DNA from: Baekduia soli
GTDB lineage: Bacteria; Actinomycetota; Thermoleophilia; Solirubrobacterales; Solirubrobacteraceae
Reading direction: 5' to 3'
DNA: 64,000 nucleotides
Assembly: GCF_007970665.1 (NCBI RefSeq)
Contig: NZ_CP042430.1
Span: 744,001 to 808,000, forward strand
The notes under the pieces are model-generated. The model saw only the letters and a program-made list of their open reading frames with translations, did not search any database and was not told where the DNA came from. A program made the position numbers and the translations under genes. Every line of letters starts with the position of its first letter. Position 1 is the stretch's first letter. This document shows, in pieces, positions 1 to 64,000 of the stretch.

Positions 1-646
1 TCGCGGCGCTGAACAGCGGATGGCACGCGCTGAGCACGAGCGTGTCCGTGCGGGCCCGGCCCAGGATCCACAGCGCGTCGGGGTCGACGATGCGCGTGCG
101 CTCCACGTTGTAGGTGAAGGTCGCGTAGGGCATCTCGATGGTGATCGCGTCGCCCGCGCGCAGGCGGTCGATGTGCCGGAACGGGGCCAGGTAGGTCGTG
201 CGGTGCCCGGCGATCGCCGTCGTGCCCGGCACCCCGGGCAGCGCGGTCTGGTCGTAGGTCCCGGGACCCTTGCGCAGCGCCGCGGCGCTCGAGCCCTTGA
301 CGACCACGAAGTCGGCGCCGATGCGCGGGATGCGGATGCGGCCCACGGCGTCGCCCTCGGCCGTGCGCCGGCGCAGCGAGCGCGCGAGGAACGCGATGCG
401 CCGGCGGTCGCCGGCCAGGCCGGCCAGGGCCCGCGCCTCCAGCCGCGTCGGGCCGGCGCGCTGCAGCCGGCGCAGGTCGTCGCGCAGCCCGTCCTGGCGC
501 AGCCGGGTCTGCAGCGCGGTTACCGGCTCCTGCCACAGCAGCGTGAGCACGGCGTCGGCCAGGACGAGCGCCCCGGCGACGATGAGGACCGTCGAGGCGG
601 CCCGCAGCGCGCGGCGGCGCCGGGGGGAGGCGGTGGGCGCCGGCAC
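1..646 (-). CDS. Class E-like sortase, 3' end cut by window edge
   Basis: Transpeptidase that would anchor surface proteins or build pili at the outer face of the membrane. The frame opens with GTG at 646, six bases after the stop of the upstream M28-like gene, and runs off the window. It has a basic N-terminus, one hydrophobic segment near residues 16-35, then a sortase barrel with the family hallmarks TAIAGHR (His148) and LSACHP (Cys208). The catalytic Arg normally lies about 8-10 residues past the Cys and is therefore outside the window. About 215 residues are visible. It forms a two-gene operon with the upstream protein. The sortase call is firm from the His and Cys motifs; the class E assignment is from general resemblance to actinobacterial enzymes. 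Confidence 0.88.
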   Translation of the reverse strand, partial: MPAPTASPRRRRALRAASTVLIVAGALVLADAVLTLLWQEPVTALQTRLRQDGLRDDLRRLQRAGPTRLEARALAGLAGDRRRIAFLARSLRRRTAEGDAVGRIRIPRIGADFVVVKGSSAAALRKGPGTYDQTALPGVPGTTAIAGHRTTYLAPFRHIDRLRAGDAITIEMPYATFTYNVERTRIVDPDALWILGRARTDTLVLSACHPLFSAA

Positions 647-652
647 GCGCGC

Positions 653-2419
653 CTACCGCCGCAGCGCCGACTCGGTGCCGCCGAGGGAGCCCGGACCGGC
701 GTAGCTGACCGGCCCGCGGACCGTGACGTCCTGGGGTCCCTCGTCGCGCGGGCGGCGCTTGCGCACCGCCACGAGCGCCGCCGACACCGCGCAGCCCCAG
801 AACAGGCTCCACAGCACCCAGGAGCCGATGGGCACGTGCCCGCCGGCGACGAGGATCGTCCAAAACCACACCGAGTGCGGGACGTCCAGGCCGAACGCCC
901 GGCCGTCGGCCAGCCCGACGAGCAGCACGGGCAGCAGCGCGGCGAGCACGAGCGCCAGGCCCGCCGGCCGCGGCAGGCGCAGGTCGGGCGAGGACGTCCA
1001 CAGCCACAGGTGCAGCGCCGGGACCGCGAGCGCCGCCGCGTACGGGTTGGCCAGCCAGAGCCCGGCCACGACCGCCCACGTGACCAGCCCGACCGCGATC
1101 CCCGCCCCCGGCGTGTCGGGATGGCCGCCGCCGGCGACCACGCGCAGCAGCGCGGGCCGCGTGAGCACCCAGCCGAGCACGAAGACGAGCACGATCGCCG
1201 CCAGCGCCCCGGCCGGCCCCGCGCCGAGGCGCAGCGCCACCGCCGGGATCGGCCCGCCCGGCGCCACCGCGATGAGCCCGACCAGGGCCAGCAGCACCGC
1301 GAACACGCAGGCCATGAGGAACGGCACCGCGGCCGAGAGGGTCCATGCCGCCCAGCGCAGCACGGGCTCGTTGCGCCGGCGGGTGCGCGCCAGGGCGTCG
1401 ACGCCCGCCACCAGCACGGGCAGCAGCAGCGTGCCGACGAGCAGGCGCACCGCCCACTCGGGCAGGACCTTGCCGCGGATGACGAGGTCGGCCCGCGGCG
1501 GCTGCGCCGCGTCGCGGAAGTCGTCCAGCGCGTAGAGCACCCGCAGCGCCGAGCGCCCGAACGCGCTCAGGCGCTCGCGGCTGACCGGGGCGCGGGCCGC
1601 CGGCGCCCGCTCGCCCGTGGCCGACAGCAGCACGGCGGGCTGGCCGGCGCGCAGGAACGCGCCCTGCTCGCCGACCGTCACCGGGACGGCCATCCGCAGC
1701 CACTGCGTCACCGCGCGCGGGCCGCCGGGATCGGTCCCGACCTCGGCGCGCACCGCGTTCTGCACCGTGCGCAGGAGCTGCAGCGGCGCCTGGCCCACCC
1801 CGTCGGACCAGCCGACGACGAACGGCCGGCGCCTGCCGGTCGCGCCGACGGCACCGAGCACGAGGACCGCGTCGGCGCGGCCGCCGAGCCGGCGGGCCTC
1901 CTCGCGGGCGCCCGCGAAGCCCCCGCTGCCGCCGCTGGTGGAGATGAACGTGATCGTGCGCCGCAGCCGGCCGTCGGCGGCGATCGTCGCCAGCTCGATG
2001 AGCGCCGCGGTCGCCGAGAGCTCCGCGCGGGCCCCGGGGCCGGCGGCGTCGCGGTGGGCGACGACGACCAGCGGCGGCCCCGGCGCGCCCGGGCGCGTGG
2101 CCACGACGTCGACGAGCGTGCGCCGTCCGTCGATCGTGTCGGCCTGGTAGCGGTGCTGCTCCACCGTGCCGGGGACGACGGCCCGCAGGCGCCGTGCGAC
2201 CTCGGAGGCCATCGCGTCGTCGGTCGCACTGCCGGGGCGCCGGCGCTCGTAGCGGGCGACGAGGTCGTCGAGCGTCTGCTGCGCCCGCACCCCGTCGAAG
2301 GCGTCCGGCACCAGCGTCGTCCCCACCGCCCGCGGGCGATCCTGCAGGGAGAACGCCGCCACGAGCAGCGCGAGGAGCACGGGGACGAACGCGACGCGAT
2401 AGAGGCGCGGGTCGAGCAT
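653..2419 (-). CDS. M28-like membrane protein, active site apparently lost
   Basis: A 588-residue protein with one N-terminal membrane segment (about 9-25), an M28 aminopeptidase-like ectodomain (about 45-310), and a C-terminal half rich in hydrophobic segments (about 325-560, roughly seven or eight). The M28 motif H-x-D is kept (His122, Asp124). The bridging Asp region reads GARAELSATA instead of the usual GAxDNxSG, and the catalytic Glu-Glu region reads STSGGSGG (about 160-167). It is therefore probably a non-catalytic relative, perhaps a substrate-binding or scaffold protein. It lies 6 bases upstream of the sortase and is divergent from the response regulator with only 23 bases between start codons. 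Fold assignment fairly sure, function unknown. Confidence 0.7.
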   Translation of the reverse strand: MLDPRLYRVAFVPVLLALLVAAFSLQDRPRAVGTTLVPDAFDGVRAQQTLDDLVARYERRRPGSATDDAMASEVARRLRAVVPGTVEQHRYQADTIDGRRTLVDVVATRPGAPGPPLVVVAHRDAAGPGARAELSATAALIELATIAADGRLRRTITFISTSGGSGGFAGAREEARRLGGRADAVLVLGAVGATGRRRPFVVGWSDGVGQAPLQLLRTVQNAVRAEVGTDPGGPRAVTQWLRMAVPVTVGEQGAFLRAGQPAVLLSATGERAPAARAPVSRERLSAFGRSALRVLYALDDFRDAAQPPRADLVIRGKVLPEWAVRLLVGTLLLPVLVAGVDALARTRRRNEPVLRWAAWTLSAAVPFLMACVFAVLLALVGLIAVAPGGPIPAVALRLGAGPAGALAAIVLVFVLGWVLTRPALLRVVAGGGHPDTPGAGIAVGLVTWAVVAGLWLANPYAAALAVPALHLWLWTSSPDLRLPRPAGLALVLAALLPVLLVGLADGRAFGLDVPHSVWFWTILVAGGHVPIGSWVLWSLFWGCAVSAALVAVRKRRPRDEGPQDVTVRGPVSYAGPGSLGGTESALRR

Positions 2420-2424
2420 CCGCC

Positions 2425-2430
2425 TACAGT
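2425..2430 (+). promoter_or_regulatory. -10 box TACAGT before the response regulator
   Basis: TACAGT ends 12 bases before the ATG at 2443, in a 23-base divergent gap. No Shine-Dalgarno is visible, so a very short or absent leader is likely. Inferred from the same spacing at other genes here. Confidence 0.4.
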
Positions 2431-2442
2431 GTCTCTCAGACG

Positions 2443-3159
2443 ATGGCCGAACGCGCCCCCCGGATCCTCCTGGCGGACGACGAGCAGTCGATCCAGACGC
2501 TCCTGAGCTTCCCGCTGCGCAAGGACGGCTACGAGGTGACCACGGCCGCCGACGGCCGCGAGGCCCTGGCGCGGTTCGGCGAGGGCCGCTTCGACCTCGT
2601 CGTGCTCGACGTGATGATGCCCCGGATGGACGGCCTGGAGGTCTGCCGCCGGATCCGCGCGCGCCACAACGTGCCGATCATCATGCTCACCGCCAAGGCC
2701 GAGGAGATCGACAAGGTCCTCGGCCTGGAGCTCGGCGCCGACGACTACATCACCAAGCCGTTCTCCCTGCGCGAGTTCCGCAGCCGCGTCCGGGCTGCCC
2801 TGCGCCGCGCCGGCATGCAGACGGTCACCGACCCGCCCGAGGCCGAGGACCTGCCGCTGACGGTCCACGAGCTGTCGATCGACCCCGCCAAGCGCGCCGT
2901 GCGCGTCCGCGACACGCCCGTCGAGCTGACGTTCGTGGAGTTCGAGATCCTCAACGCCCTGGCCCGCAACCCGGGCCGCGTGTTCACCCGCGACATGCTG
3001 CTCACCCGCATCTGGGGCGACAGCGCCTACCGCGATCCGCGCACGATCGACGTCCACATCCGCCATCTGCGCGAGAAGCTCGAGACCGACGCCAAGGACC
3101 CCGAGTACCTGTTCACGGTCCGCGGCGTGGGCTACCGGTTCCGCGACGAGGCGCGATGA
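2443..3159 (+). CDS. OmpR/PhoB-family response regulator
   Basis: DNA-binding response regulator of 238 residues. The receiver domain (about 5-120) has the acidic pair Asp12/Asp13, phospho-acceptor Asp56 in LVVLDVMMP, the conserved Thr in MLTAK and Lys in YITKPF. The C-terminal winged-helix domain (about 140-235) ends with the typical DVHIRHLREKL and VRGVGYRF segments. The frame stays open further upstream, but ATG 2443 matches the domain start and the promoter-like box. It is followed by a histidine kinase and an HtrA-like protease, so the pair probably controls an envelope-stress or surface response. Its exact regulon cannot be read. Confidence 0.95.
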   Translation: MAERAPRILLADDEQSIQTLLSFPLRKDGYEVTTAADGREALARFGEGRFDLVVLDVMMPRMDGLEVCRRIRARHNVPIIMLTAKAEEIDKVLGLELGADDYITKPFSLREFRSRVRAALRRAGMQTVTDPPEAEDLPLTVHELSIDPAKRAVRVRDTPVELTFVEFEILNALARNPGRVFTRDMLLTRIWGDSAYRDPRTIDVHIRHLREKLETDAKDPEYLFTVRGVGYRFRDEAR

Positions 3160-3237
3160 CCCGGCCCGCGGCGGGGCCGCCCGGGCGCACGCCCGCAGCC
3201 GCCTGACGGGCGCCGACAGCGCACCGATGACGCTGAC

Positions 3238-4647
3238 ATGAGATCGCTGCGGACCCGCCTGGCGCTGCTGGTCTTCGTGATCGTCGCCGTCGCGGTCGGC
3301 GTCGTCGCGCTCGGGGTGCTGCAGTCGCTGGACGGCGCGCTGCGCGACCGCCAGCTGCGCGGGCTGCGCGAAACGGCCCGCCAGAACTCGGCGGCCATCG
3401 ACGCCGCCATCGACCGCGGGGACACCGCGGGGCGCATCAACCGCCTCGTGCGCGACGCGGCCGACCAGACGACCTCGCGCGTGACGCTGCTGGGCGTGGC
3501 GCGCACGCCCGGCGACGTCGAGACGTTCCTGAAGTCCGACTCGACCGCCGAGGTCGAGATCCGCGACCTGCAGTTCGACGTCGCGGTGCAGGCGGCGCGG
3601 ACGGGCCGTCCAGCGGTCGGCACGGAGGCCGGGGACGCCGGACGGATCGGCGAGGCGGCGCTGCCGCTGCGCTACCGCGACCCGCAGACGCGGCGCTGGG
3701 TCATCGGCTCGGTCATCGTCTGGTCGCGTCCGCTGGACGACATCGCCGACACGGTGGCCGTCGTGCGCAACCGGCTGCTGGCCGCCGCCGTCATCGCGCT
3801 GGTCGCCGCGGCCCTGGCCGCGATGGCGGTCTCCCGCGCCCTGTCGGCGCGCGTCAACCGCCTGCAGCGCGTCGCCGCCCGCGTCGCCGAGGGCGACCTG
3901 GCGGCGCGCTTCCCGGTCGACACGCGTGATGAGATCGGGCGCCTGGCGAGGACGCTGGAGGCCATGCGGCTCCAGCTCGCCGAGCTCGACGACGCCCGCA
4001 AGCGCTTCATCGCCACGGCCTCTCACGAGCTGCGCACCCCGCTGTTCAGCCTCGGCGGGTTCCTCGAGCTGCTCGAGGAGGAGGACCTCGACGAGGCCGA
4101 CCGGCGCCGGTTCGTCACCCAGCTGCGCGAGCAGGTCCTGCGGATGCAGAAGCTGGCCACCGACCTGCTCGACCTCTCCCGCCTGGAGGCCGGGTCGCTC
4201 GAGCTGCGCTCGGAGGAGACCGATCTCGGCGACATCGCCCGGCGCGTCGCCGGCGAGTTCGCACCCGCACTGGCCGCCCACGGCTCGCACGTCGAGCTGC
4301 GCCTGCCGCGCGACGCGGTGCGCGTCGACTGCGATCCCGAGCGCGTCGCCCAGGTCATGCGGATCCTGATCGACAACGCGATCACCCACACCCCGGCCGG
4401 GACCGACCTCGTCGTGTCGGCCTCGCGGCGCGCCGACCACGCCCGGCTCGGCGTCGGGGACTTCGGACCGGGTATCCATCGCACGATGCTGCCGCGGATC
4501 TTCGAGCCGTTCGTGACCACCGACGACGCCCAGGGGTCGGGCCTGGGGCTGGCCATCGCCCGGGAGTTGGCCGAGCGCATGAACGGCAGCCTCGCCGTCC
4601 AGAGCCAGGCCGGGCGCACGACGTTCACGCTGGAGCTGCCGGCATGA
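3238..4647 (+). CDS. Sensor histidine kinase (HAMP, HisKA, HATPase)
   Basis: Membrane sensor kinase of 469 residues, partner of the response regulator 78 bases upstream. A membrane segment at about 8-30 and another at about 180-200 enclose an extracytoplasmic sensor of about 150 residues. A HAMP linker follows (about 200-252), then the HisKA dimerisation domain with phospho-accepting His263 in TASHELRTPL, then the ATPase domain with an N-box (IDNAITHTP), a DFGPGI G1 box and GSGLGLAI G2 box. The stop overlaps the start of the HtrA-like gene as ATGA, so translation of the two is coupled and the protease may take part in signalling or be its main target. Confidence 0.95.
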   Translation: MRSLRTRLALLVFVIVAVAVGVVALGVLQSLDGALRDRQLRGLRETARQNSAAIDAAIDRGDTAGRINRLVRDAADQTTSRVTLLGVARTPGDVETFLKSDSTAEVEIRDLQFDVAVQAARTGRPAVGTEAGDAGRIGEAALPLRYRDPQTRRWVIGSVIVWSRPLDDIADTVAVVRNRLLAAAVIALVAAALAAMAVSRALSARVNRLQRVAARVAEGDLAARFPVDTRDEIGRLARTLEAMRLQLAELDDARKRFIATASHELRTPLFSLGGFLELLEEEDLDEADRRRFVTQLREQVLRMQKLATDLLDLSRLEAGSLELRSEETDLGDIARRVAGEFAPALAAHGSHVELRLPRDAVRVDCDPERVAQVMRILIDNAITHTPAGTDLVVSASRRADHARLGVGDFGPGIHRTMLPRIFEPFVTTDDAQGSGLGLAIARELAERMNGSLAVQSQAGRTTFTLELPA

Positions 4648-5804
4648 CGCGCGCGGCGGCCCGGGCGGCCGCGCTGGCGGCGACGGTCGCGGCGGCCGCC
4701 GCCGCGGCGGGCTGCGGGGGCGACGCGGACCGCGGGGGCGGCGCGCCGCGGACGCTGGAGCGCACGACGCGCGTGGAGGTCGTCCAGCAGGCCGGCGACG
4801 CGCCGGCCGGCTTCGATCCCCAGGGCATCTACCGCCGCGAATCCCCCGGCGTGGTGACGATCGTGGCGTCGGGCTTCGGCGGCTCCGACCAGGGCGGTCT
4901 GGGCTCGGGGTTCGTGCTCGACGCCGGCGGCGAGATCGCCACCAACGCCCACGTCGTCACGACGGGCGAGGGCCGCGCGATCCGCAAGGCCGGCGTGGTC
5001 TTCGTGCGCTTCGGCGACGGCAACCAGGTCGGCGCCCGGGTCGTCGGCTTCGACCCGTTCGCCGACGTGGCCCTGCTGCGCGTCGACCCCGCGGGCCTCA
5101 CGCTGCACCCGCTCGTCCTGGGCTCGCTGCGCGACGTGCGGGTCGGCGAGCCCGTCGCGGCGATCGGCTCGCCGTTCGGCGAGGAGCGGTCGCTGTCGAC
5201 CGGCGTGATCTCGGCGACCGACCGCGACATCCAGTCGCTGACGGGCTTCCAGACCTCCGGCGCGCTGCAGACCGACGCCGCGATCAACAGCGGCAACTCC
5301 GGGGGCCCGCTGCTCGACGCCCGCGGGCGCGTCCTGGGGATCAACTCGCAGATCCGCACCACCTCGGGCGAGGGCAGCGGCGTGGGCTTCGCGGTGCCCG
5401 TCGACGCCGTGCGGCGCTCGCTGGACCAGCTGCGCGCCCGCGGCAGCGTGCGCTATGCCTACCTCGGGGTCTCCACCAAGGAGGTCTATCCGCAGCTCGC
5501 CGAGCAGTTCGACCTGGGGACCGACCGCGGCGCCTACGTGCAGGGCGTCGTCCCCGGCGGCCCCGCCGACCGGGCGGGCCTGCGCGCGGGGACCGACCGC
5601 CGCACGTTCCAGGAGGCCCCGTGGCGGATCGGCGGTGACATCATCACGGAGGTCGACGGGCGCGCCGTGCACGTGGACTCCGACGTCAGCGCCGCCCTGC
5701 TGGCCCACGACCCGGGCGACGTCATCCGGATGCGGATCGTGCGCGACGGGCACGTCAGGACGGTGACCGTGACGCTCGGCACCCGGCCGCTGCAGTCGCC
5801 CTGA
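4644..5804 (+). CDS. HtrA/DegP-type serine protease, predicted lipoprotein, with PDZ domain
   Basis: Envelope quality-control protease of 386 residues. The Ala-rich signal ends in a lipobox-like AAGC (Cys24), so the protein is probably lipid-anchored outside the membrane. The trypsin-like domain carries the triad His103 (NAHVV), Asp141 (DVALL) and Ser219 (NSGNSGGP). One PDZ domain follows (about 270-385). It is coupled by ATGA to the histidine kinase, a common arrangement in actinobacteria where such proteases act on misfolded or signalling proteins. Role in a particular stress is inferred. Confidence 0.93.
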   Translation: MTRAAARAAALAATVAAAAAAAGCGGDADRGGGAPRTLERTTRVEVVQQAGDAPAGFDPQGIYRRESPGVVTIVASGFGGSDQGGLGSGFVLDAGGEIATNAHVVTTGEGRAIRKAGVVFVRFGDGNQVGARVVGFDPFADVALLRVDPAGLTLHPLVLGSLRDVRVGEPVAAIGSPFGEERSLSTGVISATDRDIQSLTGFQTSGALQTDAAINSGNSGGPLLDARGRVLGINSQIRTTSGEGSGVGFAVPVDAVRRSLDQLRARGSVRYAYLGVSTKEVYPQLAEQFDLGTDRGAYVQGVVPGGPADRAGLRAGTDRRTFQEAPWRIGGDIITEVDGRAVHVDSDVSAALLAHDPGDVIRMRIVRDGHVRTVTVTLGTRPLQSP

Positions 5805-5886
5805 GCCGCACGCCGGCCCCGGGGCCGTGGAAAGCGCCCCGTCCGGGTACGGCCGATCCGCACCGAGCCACGAAGATGGGAAGCTG

Positions 5887-5916
5887 ATGACGATGAAGCG
5901 CGGGTGGCAGCCATGA
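5887..5916 (+). other. Nine-codon upstream ORF overlapping the trehalose-phosphate synthase start
   Basis: ATG at 5887 opens MTMKRGWQP, whose stop TGA overlaps the ATG at 5913 as ATGA. A weak GGGAAG lies a few bases upstream. It could couple translation to the next gene or be a chance frame; the next gene itself lacks a clear Shine-Dalgarno. Confidence 0.3.
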
Positions 5917-7373
5917 GCGAGGAACGACGACCCCTGGTCCTGGTCTCCAACCGGGGACCGGTCACCTTCGGCGACGACGGCGGGTTCAAGCGCGGCACGG
6001 GCGGCCTGGTCACGGCCCTGACCGGCCTGGCCTCCCATCGCGAGGTCGTGTGGATCGCGTCGGCGCTGACCGACGGCGACGCCCGCAAGGCCCGGGAGTC
6101 CGACGGCACGTCGTTCCGCATCGAGGCCGACGACGGCGACTTCCAGGTCCGCCTCGTCGAGAGCGACCCCGAGGCCTACGACCGCTTCTACAACATCTTC
6201 GCCAACCCGATGCTGTGGTTCATCCAGCACTACCTCTGGGACCTGTCCAACGCCCCGGACGTGCGCCGCAACGAGATCGAGGCGTTCGAGTTCGGCTACA
6301 ACGTCGTCAACGAGGACCTCGCCAAGGCCGTCGTCGAGGAGATCGAGGGCATCGACGAGCCGGTCGTGATGGTCCACGACTACCACCTGTACACGCTGCC
6401 GGCGCTCGTGCGGCGCGCGCGCCCCGACGCGTTCCTGCACCACTTCGTGCACATCCCGTGGACCCAGCCCGACGCGTGGCGCGTGCTGCCCCGCGGCGTG
6501 CGCCGCGAGATCTACGAGGGCCTGCTGGCCAACGACATCATCGGGTTCCACACGCGCTCCTACCGGTGGAACTTCCTGCAGTGCTGCCGCGACCTGCTCG
6601 ACAACGTCGAGGTCGACTTCGAGGCCGGCATCGTGCGCTTCGAGGACCGCGAGGTGTGGGTCCGCGCCTACCCGCTGCCCATCGACGCCAAGGCGATCCG
6701 GCGCACGGCCCAGTCCGCGCGGGTCGACGAGCTCGAGCGCGAGCTGCTGCGCCGGCGCCGCGAGCACCTCGTGCTGCGCGTCGACCGCGCCGACCTGTCC
6801 AAGAACGTGCTGCGCGGGTTCACGGCGTTCGACCTGTTCCTCGAGCAGCACCCCGAGTTCAGCGAGCGCGTGACGTTCGTGGCCCAGCTCATGCCGTCGC
6901 GGACCGACGTGCCGGAGTACGCGGAGTACCTCGAGCGCATCGAGGCCATCGTGGCCGTCGTCAACCACCGCCACGGGACGCCGGACTGGATGCCGATCCA
7001 GCTCAAGCTCAAGGACGACCTCGAGGAGGCCGTCGCGGCCTACAAGAACTACGACGTCCTGCTCGTCAACGCGATGTTCGACGGCATGAACCTGGTCGCC
7101 AAGGAGGGGCCGATGGTCAACGAGCGCCACGGCGTCTCCATCCTGTCGGAGAACACCGGCGCCCACGAGGAGCTCGGCGAGTTCGCGCTGAGCGTCAACC
7201 CGTTCGACATCCAGGAGCTGGCGGACTCGATCCACGCCGCCCTGACGATGGGCCCCGGCGAGCGCGCGCGCAGGGCCGAGGGCCTGCAGGCCATCATCAC
7301 CTCGCGCGACCCCGGCGACTGGATCGACGAGCAGATCGCCGACATCCGCAAGAAGGCGGGCGTCGAGGCCTGA
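5913..7373 (+). CDS. otsA: Trehalose-6-phosphate synthase (GT20)
   Basis: Cytosolic glycosyltransferase joining UDP-glucose and glucose-6-phosphate to trehalose-6-phosphate, part of osmoprotection. About 486 residues, normal for the family. The N-terminal loop reads LVLVSNRGPV with the GTGGL glycine-rich stretch after it. Further motifs are HDYHLYTLPALVRRA, HIPWTQPD, IGFHTRSY, and in the C-terminal half LLVNAMFDGMNLVAKEGP and LSENTGAHEELG. GTG at 5904 in the same frame is an alternative start three codons upstream. No phosphatase gene follows; the downstream gene is convergent. Some actinobacterial GT20 enzymes make other sugar phosphates, so the exact product is a family inference. Confidence 0.85.
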   Translation: MSEERRPLVLVSNRGPVTFGDDGGFKRGTGGLVTALTGLASHREVVWIASALTDGDARKARESDGTSFRIEADDGDFQVRLVESDPEAYDRFYNIFANPMLWFIQHYLWDLSNAPDVRRNEIEAFEFGYNVVNEDLAKAVVEEIEGIDEPVVMVHDYHLYTLPALVRRARPDAFLHHFVHIPWTQPDAWRVLPRGVRREIYEGLLANDIIGFHTRSYRWNFLQCCRDLLDNVEVDFEAGIVRFEDREVWVRAYPLPIDAKAIRRTAQSARVDELERELLRRRREHLVLRVDRADLSKNVLRGFTAFDLFLEQHPEFSERVTFVAQLMPSRTDVPEYAEYLERIEAIVAVVNHRHGTPDWMPIQLKLKDDLEEAVAAYKNYDVLLVNAMFDGMNLVAKEGPMVNERHGVSILSENTGAHEELGEFALSVNPFDIQELADSIHAALTMGPGERARRAEGLQAIITSRDPGDWIDEQIADIRKKAGVEA

Positions 7374-7379
7374 GCGCGG

Positions 7380-7772
7380 TCACGGCGCGAACTCCGCGCC
7401 GGGGTCGGGGAGCGGCGCGGCGGCCGGCGGCGCCGCGACGGCGGGCGCGGCGGCCGGCGGCGGCGGAGCGCGCCGGTGGCGCCGGTGGCGCCGGCGCCGG
7501 TGGCGCCGCGGATGGGGCGCGGGCCGCGGCGCGGCGCCCCGGGCGCGTCGCGCGGCGGGCCGCCGGCGCGACGGGAGCGAGGACGGCGGCAGGGCCACGG
7601 GGGCCGCGCGCTGGGCGGCCCCCGCGACCGGGGGCGGGGCGGCCGGCGGCAGCAGCGGCGCCGAGCGCAGGCGGGGCCAGGCGACGACGAGCGCGATCGC
7701 CGTCAGCACGGCGGCGGCCCGGCCCACGTTGGACCAGCGGATGCGATGCAGGAGATCGAGCACGACCTCCAC
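7380..7772 (-). CDS. Small membrane-anchored Pro/Ala/Arg-rich protein
   Basis: A 130-residue frame with a GTG start at 7772, stopping 6 bases from the end of otsA (convergent). An amphipathic N-terminus and one membrane segment (about 18-33) are followed by a long Pro/Ala-rich tail with an Arg/His-rich run near the middle (HRRRRHRRHRR). Low-complexity tails of this kind occur on cell-wall-spanning anchors. It is also possible that the frame is not a gene, since the composition is extreme. I do not recognise a family. Confidence 0.45.
   Translation of the reverse strand: MEVVLDLLHRIRWSNVGRAAAVLTAIALVVAWPRLRSAPLLPPAAPPPVAGAAQRAAPVALPPSSLPSRRRPAARRARGAAPRPAPHPRRHRRRRHRRHRRAPPPPAAAPAVAAPPAAAPLPDPGAEFAP
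7475..7507. repeat. Short tandem repeat of GGTGGCGCC
   Basis: GGTGGCGCC occurs at 7475, 7484 and 7499, with an extra GGCGCC between the last two. It encodes the Arg/His run of the small membrane protein and is a likely hotspot for length change. Confidence 0.7.
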
Positions 7773-7828
7773 AGGGCCGGCCGAGCACGTTCCCGCCCCC
7801 CGGGCGTCGCCGGGCGGACGCGAGCCGC

Positions 7829-7834
7829 TATAGT
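7829..7834 (+). promoter_or_regulatory. -10 box TATAGT of the rpsF promoter
   Basis: TATAGT lies 27 bases before the rpsF ATG and is one of the best -10 matches in this GC-rich window. No clear -35 box is seen. The short leader would be the place for S6:S18 feedback, but I could not confirm that motif. Confidence 0.55.
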
Positions 7835-7861
7835 CGTCCGCCGCCCTCGGGGCGACTTCTT

Positions 7862-8245
7862 ATGCCTGCTCAGAACCCCACGTACGACCTCATGCTCCTG
7901 CTCGACACGGCTGCGCCGGACGACCAGAAGAGCAAGGTGCTCGCCGAAGCCGAGCGCATCCTGCAGACCAACGGCGCCACCGTCGTCGGCACGCACGACT
8001 GGGGCGTGCGCCGGACCGCCTTCGAGATCCGCCACAAGAACGACGCCGAGTACCACCTGCTCCAGTTCCAGGGCGGCCCGGAGGTCCCGGCCGCGCTGAG
8101 CCGCTACCTGCGGATCACCGACGGGGTCGTGCGCTTCCGCGTCATCAAGCTCCGCGCCGGCACGCCGCCGCCGCCGGACCTGCGCGCCGCCGCCGAGCCC
8201 GTGGCCGAGGCGCCGGCCGAGTCGGCGCCCGTCGAGCGCCTGTAG
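7862..8245 (+). CDS. rpsF: 30S ribosomal protein S6
   Basis: Primary 16S rRNA-binding partner of S18 in the small-subunit platform. 127 residues. It begins YDLMLLLDTAAP after a short lead, has the W-G-x-R-R core (DWGVRRTAFEIRHK), and ends in an Ala/Pro/Glu-rich tail typical of high-GC S6. ATG 7862 is chosen because it gives the family N-terminus and follows the TATAGT box. The usual order rpsF-ssb-rpsR-rplI is kept, except that a pentapeptide protein is inserted after ssb. Confidence 0.96.
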   Translation: MPAQNPTYDLMLLLDTAAPDDQKSKVLAEAERILQTNGATVVGTHDWGVRRTAFEIRHKNDAEYHLLQFQGGPEVPAALSRYLRITDGVVRFRVIKLRAGTPPPPDLRAAAEPVAEAPAESAPVERL

Positions 8246-8395
8246 CGCCAGCGCCCACCCCGGCAGGACCCGCAGCGCCGCCTCCGCGGCGCTGTCGTCG
8301 TCCTGGGGCGCGTCAGATCGCCGCCGTCCGCGGCGACCCTGCAACGAAAGCCCCCAAACTCCACGGAGTCCGGCGGTCCGGTCCGGACCGGCCCC

Positions 8396-8401
8396 TAGAC
8401 T
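8396..8401 (+). promoter_or_regulatory. -10 box TAGACT before ssb
   Basis: TAGACT lies 41 bases ahead of the ssb GTG, in a 197-base gap after rpsF, so ssb likely has its own promoter besides read-through. A -35 box is not evident. Confidence 0.45.
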
Positions 8402-8442
8402 CGCCGCACACTTCGAAGTTCGCCCCCGAAAGGAGCCACAGC

Positions 8443-8928
8443 GTGGCCGCCACGAACATCAACCGCGTCGTGCTGACCGGCAATCTCACCGCCGACCCGG
8501 AGCTGCGCTCGCTGCCGAGCGGCACCTCGGTCTGCAAGCTCCGCGTCGCCTGCAACACCCGTCGCAAGAACAACGCGACCGGCGACTGGGAGGACAAGCC
8601 CAACTACTTCGACGTCACGGTCTGGGGCGCGCAGGGCGAGAACGCCGCGCGCTACCTGTCCAAGGGCCGTCCCGTCGCCGTCGACGGGCGCCTGGAATGG
8701 CGCGAGTTCCAGGACCAGGCGGGCAACAAGCGCCAGGCCATCGACATCATCGCCGACTCCGTCCAGTTCCTCGGGGGCCGCGAGGACGGTGCGGGCGGTG
8801 GTGGCGGCGGGTTCACGCCGCGCTCCGACGTCCCCGTCGACACGGGCGACTTCGCCCCGGCGGGTGCGTCGACCGGCGGCGGCAACGCCCCGGCGCCGGC
8901 GCCGGCCGACGACGACATCCCGTTCTGA
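8443..8928 (+). CDS. ssb: Single-stranded DNA-binding protein
   Basis: Coats single-stranded DNA in replication and repair. 161 residues: an OB fold (about 1-110, opening NINRVVLTGNLTADPELR), a flexible Gly-rich linker, and the acidic protein-docking tip DDDIPF at the C-terminus. GTG 8443 is preceded by AGGAG at 8431-8435, a good Shine-Dalgarno. A strong hairpin after the stop separates it from the next genes, so the ribosomal operon is split in two transcription units here. Confidence 0.97.
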   Translation: MAATNINRVVLTGNLTADPELRSLPSGTSVCKLRVACNTRRKNNATGDWEDKPNYFDVTVWGAQGENAARYLSKGRPVAVDGRLEWREFQDQAGNKRQAIDIIADSVQFLGGREDGAGGGGGGFTPRSDVPVDTGDFAPAGASTGGGNAPAPAPADDDIPF

Positions 8929-8956
8929 GCGCCATCGCCCACGCGACGTCGCACCC

Positions 8957-8987
8957 GAGCCCCCGGCGCCACGCGCGCCGGGGGCTC
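8957..8987 (+). terminator. Hairpin after ssb
   Basis: A perfect 12-bp stem (8957-8968 with 8976-8987) and 7-base loop, starting 28 bases after the ssb stop. No T-run follows, which is common for terminators in very high-GC genomes. It ends 8 bases before the next start codon. Confidence 0.6.
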
Positions 8988-8995
8988 GCTGCGTC

Positions 8996-9673
8996 ATGGG
9001 CGGCCTGACGCGCGCGCAGGCGCCGGCGGCGCCGCGGCCGGCCGTCGCGCTGGAGGCGGCCGACCTCGCCGTGACCCCGCTGGCCGACGACGGGCTCTGG
9101 GAGGCCCTGGCCCTCACGGGCCGTCCGCCCGAGCCCCTGCGGGCCCGGGCGGCCACGCTGGAGGCCTGCCACGTGCTCGGCAGCCTGGCGGGTGCCCACC
9201 TGCACGCGCTGCACGTCTCCGACACCGAGCTGACCGACGCCGACCTCGCCAACGCCGACCTCCAGGGCGCCGAGCTGACGCGCACCGAGCTGCGCCGCAG
9301 CCGGCTCACGGGCGCCCAGCTCGTCGAGGCCCGATTGCGCGACGTGCTGCTCGACGGGTGCGGACTGTCCTACGCCGTGCTGGCCGGCGCCCGGCTGGAC
9401 CGCGTGCTCCTGCGCGACTGCGACCTGCGCGAGGCGTCGTTCGAGCAGGCCTGGCTGCGCGACGTGCGCTTCGAGCGCTGCGACCTGACCGAGGCGGCGT
9501 TCGGGCAGGCGCGGCTGGACCGCGTCGAGCTCGAGGGCTGCCGCCTGGCGGGCCTGCGCTCCGCGGCCGACCTGCGCGGCGCGGCCCTGCCCTGGCCCGA
9601 CCTCGTCGAGCACGCCGGGCTGCTGGCGGCCGCCCTCGGCATCGGCGTGCTGACCGACGACGGGGACGCCTGA
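8996..9673 (+). CDS. Pentapeptide-repeat protein
   Basis: A 225-residue protein. An N-terminal region (about 1-70) precedes at least twenty pentapeptide repeats of the A(D/E)Lxx type (about 75-205), as in DADLANADLQGAEL, which form a right-handed four-sided helix. Some pentapeptide proteins (MfpA, Qnr) mimic DNA and bind gyrase, but others have unrelated roles. ATG 8996 is the first start after the ssb hairpin. It is inserted between ssb and rpsR, where this family is not normally found. Function unknown; a role linked to DNA topology next to ssb and dnaB is only a guess. Confidence 0.85.
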   Translation: MGGLTRAQAPAAPRPAVALEAADLAVTPLADDGLWEALALTGRPPEPLRARAATLEACHVLGSLAGAHLHALHVSDTELTDADLANADLQGAELTRTELRRSRLTGAQLVEARLRDVLLDGCGLSYAVLAGARLDRVLLRDCDLREASFEQAWLRDVRFERCDLTEAAFGQARLDRVELEGCRLAGLRSAADLRGAALPWPDLVEHAGLLAAALGIGVLTDDGDA

Positions 9674-9694
9674 GGCCGGTTCGGGGCCGACCCG

Positions 9695-9717
9695 AAACCC
9701 GGCACGGCTCCGGGTTT
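9695..9717 (+). terminator. Hairpin between the pentapeptide gene and rpsR
   Basis: Stem AAACCCGG/CCGGGTTT (9695-9702 with 9710-9717), 7-base loop, 22 bases after the pentapeptide stop. It could be a terminator or a leader element of rpsR. Confidence 0.4.
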
Positions 9718-9796
9718 GTCACACTGTGGGTTCGCGCGCCTGCCCCAAGGCGCGTTTCGCACGTTCGGACTTCACCGACAGAGGACTTCAAGCACC

Positions 9797-10132
9797 GTGG
9801 CCAAGCAGCGCAAGACCGCTACGAAGCCGTCCCGACGCAGGGACAAGAAGGGCGGCCCCGGCAGCGGCCGGCGCAAGCCCTGCCCGTACTGCAAGGACAA
9901 GATCGAGCAGGTCGACTACAAGGACGTCACCGAGCTGCGCCGGTTCGTCTCCGAGCGCGGCAAGATCCGCTCCCGGCGGATCACCGGCGCCTGCCGCCGG
10001 CACCAGAACCAGATCGCGACGGCCGTCAAGCGCGCCCGCGAGCTGGCGCTGCTGCCCTACGCGGCCGAGCCGGCCTCCGAGAGCGTCGGCGGCCGCCGCG
10101 GCGGGCGCGACCGGGATCGGGACCGGGACTAG
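9797..10132 (+). CDS. rpsR: 30S ribosomal protein S18, zinc-binding form
   Basis: Platform protein binding 16S rRNA with S6. 111 residues, longer than E. coli S18 because of a basic N-terminal tail and an Arg/Asp-rich C-terminus. The core reads CPYCKDK, with later Cys/His in ACRRHQ, so this is the C+ zinc-binding version. GTG 9797 follows GAGGA about 12 bases upstream and gives a sensible N-terminus (VAKQRKT). The stop is 2 bases from the rplI start, so the two are co-translated. Confidence 0.95.
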
Positions 10133-10134
10133 CC

Positions 10135-10584
10135 GTGCCCGAGGCCATCCTGCTCAAGGACGTCGAGGGCGTCGGTGCCCGTGGCACCGTCGTCGACGTG
10201 TCGAAGGGCTACCTCCGCAACTTCCTGATCCCGCGCAAGCTGGCCGCCCCGGCGACCAAGGGCGCGGTCAACGAGGCGCGCCGCTCCCAGGAGGCCCATG
10301 ACCGCGAGGCCGCCGGCCGCCGCGCCCGGGCCCAGGAGCACGCCGAGCAGCTCAACAAGACCGTGCTCACCATCGCCCAGCAGGCCGGTGAGGACGGCCG
10401 CCTGTTCGGCTCGGTCACCAACCAGGACCTGGCCGAGGCGATCAAGGAGGCCCGCGGCATCGAGGTCGACCGTCGCAAGATCCACCTCGAGGACCCGATC
10501 AAGAACGTCGGGACCTACCAGGTCGTGCTCGAGGTCGACGAGGGCGTCACCGCCACCGTCAAGGTGATGGTCACCGAGGCCTGA
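10135..10584 (+). CDS. rplI: 50S ribosomal protein L9
   Basis: Binds 23S rRNA at the base of the L1 stalk and restrains frameshifting. 149 residues: the N-terminal domain carries the signature EGVGARGTVVDVSKGYLRNF, followed by a charged connecting helix (about 55-80) and a C-terminal domain beginning KTVLTIAQQAGEDGRLFGSV. GTG 10135 lies 2 bases after rpsR. A strong hairpin follows the stop. Confidence 0.97.
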   Translation: MPEAILLKDVEGVGARGTVVDVSKGYLRNFLIPRKLAAPATKGAVNEARRSQEAHDREAAGRRARAQEHAEQLNKTVLTIAQQAGEDGRLFGSVTNQDLAEAIKEARGIEVDRRKIHLEDPIKNVGTYQVVLEVDEGVTATVKVMVTEA

Positions 10585-10609
10585 GCCTCCCGCCGCACCA
10601 TGCTTGGCC

Positions 10610-10633
10610 GACGGCGCCCCACGGGGCGCCGTC
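10610..10633 (+). terminator. Hairpin terminator after rplI
   Basis: GACGGCGCCCC pairs with GGGGCGCCGTC around a minimal loop, followed by a slightly T-rich GTCGTTGTG. It ends the rpsR-rplI unit before dnaB. Confidence 0.7.
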
Positions 10634-10730
10634 GTCGTTGTGCGACGGCTCCGCGGCGCCCGCCGGCGGGCCCGTCACGAAATCGCTCGTGTTTGCGGCA
10701 AGGGCCCGTCCATGCCGCCTGCCGGCGCGC

Positions 10731-10736
10731 TACGTT
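10731..10736 (+). promoter_or_regulatory. -10-like TACGTT before dnaB
   Basis: TACGTT ends 10 bases before the GTG at 10747 and no Shine-Dalgarno is present, matching the leaderless pattern of purA. Confidence 0.4.
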
Positions 10737-10746
10737 CGATCGCCCC

Positions 10747-12134
10747 GTGAGCGCCTACCCCCAAGACGTGCCGGCCATGACCACCCAGGGCATGGCGCCG
10801 CCGCACTCCATCGAGGCCGAGCAGTCCGTCCTCGGCGCCGTGCTGCTCTCCGACAAGGTCCACTACGCCTACGTCATCGAGGAGGGCCTGCGGCCCGAGG
10901 ACTTCTACCGGGAGCGCCACCAGGTCATCTACCGGTCGATGCTCGAGCTCTACAACGAGAGCGAGCCCATCGACGTCGTCACGGTCACCGAGCACCTCCG
11001 GGCCCGCGGCGCGCTGGACAACGCCGGCGGCCCCGCGGAGATCGATGCGCTGACCGCCGCGGTGCCCGCGGTCGGCAACCTGCGCCGCTACGGCCAGATC
11101 GTCCGCGAGATGTCGCTGCTGCGCAAGCTGCTCACGGCGACCTACGAGATCCAGTCCTCGGTGCACAACCACGAGGGCCTGCCGCGCGACATCGTCGAGT
11201 TCGCCGAGAAGGCGATGCTCGAGGTCGGCCGCGACGACCGCCAGAAGGACTTCCGTCGCGTCGGCGAGGTGCTCCACGAGGAGCTGGACCGCTGGCACGA
11301 GCTGTCGACCGAGGGCCGCTCGCTGACCGGCACCCCCTCGGGCTTCCACGACCTCGACGAGATCACCGGCGGCTTCCAGCCGGGCAACATGATCATCGTG
11401 GCCGCCCGACCGTCCATGGGCAAGTCGGCCCTGGTCACCAACTTCGCCGAGAACGTCGCGCTCAGCCAGGACCGCCCGCGGCCCGTCGCCCTGTTCAGCC
11501 TGGAGATGTCGGAGTCCGAGCTGGCCCAGCGCTTCATCGCGTCGCAGGCCTCCATCAAGGGCGACGACCTGCGCAAGGGCCGCCTCAAGGACCAGCGCAA
11601 GTGGCAGCGCGTCCTGGAGACGGCGGCGCGCTACGACACCTCGCCGCTGTTCGTCGACGACTCGTCGGACATCGGCATCCTCGAGGTCCGCGCGAAGGCG
11701 CGGCGCCTGCACCAGCAGACGATGGCCGAGTACGGCGGTCTCGGGATGATCATCGTCGACTACCTCCAGCTCCTGCGCACCGACGCCCGCCAGGACAACC
11801 GCGTGCAGGCCATCGGCGAGGTCTCCCGCGGGCTGAAGATCCTCGCCCGCGAGCTCGAGGTCCCCGTCATCGCGCTGTCGCAGCTCTCCCGCGGCGTGGA
11901 GTCGCGCACCGACAAGCGCCCGATGCTGTCCGACCTGCGCGAGTCGGGCCAGATCGAGCAGGACGCCGACCTCGTCATGTTCATCTACCGCGACGAGTAC
12001 TACAACGAGAACACCGACCGGCCGGGCGAGGCGGACCTCATCATCGCCAAGCACCGCAACGGCGGCCTCGGCGACGTGCCGCTGACCTTCCAGGGCGAGT
12101 ACCCGCGGTTCCTCGGCCTCCAGCGGGCGGCGTA

Positions 12135-12135
<1 letters not shown>
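10747..12135 (+). CDS. dnaB: Replicative DNA helicase DnaB
   Basis: Hexameric 5'-3' helicase at the fork. 462 residues: N-terminal primase-interacting domain (about 15-120, PHSIEAEQSVLGAVL), linker helix, and RecA-like C-terminal domain with Walker A ARPSMGKSA (Lys226), Walker B MIIVDYLQLL, and the SQLSRGVESR and KHRNGG segments. No intein interrupts it. GTG 10747 has the -10-like box just upstream; an in-frame ATG at 10777 is an alternative. Its stop shares one base with the start of the next gene, tying it to a predicted helicase loader. Confidence 0.96.
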
Positions 12136-14235
<2,100 letters not shown>

Positions 14236-14261
14236 CGACACAGGTGACGCAGCCGCGGGTC

Positions 14262-14311
14262 CGGCCCCATGGGCCGACACCCGCTGTGAGGGAGCCCGGC
14301 CCCTGGGCCGG
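14262..14311. terminator. Paired hairpins between purA and a convergent acyltransferase gene
   Basis: CGGCCC/GGGCCG (14262-14276) and CCGGCCC/GGGCCGG (14296-14311) lie between two convergent genes, and can terminate transcription from both sides. Confidence 0.55.
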
Positions 14312-14318
14312 CGTTCCC

Positions 14319-15026
14319 CTACCGGCGCCAGTTCTCGACGAGCTCGGCGTCGGCGACCTGGCGCACGACGCGCGCCGGGACGCCCATGACCAGCGCGCGC
14401 GGCGGGACGTCGTTGGTCACCACGGCGCCGGCGGCGACGAACGCCTCCTCGCCGATCTCCACGCCGGGCACGAGCGTCGAGCCGCCGCCGATGCGGCAGG
14501 CCCGGCGCAGCGTGGGGCCGCGCAGCGGCTCGCCGCGCGGGTGGCGGCCCATCGCGTCGTCGTTGGTCATGACCGCGCCGGGGCCGATGAAGACGTCGTC
14601 CTCGATCGTCATGTAGGCCGTGACGTACACGCGCGACTGGATGCGCACCCGCTCGCCCACGACGGTGTCGTTGTCGACCGTCGAGCCCTGGCCGATGATC
14701 GAGCCCGCGCCGATCCGCGCGCGCTCGCGCACGTAGGCCTGGTCGCCGATGATCACGCCGTCGCCCAGCTCGGCGCCCTCCATGAGGATCACGCCGGCGC
14801 AGATCCGCACGCCGTCGCCGACGCGCAGCGGGGGCGGCGCCTCGCGCGAGGCGGTCGAGGTCGGGCCGAGCACGAGCGGCTTGCCCAGGATCGCCCCGTC
14901 CTGGACGGAGACGCCGTCGCCGAGCACCACGCCGGCGTGCACGACGACGTTGGCCCCGAAGGCCACGTCGCGTCCGATGCGGGCCTCCGGGCTGAGCACG
15001 AGTCCGGGGACGGCGCCGTCGATCAT
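14319..15026 (-). CDS. Left-handed beta-helix N-acyltransferase (WbpD/WlbB-like)
   Basis: Trimeric transferase of 235 residues built almost wholly of hexapeptide repeats ([LIV]-G-x-x-x-x), for example in runs around residues 15-50 and 75-140, with a C-terminal loop ending PPRALVMGVPARVVRQ. Such enzymes acetylate amino sugars; in the WbpD branch they acetylate the 3-amino group of a UDP-sugar uronic acid. The divergent Gfo/Idh gene and the UDP-sugar dehydrogenase next to it support that kind of pathway. Start ATG 15026 lies 8 bases from TAGGGT on the minus strand, which overlaps the box for the opposite gene. Exact substrate inferred. Confidence 0.78.
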   Translation of the reverse strand: MIDGAVPGLVLSPEARIGRDVAFGANVVVHAGVVLGDGVSVQDGAILGKPLVLGPTSTASREAPPPLRVGDGVRICAGVILMEGAELGDGVIIGDQAYVRERARIGAGSIIGQGSTVDNDTVVGERVRIQSRVYVTAYMTIEDDVFIGPGAVMTNDDAMGRHPRGEPLRGPTLRRACRIGGGSTLVPGVEIGEEAFVAAGAVVTNDVPPRALVMGVPARVVRQVADAELVENWRR

Positions 15027-15032
15027 GCCGGA

Positions 15033-15039
15033 TACCCTA
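15033..15039. promoter_or_regulatory. Overlapping divergent -10 boxes
   Basis: The heptamer TACCCTA reads TACCCT on the plus strand, ending 9 bases before GTG 15048, and TAGGGT on the minus strand, ending 7 bases before ATG 15026. One site may serve two leaderless transcripts, so the acyltransferase and oxidoreductase genes would compete for or share polymerase. Confidence 0.5.
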
Positions 15040-15047
15040 GTCGGGCC

Positions 15048-16076
15048 GTGGGAAGCCACCAACCGCTTCGCGGCGCGGTGCTGGGCCTCGGCATGATGGG
15101 CCGCCACCACGCCCGCATCCTCCAGTCCCATCCCGCCATGCGCCTCACGGGCGCCGTGGATCCCGGCGGCGACCGCCACGGGACGCTGCGCGACCCCGCG
15201 CTGCTGCACGCCACGGTCGCCGGGCTGCTCGCCGCGCCGGGCGGCCCGCCGGACTTCGCGGTGGTCGCCGTCCCCACCGAGGAGCACCTGACCGCGGTGC
15301 GCGAGCTGGCGGCCGCCGGCGTCCACGTCCTGGTCGAGAAGCCCGTCGCGGCGACGACCGAGCAGGCCCGCGCGGTCATCGACCTCGTCCGCGCCGCCGG
15401 GGTCCGGGCGGCCGTCGGCCACGTCGAGCGCTGCAACCCCGCGCTGGTGGACCTGCGCCGCCGCGTCCAGGCCGGCCAACTCGGCGAGGTCTTCGTCGTG
15501 GCCACCGAGCGCGTCGGCCCGTTCCCCGACCGCGTGCGCGACATCGGCGTGGTCAAGGACCTCGCCACCCACGACCTCGACCTGGTGCGCTGGCTCGGCG
15601 GCTCGCCGGTGCAGCGCGTCGCGGCCGAGACCCAGCACCGCATGGGCCGCGAGCACGAGGACCTCGTCCTCGTGACGGGGCGCCTGGAGGGCGGCGTGGC
15701 GTTCAGCAGCGTCGTGGACTGGCTCTCGCCGACGAAGGTGCGCCGCACGCGCGTGCTCGGCGAGCGCGGCATGCTCGTCGCCGACACGCTGACCGCCGAC
15801 CTCACGTTCTACGAGAACGGCCAGGTCGCCACGACGGGCTGGCCGGCCATGCAGGCCATGCGCGGCGTGGCCGAGGGCGACATGACGCGCTACGCGCTGA
15901 CGCGCCGCGAGCCGCTGGTCGTCGAGCTCGAGGCGTTCTGCGCGCTCGTCGCCGGCGACCCCGGCGCGGCCACCGTGACCCTCGAGGAGGGCCTGGAGAC
16001 CGTCGCCGTCGCCGAGGCTGTCCTGGCCAGCGCGGCGACGGGCGAGACGGTGGCCCTGGCGCCGGCCGCCGCATGA
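15048..16076 (+). CDS. Gfo/Idh/MocA oxidoreductase (WbpB/WlbA-like)
   Basis: NAD(P)-dependent sugar oxidoreductase, 342 residues. The Rossmann part begins AVLGLGMMGRHHARIL; the dinucleotide-binding half ends at the family hallmark VEKPVAAT (about 100), and the catalytic half carries DLATHDLDLVRW with the usual His. In WbpB/WlbA such an enzyme oxidises C3 of a UDP-sugar uronate before amination. Neighbours encode an acetyltransferase and a nucleotide-sugar 6-dehydrogenase, which fits. GTG 15048 follows a TACCCT box and no Shine-Dalgarno. An aminotransferase of the WbpE type is not next to it, so the pathway here is incomplete. Confidence 0.82.
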   Translation: MGSHQPLRGAVLGLGMMGRHHARILQSHPAMRLTGAVDPGGDRHGTLRDPALLHATVAGLLAAPGGPPDFAVVAVPTEEHLTAVRELAAAGVHVLVEKPVAATTEQARAVIDLVRAAGVRAAVGHVERCNPALVDLRRRVQAGQLGEVFVVATERVGPFPDRVRDIGVVKDLATHDLDLVRWLGGSPVQRVAAETQHRMGREHEDLVLVTGRLEGGVAFSSVVDWLSPTKVRRTRVLGERGMLVADTLTADLTFYENGQVATTGWPAMQAMRGVAEGDMTRYALTRREPLVVELEAFCALVAGDPGAATVTLEEGLETVAVAEAVLASAATGETVALAPAAA

Positions 16077-16122
16077 AGGCGGTCGTCGTCGCCGGGGCAA
16101 CACGCGCCGAGGAGGGCCCGAC

Positions 16123-17457
16123 ATGCGCGCGGTAGTGGTCGCCCTCGGGAAGGTCGGGCTGCCGCTGGCGGCGCGGATCGCCCTGGCCGGCCACGAGGTC
16201 GTCGGCGCCGACGTCGACCCGCGCGTCGTCGAGGCCGTCAACGCCGGGCGCCCGCCGTTCCCCAACGAGGCCGGGCTGGCCGAGGCGCTGGAGGCCACCG
16301 TCGGCGACGGGCGCCTGCGCGCCGTGGCCGACACCGCCGCCGCGGTGGCGCAGGGCGCCGACCTGATCGTCGCGGTGCCGCCGCTGCTCGTCGACGGCGC
16401 CGCGCGGCCGGACTGGCGCACGCTGGACGCCGTCGTGCAGGACATCGGCCGCGGGCTGGCCGCGGGCGCCCGGGCCATCGGCGGCGCGCCCGTCGTCTCC
16501 GTCGAGACCACGGTGCCCGTCGGCACGACGCGCGGCCGCGTCGCCCCCGCGCTGGCGGCGCGCAGCGGCCTGGTCGGCGAGCGCGACTTCCACACCGTCT
16601 TCAGCCCCGAGCGCGTGTTCAGCGGCCGGGCGATCGCCGACCTGGACGCCTACCCCAAGCTCGTCGGCGGCCTCGGGCCCGAGGGCGAGACGCAGGGCAT
16701 CGCCCGCTACGCGGCGTTCCTGGACGCCGAGGTGCGAGGGCTGGGCTCCGCGGAGGCCGCCGAGCTCAGCAAGCTCGCCGAGACGACCTACCGCGACATC
16801 AACATCGCGTTCGCCAACGAGCTGGCGCGCTACGCCGACCGGCTCGGCATCGACGTGCTCTCGGTCATCGACGCGGCCAACTCCCAGCCCTACTCCCACG
16901 TGCACCGGCCGGGGATCGCCGTCGGCGGCCACTGCATCCCGGTGTACCCGCGCTTCCTGCTGGCCGGCGACGCCGGCGCACGGCTGCCGCTGGCCGCCCG
17001 GGAGATCAACGAGGAGATGCCCGCCTACGCCGCCGGGCTGCTGGGCGAGGTGACCGGGCGCCGCGTGCTCATCCTCGGCGTCGCCTACCGCGGCGGCGTG
17101 CGGGAGACCGCGTTCTCGGGCGCGTTCGCGCTGCGCGACGTGCTGGCCGACCGCGGCGCCGACGTCGTGGCGGCCGACCCGCTCTACGACGACGGCGACC
17201 TGACGGCGCTGGGCTTCGCCCCCTGGGACGGCGGCCCGGTGCACGCCGCCGTCGTGCAGGCCGACCACTCCGCCTACGCTCAGCTTTCGGCCGCCGACCT
17301 GCCGGGCGTCACCGTCGTCGTCGACGGCCGCGGCATCCTGGACGCCGCCCGCTTCGAGGGCGTGCCGGTGCGGCGCATCGGGCGCCCCGAGGGCGCGGGG
17401 CGCGACCCGGGGTCGGTCATCGCCCCCGGCGCCGGCGCCCTGGACGCACGGCCCTAG
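16123..17457 (+). CDS. Nucleotide-sugar (UDP-GlcNAc/ManNAc/glucose) 6-dehydrogenase
   Basis: Four-electron oxidase turning the CH2OH of a UDP-sugar into a carboxylate. 444 residues: N-terminal Rossmann domain (VVVALGKVGLPLAARIA), central dimerisation helix (KLAETTYRDINIAFANELA), catalytic Cys271 in VGGHCIPVYP, and C-terminal Rossmann-like domain (VLILGVAYRGGVRETAFSGA). GGHCIPVYP resembles WecC/WbpA enzymes acting on N-acetyl sugars more than UDP-glucose dehydrogenases. ATG 16123 follows a strong GAGGAGGG at 16108-16115. With the 2-epimerase downstream it could make UDP-ManNAcA or a GlcNAc uronate for a surface polymer. Confidence 0.86.
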   Translation: MRAVVVALGKVGLPLAARIALAGHEVVGADVDPRVVEAVNAGRPPFPNEAGLAEALEATVGDGRLRAVADTAAAVAQGADLIVAVPPLLVDGAARPDWRTLDAVVQDIGRGLAAGARAIGGAPVVSVETTVPVGTTRGRVAPALAARSGLVGERDFHTVFSPERVFSGRAIADLDAYPKLVGGLGPEGETQGIARYAAFLDAEVRGLGSAEAAELSKLAETTYRDINIAFANELARYADRLGIDVLSVIDAANSQPYSHVHRPGIAVGGHCIPVYPRFLLAGDAGARLPLAAREINEEMPAYAAGLLGEVTGRRVLILGVAYRGGVRETAFSGAFALRDVLADRGADVVAADPLYDDGDLTALGFAPWDGGPVHAAVVQADHSAYAQLSAADLPGVTVVVDGRGILDAARFEGVPVRRIGRPEGAGRDPGSVIAPGAGALDARP

Positions 17458-17468
17458 GGAGCGGCGCA

Positions 17469-17496
17469 CGTGGGGCCCGGCGGACCGGGCCCCACG
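17469..17496. terminator. Bidirectional terminator hairpin
   Basis: A perfect 12-bp stem (17469-17480 with 17485-17496) and CGGA tetraloop in the 72-base convergent gap between the sugar dehydrogenase and the PepSY-like gene. Confidence 0.75.
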
Positions 17497-17529
17497 TCGA
17501 GCCGCCTGCCTGATCCGTCCCGATCAGCG

Positions 17530-18027
17530 TCAGGTGGTCGAGCCCGAGGCGCTCGCGCCCGAGCCCGGGCCCGGATAGGACCCCGAGGACAGGCCCGGCC
17601 CGCCGGGGCCATCGCCGTCGGGGCGGCCGTGCGGCCGGCCGGGGCCGCGGCCGCCGGGACCACGCTGCATCACCGTGAAGTCCTTGCCGAGGTGGACCTC
17701 GACCTTGGCGCCGTCGGCCTTGGTGACCGTGACCTCGTAGCCCGTGCCGGGGAAGTCGGTGGTAACCGCGCCCGCGGTGCTGCCGCTGCCGACGCTCGTC
17801 ACCGCGGCGGCCTTGGCCTTGTCGGCCGCGTCGCCCGTGACGGGCTTCTCGGCGTCCTCGTGCGTCGCCGTGCCGGGCGCGGGGAAGCTCGGGCGCCCCT
17901 GGGTCGTGGTGCCGCCGGGCGTGGTGGTGCTCGACGACGTCGCGGCACCGGCGAGCGCCGCCCCGCCGAGGGCGAGGGCCGCAAGGCCGGCGACCCCGGC
18001 CAGCACCTTCTTGATGGGTTGGGACAC
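17530..18027 (-). CDS. Exported PepSY-like protein with Gly/Pro-rich tail
   Basis: A 165-residue protein. A signal peptide (VSQPIKKVLAGVAGLAALAL..., cleavage likely after about residue 29) is followed by a Ser/Thr-rich linker and one PepSY-like unit (about 65-120), where a helix rich in Ala/Lys leads to the strand pattern YEVTVTKADGAKVEVHLGKDFTVM. The rest is Gly/Pro/Ser-rich. GTG 18027 is chosen because AAGGAGA lies six to seven bases upstream; the frame extends further but without a ribosome site. PepSY units often modulate secreted peptidases. It sits within the sugar cluster but shows no link to it. Confidence 0.72.
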   Translation of the reverse strand: MSQPIKKVLAGVAGLAALALGGAALAGAATSSSTTTPGGTTTQGRPSFPAPGTATHEDAEKPVTGDAADKAKAAAVTSVGSGSTAGAVTTDFPGTGYEVTVTKADGAKVEVHLGKDFTVMQRGPGGRGPGRPHGRPDGDGPGGPGLSSGSYPGPGSGASASGSTT

Positions 18028-18154
18028 GTGTGGTTCTCCTTGGCTCGTCCCGCGAGGGACCCCGCGGGACGCCGCCCAGCGTGACCGGCGACCCTGAGCA
18101 CGGGCCCCCACATCGCCTGAGAGATCGCCGAGTGCCGGCGGGCCGCAGCGGTCG

Positions 18155-19213
18155 TCAGCCGATGGCGGCCACGACGCGCTCGCCCGCGCGTCCGTCGCCG
18201 TAGAGCTGCGGGCGCTCGGACGGCGGCGTGTGGTGCAGCGCGGACAGGGCGGCGTCGGCGTCGAGGTCGACGAGCACGTTCCACCCCGCCTCGACGGTCT
18301 CGACCCACTCCGTCGTGTCGCGCATCGTCACGCACGGCGCCGCGGCCAGGTAGGCCTCCTTCTGCACCCCGCCGGAGTCGGTGAGGACCGCCCGGGCGTT
18401 CGTCAGCAGCGAGGTGAAGGCCATGTAGCCCAGCGGCGGCGTCAGCGACACGTGCTCGGCGGCCTGCAGCTCGTCGAGCCAGCCCGCGGCGTCCAGGCGT
18501 GCCCCGGTGCGCGGGTGCAGGGGCAGCACGAGCGGCTCGCCGACGGCCAGCAGCAGGTCCACCAGGCGGCGCAGGCGGACGGGATCGTCGACGTTGGCCG
18601 CGCGGTGCGACGTGGCCAGCACGAACTCCCCCGGCGCCACGCCGGCGTCGCGCAGCGGCCCGAGGTCGGCCTTGGCCCGCGGCTGGAACAGCATCGCCAC
18701 GTCGACCATGACGTCGCCGACGAGCTCCACGCGCCCGGCGACCCCCTCGCGACGCAGGTTGTCCACCGCGGTCTGCGACGGGCACAGCAGCACGTCGGAG
18801 AGGTGGTCGGTGAGGACGCGGTTGAGCTCCTCGGGCATCGTGCGGTCGAACGAGCGCATCCCGGCCTCGATGTGCACGACCGGGATCGTGGCCTGGGCGG
18901 CGGCCAGGCCACCCGCCAGCGTCGAGTTCGTGTCGCCGTAGACGAGGACGACGTCGGGGCGCTCGCGGGCCAGCAGCGGGCCGATGTCGGCCAGCATGCG
19001 CCCGGTCTGGTCGGTGTTCGTGCCGCCGGCGATGTGCAGCTCGAGGTCGGGCCGCGGCACGCTGAGCTCCTCGAAGAAGATCGTGCTCAGCTCGTCGTCG
19101 TGGTGCTGACCCGTGTGGACGAGCACCTCGTCGTGGCGCTCGCGCAGCAGCCGCGACACCGCCGCGGCCTTGACGAACTGCGGGCGGTTGCCGATGACGG
19201 TGACGATCTTCAC
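18155..19213 (-). CDS. wecB: UDP-N-acetylglucosamine 2-epimerase (non-hydrolysing)
   Basis: Interconverts UDP-GlcNAc and UDP-ManNAc in the cytosol for wall or capsule sugars. 352 residues of a GT-B-like fold: it begins KIVTVIGNRPQFVKAA, has the HTGQHHDDEL loop, VVHIEAGMRSFDRTMPEE, VYGDTNSTLAG and LTDSGGVQKEA segments typical of WecB/MnaA. GTG 19213 starts directly after the stop of the aminotransferase gene (no gap), so they are one operon. Together with the dehydrogenase on the other strand it can supply UDP-ManNAcA. Confidence 0.92.
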   Translation of the reverse strand: MKIVTVIGNRPQFVKAAAVSRLLRERHDEVLVHTGQHHDDELSTIFFEELSVPRPDLELHIAGGTNTDQTGRMLADIGPLLARERPDVVLVYGDTNSTLAGGLAAAQATIPVVHIEAGMRSFDRTMPEELNRVLTDHLSDVLLCPSQTAVDNLRREGVAGRVELVGDVMVDVAMLFQPRAKADLGPLRDAGVAPGEFVLATSHRAANVDDPVRLRRLVDLLLAVGEPLVLPLHPRTGARLDAAGWLDELQAAEHVSLTPPLGYMAFTSLLTNARAVLTDSGGVQKEAYLAAAPCVTMRDTTEWVETVEAGWNVLVDLDADAALSALHHTPPSERPQLYGDGRAGERVVAAIG

Positions 19214-20008
19214 CTAGTGCTCCAGCTCATGGCGCACATGGTCGGCGAACGCGCGCGCCGCCGCCTCGGTCAAAGGACCAGGCACGGAGGGCAGCGGCTC
19301 GCCGTCGATGGTGGCGATCGCCTGCACCTCGCGCGTCGTCGAGGCCAGGAACGCCTCGCGCGCCCCGCGCAGCTCGTCGCGCGTGACGACCTCCTCACGG
19401 GCGACAGGCAGCACGGCCAGCAGCCGCCGCCGCGTGATGGAGTCCAGGACCCGGTCGCTGAGCGGCGGCGTCACCAGCGACGTGCCGTCCAGCGAGGCGA
19501 ACAGGGTCGACGTCGGGCCCTCCAGGACGCGTCCGTGCGGGCTGACCAGCAGCGCCTCGTCGGCCCCGCGCTCCCGCGCCAGGCGCGTGGCGAGCATGTT
19601 GGCCCCGTAGCTCAGCGACTTGATCTCGTCGAGCACGCGAGGCGGGACGTACTCGATGCAGGCCAGCGCCAGCGGCTGCGAGCTGCCCTTCAGCGGCTCG
19701 ACGAGGCCGATCCGCCGCCCGCCGCGGGTGACGAGCAGACGCACGCACCCGTCCAGCGCTCCGGCCGCGGACAGCAGCGCGACGAGGTCGGCGCGCAGCG
19801 CCTCGGTGTCGAGCTCCAGCCGCAGGTTGGCCGCCGAGCGGGCCATGCGGCGCAGGTGGTCCTCGACGGCGAACGGCCGCCCGCCGTAGACCCGCAGGAC
19901 CTCGAAGACGCCGTCACCGCGCAGCAGCCCCTCATCGGTGACCGGGAGCCGAGCCTCGTCGGCGGGGAGGACCTGGCCGTCCAGGACGGCGAGCGCGGGC
20001 GCGGGCAT
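19214..20008 (-). CDS. Class IV PLP aminotransferase (BCAT or aminodeoxychorismate lyase type)
   Basis: PLP enzyme of fold type IV, 264 residues. PLP-binding Lys130 sits in EIKSLSYGANM and the phosphate-cup segment reads GPTSTLFA. Substrate could be branched-chain 2-oxo acids, D-amino acids or 4-amino-4-deoxychorismate; I cannot decide from sequence. Length and the VxDGxxLP start resemble both PabC and short BCATs. It is the first gene of the pair with wecB, with zero spacing. It is not a DegT-type sugar aminotransferase, so it does not obviously fill the amination gap in the sugar pathway. Confidence 0.82.
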   Translation of the reverse strand: MPAPALAVLDGQVLPADEARLPVTDEGLLRGDGVFEVLRVYGGRPFAVEDHLRRMARSAANLRLELDTEALRADLVALLSAAGALDGCVRLLVTRGGRRIGLVEPLKGSSQPLALACIEYVPPRVLDEIKSLSYGANMLATRLARERGADEALLVSPHGRVLEGPTSTLFASLDGTSLVTPPLSDRVLDSITRRRLLAVLPVAREEVVTRDELRGAREAFLASTTREVQAIATIDGEPLPSVPGPLTEAAARAFADHVRHELEH

Positions 20009-20230
20009 CGGTCCTTTCTATCGAAGCGTGGCCTCCGCGACGGTCGAAGCGGGCACCCGGAGCCGCGCGAGCGTGCGGCTCGCGCGAGGCGCGGTCGCGC
20101 GGCAGGCCCTCATGGGTGGGCAGGTCGGCGGGCAGCCCCTGCTCGCCGCCGGTCAGCGGCGAGGTCTCCGGCCCGGAGGTCTCCGTGTGCTCGACCATGC
20201 GGGAGGTACGGGGCGGGCCGTGCGGTGGGT

Positions 20231-20425
20231 TCAGACGCCGGGTCTGCGCCGGGCCGGCGCGGGCGTCGGCGCCGGCTCGTCGAGCGCCATGAGCCGGAAG
20301 CCCAGGGTCTCGGCGATCGGGCGCTGCTGCAGCGGCTGCGCGCAGAACGGGCAGGCGACGAGGCGCACCTCGGGAGCCGCGTCGGAGAAGCGCAGGCGAC
20401 ATGATGGACAGCAGCTGCGGATCAC
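20231..20425 (-). CDS. Small zinc-ribbon protein
   Basis: A 64-residue frame with two Cys pairs (CPSC at about 6-9 and CPFC at about 25-28) spaced as in a zinc ribbon, then a Pro/Arg-rich tail. The Cys pattern and an open frame argue for a real gene. It lies upstream of the aminotransferase-wecB pair, 222 bases away, in the same direction. No known partner; function not known. Confidence 0.5.
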   Translation of the reverse strand: MIRSCCPSCRLRFSDAAPEVRLVACPFCAQPLQQRPIAETLGFRLMALDEPAPTPAPARRRPGV

Positions 20426-20631
20426 GCGGACCCTCCCGGTAGACGCCCGTCCCCCGAGTGTAGCCCCGCCTCAGCCGCCGTCCCCGTCGCCCTGGCCCCT
20501 GCCCTTGTCGTCCTCGCCGCCGGAGCACGGTCGCGACGACCAGGACCTCGGAGAACCCGAAGGAGCTCGACGTGGCCGCGGTGGAAGAGTGGCGCCCCAA
20601 CGGTTTCGGGCCGCCAGATGGCGCGGACGCC

Positions 20632-20637
20632 TAGGCT
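20632..20637 (+). promoter_or_regulatory. -10 box TAGGCT before the class III aminotransferase
   Basis: TAGGCT ends 7 bases before ATG 20645 with no Shine-Dalgarno, again suggesting a leaderless message. Confidence 0.45.
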
Positions 20638-20644
20638 TCATCCC

Positions 20645-22054
20645 ATGACCGAGCGGGTGCCCAGCGTCGCCGAGGTGCTGTCCGAACGCCGACCGGACAC
20701 GATGGCGCTCAACGACGCCTACCTGAACCCGCAGCTCGGCCGCATCGTCCGGACGCTGGGACTGGACCGCACGTGGGTCCGCGGCGAGGGCGCCCACCTC
20801 GTCGACGACACGGGGGCGCGGTACCTCGACCTGCTCTGCGGTTACGGCGTGTTCGCGGTCGGACGCTCGCACCCCGCGGTCATCGGGGCGCTGCGCGACA
20901 CGCTGGAGGCCGCGACGCCGAACCTGCCCCAGCTCGGCGTGTCCCTGCTGCCCGGCGTCCTGGCCGAGCAGCTCGTCGCCCGGGCGCCCGCCAGCATCGC
21001 CGCGATGGTCCCGGCCAACAGCGGCGCCGAGGCCGTCGAGGCGGCGATCAAGCTGAGCCGCGCCACGACGGGGCGCCCGCGGATCCTGTTCGCCGAGCAC
21101 GCGTTCCACGGCCTGACGCTCGGGGCGCTGTCGCTGAACGGCAACGACGAGTTCCGCGCCGGCTTCGGGCCGCTCCTGGACGGCTGCGACGCCGTGCCCT
21201 TCGGCGACCTGGCCGCCCTGGAGGCCGAGCTGGCCCGCGGCGACGTCGCGGCGTTCATCGTCGAGCCCATCCAGGGCAAGGGCGTCCACCTGCCCCCGCC
21301 GGGCTACCTGCCGGCCGCGCAGGCCGCGTGCCGGGCCGCGGGCACGCTGTTCGTCTGCGACGAGGTCCAGACCGGCATCGGGCGCACGGGCCGGTTCTTC
21401 GCCCTGGAGCACTGGGATCTGCAGCCCGACCTCATCTGCGTCGCCAAGGCGCTGTCGGGCGGCTACATCCCGACGGGCGGTGTGCTGGCCTCGCGCGCGG
21501 CGATGGACGCGGTCTTCGACGGCATGGAGCGCGGCGTCCGCCACGGCTCGACCTTCGGCGGCAACGACCTCGCCGCGGCGGCCGGGCTGGCCACGCTGGG
21601 CGTCCTGCAGCAGGAGGACCTCGTCGCGCGCGCGGCACGGCTGGGCGAGCTGCTGCTCGAGCTGACCCGCCCGCTGGTGGACCGCTACGAGATCGTGCAC
21701 GACGTCCGCGGCCTCGGGCTCATGTGGGCCATCGAGCTCGGCCCGCCGTCGGGCGGCGCCGCGCTGCGCGTCTGGGAGGCCGCCGAGCGCCTGCAGCCCG
21801 GCATCGCCGCACAGCTGCTCACCGTTCCGCTGTTCCACGAGCACCGCATCCTCTGCCAGGTCGCCGGGCACCGCATGAACGTCGTCAAGGCGCTGCCCGC
21901 GCTGGTGGCCACGGAGGAGGACATCCGCTCGTTCGCCTCCGCGCTCGAGCAGGTCGTCGCGCGCGCCGAGCGCCCCGCCGGCGCCTACGGCCGGCTCATG
22001 CGCACGTTCGCGGGCAACGCCCTGCCGCGCTCGCGCCGCCGGTCGGCGGCGTGA
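20645..22054 (+). CDS. Class III aminotransferase, HpnO-like
   Basis: PLP fold type I transaminase of 469 residues. It has the CGYGVFAVGRSHP opening loop, PANSGAEAVEAAIKLSR, the Asp239 of CDEVQTGIGRTG that holds the pyridine ring, and Lys268 (AKALSGGYIPTGG) as Schiff-base residue. The C-terminal extension past residue 420 is rich in Ala/Arg. The next gene, overlapping by GTGA, is of the HpnA type, and class III enzymes (HpnO) put an amino group on the hopanoid side chain. A hopanoid role is inferred from this pairing; acetylornithine-type substrates remain possible. Confidence 0.75.
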   Translation: MTERVPSVAEVLSERRPDTMALNDAYLNPQLGRIVRTLGLDRTWVRGEGAHLVDDTGARYLDLLCGYGVFAVGRSHPAVIGALRDTLEAATPNLPQLGVSLLPGVLAEQLVARAPASIAAMVPANSGAEAVEAAIKLSRATTGRPRILFAEHAFHGLTLGALSLNGNDEFRAGFGPLLDGCDAVPFGDLAALEAELARGDVAAFIVEPIQGKGVHLPPPGYLPAAQAACRAAGTLFVCDEVQTGIGRTGRFFALEHWDLQPDLICVAKALSGGYIPTGGVLASRAAMDAVFDGMERGVRHGSTFGGNDLAAAAGLATLGVLQQEDLVARAARLGELLLELTRPLVDRYEIVHDVRGLGLMWAIELGPPSGGAALRVWEAAERLQPGIAAQLLTVPLFHEHRILCQVAGHRMNVVKALPALVATEEDIRSFASALEQVVARAERPAGAYGRLMRTFAGNALPRSRRRSAA

Positions 22055-23055
22055 GGGCCCTGGTCACCGGCGCCGGCGGCTTCATCGGAGGACACGTCAC
22101 GCGGGCGCTGCTGGCGTCGGGCGCCGACGTCCGCGGGCTGGACCGCGACGCCGGGCGGGTGCCCGTGGGCGCCGAACCGATCGCCGGCGACGTGCTCGAC
22201 CCCGCCGCGGTGCGCCGCGCCCTGGACGGCTGCGATGCCGTGTTCCACCTCGCCGCCGTCTACTCCTACGCCCGCGCCGACGCCGCCGCGATGCAGGCCG
22301 TCAACGTCGAGGGCACGCGCTGCGTGCTCGACGCCGCCGCCCGCACCGGGGTGCGCGTCGTGCACACGAGCTCGTGCGCGACATGCGGGCCGGTCCCCGG
22401 GCGCGCCGCCGACGAGGACGACACCCCGCCGGCATGGGAGCTCGCGGTCCCCTACAAGCGCACGAAGCACGACGGCGAGCGCCTGGCCCTGGCCGCCGCC
22501 GCCGAGGGCCACGACGTCGTCGTCGTCAACCCCACGACGCCCGTGGGCCCGGGCGACCACCGCCCGACGCCCACCGGGCGGATGATCCGCGACGTCGCCT
22601 CGGGCCGGGCCCGCGCCTACCTCGCCGGCGGCGCGCTGAACGTCGTCGCCGTCCAGGACGTCGCCGCCGGGCACCTCCGCGCGCTGGAGCACGGCCGCAG
22701 CGGACGGCGCTACCTGCTGGGCGGCGAGGACCTGGCGATGCGCGACGTGTTCGCCGCCGTCGCGCGGGCGGCCGGACGCCCGGCCCCGCGGCTCGCCGTC
22801 CCGTGGGGGGTGGCCTACGGCGCCGCGCGTGTGGCCGACGCCGCCCTGCGGCCCCTGGGCCGCGAGCCGCGGCTGCTCGTCCTCGACGAGGTCCGGCTGG
22901 CGCGCGTGCCCATGCGCTTCGACGACCGCCGCGCTCGCGAGGAGCTCGGCCACGTCTCGCGCCCCGCGGCGCAGGCGCTGGCCGAGGCGGTCGCGGGCGC
23001 GGCGCCGACGGGCCTCCGGCCGCCCGCGTATCCTGGGCCACACCCCGGAACGTGA
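22051..23055 (+). CDS. HpnA-like NAD(P)-dependent epimerase/reductase
   Basis: Extended SDR of 334 residues: Rossmann GAGGFIGGHV near the start, HLAAVYSYARAD, active-site YKRTKHDGE (Tyr-x3-Lys) and the segment NPTTPVGPGDHRPTPTGRMI, very like the signature of hopanoid-associated sugar epimerase HpnA. Starts GTG 22051, overlapping the aminotransferase stop by four bases. HpnA is linked with hopanoid side-chain building, though its reaction is not well defined. No squalene-hopene cyclase or hpnH is visible in the window. Confidence 0.78.
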   Translation: MRALVTGAGGFIGGHVTRALLASGADVRGLDRDAGRVPVGAEPIAGDVLDPAAVRRALDGCDAVFHLAAVYSYARADAAAMQAVNVEGTRCVLDAAARTGVRVVHTSSCATCGPVPGRAADEDDTPPAWELAVPYKRTKHDGERLALAAAAEGHDVVVVNPTTPVGPGDHRPTPTGRMIRDVASGRARAYLAGGALNVVAVQDVAAGHLRALEHGRSGRRYLLGGEDLAMRDVFAAVARAAGRPAPRLAVPWGVAYGAARVADAALRPLGREPRLLVLDEVRLARVPMRFDDRRAREELGHVSRPAAQALAEAVAGAAPTGLRPPAYPGPHPGT

Positions 23056-23071
23056 TGTCGAGACCCTCCCG

Positions 23072-23485
23072 ATGAGTTCCCGCTCCCCCATCCTCGGGCT
23101 CGCCGCCCTCGCCGCCACCCTCGCGGTCGCCGCGCCCGCCCAGGCGGCGCCGTTCGTCGGACGGGTCAGCACGCCGAAGGCGCAGCCCCGTGCGGACCAC
23201 GGCTGGGTCATCACCGTCACCGCGCGCACCGCGTCGGGCCGCAACCTGCGGGCGACCGCCTTCTACCAGTTCCTCTTCGACGGCCAGGTCGTCTCGACGC
23301 AGTACCCGAGCCCGGGCAAGCGGGCCGGCACGGCGCACCGGCCCTACGGCTTCACGGGCCGCTATCGCGACACGCTCCTGTTCCCCGCCCGGGCCGCGGG
23401 CATCCCGCTGACCCTGCGGGTCGTCATCCGCGTCGCCGGCAAGGGCACCGTGAAGGTGGACCGGAAGATCCGTGTCCGACGGTGA
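23072..23485 (+). CDS. Small exported beta-rich protein
   Basis: A 137-residue secreted protein with a clear signal peptide (about 1-25, ending AQAAP). The mature part has alternating polar and hydrophobic stretches (VITVTARTASG, VVIRVAGKGTVKV) like an immunoglobulin-type beta sandwich, with two hydrophobic Gln-Phe loops in the middle. No Cys. The stop lies inside the first codons of the ABC ATPase gene (14-base overlap). I do not recognise a family; it may serve that transporter as an outside component. Confidence 0.7.
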   Translation: MSSRSPILGLAALAATLAVAAPAQAAPFVGRVSTPKAQPRADHGWVITVTARTASGRNLRATAFYQFLFDGQVVSTQYPSPGKRAGTAHRPYGFTGRYRDTLLFPARAAGIPLTLRVVIRVAGKGTVKVDRKIRVRR

Positions 23486-24224
23486 GGAGGCCTCTCCCGG
23501 CGCGGACGGGCCGCCGCCCGGCGGGGCGCGCGTCGTCGCCCAAGGGCTGCGGCGCGACCACGGCCACGGGATCCTGGCGCTCGACGGCGTCGACCTCACG
23601 TTGGAGCCCGGTGAGTTCGTCGCGCTGACGGGCCCGTCGGGCTCGGGCAAGACGACGCTGCTGTCGCTCATCGGCGCCCTGGACCGCCCGACCTCGGGGT
23701 CGATCGCCGTCGACGGCGTCGCCCTGCACGATCACGACTTCGACCGCGCGCGCTACCACCAGGAGGTCGTGGGCTTCGTCTTCCAGCACCACCACCTCCT
23801 CACGCACCTCTCCGCGCGGGCCAACGTGGAGCTGCCGCTCGTGCCCACCATGCACCGCCGGACGGCGCGCCGGGCGCGCGCGGCCGAGCTGCTGGAGGAG
23901 GTCGATCTCGGCCCCCGCGTCGGCGAGCTGGCCGCGCACCTGTCCGGCGGCGAGCGCCAGCGGGTGGCCGTCGCGCGGGCGCTGGCCAACGAGCCCCGGC
24001 TGCTGCTGGCCGACGAGCCGACCGGCGCGCTGGACAGCGCCGCCGCCCACCGCGTCCTGGACCTGATCGCCGACGTGCGCGCGCGCCGCGGCACCACGGT
24101 CCTGGTGGTGACCCACGACCCGCTCGTGGCCGCCCGCGCCGACCGCGTCCTGCACCTGCACGACGGCCGCCTCGTGGACCGGCCGGCCGAGCTACGTGCC
24201 GGCAGCGAGCAGCTCAGCGCCTGA
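23472..24224 (+). CDS. ABC transporter ATPase (MacB/LolD type)
   Basis: Nucleotide-binding subunit of 250 residues: Walker A GPSGSGKTT (Lys60), Q-loop FVFQHHHL, signature LSGGERQRVAVARAL, Walker B LLLADEPTGALD, and switch His in VVTHD. The LSGGE and extended HHHLL after the Q-loop match the MacB/LolD/FtsE branch, which works with FtsX-like permeases that extrude or move lipoproteins, peptides or drugs. The matching permease lies on the opposite strand and overlaps its last 33 bases. GTG 23472 overlaps the secreted protein gene by 14 bases. Confidence 0.92.
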   Translation: MSDGEEASPGADGPPPGGARVVAQGLRRDHGHGILALDGVDLTLEPGEFVALTGPSGSGKTTLLSLIGALDRPTSGSIAVDGVALHDHDFDRARYHQEVVGFVFQHHHLLTHLSARANVELPLVPTMHRRTARRARAAELLEEVDLGPRVGELAAHLSGGERQRVAVARALANEPRLLLADEPTGALDSAAAHRVLDLIADVRARRGTTVLVVTHDPLVAARADRVLHLHDGRLVDRPAELRAGSEQLSA

Positions 24225-25298
24225 GATGCTCGTGCCGCGCCAGGCCGGGTAGAGGCCGCCGAGCACGCCGACCGCGCCGCCGATGAGCACGGCCTGGCCG
24301 ATGGTGGCCATCGTGACGTGCGGCGTGACGACCGCCGACACCCCGAGCCCCTGGGCCAGCCAGCCGGCGCCGAGGGTGCCGAGCAGCAGCCCGACCGCGG
24401 CCCCGCCGATGCTCGTGATGACCCCCTCGGCCAGGACGAGCAGCGCCACGCGGCCGCGGCGCCACCCCAGGGCGTTGAGCAGCGCGAGCTCGCGCCGGCG
24501 CTCCAGGACGGCCATCGCCATCGTGTTCGTCACCCCCAGGCCGCCGAGGATGAGGGCCAGCGTCGCGACGATCGACACCGTGTTGCGCACGAGCTCCCCG
24601 TTGGCGCCCGCGCGCTCGGCGTCATCGGCGGTGCCGATGATCTGCAGCCCGGGCAGCGCCCGGCGGATCGCCTTGACCGCGGCGGCGTGGTGGGCCCCCG
24701 TCGCGAGCTGGACGGCGAACGTCGTGGCCTCCCCACGGCGGTCCGTGAGCCGCTGGGCGGCGACGAGGTCCATGACCGCGCCGGTGTCCTCGAAGTAGAC
24801 GCCCGTGTGGTAGATGCCGGCGACGGTGAACCGCCGGCGCTTGACCGTCAGCGTCCCGCCGGGCTTCAGCCGCAGCTCGCGCGCCAGGCGGTCGCCCACG
24901 GCGACCGAGCGCCCGCCGAGCCGCGACGTGCCCTGCACGGCCACGAGCCGGCGGGCGAAGAACCCCTCGGGGCGGGCGCCGAACACGACCGCCGCCGGGT
25001 CCTGGCGCACCCCCTCGATGACGAGCAGCAGCGGGGTGGCCTCCGCGACGTCGGGGCGGGCCTCCAGCCGCGCGCCCAGCGAGAGCGGCAGCAGCGACGC
25101 GGTCGGGTCGGTGACACCGGACTGGAAGACGCCGAGGTCGGCCTGGCCGAGGTGGACGAGCTCGCCCGCGGTGCGCTTGATGCCCGAGCCGATGGAGAGC
25201 AGCGCGACGATCGTCGCCACGCCGAGCGCGATGCCCAGCGCCGTGGCGGCCGTCCGTGCCTTGCGCCGGCGCAGGTTCGTGAGGATCAGCTCGAGCAC
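24192..25298 (-). CDS. FtsX/MacB-like ABC permease
   Basis: Membrane subunit of about 368 residues from GTG 25298. An N-terminal segment (TNLRRRKARTAATALGIALGVATIV) leads into a membrane helix, then a MacB-type extracytoplasmic domain (about 45-240), then three C-terminal helices of the FtsX core (about 255-355), including RRRELALLNALGWRRG and the coupling loop. The frame is open upstream, but the FtsX start pattern supports GTG 25298. It partners the ATPase encoded tail to tail on the other strand, which is an unusual layout since such pairs are usually co-operonic. Confidence 0.85.
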   Translation of the reverse strand: MLELILTNLRRRKARTAATALGIALGVATIVALLSIGSGIKRTAGELVHLGQADLGVFQSGVTDPTASLLPLSLGARLEARPDVAEATPLLLVIEGVRQDPAAVVFGARPEGFFARRLVAVQGTSRLGGRSVAVGDRLARELRLKPGGTLTVKRRRFTVAGIYHTGVYFEDTGAVMDLVAAQRLTDRRGEATTFAVQLATGAHHAAAVKAIRRALPGLQIIGTADDAERAGANGELVRNTVSIVATLALILGGLGVTNTMAMAVLERRRELALLNALGWRRGRVALLVLAEGVITSIGGAAVGLLLGTLGAGWLAQGLGVSAVVTPHVTMATIGQAVLIGGAVGVLGGLYPAWRGTSISGAELLAAGT

Positions 25299-25455
25299 CG
25301 GTGCTGATCCTGACCCACCGGACCCTGCGGCGTCGAGCCGCGTCGCCCGCGGGACTGGTGCTTGCGCCAGTGGCCCGGCCGTGGGGCCCGTGGTGGGATG
25401 GGCCTTCACCCGGCGCCGCCGGCGCCGCCCCCCGTGCCCCGGAGGTCATCGTCCC

Positions 25456-26574
25456 TTGTCCGTGCAGACCGGTCGCGCCGCGGTCCTGGAGACCTACCAC
25501 GAGCCGCTGGCGATCCGCGAGTTCCCGCTGCCCGAGCCCGAGCCGGGCGCGATCCTGGTGCGCATGGAGGCCGGCACGATGTGCGGCAGCGACCTCCACA
25601 TCTGGCGCGGCGAGCTGGGCAAGTCCTACACGATCCCGCTGCCCCTGATCCTCGGCCACGAGATGGTCGGCTCGATCATCGCGATGGGTGCCGGCACCGA
25701 CCTGGACTCGGTCGGCACGCCGCTGACCATCGGCGACCGGATCATCTGGGCCGGCGTCCCGTGCCACCACTGCGAGCTCTGCACCGTCGAGCACGCCACC
25801 ACGCTGTGCGCCAACCGCCAGATGGCGCCGCTGCGCAGCTGCGCCGGGCCCCCGCACTTCCTCGGCGCGTTCGCCGAGTACGGCTACATCTCGCCCGGCG
25901 CCGGGCGCCTGCGCGTGCCCGACGAGGTCGCCAGCGAGTGGGCGTCGGCCGGCAGCTGCGCGCTGCGCACGTGCGTGCAGGCCGTCGAGAAGGCCGGGCG
26001 CGTGGACTTCAACGACTCCGTCGTCGTCCAGGGCGCGGGCCCCCTGGGCCTGTTCGCCACCGCGATCCTCTCGACCCACGGGCCGCGGCAGCTCATCGTC
26101 GTCGGCGCGCCCGACGACCGCCTCGAGCTGGCCCGCGAGTGGGGCGCGACGCACACGATCTCCATCCAGGAGCACCCGACGCCCGAGGCGCGGCTGGAGG
26201 CCATCCGGTCCATCACGGGCGGCGGCCCCCGGCTGGCCTTCGAGCTGTCCGGGGCGCCCGGCGCCTTCGCGGAGGGCGTGGAGATCGTGCGGGCCAACGG
26301 GCGCTACGTCGTCGTCGGCACGCTCGGCGGCGGTCCGCAGAGCATCGACCCCTCGCGGATCGTCACACGGGGGCTCAGCGTCATCGGGTCGATGAGCGGC
26401 GACACCGACGTGTACTCCAAGGCGCTCGTCTTCCTGCGCGACCACCGCGACCGCTTCGGCTGGGACCGCATGCTGGGCAACCGCTATGGGTTGCACAACG
26501 TGACCGAGGGCCTGGAGGCCATGCTCAGCATGAGCGAGATCAAGCCCGTCTTCGACCCCACGCTGGCCGGGTGA
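25456..26574 (+). CDS. Zinc-dependent alcohol dehydrogenase (MDR family)
   Basis: Medium-chain dehydrogenase of 372 residues. Catalytic zinc ligands are suggested by MCGSDLHIW and GHEMVG; the structural zinc lobe has the Cys cluster CHHCELC and a later Cys; the Rossmann motif is GAGPLGLFA. TTG 25456 is preferred because GGAGG lies 10 bases upstream; GTG 25462 is an alternative with poorer spacing. The next gene begins 7 bases after the stop and belongs to the AtuA family, so the enzyme may oxidise an acyclic terpene-like or other branched alcohol. Substrate inferred only from context. Confidence 0.85.
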   Translation: MSVQTGRAAVLETYHEPLAIREFPLPEPEPGAILVRMEAGTMCGSDLHIWRGELGKSYTIPLPLILGHEMVGSIIAMGAGTDLDSVGTPLTIGDRIIWAGVPCHHCELCTVEHATTLCANRQMAPLRSCAGPPHFLGAFAEYGYISPGAGRLRVPDEVASEWASAGSCALRTCVQAVEKAGRVDFNDSVVVQGAGPLGLFATAILSTHGPRQLIVVGAPDDRLELAREWGATHTISIQEHPTPEARLEAIRSITGGGPRLAFELSGAPGAFAEGVEIVRANGRYVVVGTLGGGPQSIDPSRIVTRGLSVIGSMSGDTDVYSKALVFLRDHRDRFGWDRMLGNRYGLHNVTEGLEAMLSMSEIKPVFDPTLAG

Positions 26575-26581
26575 TGCTGCG

Positions 26582-27895
26582 GTGAGCGCGCCCGTCGCGA
26601 CGGTCGGCGGCGGCGCGGGGTTCGCCGGCGACCGCCTGGACCCCGCGGTGGCGCTGGCCTCCTCGGGCCTGGTCCAGTACGTGACGCTCGAGTGCCTGGC
26701 CGAGCGCACGATGGTCCACGCGCTGCGCCAGCGGCGCCGGGGCGTGGCCGGCCATGACCCGCGGCTGCGGCTGCGGCTGGCCCCGCTGCTCGGGCCCGCC
26801 GCCGAGCACGGCTGCCGCATCGTGGCCAACCTCGGGGCCGCCGACCCCGAGCGCGCGGCCGAGGAGGTCGCGGCGCTGGCCGGCGAGCTCGGCCACGGGC
26901 GCCTCAGGGTGGCCGCCGTCGTCGGCGACGACCTCGGCGACCGCATGGGCGACGTGGCCTGGAGCGACGCGCCGGCCGAGGGCGAGTGGCTCGGCGCCCA
27001 CGCCTACACGGGCAGCGAGGGCATCGCCCGCGCGCTGCGCGAGGGTGCCGACATCGTCATCGCCGGCCGCGTGGCCGACAGCGCGCTGGCCGCGGGGACG
27101 CTGCGCGACGCGCTGGCCGACGACGGCGACGCGCTCGCCGGCGGCCTGGTCGTCGGCCACCTGCTCGAGTGCACGGGCCAGGTCACCGGCGGCAACTACA
27201 CCGGCCCCGGCGGGCGCCGCCTGACGCCCGAGCAGCTCGCCGACCTGGGCTACCCGGTCGCGCACGTCTCCGGCGACGGCAGCGCCGAGATCGCCCTGCT
27301 GCCGGGCGCGCAGGGCTGCGTCAACCGCGAGACCGTCACCCTGCAGCTGCTCTACGAGGTCCACGACCCGTCGGCCTACATCACGCCCGACGGAATCATC
27401 GACATGACGCGGATCTCCGTGGAGGAGGTCGGCCCCGACCGCGTCCGGGTCTCCGGGGCGCGCCACCGCGGCGTGCCACCGCAGCTCAAGGTTTCGGGCT
27501 TCGTGGCGCTGCCCGGCGCGATGGTCGACGTCGAGATCGGCTTCGCCTGCGTGGACGCCCTGGCCCGTGCGCGGGAGGCGGCCGAGGTCCTGCGCCTGCG
27601 CTTCGCCGCACTGGGCGCCGCCGATCCGACCCTGGACCTCGTCGGCGTGGACTCGCTGCTGGGCCCGGCGTCGGCGCCGCTGCGCTGCGACCCGCCCGAG
27701 GTGCGCGTGCACGCCTCGGTGGCCTGCGCCGACGAGGACATGGCGCGGGCGGTCGAGGACGAGTTCTACTGGCTGTCGATGGCCGGGCCGGCGGCCGGCG
27801 GCGGGATCCGCGCCGAGCGCCGCGACCACGTCGCCGTCGTCGACGGGCGCATCGACCGCACCGAGGTCCGGGAGGAGATCGTATGGGTGGGCTGA
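26582..27895 (+). CDS. Acyclic terpene utilisation AtuA-family protein (DUF1446)
   Basis: A 437-residue protein of the AtuA/DUF1446 family, whose genes go with terpene (citronellol, geranyl) breakdown in other bacteria, though the biochemical role is unclear. Signs include a glycine-rich start (GGGAGFAGDRLD), a TGSEGIARAL segment, the IAGRVADSALAAGTL motif and the ECTGQVTGGNY motif. In many relatives a C-terminal domain of about 100 residues is fused; here that part is a separate gene starting 13 bases before this stop. Start GTG 26582. Confidence 0.82.
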   Translation: MSAPVATVGGGAGFAGDRLDPAVALASSGLVQYVTLECLAERTMVHALRQRRRGVAGHDPRLRLRLAPLLGPAAEHGCRIVANLGAADPERAAEEVAALAGELGHGRLRVAAVVGDDLGDRMGDVAWSDAPAEGEWLGAHAYTGSEGIARALREGADIVIAGRVADSALAAGTLRDALADDGDALAGGLVVGHLLECTGQVTGGNYTGPGGRRLTPEQLADLGYPVAHVSGDGSAEIALLPGAQGCVNRETVTLQLLYEVHDPSAYITPDGIIDMTRISVEEVGPDRVRVSGARHRGVPPQLKVSGFVALPGAMVDVEIGFACVDALARAREAAEVLRLRFAALGAADPTLDLVGVDSLLGPASAPLRCDPPEVRVHASVACADEDMARAVEDEFYWLSMAGPAAGGGIRAERRDHVAVVDGRIDRTEVREEIVWVG

Positions 27896-28209
27896 CGGTC
27901 GGCGACATCGCCTGCGGGCGCTCGGGCGACAAGGGCACGACGCTGGACCTGACGGTCGTCGCAGCCGACGCCGGCGCCTACGCGACGCTGGAGGCCCACC
28001 TGGGTGCCGAGCTCGTCGCCGGCCTGCTCGGCGCGCCGCGGGCCGTGCGCCACGAGGTGCCGGGCCTGCTCGCGCTGAAGTTCGTGCTCGAGGGCGCGCT
28101 GGACGCGGGGCCGTGGGCCTCGCGGCGCGCGGGCATGCACTGGCAGAAGGCCGCCATCTCCCCCGTCCTGGCCCTCACGCTGGCCGAGATCGGCGCCGCA
28201 CCGGCCTGA
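27883..28209 (+). CDS. AtuA C-terminal-like small domain protein
   Basis: A 108-residue protein matching the separate C-terminal domain of AtuA-type proteins: it begins VGDIACGRSGDKGTTLDLTVVAAD and contains VPGLLALKFVLEGAL and HWQKAAI. ATG 27883 has GGAGGAG just upstream, inside the end of the larger subunit, so the pair is co-translated and probably forms one complex. A Thr/Lys-rich GDKG loop is conserved in the family. Confidence 0.72.
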   Translation: MGGLTVGDIACGRSGDKGTTLDLTVVAADAGAYATLEAHLGAELVAGLLGAPRAVRHEVPGLLALKFVLEGALDAGPWASRRAGMHWQKAAISPVLALTLAEIGAAPA

Positions 28210-28243
28210 GCGCCGCGCTCACGCAACGCTCAGCCGGGCTCTT

Positions 28244-28261
28244 GACCCGCCGTTGCGGGTC
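28244..28261. terminator. Hairpin between the AtuA operon and a convergent gene
   Basis: GACCCGC CGTT GCGGGTC, a 7-bp stem with a CGTT tetraloop, in a 117-base convergent gap. Confidence 0.55.
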
Positions 28262-28326
28262 CACGGCGATCCTGGCGCTCCCATCCACCCGCGCCGCGGT
28301 CCGGCGCCACCGCTCGCTCGCGCGGC

Positions 28327-28899
28327 CTAGGCCCGGGGCGCGCGACCCATCGTGTAGAACTCGGAGTTCGGCCGCAGGGCCGTCAGGTGCGCGAGGCGGT
28401 TGGACAGCGCGAACAGCGCGGTGATCGACCCGACGTCCCAGATCTCGTCCTCGGTGAGGCCCGCCGCGCGGGCCGCGTCCAGGTCGGTGTCGCCGAAGCG
28501 CTCGGGCTCGCGCGTCAGCGCGAGGGCGAGGTCGACCATGGCTCGGCGCCGGTCGTCGAGCTCGACGCTCCACGGGTTCGTGGACGCGCGGTCGGCCAGC
28601 TCGGGGTCCTTGGCACGGATGCGCAGGATGGCACCGTGGGCGACCACGCAGTACGTGCAGTGGTTGGCCCCCGAGGTGACGACGACGATGAGCTCGCGCT
28701 CGGCCTTGCTCAGCCCGTCGCTGCGCTCCATGAGCGCGTCGTGGTAGTCCAGGAACGCCCGCATCTCGTCCGGCCGGTGCCCCAGCGCCCGGAAGATGTT
28801 GGGCACGAACCCGGACTTCTCGTGGATGACGCCGACCCGCTCGCGCAGGTCCGGCGGCAGGTCCTCGAGCTCGGTGACGGCGAATCGGCTGTCGGCCAT
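28327..28899 (-). CDS. Peroxidase-related enzyme, AhpD/CMD family
   Basis: A 190-residue helical protein of the carboxymuconolactone-decarboxylase/AhpD superfamily. The redox pair Cys81-x2-Cys84 lies in NHCTYCVVAHG, typical of the uncharacterised peroxidase-related subfamily, with a histidine close by. It likely acts as a thiol-based antioxidant. ATG 28899 has GAGGAGA about 3 bases upstream. It is transcribed away from the 29-kb gene. Confidence 0.82.
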   Translation of the reverse strand: MADSRFAVTELEDLPPDLRERVGVIHEKSGFVPNIFRALGHRPDEMRAFLDYHDALMERSDGLSKAERELIVVVTSGANHCTYCVVAHGAILRIRAKDPELADRASTNPWSVELDDRRRAMVDLALALTREPERFGDTDLDAARAAGLTEDEIWDVGSITALFALSNRLAHLTALRPNSEFYTMGRAPRA

Positions 28900-28991
28900 G
28901 CTTCTCCTCGGTCGGCGGTGGTCCGGCGGTCCCGGGAGCATGGCGCAATCGCCGCCGCCGCGGTCCGCGCCACGCGCCGGTGGGCGCGGGG

Positions 28992-28997
28992 TAGGCT
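28992..28997 (+). promoter_or_regulatory. -10 box TAGGCT before an unknown gene
   Basis: TAGGCT lies 34 bases before TTG 29032, and a strong GGGAGGG precedes that start. Confidence 0.4.
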
Positions 28998-29031
28998 CGG
29001 CGCGACGGGTCGCACGACACGGGAGGGACCG

Positions 29032-29829
29032 TTGCACACCATCGGGATGCTCAGGGGCGGCGACTTCGGGATCACGGTCGGCGGCACGCCTGCGACGTTC
29101 GACGACGTCTTCCCCGGGCTCGACGTCGCTGACCGCTTCGCCTTCGTGCTGCGCACACCCGCCGCCGGGCTGGCGATCGGCGGGCTCATCCTCGCCGCGA
29201 TCACCCGGCACTACGAGTTCTGGCGCGACCGGGGCGAGCCGTTCTGGGTCTACCCCGACTTCTACGTCCTGCACGCCGGCGCCGTGCACGGCTTCCACGG
29301 CCAGCTCGACATCTGGCCCGAGCACAAGGAGGTCGTCGTCGCCGACGGCGACTCGGAGTCGCTGATCGCGGCGCTCAACGACCGCGCGGTCACCCGCCTC
29401 GTCGTGCAGGACGGCCCCGTGCGTGCACGGCCGTGCCTGCGCGAGACGATCGCGCCGGCCCTGGCGCGGATCCGCACCGCGGTGGCGTTCGGCGCCGACG
29501 GCGCCACGCCCGGCGCCGACGTGGTCCTCAGCTGCCCGCCGGCGGCCGAGGAGCTCGTCCGGCTGGCCGCCGAGTCGAGCACGACGGTGGCGCAGGCCGA
29601 CCGCGACCGGGTGCTGGCGGCCCGCGCCGCGCGTTCGCGCGATGGCCGCGTGGAGGAGTCCCTGCGCCGGATCGGGGTCCCCGAGGCGCTGGGGATGCTG
29701 GCCGGCGAGGAGGATCCCGGCGCGGAGGCCGCGCACTACGGGTTCTCGGTGCCCTACCGCGACGGCCTCCAGCTCGACGACGCGGTGATGGCCCGGCACG
29801 TGACCGTGCACGAGCCGGCCGGGGCGTGA
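29032..29829 (+). CDS. Unknown protein, 265 residues
   Basis: I do not recognise a family. TTG 29032 is chosen because GGGAGGG lies about six bases upstream. A glycine-rich N-terminus, then a possible membrane or buried segment (about 43-58, GLAIGGLILAAI), then an aromatic-rich region with several Trp, His and Asp (EFWRDRGEPFWVYPDFYVLHAG), which suggests a globular enzyme with a metal or ligand site. The second half is Ala/Arg-rich and helical. It stands alone between the AhpD-like gene and the ferritin-like gene. Confidence 0.6.
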   Translation: MHTIGMLRGGDFGITVGGTPATFDDVFPGLDVADRFAFVLRTPAAGLAIGGLILAAITRHYEFWRDRGEPFWVYPDFYVLHAGAVHGFHGQLDIWPEHKEVVVADGDSESLIAALNDRAVTRLVVQDGPVRARPCLRETIAPALARIRTAVAFGADGATPGADVVLSCPPAAEELVRLAAESSTTVAQADRDRVLAARAARSRDGRVEESLRRIGVPEALGMLAGEEDPGAEAAHYGFSVPYRDGLQLDDAVMARHVTVHEPAGA

Positions 29830-29870
29830 CCCCGCCGCGGATGGCGACGGGGCCACGGTGCCGGCGGGGT
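29829..29870. terminator. Possible hairpin after the unknown gene
   Basis: ACCCCGCCG pairs with CGGCGGGGT (9 bp) across a 24-base loop in the 42-base convergent gap. Loop length makes this less certain. Confidence 0.3.
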
Positions 29871-29871
29871 G

Positions 29872-30636
29872 CTACGGCTGCAGCCTGCCCGTGACGATGT
29901 TCAGGCCCGAGACGATCTTGACCGTCTTCTTGAACGAGTAGGCCGGGTTGAACGAGTTCGGGATGGGGTCGATCGACGGGTCGATGCCCTTGAACTTGAC
30001 CAGCGCCGCGGTGTAGGCGGCGTGGTTGGCCTCGACGGAGTGGATCGAGAGCGCCGCCTTGACGATCGCCAGGTTGTTCAGGTACGGACCGGCGCCCGCG
30101 TAGGCCGCGGTGCCCACCGGCTCGATGGAGGCGGCCGTCTTGATGAACGTGTTCTGGTCGGCCAGGAGCTTGCCGACCGTGTCGAGGTTCACCGTCGGAG
30201 CCTTGACGGCGGCCTTGCCGAGGACCTTCTTCAGCGCGGCGACGTGGGCCGCCTCGTGCGCGGCCAGCGTCTTGGCGGCCGCGGCGATGTCGGCGTCGGG
30301 GTACCCGGCCTTGTCGGCCGCCGCGTAGAAGGCCGCCTCGAGGTACTCGAGCGTCAGCGCGTAGTTGCCGATCTTGACGTCGTTGGCGTTGGGCCTGCCG
30401 CGACGGATCGACCTGGAGCCCGACGTGGAGTACTCGCCCTTCTGCGAGGCGCTCGCGGAGGCGAACGCGTCGAGCGGGGACAGCAGGGCGCCGACACCGA
30501 ACACCGCGGCGCCGCCGATCCCGGCCTGGCGCAGCAGGTTGCGGCGGGTCCCGGTGGGATCCCAGGCGCCGGCGTCGTCCGCGGACTGGCGCAGGTCGCC
30601 CGAGGGATCGAGGTCCTCGATACGAATGTTGGTCAT
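29872..30636 (-). CDS. Tat-exported ferritin-like protein
   Basis: A 254-residue protein of the ferritin-like (PF13668-type) family. An N-terminal lead is followed by a twin-arginine signal (TRRNLLRQAGIGG, about 30-60, with a hydrophobic stretch after it), then a four-helix bundle with Glu/His residues in helices (EYLEAAFYAAA, AHEAAHVAAL, VEANHAAY). These proteins are secreted folded, often linked to desiccation or oxidative stress. The Tat machinery is present at 52.7-54.1 kb. ATG 30636. Confidence 0.8.
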   Translation of the reverse strand: MTNIRIEDLDPSGDLRQSADDAGAWDPTGTRRNLLRQAGIGGAAVFGVGALLSPLDAFASASASQKGEYSTSGSRSIRRGRPNANDVKIGNYALTLEYLEAAFYAAADKAGYPDADIAAAAKTLAAHEAAHVAALKKVLGKAAVKAPTVNLDTVGKLLADQNTFIKTAASIEPVGTAAYAGAGPYLNNLAIVKAALSIHSVEANHAAYTAALVKFKGIDPSIDPIPNSFNPAYSFKKTVKIVSGLNIVTGRLQP

Positions 30637-30668
30637 ACGCGGGCCTACTCGATGGCCCGACGATCGGA

Positions 30669-31571
30669 TCAGCGGGCCCCGGAACTTGGCGCGTTGCTCC
30701 CCGTCTTGGCCATGAAGCCCATGAACGCCTCGATCGCCGGCGTCGGCGTGCGGTGCGCGTCGCGCAGCAGGCAGACGTCCAGCGCGGTCGTGGAGCGCAG
30801 GGGGAGCACGACGACGTTGTCGGCGTGCAGCGCCTGGACCGAGCGCGGGACGATCGCCACGCCGAGGTCGCGGCCGACGAGGCTCAGCGTCGTCGCCACG
30901 TCGGAGGCCTCGAACGCCACCTCCGGATCGAAGCCCACCGCCCGGGCGCGGGCGCGGAACGTCTCGCGGATCAGCCCGCCCACCCGCGAGGTCACGAACC
31001 GGGCGTCGGCCAGCTCCTGCACCGCGACGTCCTCGCGGCCCGAGAGCGGGTGCTCGAGCGACACGGCGACGGCGACCTCCTCGCGCCGCCACGGCTCGCC
31101 GGTCAGGCGATCGCCGGGCACGCCGCCCTCCGTGTGCACGATGACGACGTCGAGGTCGCCGCGCAGCAGCAGCGCCTCCAGCTCGCCCGTGTTGCCGACG
31201 GTGACGTTGAGCTCGATCCCCGCGTGGGCGGCTCCGAAGCGCGACAGCACCTCCGGGATGTCCAGCAGCGTCAGGTACTGCAGCGTCCCGACGCGCAGCG
31301 TGCTGCGCTCCGTCGCGAAGCCCCGCATGTCCTCGAGCACGGCCGCGGCCTCGCTCAGGAGCCGGTTGGCGTGGGTCAGCAGCCGCTCCCCGGCGGGCGT
31401 GAGCGCCACGGGGCGGGTGCTGCGGTCAAAGAGCGTGGTCCCCAGCTCGGCCTCGAGGCGGCGGATCTGCTCCGAGATCGCCGGCTGGGCGATGCGCAGC
31501 TCCTCCGCGGCGCGCCGGAAGCCGCCGAGGGTGGCGACCGCGCGGAAGTAGGTCAGCTGCCGGAGATCCAT
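30669..31571 (-). CDS. LysR-family transcriptional regulator
   Basis: Regulator of 300 residues with an N-terminal winged helix (MDLRQLTYFRAVATLGG, AEELRIAQPAISEQIRRLE) and a periplasmic-binding-type effector domain (about 95-295). It is divergent from the operon that begins at 31649 and very probably controls it. ATG 31571 matches the LysR family start; the frame is open for 17 codons more. A palindrome at 31587-31602 overlaps its own -10-like TAGGGT, so it may repress itself. The effector is unknown. Confidence 0.93.
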   Translation of the reverse strand: MDLRQLTYFRAVATLGGFRRAAEELRIAQPAISEQIRRLEAELGTTLFDRSTRPVALTPAGERLLTHANRLLSEAAAVLEDMRGFATERSTLRVGTLQYLTLLDIPEVLSRFGAAHAGIELNVTVGNTGELEALLLRGDLDVVIVHTEGGVPGDRLTGEPWRREEVAVAVSLEHPLSGREDVAVQELADARFVTSRVGGLIRETFRARARAVGFDPEVAFEASDVATTLSLVGRDLGVAIVPRSVQALHADNVVVLPLRSTTALDVCLLRDAHRTPTPAIEAFMGFMAKTGSNAPSSGAR

Positions 31572-31586
31572 CGTCGATCGGAAAAC

Positions 31587-31602
31587 CCTATCGCCGGATA
31601 GG
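31587..31602. promoter_or_regulatory. Palindromic LysR operator candidate
   Basis: CCTATC GCCG GATAGG, a perfect 6-bp inverted repeat with T and A ten bases apart, in the 77-base gap between lysR and the catabolic operon. It overlaps TAGGGT (31585-31590, minus strand), a -10 candidate for lysR. LysR sites are typically such interrupted dyads. Confidence 0.55.
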
Positions 31603-31648
31603 AACGTGGTGGTTGCGCCCACGCCGCGGCGGGTGAGACGTTGGCGGG

Positions 31649-32515
31649 GTGAGCACGACGACCCCAGCCGCCGGGCCGGGCGCGACCGACGGCCGGGACG
31701 CGCTGCTCCTCGACAGCATCACCAGCGCGTCGCCGCAGGCGGCCGGGCGGATCGTGGTCACGGGCTCGCACGGCGGCCGCTACGCCGCGGCCCTGGCGCT
31801 GCGGGCCGGGGTGGCGGCGGTGATCTTCAACGACGCGAGCATCGGCCGCGACCGCGCCGGCGTCGCCGGCCTGGACCTGCTCGACGCCGCCGGCGTCCCC
31901 GGTGCGGCCGTCGACCACCGCAGCGCGCGGATCGGCGACGCCGCCGACGCGTTGGCCCGGGGCGAGCTGTCCGTCGTCAACGCCGCGGGCCGCGAGCGCG
32001 GCTGGCAGCCCGGGATGAGGACGGAGCGCGCGGTCGCGGTGGCCGCCGGCCGGCCGGCGGCCACCGCGCGCCCGGCGCCCGAGCCGCCGGAGGAGGGCCG
32101 CCACCTCATCGCGCCCGGCCCCGTCGAGATCTGGGCGCTGGACAGCGCGTCGCTGGTCCGCGAGGCCGACGCGGGCGCCATCGTCGCCACGGGCTCGCAC
32201 GGCGGCCTGGTCGGCGGCCGGCCCGAGGCGGCGCTGCGCGTCGCGGCGCGGGCGGCCCTGTTCAACGACGCCGGCGGCGGGGCCGGCACCACCCGCCTCG
32301 GCGCGCTGCAGGCGCGGGGCATCGCGGCGGCCACGGTCAGCGCCGCCAGCGCCCGCATCGGCGACGGCCGGTCGACCTACGAGGACGGCGTGCTCTCGGC
32401 CGTCAACGACGCGGCCGCCGCGCTCGGCGGGTCCCCGGGGATGGACGCCCGGGCGTTCGCGGACCTCGTCCGGGCCCGGGCGGCCGCCGCGGCGGCGGCG
32501 GAGAGCGTGCGATGA
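31649..32515 (+). CDS. Tandemly duplicated domain protein of unknown function
   Basis: A 288-residue protein with two similar halves. Each begins with a V-x-TGSHGG motif (about residues 36-43 and 177-184), followed by an Ala-rich helix, a FNDA segment, and a part ending SARIGD and then SAVNDAA or SVVNAAG. So each unit is about 100 residues. I cannot name the family. It is the first gene of the LysR-divergent operon, overlaps the ThDP enzyme start by ATGA, and so belongs to the pathway. GTG 31649. Confidence 0.7.
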   Translation: MSTTTPAAGPGATDGRDALLLDSITSASPQAAGRIVVTGSHGGRYAAALALRAGVAAVIFNDASIGRDRAGVAGLDLLDAAGVPGAAVDHRSARIGDAADALARGELSVVNAAGRERGWQPGMRTERAVAVAAGRPAATARPAPEPPEEGRHLIAPGPVEIWALDSASLVREADAGAIVATGSHGGLVGGRPEAALRVAARAALFNDAGGGAGTTRLGALQARGIAAATVSAASARIGDGRSTYEDGVLSAVNDAAAALGGSPGMDARAFADLVRARAAAAAAAESVR

Positions 32516-34245
32516 GCGAGCCAGGCGCGGCGCGCACGATGAGCGGCGGCCAGGCGGTCGCCGAGATGTTCGCTCGCCACGGCGTGGGCCCCATGTGGGG
32601 CATGGGCGGCTTCCAGCTGCTGCCGTTCTACGACGCGGTGCGCCGCCTGGGCCTGCCCCACCACCTCGTCAACGACGAGCGCGCCGGCGTGTTCGCGGCC
32701 GACGCCTACGCCCGGGTGACGGGCCGGCCCGGCGTCTGCGACGCGACGCTCGGCCCCGGCGCCACGAACCTCGTGACGGGCCTGGTCGAGTCGCTCAACG
32801 CCGGCGTCCCGCTCGTCGTGCTGGTCGGCGAGCCGCACCGGGCGCACGCGGGCCGGCACATGACCCAGGAGGCGCGGCAGCTCGAGATCCTCGCGCCCGC
32901 GGTCAAGGCCGTCATCCGCGTCGAGGTCGCCGAGCGCATCCCCGAGCACGTGCGCCGCGCGTTCGCCCTGAGCACCTCGGGCCGCGCCGGCCCGGTCGTG
33001 CTCGCGCTCCCCGAGGACGTCTCGCACGGCGAGGTCGCGCTGGCCGAGGACGACCTGTGGAGCGACCCGGCGACGCTGCGCGCGCCCGCGCGCCGCACCC
33101 GGCCCGCCGCGCAGGACGTCGCGTCGGCCGCCGCCCTGCTGGCGACCGCCGAGCGCCCGCTCGTCCTCGCCGGCGGCGGCGTGCACCTCTCCGACGCCAC
33201 GGAGGCGCTCGAGGCCCTGGCCGAGCGCCACCGCCTGCCCGTCGCCCACACGCTGAGCGGCGCCGGCGTCCTGCGCAGCGACAACCCGCTGTCGCTCGGC
33301 CTCTTCGGCCGCTACAGCCGGATCGCGAACGAGCTCATCGAGGCCTCCGACTGCCTCCTGGTCGTGGGCTGCAAGCTCGGCGAGGTGGCCACGCGCCGCT
33401 ACGCGCTGCCGCCGGCGCACGTGCCGCTCATCCACCTCGACATCCTCCCGGAGGAGATCGGCCACTGGGCCCGCACCGCCGTGGGCCTCTGGGGCGACGC
33501 CCGCGAGGGCCTGCTGGCCCTGGACGCCGAGCTCGGCGACCGCCGGCCCGACCGCGCGGCGTACCTGGCCGACGTCGCGGCGCGCCGCGACGCGTGGGCG
33601 CAGAGCACGCGCCCGCGCTACGAGAGCGACGAGCAGCCCATCGGCATGGCGCGGCTCATCGGCGAGCTCAACGCGACACTGCCGGCCGAGGCGATCGTCG
33701 TGGCCGACGGCGGCTTCGCCAGCCACTGGACGGGGCTGCTCTACGACAGCCGGCGGCGCGGGCGCACGTTCATCTCCGACCGCGGCTTCGCCTCCATCGG
33801 CTACGGCCTGCCCGGCAGCATCGGCGCCGCGACCGCCGCGCCGGGCGTCCCGGTCGTCGGCCTCACCGGCGACGGAGGCATGAACATGTCGGCCGGCGAG
33901 CTCGAGACCGCGCGGCGCGTCGGCGCGGGCGTGCTGCTCATCGTCGTCAACAACGCCGCGTCGGGCTACGTCAAGGCCCTGCAGCACGGCGTCTACGGCG
34001 CCGGCGCCTACCAGTCCAGCGACCTCTCCGAGCTCGACTACGGGCGCATCGCGCAGGCCTACGGCTGCCACGGGCGCCGCATCGAGGATCCCGCCGACCT
34101 GCGCGGCGCGATCGAGGAGCACCTGGCCCGCCGCGACGGCGTGCCGACCGTGCTCGACGTCGTCGTCACGCGCGACCCGTCCCGCATGCTGCCCGGCGTC
34201 GACAGCCGCACCGCACGCTTCGTCCCCGGGGACCGGCCCGCATGA
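32512..34245 (+). CDS. Thiamine-diphosphate enzyme, acetolactate synthase-like
   Basis: ThDP-dependent enzyme of 577 residues with the three classical domains. The conserved Glu56 of NDERAGVFAADAYAR activates the cofactor; the central domain (about 190-330) is a degenerate Rossmann fold; the ThDP/Mg motif GDGG starts near residue 453 and ends with VVNN about 27 residues later. Relatives are acetolactate synthase, sulfoacetaldehyde acetyltransferase, benzoylformate decarboxylase and oxalyl-CoA decarboxylase. In this operon it may decarboxylate a 2-oxo acid or join C2 units. ATG 32512 overlaps the previous stop (ATGA). Confidence 0.88.
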   Translation: MSEPGAARTMSGGQAVAEMFARHGVGPMWGMGGFQLLPFYDAVRRLGLPHHLVNDERAGVFAADAYARVTGRPGVCDATLGPGATNLVTGLVESLNAGVPLVVLVGEPHRAHAGRHMTQEARQLEILAPAVKAVIRVEVAERIPEHVRRAFALSTSGRAGPVVLALPEDVSHGEVALAEDDLWSDPATLRAPARRTRPAAQDVASAAALLATAERPLVLAGGGVHLSDATEALEALAERHRLPVAHTLSGAGVLRSDNPLSLGLFGRYSRIANELIEASDCLLVVGCKLGEVATRRYALPPAHVPLIHLDILPEEIGHWARTAVGLWGDAREGLLALDAELGDRRPDRAAYLADVAARRDAWAQSTRPRYESDEQPIGMARLIGELNATLPAEAIVVADGGFASHWTGLLYDSRRRGRTFISDRGFASIGYGLPGSIGAATAAPGVPVVGLTGDGGMNMSAGELETARRVGAGVLLIVVNNAASGYVKALQHGVYGAGAYQSSDLSELDYGRIAQAYGCHGRRIEDPADLRGAIEEHLARRDGVPTVLDVVVTRDPSRMLPGVDSRTARFVPGDRPA

Positions 34246-34294
34246 GCGCGACGACGCGCACCGGCGGCCCCCGCCACCCCAGGAGATCGCCGGC

Positions 34295-36450
34295 ATGGGC
34301 TATCTGATCGGCGTCGACATCGGCGGGACGTTCACCGACTGCGCCGTGGTCGACGACCACGGGGCGGTCACCGTCGGCAAGGCGCCGACGACGCCGGCCG
34401 ACCCCTCGCAGGGCTTCTTCGCCGCCATCGACGAGGCGGCCGCCGCGATCGGGCTGGAGCGCCGTGCGCTGCTGGCGGCCACCGACCGCCTGGCCCACGG
34501 GACGACGGTGGCCATCAACGCCGTCGTCACGCGCACCGGCGCCCGGGTCGGGCTGCTGACGACGCGCGGCTTCACCGACACGATCCGGATCATGGACAAC
34601 GCCGGCCGCGGCATCGGCCTGTCGGTCGAGCAGCTGCTGGACTTCCCCGGCTCCCAGCCGCCGCTGCCCTTCATCGACCCCGACGACGTGGTCGGGATCG
34701 CCGAGCGCATCGACACGACCGGCCGGATCGTCGCGCCGCTGCCCGAGCACGAGGTCGCGGCGGCGATCGACGCCCTCGTCGAGCGCGGCGTGGAGGCGCT
34801 GGCGGTGTGCTTCATGTGGTCGGTCGTCGAGCCGAGCCACGAGCTGCGCGTCGCGGAGATCGCGCGCGACCGCCACCCCGGGCTCGACGTGTCGCTCTCG
34901 CACCAGATCGCGCCGCGCGTCGGCGAGTACCCGCGGATGCTGACCACGGTGCTCAACGCCTACGTCGCGCCGAAGATGGCCGAGTACTCGCGGCGCATCG
35001 AGGCCGAGGCCGAGCGCAGCGGCTACGCCAGCGACGTCCTGTTCATGCAGTCCCACGGCGGCCTGGCGCGCGGCGAGCGGATCCGGCGCCAGCCCGTCTC
35101 CACGCTGCAGTCCGGGCCCGTCGGCGGCGTGATCGGGACGAGCGAGTTCGGCGCCGTCATCGACCGCCCCAACGCGATCACGACCGACGTGGGCGGCACG
35201 ACGCTCGACGTGTCGGTCATCGTCGGCGGCCGGCCCGTCGTCAACGACGGCGTCGTCATCGAGGGCCACGAGGCCTACCTCAACGTCGTCGACGTCCAGT
35301 CCATCGGCGCCGGGGGCGGCAGCATCGCGTGGATCGACGAGGCCACGGGCACGCTGCGCGTCGGGCCCCAGAGCGCCGGGGCCGACCCCGGGCCCGTCTG
35401 CTACGGGCGCGGCGGGACCCAGCCGACGGTCACCGACGCCGACGTGGTCCTCGGGGTCCTGGACCCCGGGACGTTCCTCGGGGGCCGGCTGCAGCTCGAC
35501 GCCGAGGCCGCGCGCGCGGCGGTCGGGCGGCTGGCCGAGCGGCTGGGCCTCGGGATCGACGAGTGCGCCGCCGGCATCGTGCGCATCGCCGACGAGCGCA
35601 TGAGCGACCTCATGCGCTCGATGACCGTGCGCCGCGGGCTGGACCCGCGCGACTTCACCGTCTACGCCTTCGGGGCGGCGGCGGCGCGCACGCCGGGATC
35701 TACACGAGCGGCCTCGGCGTCCCGGAGTTCGTGGTCCCGCTGGCCGACACGGCCTCGGTCTGGTCGGCGCTGGGCGTCGCGGTCGCCGACCTGGCCGCCA
35801 CGTTCGACCAGGCGCTGTACCTCACCGCGCCGTACGATCTCGGCGCGCTGGACGCGGCGTTCGCCGCGCTGGAGGAGCAGGCGCGCGAGGCCACCGTCGG
35901 CGACAAGCGCTTCGCCGAGGAGATCACCCTCGAGCGCCACGCCAACTGCAAGTACGGGCTGCAGGTCTTCGAGGTCGAGGCCGCGATGCCGCTCGGCCCG
36001 GTGACCGACGACAGCGTCGCGGCGCTGCTGGAGGACTTCGAGCGCCGCTACGCCCAGCAGTTCGGCGCCGAGGCGGGCTACGCCGACGCGGGCATCGTCA
36101 TCACCGGTGTGCGCGTCAAGGTCTCGGGCGTCGTGCGCAAGCCGTCGGTCGTGCGGCGCCCGCCGGCCGAGGGCGCCGACGCCGGCGCCGCCCGGCGCGG
36201 TCATCGCGACGTCCATTGGGAGGAGCTCGGCGCGCGCGCGAGCACCGCGATCTGGGACGGCGGGCGGCTGCAGCCCGGGACGACCCTGGAGGGCCCGGCG
36301 GTCATCGAGCTGCCCGACACGACGATCGTGGTCCGGCCGGGGCACCGGGCGAGCATCGACGAGTACGGCAACGCCGTCGTCCAGGTGGACGCCGTGCGCC
36401 CCACCGGCCCGGCCGCCGTCGCGGCCGGCCGTCTCGAGGAGGACGTGTGA
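34295..36450 (+). pseudogene. Hydantoinase/oxoprolinase A subunit, frameshifted
   Basis: ATP-dependent hydantoinase or acetone-carboxylase-type HyuA subunit. The N-terminal part (IGVDIGGTFTDCAVVDD, ASKHA-type fold) is intact to Phe459-Gly460 at 35669-35674. There the expected FGGAGPLHA-type motif reads FG then shifts: the rest (AHAGIYTSGLGVPEFVVPLADTA...) continues in another frame up to 36450. A single missing base in the GC-rich tract ggggcggcggcgg at about 35672-35682 explains it. Either an assembly slip, a young pseudogene or a recoding site. ATG 34295 has AGGAG upstream; the stop overlaps hyuB (TGATG). Confidence 0.85.
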
Positions 36451-38753
36451 TGTCGGAGTACTCCGAGCGCTGGCGCTCGCTCAACGAGGGCTACCTGCCC
36501 GACGGCCGGGCGCTGGAGATCGACCCGGGGCTGGCGCTGCACGAGGCCGCGGCGACCGACATCGACCCCATCACCTACGAGGTCGTCCGCTCGCGCCTGT
36601 GGGCGATCAACCAGGACCACATGCACACGATCCGCCGGATCTCCGGATCCGGGGTGACCGTCTACGCCTGGGACTTCAGCGTGTCGATCCAGACCGAGCT
36701 CGGCGACGGCGTCGTCTTCGGCCCCGGCATCCTGTTCTTCGCGGGCTGCGCCGACCTCGTCGTCAAGTGGACGCTCGAGCACCGCTCGGGCAACGTCGGC
36801 ATCAACCCGGGCGACGTGTTCGCGCAGTGCGACCCGTGGGTGGGGACCAACCATCAGATGGACGCCGCGGTCTACGCGCCCGTGTTCGTGGACGGCAAGC
36901 TGTTCTGCTGGGTCTACAACTGCGTCCACCAGCAGGAGGTCGGCGGCATCGAGCCCGGCGGCTTCGTGCAGCAGGCCAAGGACACGTACTACGAGGCGAC
37001 GGGCTTCCCGCCGCTCAAGCTCATCGACGCCGGCGAGTGGCGCGCCGACCTCGTCGACGCGTGGATCCGCCGCTCGCGCCTGCCCGAGCTCAACCACCTC
37101 GAGCTCAAGTCCCAGGTCGCGGGGGTGGACTTCGCCCGCGCGCGGCTCGAGGAGACCATCGCCACCTACGGCGCGGAGACCGTCAAGGGCGTCATGCACA
37201 CGATGGTCGCCAACACCAAGGAGGTCGTCCGCTCGCGCCTGGAGTCGGTCCCCGACGGCACGTGGCGCGACGTCCGGCTGTGCGCCGGCGCGCTCCCGGG
37301 CGACCCCGAGCTCTACCGCCTGGAGCTCGCGATCACCAAGGACGGCGGCACGCTCGTCTTCGACAACGACGGAACCGACCCCGCGGTGGGCTCCTTCAAC
37401 ATGACCCCCGGCGTGTGGCGGGCCACCCTGCTGCACGCGGCCCTCCCGCTGCTGGCCTGGGACCAGTACCTGTGCGGCGCGGGCGTCCTGGCCTGCCTGG
37501 AGTTCCGGCCGAGCCTCGGGGCCATCACCACCGCGCGCCACCCGGCGGCGTGCAGCACGTCGCTGGGTACGACGAACTCGGTCACCCAGGCCCAGTACCT
37601 GCTGAGCAAGATGCTCGGCAGCGCGCCGGAGCAGCGCCGCAGCATGCTGGGCTCCTCGGCGATCCACACCCAGACCTACACGCAGATGTTCGGCACCGAC
37701 CGCCACGGCGCGCCGTACGCGAACTTCCCGTTCGACGGGATCGGCGGCGGGTCGGGCGCGTGCTCGTTCCGCGACGGCATCGACCACGGCGGCGGCCTCA
37801 TCTCCACGCAGCTGCGCATCGGCAACGCGGAGGAGTGGGAGCGGGTCATCCCGTTCCTGTACCTCTACCGGCGCGAGCTGCCGACGAGCGGCGGCCACGG
37901 CCGCTGGCGCGGCGGCACGACCCTGGCCACGGGCTGGACGGGCTGGGGCACCGACGCCTCGTTCATCGCGTCGGGCGGGATGATGCAGGCGGCGACGCAG
38001 GCCAACGGCCTGTCGGGCGCGCTGCCGGGCAGCGCCGGGATGTTCTGGTCGGCCCTGGACACCGAGGTCCGCGACCGGCTGGCGGCCGGCACGTGGCCGG
38101 CCGACGGGCAGGAGCTGCGGGCCATGGCCCCCCACGGCGACCTCCCGCCGGCCAAGAAGTTCGACAACCGCCTGGCCGACGGCGACGTCTTCGAGGTCGT
38201 GCCGCCGCTGGCGGCCGGGCACGGCGACCCGCTGCTGCGCGAGCCGGCGCTCGTCGCCGACGACGTCCGCCGGCGCCGGCTCACCACCGCCGACGCCGAC
38301 CGGATCTACGGCGTCGTCCTGCGCGACGGGGCCGCCGACGGCGAGGCCACGCAGGCCCGCCGCGACGAGCTGCGGGCGCTGCGCCTGGCCGCCCTGACCG
38401 ACCTGCCGGCCACGCGGGCGGGCAGCGCCGCCGAGGCCCGGGTCATCTGCTTCGCGCTGGAGACCGTCGACGTCCGGGCCGTCGACGGCGCGCCGCGGCT
38501 GTGCTGCGCCGCGTGCGGCGAGGTGCTGGGCACGGTGCAGGAGGGCTACCGGGCCGGCTGCGGGCGCCTGGAGATGGCGCCCGACGCGATCGACCCGGAG
38601 CTGTTCCTGGCCCCCGCGACGCAGCTGCGCGAGACGCTCGTCCTGCGCCAGTACGTCTGCCCGGGCTGCGCCGCGCTGCTGGACTCCGACATCTGCCGGC
38701 CCGGCGACCCGTCCTATCGCGACGTCGCGCTGGCCGAGGCGGCGCTGACATGA
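36450..38753 (+). CDS. Hydantoinase/carboxylase B subunit with zinc-ribbon tail
   Basis: HyuB-type protein of 767 residues, about 200 longer than common HyuB. The N-terminal 550 residues match the family (DPITYEVVRSRLWAINQDHM, GDVFAQCDPWVGTNHQMDA, DNDGTDPAVGSFNM). The added C-terminal part holds paired Cys (CCAACGE, then CPGC), like a zinc ribbon or the gamma subunit of acetone carboxylase. This hints at an acetone/acetophenone-carboxylase-like enzyme rather than a plain hydantoinase. ATG 36450 overlaps the hyuA stop. It needs HyuA, which is frameshifted upstream. Confidence 0.85.
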   Translation: MSEYSERWRSLNEGYLPDGRALEIDPGLALHEAAATDIDPITYEVVRSRLWAINQDHMHTIRRISGSGVTVYAWDFSVSIQTELGDGVVFGPGILFFAGCADLVVKWTLEHRSGNVGINPGDVFAQCDPWVGTNHQMDAAVYAPVFVDGKLFCWVYNCVHQQEVGGIEPGGFVQQAKDTYYEATGFPPLKLIDAGEWRADLVDAWIRRSRLPELNHLELKSQVAGVDFARARLEETIATYGAETVKGVMHTMVANTKEVVRSRLESVPDGTWRDVRLCAGALPGDPELYRLELAITKDGGTLVFDNDGTDPAVGSFNMTPGVWRATLLHAALPLLAWDQYLCGAGVLACLEFRPSLGAITTARHPAACSTSLGTTNSVTQAQYLLSKMLGSAPEQRRSMLGSSAIHTQTYTQMFGTDRHGAPYANFPFDGIGGGSGACSFRDGIDHGGGLISTQLRIGNAEEWERVIPFLYLYRRELPTSGGHGRWRGGTTLATGWTGWGTDASFIASGGMMQAATQANGLSGALPGSAGMFWSALDTEVRDRLAAGTWPADGQELRAMAPHGDLPPAKKFDNRLADGDVFEVVPPLAAGHGDPLLREPALVADDVRRRRLTTADADRIYGVVLRDGAADGEATQARRDELRALRLAALTDLPATRAGSAAEARVICFALETVDVRAVDGAPRLCCAACGEVLGTVQEGYRAGCGRLEMAPDAIDPELFLAPATQLRETLVLRQYVCPGCAALLDSDICRPGDPSYRDVALAEAALT

Positions 38754-38773
38754 GCACCCCATCAGGAGGCACC

Positions 38774-38833
38774 ATGGACGACACGGCATCCCAGGTCGCG
38801 GACGCGACGCCCACCGCGGAGGCGTCGTCATGA
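38774..38833 (+). CDS. Micro-ORF of 19 codons between hyuB and the next gene
   Basis: Peptide MDDTASQVADATPTAEASS. AGGAGG at 38764-38769 lies four bases before ATG 38774, the stop overlaps the next ATG (ATGA), and an upstream in-frame ATG at 38750, which would give 27 codons, overlaps the hyuB stop. So both ends are coupled to flanking genes. It may be a translational bridge or a small acidic peptide. No known family. Confidence 0.45.
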   Translation: MDDTASQVADATPTAEASS

Positions 38834-39678
38834 GCACCGTGGCGATCATCGGCGCCGCCGGCGTGCAGGGCGCCCAGGTGGGCGACCGGCTGCGCGCCGC
38901 GGGCCACGACGTGCGCCTGGTCGAGACCGGCGACGGCGTGCAGAAGCTGCGCGACCGCGGGCTGGAGCCCACGACGCTCGAGGACGCCGGCCGCGACGCC
39001 GACGCGGTGATCCTCGCGGTGCCCGACGGGGCGATCAAGACCGTCGCGGCCGCGATCGAGCAGGCCCTGGCGCCGGGGACCGTCATGGTCGCCCTCGACG
39101 CCGCCGCGCCGTTCGCCGCCCCGCTGTGCGCCCGCGACGACCTGTCGGTCTTCGTCGCCCACCCCTGCCACCCCTCGATGTTCACCACCGCGCTGGGGCC
39201 CGACGGGCGGCGCGACTACAACGGCGGCATCGTGCCCCAGGACATCGTGTGCTGCCTGGCGTCCGGCGACGAGTCGGCCTATGCCGTCGGCGAGGAGCTG
39301 GCGCGCGACATGTTCGCGCCGGTGGCCCGCTCGTTCCGGATCACGCTCGACCAGTTCATCCTGCTCGAGCCCACGCTCTCGGAGACCACGGCCGCGACGC
39401 TGCTGCTGACGATCCGCGAGGCCATGGAGGAGGCGGTCGCGCGCGGCGTGCCGGCCGACGTGGCCAAGGCGTTCATGGAGGGCCACATCATGATCGAGCT
39501 GGCGATCTTCTTCGGCGAGCTCGACGCGTCGTTCTCCATCAGCGCCGACTACGCCGTGGAGCAGGCGCGCGACAAGCTGCTGGCCCCCGACTGGCGCTCC
39601 GTCTTCGAGCCCGACCAGGTCCGCGCCGTCGCCGAGGCGATCGCCGACGGGAAGGTCCCCGCGGTGCGCATCACCTGA
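38830..39678 (+). CDS. NAD(P)-binding oxidoreductase with PGDH-C-type domain
   Basis: A 282-residue enzyme: Rossmann N-terminus (VAIIGAAGVQGAQVGDRL) and a helical C-terminal domain like the phosphogluconate dehydrogenase C-terminal family that includes D-apionate oxidoisomerase ApnO. Segments VAHPCHPSMF and GGIVPQDIVC contain conserved Cys/His. It probably reduces or isomerises a hydroxy acid made in this operon. ATG 38830 overlaps the micro-ORF stop and its own stop overlaps the E1 alpha start (TGATG). Confidence 0.78.
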   Translation: MSTVAIIGAAGVQGAQVGDRLRAAGHDVRLVETGDGVQKLRDRGLEPTTLEDAGRDADAVILAVPDGAIKTVAAAIEQALAPGTVMVALDAAAPFAAPLCARDDLSVFVAHPCHPSMFTTALGPDGRRDYNGGIVPQDIVCCLASGDESAYAVGEELARDMFAPVARSFRITLDQFILLEPTLSETTAATLLLTIREAMEEAVARGVPADVAKAFMEGHIMIELAIFFGELDASFSISADYAVEQARDKLLAPDWRSVFEPDQVRAVAEAIADGKVPAVRIT

Positions 39679-40691
39679 TGACGGTTCCCGGCACCCCACC
39701 GGCGCCCGCCGCCGACCTCGCGCGGCTGGCCGCGCTGCACCGGACGATGTGCCGGATCCGCGCGTTCGAGCAGGCGGCCGAGCGGGCCTTCGAGCAGGGC
39801 CTCATGCTCGGCGCGCTGCACGTCTCGATCGGCCAGGAGGCCGTCGCCGCCGGCGTGTGCGCGCACCTGGAGGACGGCGACGTCATCACCTCGACGCACC
39901 GCGGGCACGGCCACGCGCTGGCCAAGGGGCTCGACCCCCAGGCGATGATGGAGGAGCTGCTCGGCCGCGCGGGCGGGACCTGCGGCGGCAAGGGCGGGTC
40001 CATGCACCTCGCCGACCTGCGGAGGGGGCTGCTGGGCGCCAACGGCATCGTCGCCGACGGCATCACGATCGCCGCGGGCGCCGCCCACGAGCTCAAGCGC
40101 GCGGGCGGCCGGCACGTCGCCGTGGCGTTCTTCGGGGACGGCGGCATCAACCGCGGGCCGTTCTTCGAGGCGCTGAACTGGGCCGCGGCGTTCGCGCTGC
40201 CGCTGCTGTTCGTCTGCGAGGACAACGGCTTCGCCTCCACGACGCGCACGAGCACGTTGAGCGCCGGGCCCGGCGCCGACGCCCGCGCCATCGCGCTCGG
40301 GGTGCCGGCCGTGGCGGTGGACGGCAACGATGTCGCCGCGGTCGACGCCGCCGCCGGCGCGCTGCTCGGCGAGATCCGCGCCGGCGGCGGCCCGCGCCTG
40401 CTGCTGGCCCGCACCTACCGCCTGCGCGGGCACACCGCCAACGACCCGGCGCGCTACCGGACCGACGCCGAGGTGGCCGAGGCCCAGGAGCGCGATCCGC
40501 TGCGCCTGGCCGAGGACGGGCTGGCGCGCGGCGGCGCGCCCCGCGCGCTGTGGGAGGACGTCCTGGCCCAGGAGACCGCGGCGATGGAGGAGGTCCTGGA
40601 GGCCGCGACGGCCGGCCCGTTCCCCGCGCCCGAGCGGGCCTGGGACGACGTGCAGGACCTCGGGCGCCCCGAGCCGAGGGCGGCGCGATGA
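39678..40691 (+). CDS. 2-oxo acid/acetoin dehydrogenase E1 alpha subunit
   Basis: ThDP-binding E1 alpha of 337 residues. It shows the family motif from GDGGINRGPFFEALNWAA (ThDP/Mg, about residue 154) to EDN about 28 residues later, and STHRGHGHALAKG near the N-terminus. The length and pattern match AcoA of acetoin dehydrogenase more than PDH. The beta subunit follows with an ATGA overlap. No lipoyl E2 or E3 lies downstream, so acyl transfer must use partners elsewhere or the enzyme acts on its own. Confidence 0.9.
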   Translation: MTVPGTPPAPAADLARLAALHRTMCRIRAFEQAAERAFEQGLMLGALHVSIGQEAVAAGVCAHLEDGDVITSTHRGHGHALAKGLDPQAMMEELLGRAGGTCGGKGGSMHLADLRRGLLGANGIVADGITIAAGAAHELKRAGGRHVAVAFFGDGGINRGPFFEALNWAAAFALPLLFVCEDNGFASTTRTSTLSAGPGADARAIALGVPAVAVDGNDVAAVDAAAGALLGEIRAGGGPRLLLARTYRLRGHTANDPARYRTDAEVAEAQERDPLRLAEDGLARGGAPRALWEDVLAQETAAMEEVLEAATAGPFPAPERAWDDVQDLGRPEPRAAR

Positions 40692-41659
40692 GCGCCGAGA
40701 CGATGACGGTGCGCGAGGCCGCGCGCCGCTCCCTGACCGAGGAGATGGAGGCCGACGCGCGCGTCTGGGTGCTCGGGGAGGACGTCGGCCGCGGCGGGCT
40801 CTTCGGCCAGTACACCGGGATGGTCGACGCCTTCGGGCCCGACCGCATCGTCGACACGCCGATCTCGGAGAGCACGATCATGGGCGTGGCCGTCGGCTCG
40901 GCGCTCATGGGCGGCCGCCCCGTGGCCGAGATGCGCCTCTGCGACTTCGCCGTGTGCGCGACGGACGAGCTCGTCAACCAGGCCGCCAAGAACCGCTACA
41001 TGTTCGGCGGCCAGGGCCGGGTGCCGCTGCTCGTGCGCCAGCCGTGCGGGATCGGGCGCTCGACGGCCGCCCAGCACTCCCAGAGCCTGGAGAGCTGGTA
41101 CTGCCACGTCCCGGGCCTGGTGGTGCTCGCGCCGTCCTCGCCCGCCGACACGTTCGGCCTGTTGAAGACCGCGATCCGCTCCGACGACCCCGTGGTGTAC
41201 TTCGAGCACAAGCTGCTCTGGGGCGTGGAGGGCGACGTCGACGTGGACGCGGCCCCGATCGAGGTGGGCCGGGCCGCCCGGCGGCGCGAGGGCACCGACG
41301 TCACGATCGTCGCATGGTCGAGCATGGTGGCCGACGCGCTGGCCGCCGCGGAGGCGCTGCACGCGCAGGACGGGATCTCCGCCGAGGTGCTCGACCTGCG
41401 CAGCCTGTGGCCGTGGGACGAGGCGGCGGTGCTGGAGAGCGCGGCGCGGACCGGCGCCCTGCTCGTCGCCCAGGAGTCGGTGCGCGTCGCCGGCTTCGGC
41501 GCCGAGGTGGCCGCCACCGTGGCCGAGGAGACCGGCGTCCGTATCGGCCGGGTCGGCTGTCCGCGCGTGCCCATGCCCTACTCCCAGCCGCTGGAGGCCG
41601 AGATCCGCGTGGGCGCGGCCGACGTCGCCGCGGCGGCGCGGGCGCTCGTGGAGCGCTGA
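40688..41659 (+). CDS. 2-oxo acid/acetoin dehydrogenase E1 beta subunit
   Basis: E1 beta of 323 residues, with the conserved Glu in VLGEDVGRGG, the DTPISESTIMGVAVGSAL segment, RQPCGIGRSTAAQHSQS (His of the active site) and VVAQESVRVAGFGAEVAA. It pairs with the alpha subunit (ATGA overlap). It closes the operon that begins at 31649; the next gene is convergent. Confidence 0.9.
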   Translation: MSAETMTVREAARRSLTEEMEADARVWVLGEDVGRGGLFGQYTGMVDAFGPDRIVDTPISESTIMGVAVGSALMGGRPVAEMRLCDFAVCATDELVNQAAKNRYMFGGQGRVPLLVRQPCGIGRSTAAQHSQSLESWYCHVPGLVVLAPSSPADTFGLLKTAIRSDDPVVYFEHKLLWGVEGDVDVDAAPIEVGRAARRREGTDVTIVAWSSMVADALAAAEALHAQDGISAEVLDLRSLWPWDEAAVLESAARTGALLVAQESVRVAGFGAEVAATVAEETGVRIGRVGCPRVPMPYSQPLEAEIRVGAADVAAAARALVER

Positions 41660-41684
41660 CGCCGCCGGGCGCCGCTGACCCGCC

Positions 41685-42239
41685 TCAGCCCGACAGGTCG
41701 GTCAGCGACGAGAACACGAGGTCGGAGTCGTCGCGGCGGAAGAGCGCCCAGCTGGGATCCAGCGGCTGGTAGCTCGACGCGTCCTCGGTCCTGATCCACT
41801 CGAAGACGACCGTGCGCCGCAGGATCCGCCAGCCCGGCCCGTCGCGGAACTCGAACGTGTCGACGTACCGGCAGCCGAGCGTCAGCCACGTGCTCCCGCC
41901 GCCGCTGCCCGCGAACGGGTCGTCGGCGCCGCCGAGGATGTTCTGGTAGGTCATGCAGTAGGCCTCGGACCGCGCCCGGCGGCGGTCCTCGGAGAACGTC
42001 ACGGTCGTCGTCCCCAGGTCGTGCATGGAGGAGCCGATGTGCTCGTGCCGCGCCTGCACGAACGCCAGGAAGCCGTCGCGGTCTCCCACGTAGGCTCCAT
42101 GGGAGTCGATCGCGTCGTCGTGGAAGCAGTCGCGGACCAGGTCCCACTGCTTGCGGTCGACGCCCTGGCAGTACTGGGCGAGCTTCGCGCGGATGGCGCG
42201 CTCGGCGAGGAGGTCCTGGAGGTCCTGGGAAACGTCCAT
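41685..42239 (-). CDS. SnoaL-like/NTF2-fold protein
   Basis: A 184-residue alpha+beta cone protein: RAIRAKLAQYCQGVDRKQWD is the N-terminal helix, with DSHGAYVG and TVTFSEDRRRARSEAY strands. Such proteins act as small isomerases, dehydratases or binding units in catabolism. ATG 42239. It is followed in its own direction by nothing, as the E1 beta gene is convergent. It sits 53 bases downstream of the SDR gene and is probably co-transcribed with it. Confidence 0.75.
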   Translation of the reverse strand: MDVSQDLQDLLAERAIRAKLAQYCQGVDRKQWDLVRDCFHDDAIDSHGAYVGDRDGFLAFVQARHEHIGSSMHDLGTTTVTFSEDRRRARSEAYCMTYQNILGGADDPFAGSGGGSTWLTLGCRYVDTFEFRDGPGWRILRRTVVFEWIRTEDASSYQPLDPSWALFRRDDSDLVFSSLTDLSG

Positions 42240-42292
42240 GGGTGAGCCTTTCAGCAGTGAACTGGAGTCCGGCGGATCGTAGACCGCCCGGC

Positions 42293-43057
42293 CTACAGGT
42301 CGCGGCCGGCGTCGACGTTGAGTACGACGCCGGTCACCGCCGACGCCTCGTCGCTGCTGAGGTAGACCGCCGCGGAGGCGACGTCGTCGGGCTGCACGGC
42401 ACGGCCGAGGGGCAGGACGTCGCCCATCGCCGACGCGACCGCGTCGATCGAGTCGCCGCCGAAGCGCAGGAGCATCGGCGTCGGCACCGGCCCGGGGTTG
42501 ATGACGTTGACCCGGATCTCCGGCGCGAGGTCCAGCGCGAGCTGGCGGGCGAGGCCGGTCACCCCGAGCTTGGACGCGACGTAGGCCGCCATGTCGGGCC
42601 TCGGCCGGCGCGAGGCGATGGAGGCGGTCACGAGCAGCGAGCCGCCGCCCTGCTCGCGCATCACCGGCGCCACGACCTGGGCGGCGAGGAACAGGGCGGT
42701 GACGTTGACCGCCAGCGTCCGGTCCCACTCCTCGCGCGTGATCTCCAGCAGCGGCCGGATCAGGGCCACCCCCGCGTTGTTGTGGTAGATGTCGAGCCGG
42801 CCGAAGCGCTCGCGCGCCGCGTCGACCAGGGCGCGGACGGCGTCGCCGTCGGTCACGTCGACCGCGCGGGCCATCGCGCGGTCGCCGTGGGGCGCGCACA
42901 CCTCCGCGGCGCGGTCCCCGTCGAGGTCGGCGACGACGACCGACGCGCCCTCGGCCACGAACCGCGCCACCGTCGCGGCGCCGATGCCCGACGCCCCGCC
43001 CGTGATGATGGCCACCTTGCCGGCGAGCCGGCCCCCTGCGCTGGATGCCTGCGTCAT
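42293..43057 (-). CDS. Short-chain dehydrogenase/reductase
   Basis: Classical SDR of 254 residues: TGGASGIG at about 19-26 binds NAD(P), NNAG at about 93-96, catalytic Ser146, Tyr159 and Lys163 (YVASK). The acidic Asp at the end of beta-2 (VVADLDG) favours NAD(H). It is divergent from the methyltransferase, and shares an operon with the SnoaL-like gene. Substrate not known. Confidence 0.92.
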   Translation of the reverse strand: MTQASSAGGRLAGKVAIITGGASGIGAATVARFVAEGASVVVADLDGDRAAEVCAPHGDRAMARAVDVTDGDAVRALVDAARERFGRLDIYHNNAGVALIRPLLEITREEWDRTLAVNVTALFLAAQVVAPVMREQGGGSLLVTASIASRRPRPDMAAYVASKLGVTGLARQLALDLAPEIRVNVINPGPVPTPMLLRFGGDSIDAVASAMGDVLPLGRAVQPDDVASAAVYLSSDEASAVTGVVLNVDAGRDL

Positions 43058-43131
43058 CCGCGCATCATGGCGTTTCGGCTAACGTCGCCGTCACGGCCAT
43101 GTCACGAAACCGGACAGAAGGCGGGCAGCCC

Positions 43132-43980
43132 ATGGACCCGGCGGCCTTCCGCGAGGCCCAGCACCGCCACTGGGACGCGGCGGCGGTGGGATGGGAGCAG
43201 TGGAGCGCGTTCAACGACCGCGCCGACGCGCACATCAGCGCGCGGCTGGTCGAGCTCGCCGGCGTACGGCCCGGCAGCCGGGTCCTGGACGTCGCGGCCG
43301 GCTACGGCGAGCCGGCGCTGACCGCCGCGCGCCGGGCGGGCCCGGAGGGCCGCGTGGTGGCCACCGACCTCTCCGCCGAGATGCTCGCGTCCGGGCGCCG
43401 GCGCGCCGCGGCGGCCGGACTGGACACCGTGGAGTTCCTGGCGTGCGGCGCCTGCAGCCTCGACTTCCCGTCCGCGAGCTTCGACGCGGCCGTCTCGCGC
43501 TGGGGGATCATCTTCGAGCCCGACCCGGAGGCCGCCGCGCGGCGCGTCCGGGGCTTCCTCAAGCCGGGTGCGCGGATCGCGATCAGCTCCTGGGGCGAGC
43601 CGGAGGAGGTCCCCTTCCTCGCGATCCCGATGCGCACGGCGATGCAGCGGTTCGGCGTGGCCCCGCCGCCGCCCGGGACGCCGGGGCCCCTGTCGCGGCC
43701 CACCCCCGCGGCCCTCGGCGGGCTGCTCGAGGCGGCCGGGTTCTCCGACGTCGCGGTCGAGCGGGACGCGGTGACGTTCGTCTTCGACGCCCCGGAGCGG
43801 TTCACCGCCTACGTCCGGGCGATCTCGGCCCCGATCCGCGCGATGGTCGAGCAGCACGCCGGCGAGGCCCAGGAGGAGGCCTGGGACGCGATCACCCAGG
43901 CCGCGGCGGAGGCGGCGGGCGGCCCGGGACCGGTGACGCTCACCAACGTCGTGCTGCTCGCCTCGGGCACCGCCCCGTAG
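43132..43980 (+). CDS. Class I SAM-dependent methyltransferase
   Basis: A 282-residue methyltransferase: motif I VLDVAAGYGEPAL, the acidic end of beta-2 (VVATDLSAEML), and post-motif segments. It is like the UbiE/COQ5-type group. An upstream in-frame ATG at 43099 is possible and follows a TAACGT box at 43080-43085; ATG 43132 has a weak GAAGG and fits homologous starts. The gene is convergent with the isochorismatase gene. Target not known. Confidence 0.85.
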   Translation: MDPAAFREAQHRHWDAAAVGWEQWSAFNDRADAHISARLVELAGVRPGSRVLDVAAGYGEPALTAARRAGPEGRVVATDLSAEMLASGRRRAAAAGLDTVEFLACGACSLDFPSASFDAAVSRWGIIFEPDPEAAARRVRGFLKPGARIAISSWGEPEEVPFLAIPMRTAMQRFGVAPPPPGTPGPLSRPTPAALGGLLEAAGFSDVAVERDAVTFVFDAPERFTAYVRAISAPIRAMVEQHAGEAQEEAWDAITQAAAEAAGGPGPVTLTNVVLLASGTAP

Positions 43981-43981
43981 G

Positions 43982-44671
43982 TCAGGACCGGCGCTCGAGG
44001 TGCGCGCGGACCTCGTCGCTGGCGCGCACGTCGGCGTACTGGCGGTCGAGGTCGAACAGCGCGACGAGGTGCGAGACCTCGAAGCGGTCGAACACGCAGT
44101 CCTCGACCACGACGGTCCGGAAGTTGTAGGACGCGCTGTCGACGGCGGTCGCGCGCACGCAGTTGGCGGTGGAGCCGCCCGTGACCACCACCGTGTCGAT
44201 CCCGCGGTCGACGAGCAGGCTCATCAGCTCCGTGCCGAAGAACGCGCTGGGCTTGCGCTTGACGAGCACGATGTCGCCGTGCTGGGGCGCGACGGACGCG
44301 TGGATCGCGGCGCCCTCCGAGCCCTCCCAGAGCCAGCCCTCGGTCTGCAGCGGCTCGCGCTTGCGGAGGTAGACGCCGCCGTCGCTGCCGTCGCGGCGCA
44401 GCTCCATGCGCGTGTAGACCACCGGCGCGCCGGCCGCGCGGGCGGTGGCGAGCAGCGGCGCGATGCGCTGCAGCGCGCGCTCGGCCACGGGGCCGCAGGC
44501 CGACGGGTAGGCGTGCGTCGAGCCGGGCGGCGGCCCCACCATGTAGTTCTGGACATCGATGACGAGCACCGCGCAGCGCTCGCCCATGCCCACGCGCCGG
44601 CCGAAGCGCGCGCCGGCGAGTCGCTCGCGGTCGGCGTCGCCCAGCAGGTGCTCCCAGGCGCGCGGGGCCAC
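43982..44671 (-). CDS. Isochorismatase-family cysteine hydrolase
   Basis: A 229-residue amidohydrolase of the isochorismatase fold with the catalytic triad Asp39 (VLVIDVQN), Lys138 or Lys140 (VLVKRKPSAF) and Cys171 (GGSTANCVRAT). This group includes N-carbamoylsarcosine amidase, ureidoacrylate hydrolase, maleamate amidase and biuret hydrolase; these remove ammonia from amides or carbamoyl groups. GTG 44671 directly abuts the cyclase gene stop, so they are one operon. A role in losing nitrogen from an opened ring is inferred. Confidence 0.88.
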   Translation of the reverse strand: MAPRAWEHLLGDADRERLAGARFGRRVGMGERCAVLVIDVQNYMVGPPPGSTHAYPSACGPVAERALQRIAPLLATARAAGAPVVYTRMELRRDGSDGGVYLRKREPLQTEGWLWEGSEGAAIHASVAPQHGDIVLVKRKPSAFFGTELMSLLVDRGIDTVVVTGGSTANCVRATAVDSASYNFRTVVVEDCVFDRFEVSHLVALFDLDRQYADVRASDEVRAHLERRS

Positions 44672-45547
44672 CTAGACCACCGCGACGGGGTTGACCATCG
44701 AGGCCGACGCCCCGCGCAACCGCAGCGGGGCGATCACGCAGCAGAACTCGGTGACCCCGTCGGCGGCGAGCTCCTGGGTGCGCACGTTCTCCAGCAGGTA
44801 GCAGCCGTAGCGCGCCAGGCAGTGCTGGTGCACGGGGAACACCTCGTCGGGCGGATCCCCCGGGACCGCCTCGACGGCCCAGGTGTCGGCGCCGATGACC
44901 GCGACGCGGCGATCGGTGCACCAGATCGCCGCCTCGATGCCGATCCCGGGCTCCGTCGTCGCGTAGCGGCCGGGATCCTGCGCCCACAGCGACCCCCAGC
45001 CCGTGTGGAGGACGAGGACGTCGCCGGCCCGCACCTCCACGCCGGCCCGCGCCGCGGCCGCCTCGAGGTCGGCGGCCGTGATGAGCTCGCTGTCGCCGAG
45101 CATCGGCACCCGGCGCAGGGCCGCGATGTCGAGCAGGACCCCGCGCGTCACGAGCGGCGGCAGGCCCTCCATCCCGAGCTCGGTGAGCCCGTCGGGCCCG
45201 ACGATCGCGTCGTAGCGCACGCCGTTGTAGGCGTGGTCGCGGATCCCGACGTGGGCCAGCCCGTCCAGGTGCGTGCCGCTGTGCAGCGCACCGGAGACGC
45301 TCTCCTCCAGCGAGGCCACGCCGTTGGGGCCGCGGAACCGGCCCGGGAGCACGCGGTCGAGGATCAGGGAGTGGCGCCAGTAGCGCCACATCCGCGCCGG
45401 CGAGGCGGCGTCGAGCGTCTGGGCCAGGCCGTAGCGCCGGCCCGACCGGATGAGCGCCCCCGCGTCGCGGACCTGCGCCTCGCCGATCTCGTTGACCGCG
45501 CCGAGCCGGTCCTCGGCGCCGTAGCGATGCGGGAACGGCGAGGTCAT
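44672..45547 (-). CDS. Cyclase-family metal-dependent hydrolase
   Basis: A 291-residue member of the cyclase/kynurenine formamidase-like family. The metal motif H-x-GTH-x-D-x2-x-H appears as HSGTHLDGLAH, and VLVLHTGWG with later Glu/His (VHQHCLARYG) complete the site. Relatives hydrolyse cyclic imides, isatin or formylkynurenine. It overlaps the upstream fusion gene by ATGA and abuts the isochorismatase gene, so ring opening followed by deamidation is the natural reading. Confidence 0.85.
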   Translation of the reverse strand: MTSPFPHRYGAEDRLGAVNEIGEAQVRDAGALIRSGRRYGLAQTLDAASPARMWRYWRHSLILDRVLPGRFRGPNGVASLEESVSGALHSGTHLDGLAHVGIRDHAYNGVRYDAIVGPDGLTELGMEGLPPLVTRGVLLDIAALRRVPMLGDSELITAADLEAAAARAGVEVRAGDVLVLHTGWGSLWAQDPGRYATTEPGIGIEAAIWCTDRRVAVIGADTWAVEAVPGDPPDEVFPVHQHCLARYGCYLLENVRTQELAADGVTEFCCVIAPLRLRGASASMVNPVAVV

Positions 45548-47601
45548 CCGCGCCGCTCGAACTCCGCGTCGGCGGTCGTGCCGACCTCCGCCGGCCCCGT
45601 CCACCGGATCTCGCCTGGCGTCCGGCTCAGCCGGGCCACGATGTTCGGCATGACGAGCGTCCCGAGGTCCGGGTCGGGCACCTCCACGAACGTGCCGCGC
45701 GCCTGGAAGTGCGGGTCCTCGCTGATCTGCCGCGCGTCCTGGACGGGCGCGATCGGCGCCTCGGCGGCCGCGAAGCGCTCCAGGACGGCGTCGCGCTCGT
45801 GCTCGGCGATCCACGCGGCGACCAGCCCGTCGATCTCGTCGGCGTGCGCGCGGCGGGCCGCGGCGTCGGCGAAGCGCGCGTCGTCGGCCAGCTCGGGGCG
45901 CTCGATCGCCGCCAGGACCCGCTGGGCGATGCGCTGGGTCCCCGCGGAGATGGCGACCCAGTGGCCGTCGGCCGTGCGGTAGGTGTTGCGCGGCGCGGTG
46001 CGCGGCGACCGGTTGCCCTGGCGCTGCTGCACGACGCCGAGGTGGGCGAACTCCGTGAGCACCGGCCCGAGCAGGCTGAACAGCGGCTCGTACAGGCTGA
46101 GGTCGATGACCTGCCCGAGGTGCCCGCCGCCGGCGTCGCGCCAGTACAGCGCGGTGAGCACGGCCGACGTGCCGACCATCGCCGTGATGCCGTCGGCCAG
46201 GCCGAACGGCGGCAGCGTCGGCGGTCCGTCGGGGGCGCCCGTGATGAACGCGAAGCCCGAGAACGCCTCGGCGAGCGTGCCGAACCCGGGCTGCGAGCTC
46301 TTGGGCCCGTATTGCCCGAAGCCCGTGACGCGCACCATGACGATGCCCGGGTTGATGGCCTCCAGGTCGGCGGGCCCCAGGCCCCAGGCCTCCATGCGCC
46401 CGGGGCGGAAGTTCTCGATCACCACGTCGGCCTCGGCCACCAGGCGCCGGACGGTGTCGCGCGCCTCCTCCCGGCCGAGGTCGAGCGTGATGACGCGCTT
46501 GTTGCGCGACACGACCTTCCACCACAGCGGCACGCCGTCCTTGGCCTCGCCCCACCGACGCAGGTCGTCGCCGCGCGGGTGCTCGACCTTGATGACGTCG
46601 GCGCCGAAGTCGCCGAGGTTGGTGGCGATGAGGGGCCCGGCGTAGAGGCTGGAGAGGTCGAGGACGCGGACGCCGTGCAGCGCGCGGGGCCGGCCGGCGG
46701 GCCCCGTGCCCTGTGCCGGCGCGGGGCGCTCGGGGCCGGAGCCGGCGAGCACGCGCCGCGCCCGCTCGGCGACGGGGTAGTCGATCAGCTTGCCGTCCAC
46801 GGTGATGGCCGCGACGCCGGCGGCCTCGGCCTGCTCGAACGCGTCGAGGATGCGGCGGGCGCCCGCGAGCTCCGCGGCGCCCGGGGCGAACGCCTCGGCG
46901 ATGACCGGCACCTGCCCCGGATGGATCGCATGCTTGGAGCCGAACCCGAGCGCACGGGCCTCGTCGGCCTCGACGCGCAGCCCCTCGAGGTCGTCGACCA
47001 CGGCGTAGGACCCGTCGTGGGGCGCGTCGAGCCCCGCGCGGCGCGAGGCCAGCACGATCGCCGTCTTGGCCGCCAGCAGCGTGGCGCCGAGGCGGCCGCC
47101 GGGCGGGGGCCACGCGACGCCGATGTCCAGGCTCATGTCGCCGGCCCCGAAGCCGAGCGACGTGACGCGCGGGCTGGCCGTGGCGATCGCGTCGACCTGG
47201 GCGACGCCCGCCGCGGTCTCGATCGTCGGCAGGATCGCGATCGCGCCGGGCGGCAGGCCGCGCTCGCGCTCGAGCTCGCCGATCATCCAGTCGGCGATCC
47301 CGACCTCGCGGGCGCCCTCGGACTTCGGCAGGACGATGCCGCTGAGCCCGCGCTGCACGACGACCTCGAGGTCCGCGCGCAGGTGCGTGCTGTCGACGGC
47401 GTTGACCCGGACGTGCAGCTCGAGCCCGGCGCCGTGGTCGGCGAGCGCCTGGGCGACCCGCACCCGCGCGGCAGGCTTCGCGCGCTCGGCGACCGCGTCC
47501 TCGAGGTCGAGGATGAACGCCGAGGTCGGCAGCTCCGGCAGCTTGGCGAGCTTGCGGGCGTCGCTGCCCGGGACGTAGAGCATGACCGCGTGGGAGCCCA
47601 T
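45544..47601 (-). CDS. Fusion of citrate-lyase-like (HpcH/CitE) aldolase and family III CoA transferase
   Basis: A two-enzyme fusion of about 685 residues. The N-terminal half (about 1-285) is a HpcH/CitE lyase (MLYVPGSDARKL, FILDLEDAV, LPTIETAAGV, GFGAGDMSLDIG, KHAIHPGQV). The C-terminal half (about 305-685) is a CaiB/BaiF CoA transferase (VLDLSSLYAGPLIATNLGDFGADVIKVE). At the usual place of the catalytic Asp the sequence reads PGFGTLAEAFSG. Together they could activate an acid and then split the CoA ester, as with malyl- or citramalyl-CoA. Start ATG 47601 sits 12 bases after a CATAAT box; GTG 47613 is an alternative. Confidence 0.88.
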   Translation of the reverse strand: MGSHAVMLYVPGSDARKLAKLPELPTSAFILDLEDAVAERAKPAARVRVAQALADHGAGLELHVRVNAVDSTHLRADLEVVVQRGLSGIVLPKSEGAREVGIADWMIGELERERGLPPGAIAILPTIETAAGVAQVDAIATASPRVTSLGFGAGDMSLDIGVAWPPPGGRLGATLLAAKTAIVLASRRAGLDAPHDGSYAVVDDLEGLRVEADEARALGFGSKHAIHPGQVPVIAEAFAPGAAELAGARRILDAFEQAEAAGVAAITVDGKLIDYPVAERARRVLAGSGPERPAPAQGTGPAGRPRALHGVRVLDLSSLYAGPLIATNLGDFGADVIKVEHPRGDDLRRWGEAKDGVPLWWKVVSRNKRVITLDLGREEARDTVRRLVAEADVVIENFRPGRMEAWGLGPADLEAINPGIVMVRVTGFGQYGPKSSQPGFGTLAEAFSGFAFITGAPDGPPTLPPFGLADGITAMVGTSAVLTALYWRDAGGGHLGQVIDLSLYEPLFSLLGPVLTEFAHLGVVQQRQGNRSPRTAPRNTYRTADGHWVAISAGTQRIAQRVLAAIERPELADDARFADAAARRAHADEIDGLVAAWIAEHERDAVLERFAAAEAPIAPVQDARQISEDPHFQARGTFVEVPDPDLGTLVMPNIVARLSRTPGEIRWTGPAEVGTTADAEFERRG

Positions 47602-47613
47602 CAGGCGGGCCAC

Positions 47614-47619
47614 ATTATG
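47614..47619 (-). promoter_or_regulatory. -10 box CATAAT before the fusion gene
   Basis: CATAAT on the minus strand ends 12 bases before ATG 47601, one of the few AT-rich hexamers in the area. Confidence 0.4.
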
Positions 47620-47655
47620 CGATCGGATCCGCCCCGGCCGCGCCGGGGCGCCCGG

Positions 47656-47661
47656 TAGTGT
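47656..47661 (+). promoter_or_regulatory. -10-like TAGTGT before the ICL/PEPM gene
   Basis: TAGTGT lies 37 bases before ATG 47699; a strong GGAGGAGG site follows it. Confidence 0.3.
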
Positions 47662-47698
47662 CCCGGCCGATCGTCAACGACCTGGAGGAGGCAGGGCG

Positions 47699-48553
47699 AT
47701 GCCGCCCAAGCTGCTGTCCCAGGACGGCATCATCGTCGCCCCCGGGGTGTACGACGTCCTGTCGGCCATCATCGCGGAGCAGGCCGGTGCCGGCGCGCTC
47801 TACATGACCGGCAACGGCCAGGCCTCGTCGGCCCTGGGCCTGCCCGACCTGGGCCTGATCACCCTGAGCGAGATGCGCGAGCGGATCCGCGCGACGCGGG
47901 CGCGGGTCTCGGTCCCGATCATCGCCGACGCCGACACCGGCTTCGGGAGCCTCCTCATGATCCAGCGCGCGGTGCAGGAGTACGAGGCCGCCGGTGCCGA
48001 CGCGATCCAGATCGAGGACCAGGTCGATCCCAAGCGCTGCGGCCACGAGCTCGGCCGCGCGGTGGTCGAGGTCGGCGAGATGGTCGCGCGGATCACCGCG
48101 GCGGTGCAGGCGCGGCGGTCGCGCGACTTCGCGGTGATCGCGCGCACGGACGCGCGCACCGACCTGGGCCTCGACGCGGCCATCGAGCGCGGGAACGCCT
48201 ATGCGCGGGCGGGGGCGGACGTCATCTTCGTCGAGTCCCCGGAGTCCGTGGAGGAGCTGGGCCGCGCCGTGCGCGAGATCGACGCCCCCGTGCTCGCCAA
48301 CATGGTCGAGACGGGGCGCACCCCGTACCTGTCGACCGCCGAGCTGGGCGCCCTCGGCGTCAAGGTCGCGATCTACCCCAGCATCGGGTTCCTGGCCGCG
48401 GCGTTCGCCGTGCGGACCGCGTACGGGGAGCTCCTGACCCGGGGACGCGCGGTCAGCCTGGACCGCATGCTCAGCCTCGACGAGTACCACGCGATCCTGT
48501 CGTTCTCCGACTTCGCCGAGACGAGCGAGCGGCTCGCCGGCGAGGGCGCCTGA
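47699..48553 (+). CDS. Isocitrate lyase/PEP mutase superfamily lyase
   Basis: A 284-residue TIM-barrel enzyme of the ICL/PEPM family: VAPGVYDVLSA at the start, metal-binding ADADTGFG and IEDQVDPKRCGH (the KRCGH loop with active-site Cys), ARTDAR and a C-terminal helix for swapping. Family members cleave 2-methylisocitrate, oxaloacetate or dimethylmalate. KRCGH resembles 2-methylisocitrate lyase and carboxyvinyl-carboxyphosphonate enzymes. ATG 47699 has GGAGGAGG 8 bases upstream. It is divergent from the CitE fusion and likely in the same catabolic network. Confidence 0.9.
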   Translation: MPPKLLSQDGIIVAPGVYDVLSAIIAEQAGAGALYMTGNGQASSALGLPDLGLITLSEMRERIRATRARVSVPIIADADTGFGSLLMIQRAVQEYEAAGADAIQIEDQVDPKRCGHELGRAVVEVGEMVARITAAVQARRSRDFAVIARTDARTDLGLDAAIERGNAYARAGADVIFVESPESVEELGRAVREIDAPVLANMVETGRTPYLSTAELGALGVKVAIYPSIGFLAAAFAVRTAYGELLTRGRAVSLDRMLSLDEYHAILSFSDFAETSERLAGEGA

Positions 48554-48564
48554 GGCCGCGGGCG

Positions 48565-49380
48565 ATGCCCGGGCCGCGGGAGGTCGAGCTCTCGTTGGAC
48601 GGCCGCGTCGCGACGCTCCGGCTGAACCGGCCGGAGCGGCTCAACGCGATCTCGCAGTCGCTGATGGACGCCCTCGGCGACGCGCTGGACGTCATCGACG
48701 CCCAGCCCGACTGCCGCGTGATCGTGCTCGGGGGCAACGGCCGGGCGTTCAGCGCCGGCGGCGACCTGACGGAGTTCCTGGGGCGCCTGCGGGCCAACGA
48801 CCCGGCCGGGCTCACGGCGTTCGTGGGTCAGGTGACCCGCACGCTGTCGCGGCTGGAGGACAACCCGCGGCCGGTGATCGCCGCGGTCAACGGCGTCGCG
48901 GTCGCCGGCGGGCTGGAGCTGATCCTGTGCTGCGACATCGTCGTCGCCGCGCGCGGGGCGATGATCGGCGACGGGCACCTGACCTACGGGGTGCTCCCGG
49001 GGGGCGGCTCGGCGGTGCGGCTCATCCGCAAGGTGCCCGCCAACGTCGCGACCCGGCTGCTGCTCACCGGCGACCTCGTCCCGGCCGAGGAGCTCCGCGA
49101 CCACGGCCTGGTCAACGAGGTCGTCGACGCCGACCGGCTCGACCGGCACGTCGCCGAGCTGGCCGAGCGCATCGCCCGGCTCAGCCCGCGAGCCCTCGCC
49201 GAGGTCAAGCGCGTCGCGCGACGGGCCGCCGAGCTCCCCGTCGCCGAGGGCCTGCGCCTGGAGCACGAGGCGTTCGGCGCCTACGCCGACTCGCCCGACC
49301 TGGCCGAGGGGCTCGCGGCGTTCGAGGAGCGCCGGCGCCCGGAGTTCCCGCCGGCCGCCCGTGGCGAGGGACGGCGGTGA
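48565..49380 (+). CDS. Enoyl-CoA hydratase/isomerase
   Basis: Crotonase-fold protein of 271 residues. CoA/oxyanion loops are AFSAGGDLTEF and GVAVAGGLELILCCD; the second catalytic Glu position is in the DGHLTYGVLPGGGSA region, where a Gly-rich stretch replaces the common Glu, so isomerase or other activity is possible. It starts 11 bases after the lyase stop and overlaps the next frame by GTGA, showing that a third gene once followed in this operon. Confidence 0.88.
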   Translation: MPGPREVELSLDGRVATLRLNRPERLNAISQSLMDALGDALDVIDAQPDCRVIVLGGNGRAFSAGGDLTEFLGRLRANDPAGLTAFVGQVTRTLSRLEDNPRPVIAAVNGVAVAGGLELILCCDIVVAARGAMIGDGHLTYGVLPGGGSAVRLIRKVPANVATRLLLTGDLVPAEELRDHGLVNEVVDADRLDRHVAELAERIARLSPRALAEVKRVARRAAELPVAEGLRLEHEAFGAYADSPDLAEGLAAFEERRRPEFPPAARGEGRR

Positions 49381-49632
49381 CCGGTGCCGCCCCGGCGGAC
49401 CTCGATGCGCTGCTGCGCGCGGCGGCGGCGCGCTGGACGGCGAGCGAGCTCGTCTTCCCGGCGTTCCTGCCCGACGGATGGTTCCGCACCGGCGACCTCG
49501 GGTCATGGACCCGGAGGGCCGCCTGACCTGGGCGGGGCGCATCAAGGACATGCTGAAGGTCTGTGGCGAGAACGTCGCCGCGCTCGAGGCCGAGTCGTTC
49601 CTGGTCCCCCACCCGGCGATCGACATCGCCGC
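49377..49632 (+). pseudogene. Remnant of acyl-CoA synthetase (AMP-forming)
   Basis: The frame opens with GTG overlapping the hydratase stop and gives about 29 N-terminal residues of a typical synthetase, then jumps straight into the late motif DGWFRTGDLG. After that a base is missing and the reading continues in another frame (DPEGRLTWAGRIKDMLKV, GENVAALEAESFLVPHPA) until about 49632, where related sequence stops abruptly. So the large middle of the adenylation domain is deleted, one frameshift is present and the C-terminal end is lost at the island border. Confidence 0.8.
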
Positions 49633-49842
49633 ATGTGAGGCGGGCTGCGCTCGGCGGCGTGCCGCGACTCGGTTGAGCACCGCTGCGGGCGGGCCCGGCG
49701 ATGGCGTGGCTGCGCCGGCGATCGCCAGGAAGGTCTCCCGGCGGACGTCGACGGTGCCGTATCCGCCCTGGTCAGGCGAGCGAGTACCGCCTCGCAGGCG
49801 GGTGCGAGTCGGGGAGACGCGGGCCTCGGCGGCCGGCGAGTG

Positions 49843-49938
49843 CTATGCGGTGTGGCCGAAACGCCGAGCGATGCGAGCCTGGAGCTTGCGCAGTCGCTTG
49901 CGCTCCGCCACCCGTCGACGCAGACGCGGGAATCGCAT
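49843..49938 (-). CDS. 31-residue highly basic micro-ORF
   Basis: ATG 49938 is preceded, four bases away, by GAGGTGA, a perfect seven-base match to the anti-Shine-Dalgarno. The peptide begins MRFPRLRRRVAERKRLRK and contains 13 Arg and 3 Lys, likely an RNA- or DNA-binding helix. Not a known ribosomal protein to my eye. It may be genuine or a remnant in the island. Confidence 0.35.
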   Translation of the reverse strand: MRFPRLRRRVAERKRLRKLQARIARRFGHTA

Positions 49939-50427
49939 CCCGTCACCTCAGCACATGGAGGTTAAGCGACCATGATCGAGGGGACCCGATTCGAGCCGCG
50001 CCGCCGAGGCGGCGCGGCCGCCGGACCGCAGTCCGCCTACTTCGCGCTCCAGACCTGGCCGCGAACGCGGTCGACCCTGAACCACGTGCCCGCTGACCGG
50101 CCGTGCCTGACCGAACCGCTCGTGCGACACCACCACCCACCCCTTCCGGACATAGGCGGCACACGTCCGCGGCTTCAGGGGCGGCGCGAGAACGAGAGTC
50201 AAGTCCCAGGACTTGACCGGGCGCCAGCGGGTCAGCGCGCTGAGCCTGCAGCGCGTGCAGCCACCGGTCGCGTTCAGAGCTGAATCCTGCCAGCGTACGA
50301 CCGACAAGCCCCGAGCCTGCACGAGCGCTTGTCGTCCCGAGCGGGCGCGGTCGACGCGCGTCCGCTCGGCAGGGTGGGCGTCTGTCAGGATCGGCTGCCC
50401 GGGGGGTTGGAGCCGGAGGGAGCAGGG
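49939..50427. other. Gene-poor stretch inside the island
   Basis: About 490 bases without a convincing gene on either strand; the open frames seen have no ribosome site or family pattern. It is probably debris of earlier insertions. Confidence 0.5.
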
Positions 50428-51396
50428 GTGTTTGCCCACATGATCTACGGGTTCACCGGCCCGGATGATGTCCGGTGGATCGAGGCGCCGGAGCCGGTTG
50501 TCGATGGCGGGGTCGTTGTTGACGTGGTGGCCGCCGGTGTGTCGTTTGCCGATCTGTTGCAGACGCAGGGCCTGTACCAGATGCAGGTGTCCGTCCCCTA
50601 CACGCCGGGCATGGAGGCCGCCGGCCTCGTGCGGTCTGACCGGCCCGACCTCGGCCTTGCCGCCGGGCAACGCGTCGCGATGCTCGTGTCGCACGGCGGC
50701 TGGCAGGAGGTCCTCAGCGTGCCGCCCGAGCGAATCCTGCGGCTCCCTGACGACATGAGCTTCGAGGCGGGCGCAGCCACGCCGCTTAACGGCTTGACCG
50801 TCCTGTTCGCCCTGGAGACGCGCGCACGGGCCCAGTCTGGCGAGACCTTGTTGGTCCACGGTGCGGCGGGAGGCGTCGGCACGGCCGCCATCCAACTCGG
50901 ACGCGCGCTCGGGCTGCGGACGATCGCGGTCGTCGGTGATGAGGCCAAGCGGGAGTTCGCGCTGCAGTCCGGGGCAGAGCACGCCGTGCTGGACGAGGGC
51001 TGGCTTGCTGCGGTGCGCGACCTGACCGGCGACCGCGCCGTCGACATCGTGCTCGACCCGGTCGGGGGCGAGCGCATGACCGACAGCCTGCGATCGCTGG
51101 CACCACAAGGTCGTGTGCTGGTCGTCGGCTTCAGCGCCGGTGAGATCCCGACCGTCAAGGTCAACCGGCTGCTGCTCGCCAACATCACCGTCATCGGTGC
51201 CGCCTCGCGCGAGTACTTCGAGCAGCACCCCGACAGCGTGGCCGACCTCTGGGCGCGCCTGATCGACCTCCGACAGACAGCACAGCTGCCCGATCCCCCC
51301 GTCCAGGCCTACCCCTTCTTCGACGCTCAGGGCGCGCTACGCGCCATCGCTCAACGTCGGGCGACAGGCAAGGTCGTCCTCAGCACGCAGCTGTAG
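50428..51396 (+). CDS. NADPH:quinone oxidoreductase-like protein, foreign codon style
   Basis: Zeta-crystallin-type medium-chain reductase without zinc, 322 residues: VSFADLLQTQGLYQ near the start, Rossmann VHGAAGGVGTAAIQLGRALG, and DIVLDPVGGERM. It likely reduces quinones or enones with NADPH. GTG 50428 has GGAGGG 7 bases upstream; ATG 50440 is an alternative further off. The gene is whole and lies in the decayed island; codons such as GTT, CTT and GCT are commoner than in neighbours, which suggests it came by transfer. Confidence 0.88.
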   Translation: MFAHMIYGFTGPDDVRWIEAPEPVVDGGVVVDVVAAGVSFADLLQTQGLYQMQVSVPYTPGMEAAGLVRSDRPDLGLAAGQRVAMLVSHGGWQEVLSVPPERILRLPDDMSFEAGAATPLNGLTVLFALETRARAQSGETLLVHGAAGGVGTAAIQLGRALGLRTIAVVGDEAKREFALQSGAEHAVLDEGWLAAVRDLTGDRAVDIVLDPVGGERMTDSLRSLAPQGRVLVVGFSAGEIPTVKVNRLLLANITVIGAASREYFEQHPDSVADLWARLIDLRQTAQLPDPPVQAYPFFDAQGALRAIAQRRATGKVVLSTQL

Positions 51397-51399
51397 GAC

Positions 51400-51843
51400 C
51401 ATCCGCCACGACAAGCCGCCCGAGGTCCGACCGTCGAGCCACATCGAAAGGCCCGGGGGCGGGTGGCGCAGGTCGTGGAAGCGCAGCGGCCGCAGGCCGG
51501 CACGGTCCAGCGCGAGCTTGTAGCGCCGCCGCAGGGCCGAGTCGTCGACGTCGCCGCCATCCCGGGCCGACGAAGACCAGATCGTTGTCGCCGACCGACC
51601 CCGCCCGGGCACTGCCCAGCCGGGCGAGCTCCTGGGTCAGCACCTTGCTCTCGGAGCGTGGCGCGATCGTCAGCCCGGCCCGCCGGCGCTCGATCATGGT
51701 GCCGTGATGTCGTCCAGCGTCACGTGGCCGAAGGCCGGCCGCAGGTACCGGTGGACCGAGTCGCGGTAGTCGACCCTCGTCGAGGGCTTGCAAGCGCGGT
51801 CCTCGAGGCAGGAGCTCAGCCACTCGTCGCAGGCCCTTCGGCA
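51400..51843 (-). pseudogene. Tyrosine recombinase (integrase) remnant
   Basis: On the minus strand directly beyond the tRNA-Lys 3' end. Pieces in differing frames give an N-terminal core-binding domain (DEWLSSCLEDRACKPST, then VHRYLRPAFGHVTLDDI) and, after stops and shifts, part of the catalytic domain (RRRYKLALDRAGLRPLRFHD followed by LRH). The H-x-x-R box is there (HDLRH), but the first Arg and last Tyr parts are missing or broken. It marks past insertion of an element into the tRNA. Confidence 0.75.
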
Positions 51844-51916
51844 TGCCCCCACTAGGAATCGAACCTAGAACCTTCGGATTAAGAGTCCGCTGCTCTGCCA
51901 GTTGAGCTATAGGGGC
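51844..51916 (-). tRNA. tRNA-Lys (anticodon CTT)
   Basis: A 73-base cloverleaf on the minus strand: acceptor GCCCCTA/TGGGGGC, D-arm GCTC...GAGC, anticodon loop CTCTTAA (CTT, lysine), T-arm CTAGG TTCGATT CCTAG, and discriminator A. CCA is not encoded. The anticodon stem shows one G-A mismatch at its first pair. Its 3' end borders an integrase remnant. Confidence 0.95.
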
Positions 51917-51969
51917 GGGCGTCGAGAGGATAGCGAGCGACCGGGGCCCGCCGCCCGGCCGCCCTCCCG

Positions 51970-52665
51970 TCAGGACGACGGCGTCGTCGTGGTCGAGGGC
52001 GTGGCGCTGCTCGCGGCGGCGGCCTTCAGCGAGTCCAGCTGGCCCTTGATCTGCTCCTTACTGTCCTTGGGCGCCAGCGACAGCGCCTTGGCGGACGCGA
52101 GGTCGCCCTTGCGGGTCTGGCCGGCCGCGTAGGCCAGCGCCGCGTACTGCACGTAGAGCTGCGCGGTCGGCGAGCGGCCGCTGAGGTAGATCTCCATCGC
52201 GTCGACGGCCTTGGCGGGCTGGTTGAGGCCCGCGTCGCTGTAGGCGTTGACCATGAGGATCGCCAGGTTCGGGTCGGGCTTGTCGCCGGCGAGCTTGACG
52301 TAGCGCGTCCACGCCGCGTCGGTGTTCTGCAACTCGGCCTTGCCCTTGTCGGTGAAGACGCCCGTGTTCTGGTTGAACCCGTCGCCGCTGCCGGCCTGCT
52401 GGTAGCGCACGCGCGTCAGCGCGGCCCAGGCCGCGGCGTCCTGCGGGCGCGCGGCGACGGCCTTCTCGGCGGCGTCGACGCGCTTCTTGAAGGCGTCGCT
52501 GACGTTGACGGAGCCGCTGCCGTTCTTGAACGCGTCGAGCAGGCCGCCGCTGGTCGCGCCGCCGACCCCGAACAGGACGAGCCCGCCGCCCATGAGCAGC
52601 GCGAGCCCCAAGTAGATGAACTTGACGGCACGACGTCGTCCGCGTCCGCGGAGATCGAACAGCAT
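51970..52665 (-). CDS. Membrane-anchored TPR-like protein
   Basis: A 231-residue protein: a basic N-terminus, one membrane helix (about 15-40), then helical repeats that look like TPR units (about 55-205; AAEKAVAARPQDAAAWAALTRVR and ALAYAAGQTRKGDLASAKALSL), and a Ser/Thr-rich end. It lies 5 bases downstream of tatC, in the tatA-tatC operon, so it may help export or gather Tat substrates. This association is an inference. Confidence 0.8.
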   Translation of the reverse strand: MLFDLRGRGRRRAVKFIYLGLALLMGGGLVLFGVGGATSGGLLDAFKNGSGSVNVSDAFKKRVDAAEKAVAARPQDAAAWAALTRVRYQQAGSGDGFNQNTGVFTDKGKAELQNTDAAWTRYVKLAGDKPDPNLAILMVNAYSDAGLNQPAKAVDAMEIYLSGRSPTAQLYVQYAALAYAAGQTRKGDLASAKALSLAPKDSKEQIKGQLDSLKAAAASSATPSTTTTPSS

Positions 52666-52670
52666 GCGAT

Positions 52671-53759
52671 CTAGTCTAGGTCGTCCTCATCGGCGTTCGT
52701 CACGCCCACCAGGACGTCGGGCTGGTCGTCCTCGTCCTCGTCCGGGCTGAAGAACGACCAGCGCGAGGGGCCCTGGGGCTCGAACACCCGGGCCAGGACG
52801 ATGCTCAGCTCGTAGAGCACCACGAGCGGCGCCATCGCGATGAGCATCGTGAACGGATCCGGCGTGGGCGTGACCACGGCGGCCACGACGGCGAACAGGA
52901 TCAGCGCGTAGCCGCGCGCCTTGCGCAGCTGCTTGACGCTCATGATCTGCAGGCGCACGATCGCCAGCACGCCCACGGGGATCTGGAAGAGGATGCCCAT
53001 CGCCCCGAGCAGGACCACGCAGAAGCGGTAGTAGTCCTTGGCCTGGACGAGGATGTCGAACGCGCCGTCGTTGTAGTTCTGCAGGAAGGAGACGGCACGT
53101 GGCAGCGCCAGGTAGTAGCCGAACAGCACCCCGCTGATGAACAGGACCGGCACCATGATCATCAGCGGCAGTGCGATCTGGCGTTCCTGGCGGTTGAACG
53201 CGGGCAGCACGAACGCGTAGGCCTGCCAGAGCAGGAAGGGCAGCGCGAGCAGGATCGCCGCGTAGGCCGACACCGTCACGGTCGTGATGAACGGCTCCGT
53301 GACCCCGAGCGTCACGGGTTGGCGCCCGGTCGTGGCCTTCGGGGTCAGCGCGGCGGTCCGTGCCGCCTGCGCGGTGGCCGCCCGCAGCTGGGTGATCGCC
53401 AGCGCGGTCTGCGACCGCGCCGAGGCCGGGACGCCGTTGACGTTGGCGAGCTGCCCGATGGCCCGTCCCGCGGCGTCGAGCGCCGGCCCGGCCGCCTTGA
53501 AGAACGCGCCCGCGGCCTCGTCGAAGCAGCCGGAGCGCTCCAGCGCGTCGTTGGCCTTCGACGTCTTGGTGCAGTCGACGCGGTGGGCGTGCTCGAGCGG
53601 CTGGTTGACGAAGTGCAGGATGCGGTCGTTCTGCCAGTAGCAGAGGCTGAACGCCGCGATGAAGACCACGATGGACAGGATGAGCCGCGTGCGCAGCTCA
53701 TCGAGGTGCTCGACGAGGCTGAGGCGCTCCTCGTGGGCGACAGGACGGATCGCGGGCAA
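52671..53759 (-). CDS. tatC: Twin-arginine translocase subunit TatC with large first-loop insertion
   Basis: Polytopic core of the Tat export system. It starts with the TatC sign SLVEHLDELRTRL and has six membrane helices. The protein has 362 residues, against about 250 usual, since residues about 59-147 between helix 1 and the TLGVTEPFITTV region are extra; this stretch lies outside the cell, is Ala-rich and helical with Cys63 and Cys78, which could form a disulfide. The tail is acidic (DEDEDDQPD). TTG 53759 starts 3 bases after the tatA stop. Confidence 0.93.
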   Translation of the reverse strand: MPAIRPVAHEERLSLVEHLDELRTRLILSIVVFIAAFSLCYWQNDRILHFVNQPLEHAHRVDCTKTSKANDALERSGCFDEAAGAFFKAAGPALDAAGRAIGQLANVNGVPASARSQTALAITQLRAATAQAARTAALTPKATTGRQPVTLGVTEPFITTVTVSAYAAILLALPFLLWQAYAFVLPAFNRQERQIALPLMIMVPVLFISGVLFGYYLALPRAVSFLQNYNDGAFDILVQAKDYYRFCVVLLGAMGILFQIPVGVLAIVRLQIMSVKQLRKARGYALILFAVVAAVVTPTPDPFTMLIAMAPLVVLYELSIVLARVFEPQGPSRWSFFSPDEDEDDQPDVLVGVTNADEDDLD

Positions 53760-53762
53760 GGG

Positions 53763-54065
53763 CTAGGCCGCGGGGTCCCGTCCCGCGCGGGTGGCCGACT
53801 CGTCGCGGCCGCCCGTCGGGACCCGCGTCGTGTCGGGCTGGGGATCGAGGACGTCGGCCTGCTGGGCCCGGTTGAGCTCCGGGCGCGCGGGGGCCTTCGC
53901 CGCGGGCTCGGCGTCGTCGTCGTCCTCGTCCTTGCCGGTGATCGAGTCCTTGAACTCCCGCATGCCGCCGCCGAGCTGGCGGCCCAGCATGGGCAGCCGC
54001 TTGGGCCCGAAGACGAGCAGGACGATGACGAGGATGACGAGTAGTTCAGGCCAGCCGAGGGGCAT
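53763..54065 (-). CDS. tatA: Twin-arginine translocase subunit TatA
   Basis: A 100-residue TatA: short N-terminal membrane helix (PLGWPELLVILVIVLLVFG), hinge FGPKRLPMLGRQLG, amphipathic helix (MREFKDSITG), then an acidic and disordered tail. ATG 54065 is backed by GGAGG about 9 bases upstream. It forms the pore-related oligomer with TatC. No separate tatB is seen. Ferritin-like protein at 30 kb and the Rieske protein at 58.5 kb are potential substrates. Confidence 0.93.
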   Translation of the reverse strand: MPLGWPELLVILVIVLLVFGPKRLPMLGRQLGGGMREFKDSITGKDEDDDDAEPAAKAPARPELNRAQQADVLDPQPDTTRVPTGGRDESATRAGRDPAA

Positions 54066-54245
54066 GGGCGGTGAGCCTCCGTTGCGGGTCCGCAGAGGGT
54101 ACCTACGCACGGCCTCGCGCATCCGATCAACCGTCGCGGCGGGCGGCCTGGATCGCAGGCGGACGGATGGTCGACCGGGGGTTCAAGTTCGCAAATCGCA
54201 CGACCGATCACCGGGACTGTCAGCACCCCGCCTTCTCCTGAGCCG

Positions 54246-54686
54246 ATGACCCCTCACGATCCCCGCCACTACGTCCGCCGCGTCGTCCTCCCCTCGGGCA
54301 AGACCATCGAGGTCGTCTACTTCGAGGACCAGCAGGCCACCGCACCGCCCGCCGCGGCCGCCGGCCCCGGCGCCGCCCCCGCCGACGAGTCGGTCTCCGA
54401 GCTGCACGTGTGCGGCTCCTGCGCCTCCACGCTGGTCTACCCGACCGAGTGGGAGGAGGCCGGGATGACGCACTGGGAGGTCACCCTGCGCTGCCCCAAC
54501 TGCGAGTGGTCGGGCACCGGCATCTTCGAGCAGGAGCTCGTCGAGCGCTTCGACGAGGAGCTCGACCGCGGCACCGAGGCGCTCGTGCGCGACCTCAAGC
54601 GCCTCGCGCACGCCAACATGGAGGACGAGATCGAGCGCTTCTGCACGGCGCTGGCCGACGGCCACATCGTCCCCGAGGACTTCTAG
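54246..54686 (+). CDS. Zinc-ribbon protein of unknown function
   Basis: A 146-residue protein. The N-terminal strand part (RRVVLPSGKTIEVVYFED) is followed by a Pro/Ala linker, then a zinc ribbon with CGSC and CPNC (about residues 56-59 and 83-86), and a C-terminal acidic helix (EEELDRGTEALVRDLKRLAH-like, about 95-140). It is divergent from tatA. The layout looks like a small DNA- or RNA-linked regulator, but I know no named family. Confidence 0.7.
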   Translation: MTPHDPRHYVRRVVLPSGKTIEVVYFEDQQATAPPAAAAGPGAAPADESVSELHVCGSCASTLVYPTEWEEAGMTHWEVTLRCPNCEWSGTGIFEQELVERFDEELDRGTEALVRDLKRLAHANMEDEIERFCTALADGHIVPEDF

Positions 54687-54725
54687 GAAGCAGAACCCGG
54701 CGCGTCCGGCGCGCCGCACAGGACA

Positions 54726-54749
54726 CGGGCCGGCTGGGATGCCGGCCCG
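54726..54749. terminator. Bidirectional hairpin terminator
   Basis: CGGGCCGGC TGGGAT GCCGGCCCG, a 9-bp stem with a 6-base loop, between the zinc-ribbon gene and the convergent prenyl synthase gene. Confidence 0.7.
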
Positions 54750-54767
54750 CCGTCGTTGCGGGGCGCC

Positions 54768-55784
54768 TCAGGAGTAGCGGGCGACGACGCTGTCGGCGAC
54801 GAGCAGCAGCGCCCGGCGCTGGCGGGCGTCCATGCCGACGGGCACGACGTCCTTGGCCGCCCCGACGTGCTCCAGGGCGGCCCGGCGTGCGGCCTCCAGG
54901 GCCCCGGTGGCCGCGATGCGGTCGCAGACCGCCTCGGCCTGGGCGGGCTCGCGGATGGAGCGCGGGTCCAGCGCCCCGAGCCCCTCGTCGGCGGCGCGGG
55001 CGAGGATGAACGGCAGCGTGACGGTCCCGTCGAGCAGGTCGGTGCCGCGGTGCTTGCCGGTGCGGTCGGCGGGGCCGGCGACGTCGAGCACGTCGTCGAA
55101 GATCTGGAAGGCCAGCCCGATGCGCCGCCCGAACTCGCGCAGGACGCCCGACGTGTCCCCCGCGGCGATCGCGCCGAGCTCGCAGGCCGCCTCGAACAGC
55201 CGGGCGGTCTTGAGCTCGCAGCGCAGGAGGTAGCGCTCCAGCGACACCCCGGCGTCCCAGGCGTCGGCCCGCTGCAGCAGCTCGCCGCGCGCCAGCGCCG
55301 AGCCCGCGTCGCTGAGCGCACGGACCTGGGCGGGCAGCCCGTTGCGGGCCAGCAGCGCGAAGGCCCGCGAGAACAGCAGATCGCCGGTCTGCGTGGCGGC
55401 GCGGCGCCCGGCCGTGGCGAACACCGTGGGCCGGCCGCGGCGCAGCGGCGCGAGGTCCAGGACGTCGTCGTGGACCAGCGTGGCGCTGTGGACGAGCTCG
55501 ACGGCCGCCGCGGCGCGCACGAGCCCGTCGGGCGGGTCGGGCTCGCGGCCGGCGGCGAGGATGACGAGCAGCGGGCGCAGGCGCTTGCCGCCGGCGGCGA
55601 TCGTCGAACCCGCGTGGCCGGCCAGCGCAGCGCCGTGGCCGGAGACCACGTCGCGCAGCACGTCCTCCACGCGCGCCAGCAGGCCGAGCACGTGGTCGCC
55701 GCCCGCGTGGGCGACCAGGGTGATCTCGGGCCCGGCGGCCGCCGGTGCTTCCGGGCTGCCTGCCGGCGACCGGGCCCTGCTCAT
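54768..55784 (-). CDS. Polyprenyl diphosphate synthase (menaquinone side chain)
   Basis: Trans-prenyl transferase of 338 residues that builds the isoprenoid tail. The first Asp-rich motif is DDVLD at 106-110 (LVHDDVLDLAPLRRG), the second FDDVLD at about 233, with GGKRLRP near residue 65 for allylic binding. In this spot, overlapping ubiE/menG by ATGA and next to the bc complex genes, it should supply the side chain of menaquinone. Chain length cannot be told. Confidence 0.9.
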   Translation of the reverse strand: MSRARSPAGSPEAPAAAGPEITLVAHAGGDHVLGLLARVEDVLRDVVSGHGAALAGHAGSTIAAGGKRLRPLLVILAAGREPDPPDGLVRAAAAVELVHSATLVHDDVLDLAPLRRGRPTVFATAGRRAATQTGDLLFSRAFALLARNGLPAQVRALSDAGSALARGELLQRADAWDAGVSLERYLLRCELKTARLFEAACELGAIAAGDTSGVLREFGRRIGLAFQIFDDVLDVAGPADRTGKHRGTDLLDGTVTLPFILARAADEGLGALDPRSIREPAQAEAVCDRIAATGALEAARRAALEHVGAAKDVVPVGMDARQRRALLLVADSVVARYS

Positions 55785-56542
55785 GCCTGCGGCTTGCTCC
55801 CCACGTGCAGGGCGATGATCCCGCCCGCGGTCAGGACCCAGCGGATCCGCTCGAGCCCGGCGCGCTCCATCGCGGCGGCCAGCCCCTCGGGGCCCGGGAA
55901 GCGCTTGACGCTGTTGGGCAGGTAGTCGTAGGCGTCGCTGTCGCCCGCGACCTTGCCGATGAGCGGCACGACGCGGTCGAACCACAGCGAGAAGAACGTC
56001 GACAGCGGCGGGCGCTGCGGCGTCGTGATCTCGAGGATGACGACGCGGCCGCCGGGGGCCACGACACGGGCCATCTCCCCCAGCCCGCGGTCCAGGTCGG
56101 AGAAGTTTCGCGCGCCGAAGCCCACCGTCGCGGCGGCGAACGTGCCGTCGGCGTAGGGCAGCTGCAGCGCGTTGGCCCACTCGAAGCGGATCCCGCTGCC
56201 CTCGCGCTCCTCGCGGCCGGACACCTTCTGGCGCGCGGTGGCGAGCATCTGCTCGGAGAAGTCCGAGCCGATGACGCTGCCGCCCGGCGTCACGCGCCGG
56301 GCGAGCTCGATGGCCAGGTCGCCCGTTCCCGTGGCCACGTCGAGGACGTGGTCGCCCGGCCCGACCGCCGCGAGGTCGGCGGCGCGGCGACGCCACGCGT
56401 GGTGCAGCCCGGCCGTCATGACCGAGTTCATACGGTCGTAGACCCGCGCGATGCGGTCGAACATCGCGCGGACCTGCGGCTCGGGGAGGGTGCCCCGATC
56501 GCCGCCGCCGGCCGGGCCGGCAGCGGTGGTCGTGTCGGACAT
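55781..56542 (-). CDS. ubiE: Demethylmenaquinone methyltransferase
   Basis: C-methyltransferase (MenG/UbiE) of 253 residues that finishes menaquinone using SAM. It has RVYDRMNSVMTAGLHHAWRR near the start, SAM loop VLDVATGTGDLAIEL, SDFSEQML, and late family motif NSVKRFPGPEGLAAAMERAG. It follows the qcrC gene stop by 0 bases and overlaps the prenyl synthase start, so quinone finishing and quinol oxidation genes form a single unit. Confidence 0.95.
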   Translation of the reverse strand: MSDTTTAAGPAGGGDRGTLPEPQVRAMFDRIARVYDRMNSVMTAGLHHAWRRRAADLAAVGPGDHVLDVATGTGDLAIELARRVTPGGSVIGSDFSEQMLATARQKVSGREEREGSGIRFEWANALQLPYADGTFAAATVGFGARNFSDLDRGLGEMARVVAPGGRVVILEITTPQRPPLSTFFSLWFDRVVPLIGKVAGDSDAYDYLPNSVKRFPGPEGLAAAMERAGLERIRWVLTAGGIIALHVGSKPQA

Positions 56543-57292
56543 CTACCCGCTCTTGAGGCGGCCGAGGAACGCGACGAGCGCGTTGAACTTCTCGGGATGG
56601 TCCTTCTGCAGGCGGGCGAACGACGGCATCGGCGCGGTCGGGTTGAGCAGCGTCCGCTGGATGCCCGCCGCCGGGAGCCGGTCGGCGATGTCGGTCAGCG
56701 GCGGCCCAGGGCCGTCGTTGCCGTTCTCACCGATCTTGTGGCACGCAAGGCAGCCGGACTGCGCCACCACCTGCCGCCCCGCCTCGTACTGCTGGACGAC
56801 CTTCGGCCCCTGGGCGATGATCGCCGCGGGCGTGGGCATGTCGATCTGCGTCGGCGGGCCGGCGGACGCACCCATGTAGGTCAGGTAGCCCATGGCGGCG
56901 ATAGTGAAGATGCCCGCCAGCGTGGCGATGGGCCGGCGCTCGGGACGCCGCTCGGCGCCGCGGTCGTAGAACGGCAGCAGGAACAGCAGGATCATGCAGA
57001 CCGTCGGGACGCCGATCGTCGCCAACGGCACGAGCTCGGACGGCTTGATGACGCGCAGCAGCTCGAAGAGGAAGAAGAAGTACCACTCGGGCCGCGGCGT
57101 GTAGGTCGTCGTCGTCGGATCGGCCTTCGGCCCGAGCTCGGCGCCGAGGAGGATCGACATCAGGATGATGGCGAGCATCACGATGCACGCCATCGCGCTG
57201 TCCTTGGCGACCGCGTAGGGGAAGAACGGCTTCCCCTGGGCCTTCAGGACCGAGTACTCGCGGAGGTAGGCCTCCTTCTCCTGGCGGTTCAC
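56543..57292 (-). CDS. qcrC: Cytochrome b/b6 subunit IV fused to cytochrome c
   Basis: Menaquinol-cytochrome c reductase subunit of 249 residues. The N-terminal part is the subunit-IV-like second half of cytochrome b, with PRPEWYFFFLFELLR (the PEWY motif at 68-71, which forms the quinol oxidation site) and three membrane helices. A linker leads to a class I cytochrome c domain with heme motif CLACH (181-185) and a Met ligand likely in APMPSF. This is the Bacillus QcrC layout. GTG 57292 overlaps the qcrB stop (GTGA). Confidence 0.93.
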   Translation of the reverse strand: MNRQEKEAYLREYSVLKAQGKPFFPYAVAKDSAMACIVMLAIILMSILLGAELGPKADPTTTTYTPRPEWYFFFLFELLRVIKPSELVPLATIGVPTVCMILLFLLPFYDRGAERRPERRPIATLAGIFTIAAMGYLTYMGASAGPPTQIDMPTPAAIIAQGPKVVQQYEAGRQVVAQSGCLACHKIGENGNDGPGPPLTDIADRLPAAGIQRTLLNPTAPMPSFARLQKDHPEKFNALVAFLGRLKSG

Positions 57293-58092
57293 GCGCGCTC
57301 CTCGACCAGCTCTTCGGCGGGCTGGGCCTTGATCCACGGCGGGGCCGTGGTGCCCAGCTTGGCGACGAGGTAGAGATGTGCCCCGATGAGCGCGCCGAGC
57401 GCGCCGGGGATGAGCATCATGTGGATCGCGTAGAACCGCGACAGCGTCGTCGCGCCGAACTCCGCGCCGCCGCGCAGGAAGTCGGAGAGGTAGGGGCCGA
57501 CGAGCGGGCCCGTGCCGTTGATGTTCACGCCGACGACCGTCGCCCAGTAGGACCGCTGGTCGAAGGGCAGCAGGTAGCCGGTGAACGACATGGCCATCGT
57601 GAGGATCAGCAGCGCCACGCCGATGACCCAGTTCAGCTCGCGGGGGTACTTGTAGGCCCCGAAGAAGAACGTCCTGGCCATGTGCAGGAAGATGAGGATG
57701 ACCATCACCGACGAGCCCCACTTGTGCATGCCGTGCACGAACTCGCCGAGGAAGACGTCGTCGTTGATGTGGCGCACCGACTCGTAGGCCCCGCCGGCCG
57801 CGTCGGGCCGGTAGTACATCGCGAGGAAGACGCCGGTCACCGCCTGCGACAGGAAGGCGAACATCGTCGCCGAGCCCAGGGTGTAGAACCAGTTGGTCCC
57901 CTTGGGCACCTTGCGGAACATCATCCAGCGCAGGCCGCCCGACAGCGACGTGCGCTCGTCGACCCAGTCGACGACGTGGGCGCCCGCATCGGCCGCGGCG
58001 TCCAGCGGTCCCTGCTTGGGGACGCCGGGGCGCTTGGGGGCCGGGCGCAGCGGCGGCGGGAGCGGTGGGGCGGGGAGCTTGAGCTTGGGCAT
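57289..58092 (-). CDS. qcrB: Cytochrome b6-like subunit
   Basis: First half of cytochrome b, 267 residues and four membrane helices with paired His heme ligands (in the MHKWGSSVMVILIFLHMAR and FYAIHMMLIPGALGALIGAHLY regions). A long Pro-rich N-terminal lead (about 1-45) precedes the helices. It works with the Rieske protein and QcrC in the menaquinol-oxidising complex. It starts 5 bases after the Rieske stop. Confidence 0.94.
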   Translation of the reverse strand: MPKLKLPAPPLPPPLRPAPKRPGVPKQGPLDAAADAGAHVVDWVDERTSLSGGLRWMMFRKVPKGTNWFYTLGSATMFAFLSQAVTGVFLAMYYRPDAAGGAYESVRHINDDVFLGEFVHGMHKWGSSVMVILIFLHMARTFFFGAYKYPRELNWVIGVALLILTMAMSFTGYLLPFDQRSYWATVVGVNINGTGPLVGPYLSDFLRGGAEFGATTLSRFYAIHMMLIPGALGALIGAHLYLVAKLGTTAPPWIKAQPAEELVEERA

Positions 58093-58097
58093 GAGGA

Positions 58098-58784
58098 CTA
58101 CTCCGTCGGCAGCTTGTCGAGCTTGCGGATGGACGGGCGTGACGGGTACAGGTACTGGCCGATCCCATCGAGCGGCTCGCCGGGATCACGGGGAGAGAAG
58201 CGCCGCAGCTGGCTGTTGACCGAGAAGCGGGGACCGATCTCGAGCTGGCCGTTGCGGACGCGGTTGTAGAAGCGGTCCAGCGGGCGGACCGGCGGCCCGC
58301 CGGAGACCTTGCCCTGGAAGTCGTAGACGCCGCCGTGGCACGGGCAGATGAAGCGCTGCGCAGCGTCGGTGTAGCGGACGGGGCAGCCCAGGTGCATGCA
58401 GCGAGAGGAGATCGCCACGAACTGCTCGCCCTCGAAGCCCTTGGGGAGCTTGTCGGTGTCGAGCGCCGGGTTGCGCTTGCGGATGTAGACCGTCGACTTG
58501 CCGGTCTCCCCGATGCCGTCGGAGATCGTGATGACCTTCGGCACGTAGTTGTCGTTGGGGAACTCGTCCGGGCGGCCGACGGGCTGCCAGCGCTGCTCGT
58601 GCTTCTCGAAGATCGGCCCGATGGCGAACCCGAGGGCCGGCAGCAGGAAGGCCGAGGCGGCGATGGCGCCCGTCGTGTGCACGGCGCCGGTCATCAACCG
58701 GCGGCGGGTGACGGTCTCGCCCTCGAATGCACCGGGGATTCCCCGGTCGGCGGTGTACTTGCTCTTGGCTTGCTTCTTGGGCAC
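58098..58784 (-). CDS. qcrA: Rieske iron-sulfur protein
   Basis: [2Fe-2S] subunit of 228 residues. The N-terminus has an Arg run (TRRRLMTGAV) and one membrane helix (about 35-58), resembling a Tat-type anchor. Cluster ligands are Cys129 and His131 (CMHLGC) and Cys147 and His150 (CPCHGG), with a disulfide pair Cys134/Cys149. GTG 58784. It heads the operon qcrABC-ubiE-prenyl synthase. Confidence 0.95.
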   Translation of the reverse strand: MPKKQAKSKYTADRGIPGAFEGETVTRRRLMTGAVHTTGAIAASAFLLPALGFAIGPIFEKHEQRWQPVGRPDEFPNDNYVPKVITISDGIGETGKSTVYIRKRNPALDTDKLPKGFEGEQFVAISSRCMHLGCPVRYTDAAQRFICPCHGGVYDFQGKVSGGPPVRPLDRFYNRVRNGQLEIGPRFSVNSQLRRFSPRDPGEPLDGIGQYLYPSRPSIRKLDKLPTE

Positions 58785-58847
58785 TGGGTTCTCGCGGGGG
58801 ATGTCCGGGGTGCGTGGGACCGTTCGTGGTCCGCAGGCCGGACCGGA

Positions 58848-58853
58848 AATCTA
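58848..58853 (-). promoter_or_regulatory. -10 box TAGATT of the qcr operon
   Basis: TAGATT on the minus strand is 63 bases before the qcrA GTG, in a 115-base gap. The leader has two small GGACC hairpins. Confidence 0.35.
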
Positions 58854-58899
58854 TCGCTCGCCCATCGTACGGCGCGCCGCGGGATGCAGGGACGTCCGC

Positions 58900-59409
58900 T
58901 CAGCGGGGCGGCGCCAGGTCTCCGGAGATGTGGCGCGCCGCTGCTCCGAGGCGCTCCGCGGCGCCAGAAATGCCTGCACGTGCGGCGTCTTTGGCCATCT
59001 CGAGGGCCGGATCCGGACCCCAGCCGATCTCGGCGCAACCCGCCGCCCAGACCGCCTCGGCCAGGCCCGCGTCGTCGGCCGCGCAGGCCTGCGCCCCGAG
59101 CGCGATGACGTCGGCGAGGGCCTGGACGGCCTCCAGGTCGCCCGCCGCGGCCAGCAGCTCGAGGCCCAGCGCGTAGAGCCGGTCGCCGGCCAACAGGGCC
59201 AGGTCATCGTCGTCGCGGCCCATGATGCGGCTGAGGCCGGGCTCGCCGTGGTGCAGCAGGAAGCCCTCCCGGACGGCCTCCACCACCAGCGGCAGGTCGG
59301 CGCGGTGGGCCACCGCGCGCGGTCCGTGGGCGACGAGGTCGCCGTAGGGCGTCGGGCCCGCCGGCCGGGGGTACAGGGCGGAGGCCAGCAGGCCGCCCTC
59401 CTGGCGCAC
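58900..59409 (-). CDS. Unknown helical protein after hemL
   Basis: A 169-residue Ala-rich, mostly helical protein without Cys clusters beyond two single Cys; it includes a GRDDDDLALLAGDRLYALGLELLAA-like core where a DDD patch followed by helix could bind metal. GTG 59409 is the first start after the hemL stop, though helix-like coding potential continues upstream. It is downstream of hemL in the same direction, so co-expressed with tetrapyrrole genes. Name and function unknown. Confidence 0.6.
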   Translation of the reverse strand: MRQEGGLLASALYPRPAGPTPYGDLVAHGPRAVAHRADLPLVVEAVREGFLLHHGEPGLSRIMGRDDDDLALLAGDRLYALGLELLAAAGDLEAVQALADVIALGAQACAADDAGLAEAVWAAGCAEIGWGPDPALEMAKDAARAGISGAAERLGAAARHISGDLAPPR

Positions 59410-59457
59410 CAGGGCCGCCAGCCGGCCCAGGACGTCCCCGCCCCCGCCGGCGTCACG

Positions 59458-60750
59458 TCAGCCGGCGAGCTCGGCGAACGCGGCATGGACGGCGTCCAGG
59501 GTGCGGTCGAGGTGCTCGGAGGTGTGGGCCAGCGACGGGAACCAGGCCTCGAACTGCGACGGCGGCGGGTACACGCCCCGCGCCAGCAGCGCGCGGCACC
59601 ACGCCGCGTAGCCGTCGAGGTCGCAGGCCTGCGCCGCCGGGTAGTCGCGGGGCGGCGTCTCGGAGAAGAAGACCGTCAGCAGCCCGGGGACCGAGACGAC
59701 CGACACGGGCACTCCGACGACCGCGGCCGCGTCGCGCAGGCCGCCGGCCAGCGCCTCGGTCGTGGCGCCCAGGCGCAGGTAGGCCGGCTCGTCGAGCATC
59801 CGCAGCGTCGCCATCCCGGCCGCGACCGCGAGCGGGTTGCCGCTCAGCGTGCCCGCCTGGTAGACGTCGCCCGCCGGAGCGATGTGCTCCATGAGCGACC
59901 GCGCGCCGCCGAAGGCCGCGGCCGGCAGGCCGCCGCCGATGACCTTGCCCATCACGGTCAGGTCGGGCTGGACGCCGTCGCGCTCCTGGGCGCCGCCGGG
60001 GCCGACGCGGAAGCCCGTGATGACCTCGTCGAAGACGAGCAGCGCGCCGTTGTCGTCGGCCTGGTTGCGCAGGAGCTGCAGGAAGCCCTCGACGGGCGGC
60101 ACGAGCCCCATGTTGGCGGGGTAGGGCTCGGCGAGGATCGCGGCGAACTCGTGCTCGGCGCACGCACGCGCGACGGCCTCGCCGTCGTTCCAGTCGACGA
60201 TGATCGTCTCGTGGGCCGCCGACGGCGGCACGCCCGGGCTCGTCGGGATGCCCGCGGTGGCCAGGCCGCTGCCCGCACGGGCCAGCAGGCCGTCGACGTG
60301 GCCGTGGTAGGCGCCGGCGAACTTCAGCAGCGTCGTGCGCCCGGTCGCCGCGCGCGCGAGGCGGATCGCGCTCATCGCGGCCTCCGTGCCCGACGAGGTC
60401 ATCCGGAGCATCTCGACGGCCGGCATGCGCCGCCCGACCTCCTCGGCCAGGTCGATCTCGCCGGCCGTCGGCGCCCCGAACGTCGTCCCGCGGTGGGCGG
60501 CGTCGATGATGGCGGCCAGGATCTCGGGGTGCGCGTGGCCGTGGACGAGCGGGCCCCAGGAGCAGACGTAGTCGATGTAGCGGTTGCCGTCGACGTCGAC
60601 GAGCTCGGCGCCCTCGGCGCGGTCGACGAAGATCGGGTCGCGGCCGATGGCGCGCATCGCCCGCACCGGCGAGTTGACGCCGCCGGGCAGCCGCTGGACC
60701 GCCCGGGCGTAGAGCTCGGCGGACTTGGCGTCGGTGATGGAGACGCTCAC
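59458..60750 (-). CDS. hemL: Glutamate-1-semialdehyde 2,1-aminomutase
   Basis: PLP/PMP enzyme making 5-aminolevulinate in the C5 pathway, 430 residues. RLPGGVNSPVRA near the start, SSGTEAAMSAIRLARA, FDEVITGFRVG and the PLP Lys in VMGKVIGGGLPAAAFGG are all family marks. GTG 60750. It lies in the order hemB, AsnC-like gene, hemL. Confidence 0.96.
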   Translation of the reverse strand: MSVSITDAKSAELYARAVQRLPGGVNSPVRAMRAIGRDPIFVDRAEGAELVDVDGNRYIDYVCSWGPLVHGHAHPEILAAIIDAAHRGTTFGAPTAGEIDLAEEVGRRMPAVEMLRMTSSGTEAAMSAIRLARAATGRTTLLKFAGAYHGHVDGLLARAGSGLATAGIPTSPGVPPSAAHETIIVDWNDGEAVARACAEHEFAAILAEPYPANMGLVPPVEGFLQLLRNQADDNGALLVFDEVITGFRVGPGGAQERDGVQPDLTVMGKVIGGGLPAAAFGGARSLMEHIAPAGDVYQAGTLSGNPLAVAAGMATLRMLDEPAYLRLGATTEALAGGLRDAAAVVGVPVSVVSVPGLLTVFFSETPPRDYPAAQACDLDGYAAWCRALLARGVYPPPSQFEAWFPSLAHTSEHLDRTLDAVHAAFAELAG

Positions 60751-60768
60751 CGGGGACGGCCCCGCCCG

Positions 60769-61833
60769 TCACCCATGGGCCCGCTCCCAGTCCTTGAAGT
60801 CCTCGGTGAAGTACAGGAGGCGGACCTTCTTGAACTCGGTCGACGAGTAGAGCGTCGCGCGGTCCTCCACGCACCCGACCTCGTCGCGCACGGCGTCGAG
60901 GATCGCGTCGCACTCCTCCTTGGAGCGCCCGTGGGCCATCGTGAAGAGCTGGTAGGGCCAGTCGGCGTAGGTCGGGCGCTCGTAGCAGTGGCTGATGCCG
61001 CGGAAGGCCGACATCCGCATCCCCGCCTCGAGCACGCGGTCCTGGGGGACCTTCCAGACGCCCATCCCGTTCGCGCTGAAGCCGGCGCGCCGGTGGAACA
61101 GGATCGCCGCGACGCGGCGCAGCAGCCGGCGCTCGACCATGCCCTCGAGGTGGGCCACGAGCGCGTCGACGGGCATCCCGACCTCGCGGGCGGCGTCGGC
61201 GTAGGGCTCGGAGACGACGGGCAGGTCGCCCTGGGTGGCGCGGATGACCGCGCGGTCGAGCTCGTCGTAGGGCTGGGCCTCGGTCTCGGCCGGCGCGACG
61301 GCCTCCGCGGCCTTGGCCAGCGTCTCCGTGTCGCCCGACATCTCGAGGTCCATGCGGATCTTGAAGAGCTTGAGCGTCGGGAGCATGCGCACCGACTCGG
61401 CCCCGGTCTGGGCCTTGAGGACCTCGAGCGTGCCCTCCAGCCCGAGCGTTGAGTCGGGCTCGGTGGCCACCGTGAACCACATGTTGAACTCGTGGTTGCG
61501 CAGGTAGTTGTGCGAGACGCCGGGGTGGGCGTTGATGATCTTCGCGGGCCGCCACGGGTGCTCGGCGTCGACCTTGGCCGCCACGAGCATGGACGAGTAG
61601 CCCAGCGCGCGCGTGTCGAAGATCGGTGTGACCTGGCGGATGATGCGCTGCTCGATGAGCTCGCGGACGCGGCGCAGCACGACGTCCTCGTCGACGCCCA
61701 GCGCGATGGCGACCTCGGCGTAGGGCCGCGGGACGATCGGGAACGCGCCCTGCATCCGGTCCAGCAGCTGCTTGTCGAACGCGTCCAGCGGGACGGCCGA
61801 GCCGTCCTTGCGTGAGCGGATCTTGGGGGTCAC
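60769..61833 (-). CDS. Siroheme decarboxylase-like AsnC/Lrp protein (AhbA-AhbB fusion type)
   Basis: A 354-residue protein made of two related halves, each a winged helix of AsnC type followed by a ferredoxin-like domain (about 15-165 and 185-340). The second halves contain the histidine-bearing pieces HNYLRNHEFNMWFTV and HCYERPTYADWPYQLFTM, typical of siroheme decarboxylase subunits AhbA and AhbB, which remove acetate carboxyls in the alternative heme route. GTG 61833 overlaps hemB (GTGA). It could instead be a heme-sensing regulator. Confidence 0.78.
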   Translation of the reverse strand: MTPKIRSRKDGSAVPLDAFDKQLLDRMQGAFPIVPRPYAEVAIALGVDEDVVLRRVRELIEQRIIRQVTPIFDTRALGYSSMLVAAKVDAEHPWRPAKIINAHPGVSHNYLRNHEFNMWFTVATEPDSTLGLEGTLEVLKAQTGAESVRMLPTLKLFKIRMDLEMSGDTETLAKAAEAVAPAETEAQPYDELDRAVIRATQGDLPVVSEPYADAAREVGMPVDALVAHLEGMVERRLLRRVAAILFHRRAGFSANGMGVWKVPQDRVLEAGMRMSAFRGISHCYERPTYADWPYQLFTMAHGRSKEECDAILDAVRDEVGCVEDRATLYSSTEFKKVRLLYFTEDFKDWERAHG

Positions 61834-62807
61834 TGCAGCCACTGGGCGGCGTCCTTCGCGTGGTAGGTGATGACGATGTCGGCACCCGCGCGCCGGATCG
61901 CGGTGAGCGTCTCGAGCACCGCCGTGCGCTCGTCGAGATGGCCGGTCGCGGCGGCCGCCTTGATCATGACGTACTCCCCGCCCACGTGGTACGCGGCGAC
62001 GGGCAGGCGGGTCGCCTGCTTGACGCGCCAGAGCACGTCGAGGTAGGGCACGGCGGGCTTGACCATGACGATGTCGGCCCCCTCGCCGACGTCGAGCAGC
62101 ACCTCGCGCAGGGCCTCGTCGCCGTTGGCCGGGTCCATCTGGTAGCTGCGCCGGTCGCCGAAGGCCGGCGTGCTGCCCGCGGCCTCGCGGAACGGCCCGT
62201 AGAACGCCGAGGCGAACTTGGCGCTGTAGGCGATGATCGGGGTGTCGGCGAACCCCTCGTCGTCGAGCGCCTCGCGGATGGCGCCGACGCGCCCGTCCAT
62301 CATGTCGCTCGGCGCGACGGCGGCCGCGCCGGCGCGCGCGTGCGAGACGGCGGTGCGCCCCAGCAGCTCCAGCGTGGCGTCGTTGTCGACGCTGCCGTCG
62401 TCGCGAAGGCGGCCGCAGTGCCCGTGGTCGGTGTACTCGCACAGGCAGACGTCGGTGAGCACGAGCAGCTCGGGGTGCGCGGCGGTGATCGCGCGCACGG
62501 CGAGCTGGACGGCCCCCTCGTCGTCCCAGGCGCCGGTGCCGTCGGCGTCCTTGGCGGCGGGGATGCCGAACAGGATGACCGCGGGGATGCCGAGGGCGTG
62601 CGCCTCGCCGGCCTCGCGCACCACGGAGTCCAGACCGTGGCGGTCCACGCCGGGCATCGACCCGATCGGCGTGCGGCCCTCCAGGCCCTCCTCCACGAAC
62701 AGCGGCAGGACCAGGTCGGAGGGCGCCAGCGTGGTCTCGCGCACGAGGTCGCGCAGGGCGCCGGTGCGGCGCAGGCGGCGCAGACGGGTTCTCGGGAAGG
62801 CGGACAT
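61830..62807 (-). CDS. hemB: Porphobilinogen synthase
   Basis: Joins two 5-aminolevulinate to porphobilinogen. 325 residues: zinc-binding Cys cluster DVCLCEYTDHGHCG, Schiff-base lysines in SAKFASAFYGPFREA and MVKPAVPYLD, and the N-terminal arm (RLRRLRRTGALRDLV). The zinc type is clear from the three Cys. It is the first gene of the tetrapyrrole operon. Confidence 0.96.
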   Translation of the reverse strand: MSAFPRTRLRRLRRTGALRDLVRETTLAPSDLVLPLFVEEGLEGRTPIGSMPGVDRHGLDSVVREAGEAHALGIPAVILFGIPAAKDADGTGAWDDEGAVQLAVRAITAAHPELLVLTDVCLCEYTDHGHCGRLRDDGSVDNDATLELLGRTAVSHARAGAAAVAPSDMMDGRVGAIREALDDEGFADTPIIAYSAKFASAFYGPFREAAGSTPAFGDRRSYQMDPANGDEALREVLLDVGEGADIVMVKPAVPYLDVLWRVKQATRLPVAAYHVGGEYVMIKAAAATGHLDERTAVLETLTAIRRAGADIVITYHAKDAAQWLQ

Positions 62808-62873
62808 GCCCCTCGGAGGGTAGCCCTGCGGGCGTGACCCGCGCCCGCCCGCCCCGGTCCGGGCGCGCCGCGA

Positions 62874-63473
62874 TCAGCGACCGACCGGCCGGTCGCTGCG
62901 CGCCAGCCAGTCCTCGAGCGTCATCGCGAAGATGTCGTGGTCCTCCCAGCGGCCCGCGATGTTGAGGTAGTGCAGGGCTCGGCCCTCACGCCGGAAGCCC
63001 GCCTTCTCCACGACGCGGATCGACCGGATGTTGCGCGGGATGACCGCCGGCTGGACGCGGTGCAGCCCGGCGTGGTCGAACGCGAAGGCGCAGATGAGCT
63101 GCGCGGCCTCCGTGGCGTGCCCGCGCCCGCCCGCCGCGGCGGCCACCCAGTAGCCCAGCGTCGCGTTGCGCCACGCGCCGTGCACCACGTTGCCCAGCGC
63201 GATGCGCCCGATGATCCGGTCGCCGGCCCCGCGGTCCAGGATGGAGAACGCGTAGCCGGTGCCCAGGTCCCAGGCCTCCGCATCGCGACGCAGCGTCTCG
63301 GCCTGGCCGGCGCGGGTGTAGTGGGCCTCGGCGTGCACGGGCTCCCAGGGCTGGGTGTGCTCGCGGTTGGCGGCCACGGCGGCCGCGTACTCGTCGACGT
63401 CGGCGGTGCTCAGCGGGCGGATGGCGGTCGTCCGGCCGTCGAGCCGGATGCGCGGGGGGACGTGGCCGAGCAC
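62874..63473 (-). CDS. GNAT acetyltransferase, RimJ/RimL type
   Basis: A 199-residue acetyl-CoA-dependent transferase: TAIRPLSTADVDEYAAAVAANREHTQPWEP at the start is the RimJ pattern, the acetyl-CoA loop is GGRGHATEAAQLI (Q/R-x2-G-x-G/A), and the end reads NIRSIRVVEKAGFRREG. It may acetylate ribosomal protein N-termini or small molecules. GTG 63473. The ABC-2 permease gene upstream ends 26 bases before it. Confidence 0.88.
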   Translation of the reverse strand: MLGHVPPRIRLDGRTTAIRPLSTADVDEYAAAVAANREHTQPWEPVHAEAHYTRAGQAETLRRDAEAWDLGTGYAFSILDRGAGDRIIGRIALGNVVHGAWRNATLGYWVAAAAGGRGHATEAAQLICAFAFDHAGLHRVQPAVIPRNIRSIRVVEKAGFRREGRALHYLNIAGRWEDHDIFAMTLEDWLARSDRPVGR

Positions 63474-63499
63474 GCCGCGAACGTAGCAGCGGGCGCGCG

Positions 63500-64000
63500 T
63501 CAGGCGAAGCGCTGCAGCCCGAGACGCGCGACGACCGCCCAGCCGGCCACGAGGGCGGCCAGATGCGCCAGCGCGCCGCCCAGACCGCCGGCGCCGTTGA
63601 CCGCGGCGTCCACGGCGTCCAGCGACGCCCGGAAGGGGAAGAGCGCCGAGACCACCCGCAGCACGTCGAAGAGCCCCGGCGCCACCGTCCCGCTGGGCAC
63701 GAGGGCCAGGAACGCGATGGGCAGCGCGAGCAGGATGGCCAGCAGCGACGCGACACGGACCTCGCGGGCCAGCGCGCCGATGGCGGTCCCCAGGGCGCCG
63801 AACGCCAGCCCCCCGGCCGCCAGCGCGACGACCCAGAGCCCGAACCGCCCCCAGTCCAGCGACACGAAGATCGACACGCCGGCCGTCATGACCAGCGTCG
63901 CCGCCGCCGCGCAGGCCGCCGACAGCAGGACCTTCTCGGCCAGCAGCGCCCAGCGCGACACGAGCCCGCGCACGAGCCGGGCGAACGCGTGCTCCTCGCG
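63500..64000 (-). CDS. ABC-2-type permease, 5' part outside the window
   Basis: At least 166 C-terminal residues of an ABC-2 membrane subunit. The reading frame enters from the right edge (EEHAFARLV, then RGLVSRWALLAEK), followed by five or so membrane helices (e.g. SACAAAATLVMTAGVSIFV, LLAILLALPIAFLAL). The SRWALLAEKVL pattern and helix layout match export permeases for drugs or lipids. The matching ATPase would be beyond the window. Confidence 0.82.
   Translation of the reverse strand, partial: REEHAFARLVRGLVSRWALLAEKVLLSAACAAAATLVMTAGVSIFVSLDWGRFGLWVVALAAGGLAFGALGTAIGALAREVRVASLLAILLALPIAFLALVPSGTVAPGLFDVLRVVSALFPFRASLDAVDAAVNGAGGLGGALAHLAALVAGWAVVARLGLQRFA

Follow-up and report, generated by a model that had tools for sequence, protein, structure and literature searches.

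Which reactions are served by a CitE/HpcH-type lyase and a family III CoA-transferase that share one polypeptide chain, and do the two hydrolase genes that follow them belong to the same route? This question is raised by a stretch of 64,000 nucleotides from Baekduia soli (NZ_CP042430.1, positions 744,001 to 808,000), called the window below and used for all coordinates. We give a probability of about 45% to the reading that the fusion protein combines CoA-transferase and CoA-ester lyase activities and would complete the degradation of a small cyclic amide, imide or ureide. Taken as a whole, the original prediction, which had been made from the nucleotide sequence of the locus, is partly supported.

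Lyase and CoA-transferase in a single reading frame

A single frame on the minus strand (45544–47613) encodes a CitE/HpcH lyase and a family III CoA-transferase with a linker between them; its product, of about 73 kDa, has 689 aa if translation starts at GTG 47613 and 685 aa if it starts at ATG 47601, which is the start adopted in the original prediction. A Pfam search placed HpcH_HpaI (PF03328) at residues 10–232 (132.3 bits, gathering score 25) and CoA_transf_3 (PF02515) at residues 312–675 of the same frame (407.2 bits, gathering score 23.3), the latter covering profile positions 1–361 of 366. That two domains match over their full length in a single frame far exceeds what chance would produce, and the predicted fusion is real. 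The lyase half extends over 46720–47613 and the transferase half over 45544–46680, both on the minus strand, as is the linker rich in Gly, Pro and Ala, which was read directly (residues 291–311; 46681–46743). A scan of 43700–47900 for consensus promoters and terminators found neither.

It is extremely improbable that two separate genes only appear fused through a sequence error. Past codon 280, the other two frames stay open until about codons 397 and 979, and therefore a single indel near residue 300 gives no CitE protein of normal length; an artefact caused by one indel at the junction was ruled out by these stop positions. The sole in-frame start codon within residues 280–330 is GTG 288, which is located inside the CitE part and leaves no start for a separate transferase. 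Furthermore, the GC content at third codon positions is 0.97–1.0 over codons 271–330, equal to the flanks and unbroken through the linker, which thus reads as coding. Nevertheless, a stop may have been lost through a base substitution in the assembly, no further fusion was found in the loci and genomes scanned, and a frameshifted HyuA gene demonstrates that broken frames do occur in the window.

In the lyase half, E38, D39, R69, E132, D159 and D278 are invariant in all 43 relatives; we take them to be the metal and CoA-ester active-site residues of CitE/HpcH-HpaI lyases. Asp474 of the transferase half is invariant in 59 of 59 relatives and aligns with an Asp in three solved relatives among the alignments listed. 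Its position is presumably that of the catalytic Asp of family III CoA-transferases, Asp169 in Frc. A PGFGTLAEA motif, at one point considered a sign of a missing catalytic Asp, was misleading, as the Asp lies further on at position 474. When the whole fusion was aligned with single-domain proteins, the CitE sequences were poorly placed (14–21% identity).

Naming either half after a known enzyme was dropped, since no NCBIfam equivalog cut-off was reached: the lyase half missed those of citrate lyase beta (TIGR01588; 182.2 vs 443.4 bits) and RipC of the itaconate route (NF038242; 150.1 vs 375 bits), and the transferase half that of succinyl-CoA:mesaconate CoA-transferase (NF041294; 223.9 vs 700 bits). 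At residues 533–536 the transferase carries a GNRS loop and not the GNxH loop, which, according to PMC5592240, defines transferases of the ACOCT/YfdE-Mct type and is present in Mct and YfdE. The fourth place of this loop is Ser in 42 of the 59 relatives, and there is no His among the five letters listed.

Two hydrolase genes coupled to the fusion gene

The tight coupling and the domain assignments proposed for the next two genes were both confirmed. The TGA of the fusion gene (45544–45546) overlaps the ATG (45545–45547) of a gene for a cyclase-family metal-dependent hydrolase (PF04199; 44672–45547, minus strand) as ATGA. The stop codon of the cyclase gene ends at 44672, directly before the GTG start at 44671 of a gene for an isochorismatase-family C–N hydrolase (PF00857; 43982–44671, minus strand), resulting in zero spacing.

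The metal motif HxGTHxDxxxH of the cyclase was found as HSGTHLDGLAH at residues 89–99. Its structural model, which has a mean pLDDT of 75.3 and falls below 50 in two stretches, matched 5ibz (Foldseek E 2.8e-21), isatin hydrolase (5.2e-12) and kynurenine formamidase (6.0e-10). In the isochorismatase-type protein the triad D39, K138 and C171 is kept in 12 of 12 relatives. The best solved relative of this protein is N-carbamoylsarcosine amidohydrolase, a C–N hydrolase (124.6 bits), followed by 3ot4/3uao (98.0 bits), which we take to be maleamate amidase. It missed the NCBIfam equivalog cut-offs of RutB (TIGR03614; 56.2 vs 377.95 bits) and of the biuret hydrolase BiuH (NF050097; 48.3 vs 370 bits). 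The predicted domain activities of the fusion protein and of both hydrolases are likely.

Two genes on the plus strand are possible further members of the route. The first (47699–48553; PF13714), divergent from the fusion gene, encodes a protein of the PEP-mutase/methylisocitrate-lyase type that scored 273.2 bits with the prpB model, below its cut-off of 354.4; a relative with 46% identity lies in another cluster of the B. soli genome, together with a transferase and an isochorismatase. It is followed by a gene for an enoyl-CoA hydratase/isomerase (48565–49380; PF00378). At 34295–38753 the window also contains HyuA and HyuB genes; HyuA (34295–36450) is frameshifted and located on the other strand than the fusion gene.

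A rare fusion and a common unfused pair

None of 80 related loci contained a second CitE-transferase fusion. Scans of 61, 299 and 396 genomes, with overlap between the sets, did not reveal one either; they used strict E-values and scored up to 19, the best 3 or the best 2 candidate sites per genome, depending on the scan. For the transferase set, proteins of 330–500 aa with at least 43% identity were taken from the fetched loci after removal of duplicate short loci, and dereplication at 80% identity reduced 105 sequences to 58. One locus (L006) was added later, giving the 59 relatives of the residue counts, and the context labels of L005 and L006 were set by hand. The lyase tree was restricted to proteins of 230–380 aa. 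In both trees, which were quick searches with long branches flagged, the respective half groups as sister with a member of one and the same Calidithermus citE-caiB pair (SH-aLRT 99 and 98). The fused protein would thus have originated from a co-inherited pair of this kind.

Gene neighbourhoods were counted within 6.5 kb of the 58 transferases; 14 of these loci extend less than 3 kb to one side, and all neighbour counts are therefore lower bounds. A CitE gene was present in 41 of 58, a count inflated because the relatives were found with patterns including the CitE half, and a C–C lyase of either the CitE or the HMG-CoA-lyase type in 48. A C–N hydrolase (cyclase, hydantoinase/amidohydrolase, PuuE type or isochorismatase) was found at 30 loci, and both a C–C lyase and a C–N hydrolase at 27. 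In a class scan, 3 of 15 transferase matches had an isochorismatase no more than 3 kb away (expected 0.12). As a control, nine distant transferases were read by eye from coordinates, one short broken match being left out.

Transferase relatives beside C–C lyases and C–N hydrolases occur in actinobacteria, in haloarchaea and on one Beijerinckiaceae contig. Aeromicrobium and Nocardioides are examples of genera with a caiB-cyclase-MmgE/PrpD-hydantoinase-citE cluster. The likely ring-opening enzyme differs by cluster, being an isatin-hydrolase-like cyclase, an enzyme of the dihydropyrimidinase/hydantoinase/allantoinase type or one of the PuuE type, and such a variety of families is more easily explained by a common type of step than by chance proximity. 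These recurrent neighbourhoods support the general route envisaged in the original prediction, namely ring opening, nitrogen removal, CoA attachment and C–C cleavage. The expectation of a constant association between fusion, cyclase and isochorismatase was abandoned: the fusion is a singleton in the searched set, and cyclase and isochorismatase occur together near only 1 of 58 relatives. Homologues with separate domains and no link to the hydrolases had been named as evidence against the prediction; the domains are indeed separate in the relatives, but these are often still linked to hydrolases. No paper describing the fusion, the gene set or such clusters was found by title and abstract in openly licensed PubMed Central.

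Proposed route and alternative readings

Every reaction of the favoured route, the order of steps, the substrate and any channelling are inferred. The cyclase-type metalloenzyme would open the ring or hydrolyse a ring-derived amide, and the isochorismatase-type Cys hydrolase would strip the amide or ureido nitrogen to yield a (hydroxy)dicarboxylate. The transferase half would pass CoA to this acid, with succinyl-CoA or acetyl-CoA as possible donors, and the CitE half would release an acyl-CoA and a 2-oxo acid from the resulting 3-hydroxyacyl-CoA, a compound of the malyl-, methylmalyl- or citramalyl-CoA type.

Somewhat unlikely is a more general role, in which the fusion protein dissimilates a common hydroxydicarboxylate of the malate, citramalate or methylmalate type and the two hydrolases are passengers of a catabolic island sharing no substrate with it. 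The exact gene set was seen once, and no C–N hydrolase was recognised within 6.5 kb of 28 of 58 relatives, among them pairs from Calidithermus and Streptomyces that neighbour ADP-ribosylglycohydrolase genes, although this number is an upper bound because of the 14 short loci. Indeed, the Calidithermus pair closest to both halves adjoins such genes, and the combination of CoA transfer and cleavage is thus not confined to amide chemistry. The ATGA overlap, the zero spacing and the recurrence of C–N hydrolases beside members of the transferase clade in distant groups nevertheless speak against mere passengers. We consider it unlikely that the isochorismatase-type protein specifically hydrolyses N-carbamoyl (ureido) compounds and that the ring is that of a hydantoin or dihydropyrimidine, perhaps with participation of HyuA/HyuB. 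N-carbamoylsarcosine amidohydrolase as best solved relative, the presence of HyuA and HyuB in the window and the recurrence of hydantoinase/allantoinase-type enzymes beside transferase relatives point in this direction; however, HyuA is frameshifted and on the other strand, and the match to 3ot4/3uao, taken to be a maleamate amidase, leaves hydrolysis of a half-amide equally open.

If the favoured reading, a fusion ending the breakdown of a cyclic amide, imide or ureide, is true, CoA activation and C–C cleavage can be joined within one enzyme, and a widespread cluster family, in which a family III CoA-transferase and a C–C lyase are accompanied by any of several ring-opening hydrolases, degrades such rings, which are found in natural products, pollutants and drug residues. 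The fusion would also be a handy single protein for learning which acid the unfused pairs use. A very doubtful extension would make it a one-chain counterpart of citrate/citramalate lyase that needs no carrier protein: acetyl-CoA from the lyase half would feed the transferase half, so that CoA would cycle catalytically within one protein and a hydroxydicarboxylate derived from a cyclic imide, amide or ureide would be converted to acetate and a 2-oxo acid with no net activated CoA. It would complete an undescribed route for nitrogen heterocycles, the components of which recur in actinobacteria and haloarchaea with ring-opening enzymes that can replace one another.

Comparison with known systems

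The cyclase shares fold and metal-binding motif with isatin hydrolase and kynurenine formamidase, but the fold search gave 18–23% identity to these enzymes; identity to the uncharacterised cyclase 5ibz is higher (29–31%). Ring opening of an imide and subsequent hydrolysis of the amide to a hydroxydicarboxylate are known from the imidase/half-amidase route of Blastobacter. The same order of events is described for nicotinate catabolism in Aspergillus, where HxnM is related to PuuE/PgdA and HxnN to FAAH1 (PMC9304392). Unlike HxnM and HxnN, the hydrolases of the window belong to the cyclase and isochorismatase families, and the Aspergillus route is presented without a CoA step in the portion of PMC9304392 considered here.

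In systems described in PMC5592240, class III CoA-transferases and CitE-family lyases act on C4–C5 dicarboxylates, which are activated, the hydroxyacyl-CoA then being cleaved. The fusion contains both enzyme families, like the succinyl-CoA:mesaconate/malate CoA-transferases and malyl-/methylmalyl-/citramalyl-CoA lyases of the methylaspartate cycle and the 3-hydroxypropionate bi-cycle. In those cycles, transferase and lyase are reportedly separate proteins. The transferase half of the fusion differs from the mesaconate enzyme by its score (223.9 vs a cut-off of 700 bits) and from Mct and YfdE by GNRS in place of GNxH. In citrate/citramalate lyase (CitF-CitE-CitD), a hydroxy acid is likewise processed by a transferase and a CitE-type lyase working as one unit, with an acyl carrier protein and a transferase of another family. 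Unlike this complex, the fusion joins a family III CoA-transferase to the lyase.

Fused reading frame and its genomic context

A single minus-strand reading frame (45544-47613) encodes a CitE/HpcH-type lyase (PF03328 at residues 10-232) followed by a family III CoA-transferase (PF02515 at 312-675). Translation may start at GTG 47613 or alternatively at ATG 47601, four codons downstream. An ATGA overlap (45544-45547) joins the stop codon of the fusion to the start of a cyclase-family gene, and directly after this gene an isochorismatase-family gene, assigned by sequence and Pfam, starts on the same strand with GTG 44671. On the opposite strand a PEP-mutase/methylisocitrate-lyase-type gene (from 47699) and an enoyl-CoA hydratase gene were identified by profile matches. 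Past the latter gene, at 49380-49640, short frames resemble, by eye, parts of a decayed acyl-CoA ligase of the AMP-binding type (DGWFRTGDLG followed by ...GRIKDMLKVCGENVAALEAE...).

An assembly error is an unlikely alternative explanation of the fused frame. The hydantoinase A gene (34295-36450), which is either a pseudogene or the product of a sequence error, demonstrates that broken frames do occur in the window: a frameshift near 35675-35690 in a GCG-rich run separates the frame of its N-terminal and central domains from that of its C-terminal domain. At the junction of the fusion the other two frames stay open past codon 280 and have stops only at about codons 397 and 979, no separate transferase start codon is found in frame near the beginning of the transferase half, and the GC content at third positions of the linker is 0.97-1.0 throughout. 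Thus, a single indel does not explain the fusion, while a substituted stop is possible in principle. The presence of both Pfam domains in one frame, together with junction and linker GC that support coding, confirms the original prediction of a lyase and a CoA-transferase in one chain.

Elsewhere in the window, a 288-aa protein (31649-32515) without a Pfam match is flanked by LysR-type and TPP-enzyme genes and contains two similar internal stretches (VTGSHGG...). Two overlapping genes at 26582-28209 encode an AtuA-type protein and a ferredoxin-like partner.

Distribution and origin of the fusion

The proposed search for homologues revealed no second fusion. Fused frames were absent from all 80 related loci of a one-genome-per-species collection (0/80); in three of these loci both genes share a frame with a stop between them. 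Scoring the best places of each genome in overlapping scans of 61 relatives, 299 class genomes and 396 phylum genomes gave no further two-domain frame, and one place in genome G203 spans both halves but is interrupted by a stop. Matches were obtained in 809 plasmid records, of which four reached at least 80% query coverage, each as two pieces. The window's own frame (retrieved as L001 and L138) is the only open frame of at least 450 aa with both halves among 190 loci. The gene pair itself is common, and the fusion represents a lineage-specific variant of it.

Calidithermus proteins are the sister of the transferase half (SH-aLRT 99) and, in a separate tree, of the lyase half (SH-aLRT 98). C. 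chliarophilus has the same gene order and frame, with one stop and 33 codons between the two genes. According to this, the fusion most likely arose from a co-inherited citE-caiB pair. The Calidithermus pair is embedded among ADP-ribosylglycohydrolase genes, and a ribokinase-like frame was recognised by inspection farther from it in one of two genomes. A set of several ADP-ribosylglycohydrolase-like genes with a ribokinase-like gene, caiB and citE (loci L015, L033, L058, L172 and others) recurs in many Streptomyces and in further genomes, including one of the window's genus (G001). Calidithermus has related sets. Our literature search found no paper on this recurrent set.

Gene neighbourhoods of the transferase clade

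After dereplication at 80% identity, CitE was found within 6.5 kb of 41 of 58 transferase relatives (in 26 cases as the immediate neighbour on the same strand), a linkage inflated by the search patterns for the 80 loci, which included the CitE half and nothing of the cyclase or isochorismatase. Within the same distance lay genes for a cyclase (22/58, adjacent in 17), MmgE/PrpD (21/58), a hydantoinase-type amidohydrolase (17/58), an HMG-CoA-lyase-type enzyme (11/58), an isochorismatase (8/58, adjacent in 2) and a PuuE-type protein (3/58). Altogether, 48 of the 58 had a CitE or HMG-CoA-lyase type nearby, 30 a C-N hydrolase and 27 both. In several loci (L026, L046, L064, L078 and others) caiB and the genes for a cyclase, MmgE/PrpD and a hydantoinase-type amidohydrolase form, in this order, a conserved cluster, and citE is located close to it. 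Neighbourhood types were clustered on the transferase tree (30 changes vs. a shuffled mean of 42.9) and on the lyase tree (22 vs. 30.9), as would also be expected from shared descent.

None of the nine more distant transferase genes of the window's genome had a CitE match within 6.5 kb (0/9 vs. 41/58, Fisher p ~7e-5). One of them (L171) adjoins a cyclase gene, which shows that linkage to cyclases extends beyond this clade. Of the 15 transferase hits in the class scan, 3 had an isochorismatase at a distance of up to 3 kb, compared to about 0.12 expected; the three genomes concerned belong to one family and are therefore not fully independent. At a fourth place a weaker isochorismatase is located directly upstream.

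Further clusters of the window's genome combine MmgE-cyclase-CitE with hydantoinase genes and an isochorismatase (L168), an isochorismatase and a transferase with HMG-CoA-lyase, PEP-mutase and isopropylmalate-dehydratase types (L169), or citE, caiB and a PuuE type (L170). Three haloarchaeal megaplasmids (L102, L106, L107) carry isochorismatase and amidohydrolase genes next to those for the transferase and a C-C lyase. On two of these plasmids the lyase gene is succeeded by 3-isopropylmalate dehydratase genes; the third has an aconitase/3-isopropylmalate dehydratase gene some 9 kb upstream. Such hydrolase neighbours were absent from the plasmid relatives L100, L101, L103, L104 and L105. The three haloarchaeal clusters also hold an LLM oxidoreductase, and an AtuA gene lies beside that of Halomarina (L107).

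Conserved residues and structural relatives

Residues E38, D39, R69, E132, D159 and D278 of the lyase half are invariant in 43/43 relatives. Asp474 of the transferase half is kept in 59/59 relatives and falls on an Asp in each of the three alignments examined with solved relatives. The transferase loop reads GNRS, and the enzyme is therefore not of the YfdE/Mct type. The cyclase carries the metal motif HSGTHLDGLAH; its predicted structure (mean pLDDT 75.3, two stretches below 50) has its best match in the uncharacterised cyclase 5ibz, followed by isatin hydrolases and, lower down, kynurenine formamidases. The isochorismatase-type protein has D39, K138 and C171, as do 12/12 relatives. Its top solved relative is N-carbamoylsarcosine amidohydrolase (124.6 bits), while solved isochorismatases of known role score lower (3tb4, vibriobactin-specific, 47.4; 2fq1, 26.6). 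These residues are the catalytic ones expected for the two halves of the fusion, the cyclase and the isochorismatase-type enzyme.

Proposed route and comparison with known systems

The original prediction that fusion, cyclase and isochorismatase form one route for a cyclic amide or imide is partly supported: coupling of the transferase to C-C lyases and C-N hydrolases recurs, but cyclase and isochorismatase occur together near only 1 of 58 transferase relatives. In the most likely order the cyclase would open a ring or hydrolyse an amide, the isochorismatase-type enzyme would then remove nitrogen, and CoA transfer would precede a final C-C cleavage. Alternatively, the genes may serve a ureide or hydantoin route. 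Two hydantoinase-type proteins from the neighbourhoods, one actinobacterial and one haloarchaeal, match models of dihydropyrimidinase and allantoinase; the PuuE allantoinase model is matched by two PuuE-type proteins, and all these scores are under the cut-offs. As another alternative, the fusion could belong to a general dicarboxylate module in which the cyclase and isochorismatase genes are passengers. Of wider relevance than the fusion is a transferase clade recurrently coupled to C-C lyases and interchangeable C-N hydrolases; we found no paper on this coupling or on the fusion among the openly licensed literature.

Class III transferases and malyl-CoA-type lyases of known cycles work on C4-C5 dicarboxylates (PMC5592240), and nicotinate catabolism in Aspergillus is described as including the opening of an imide ring and amide hydrolysis to a hydroxydicarboxylate, by enzyme families other than those of the window (PMC9304392).
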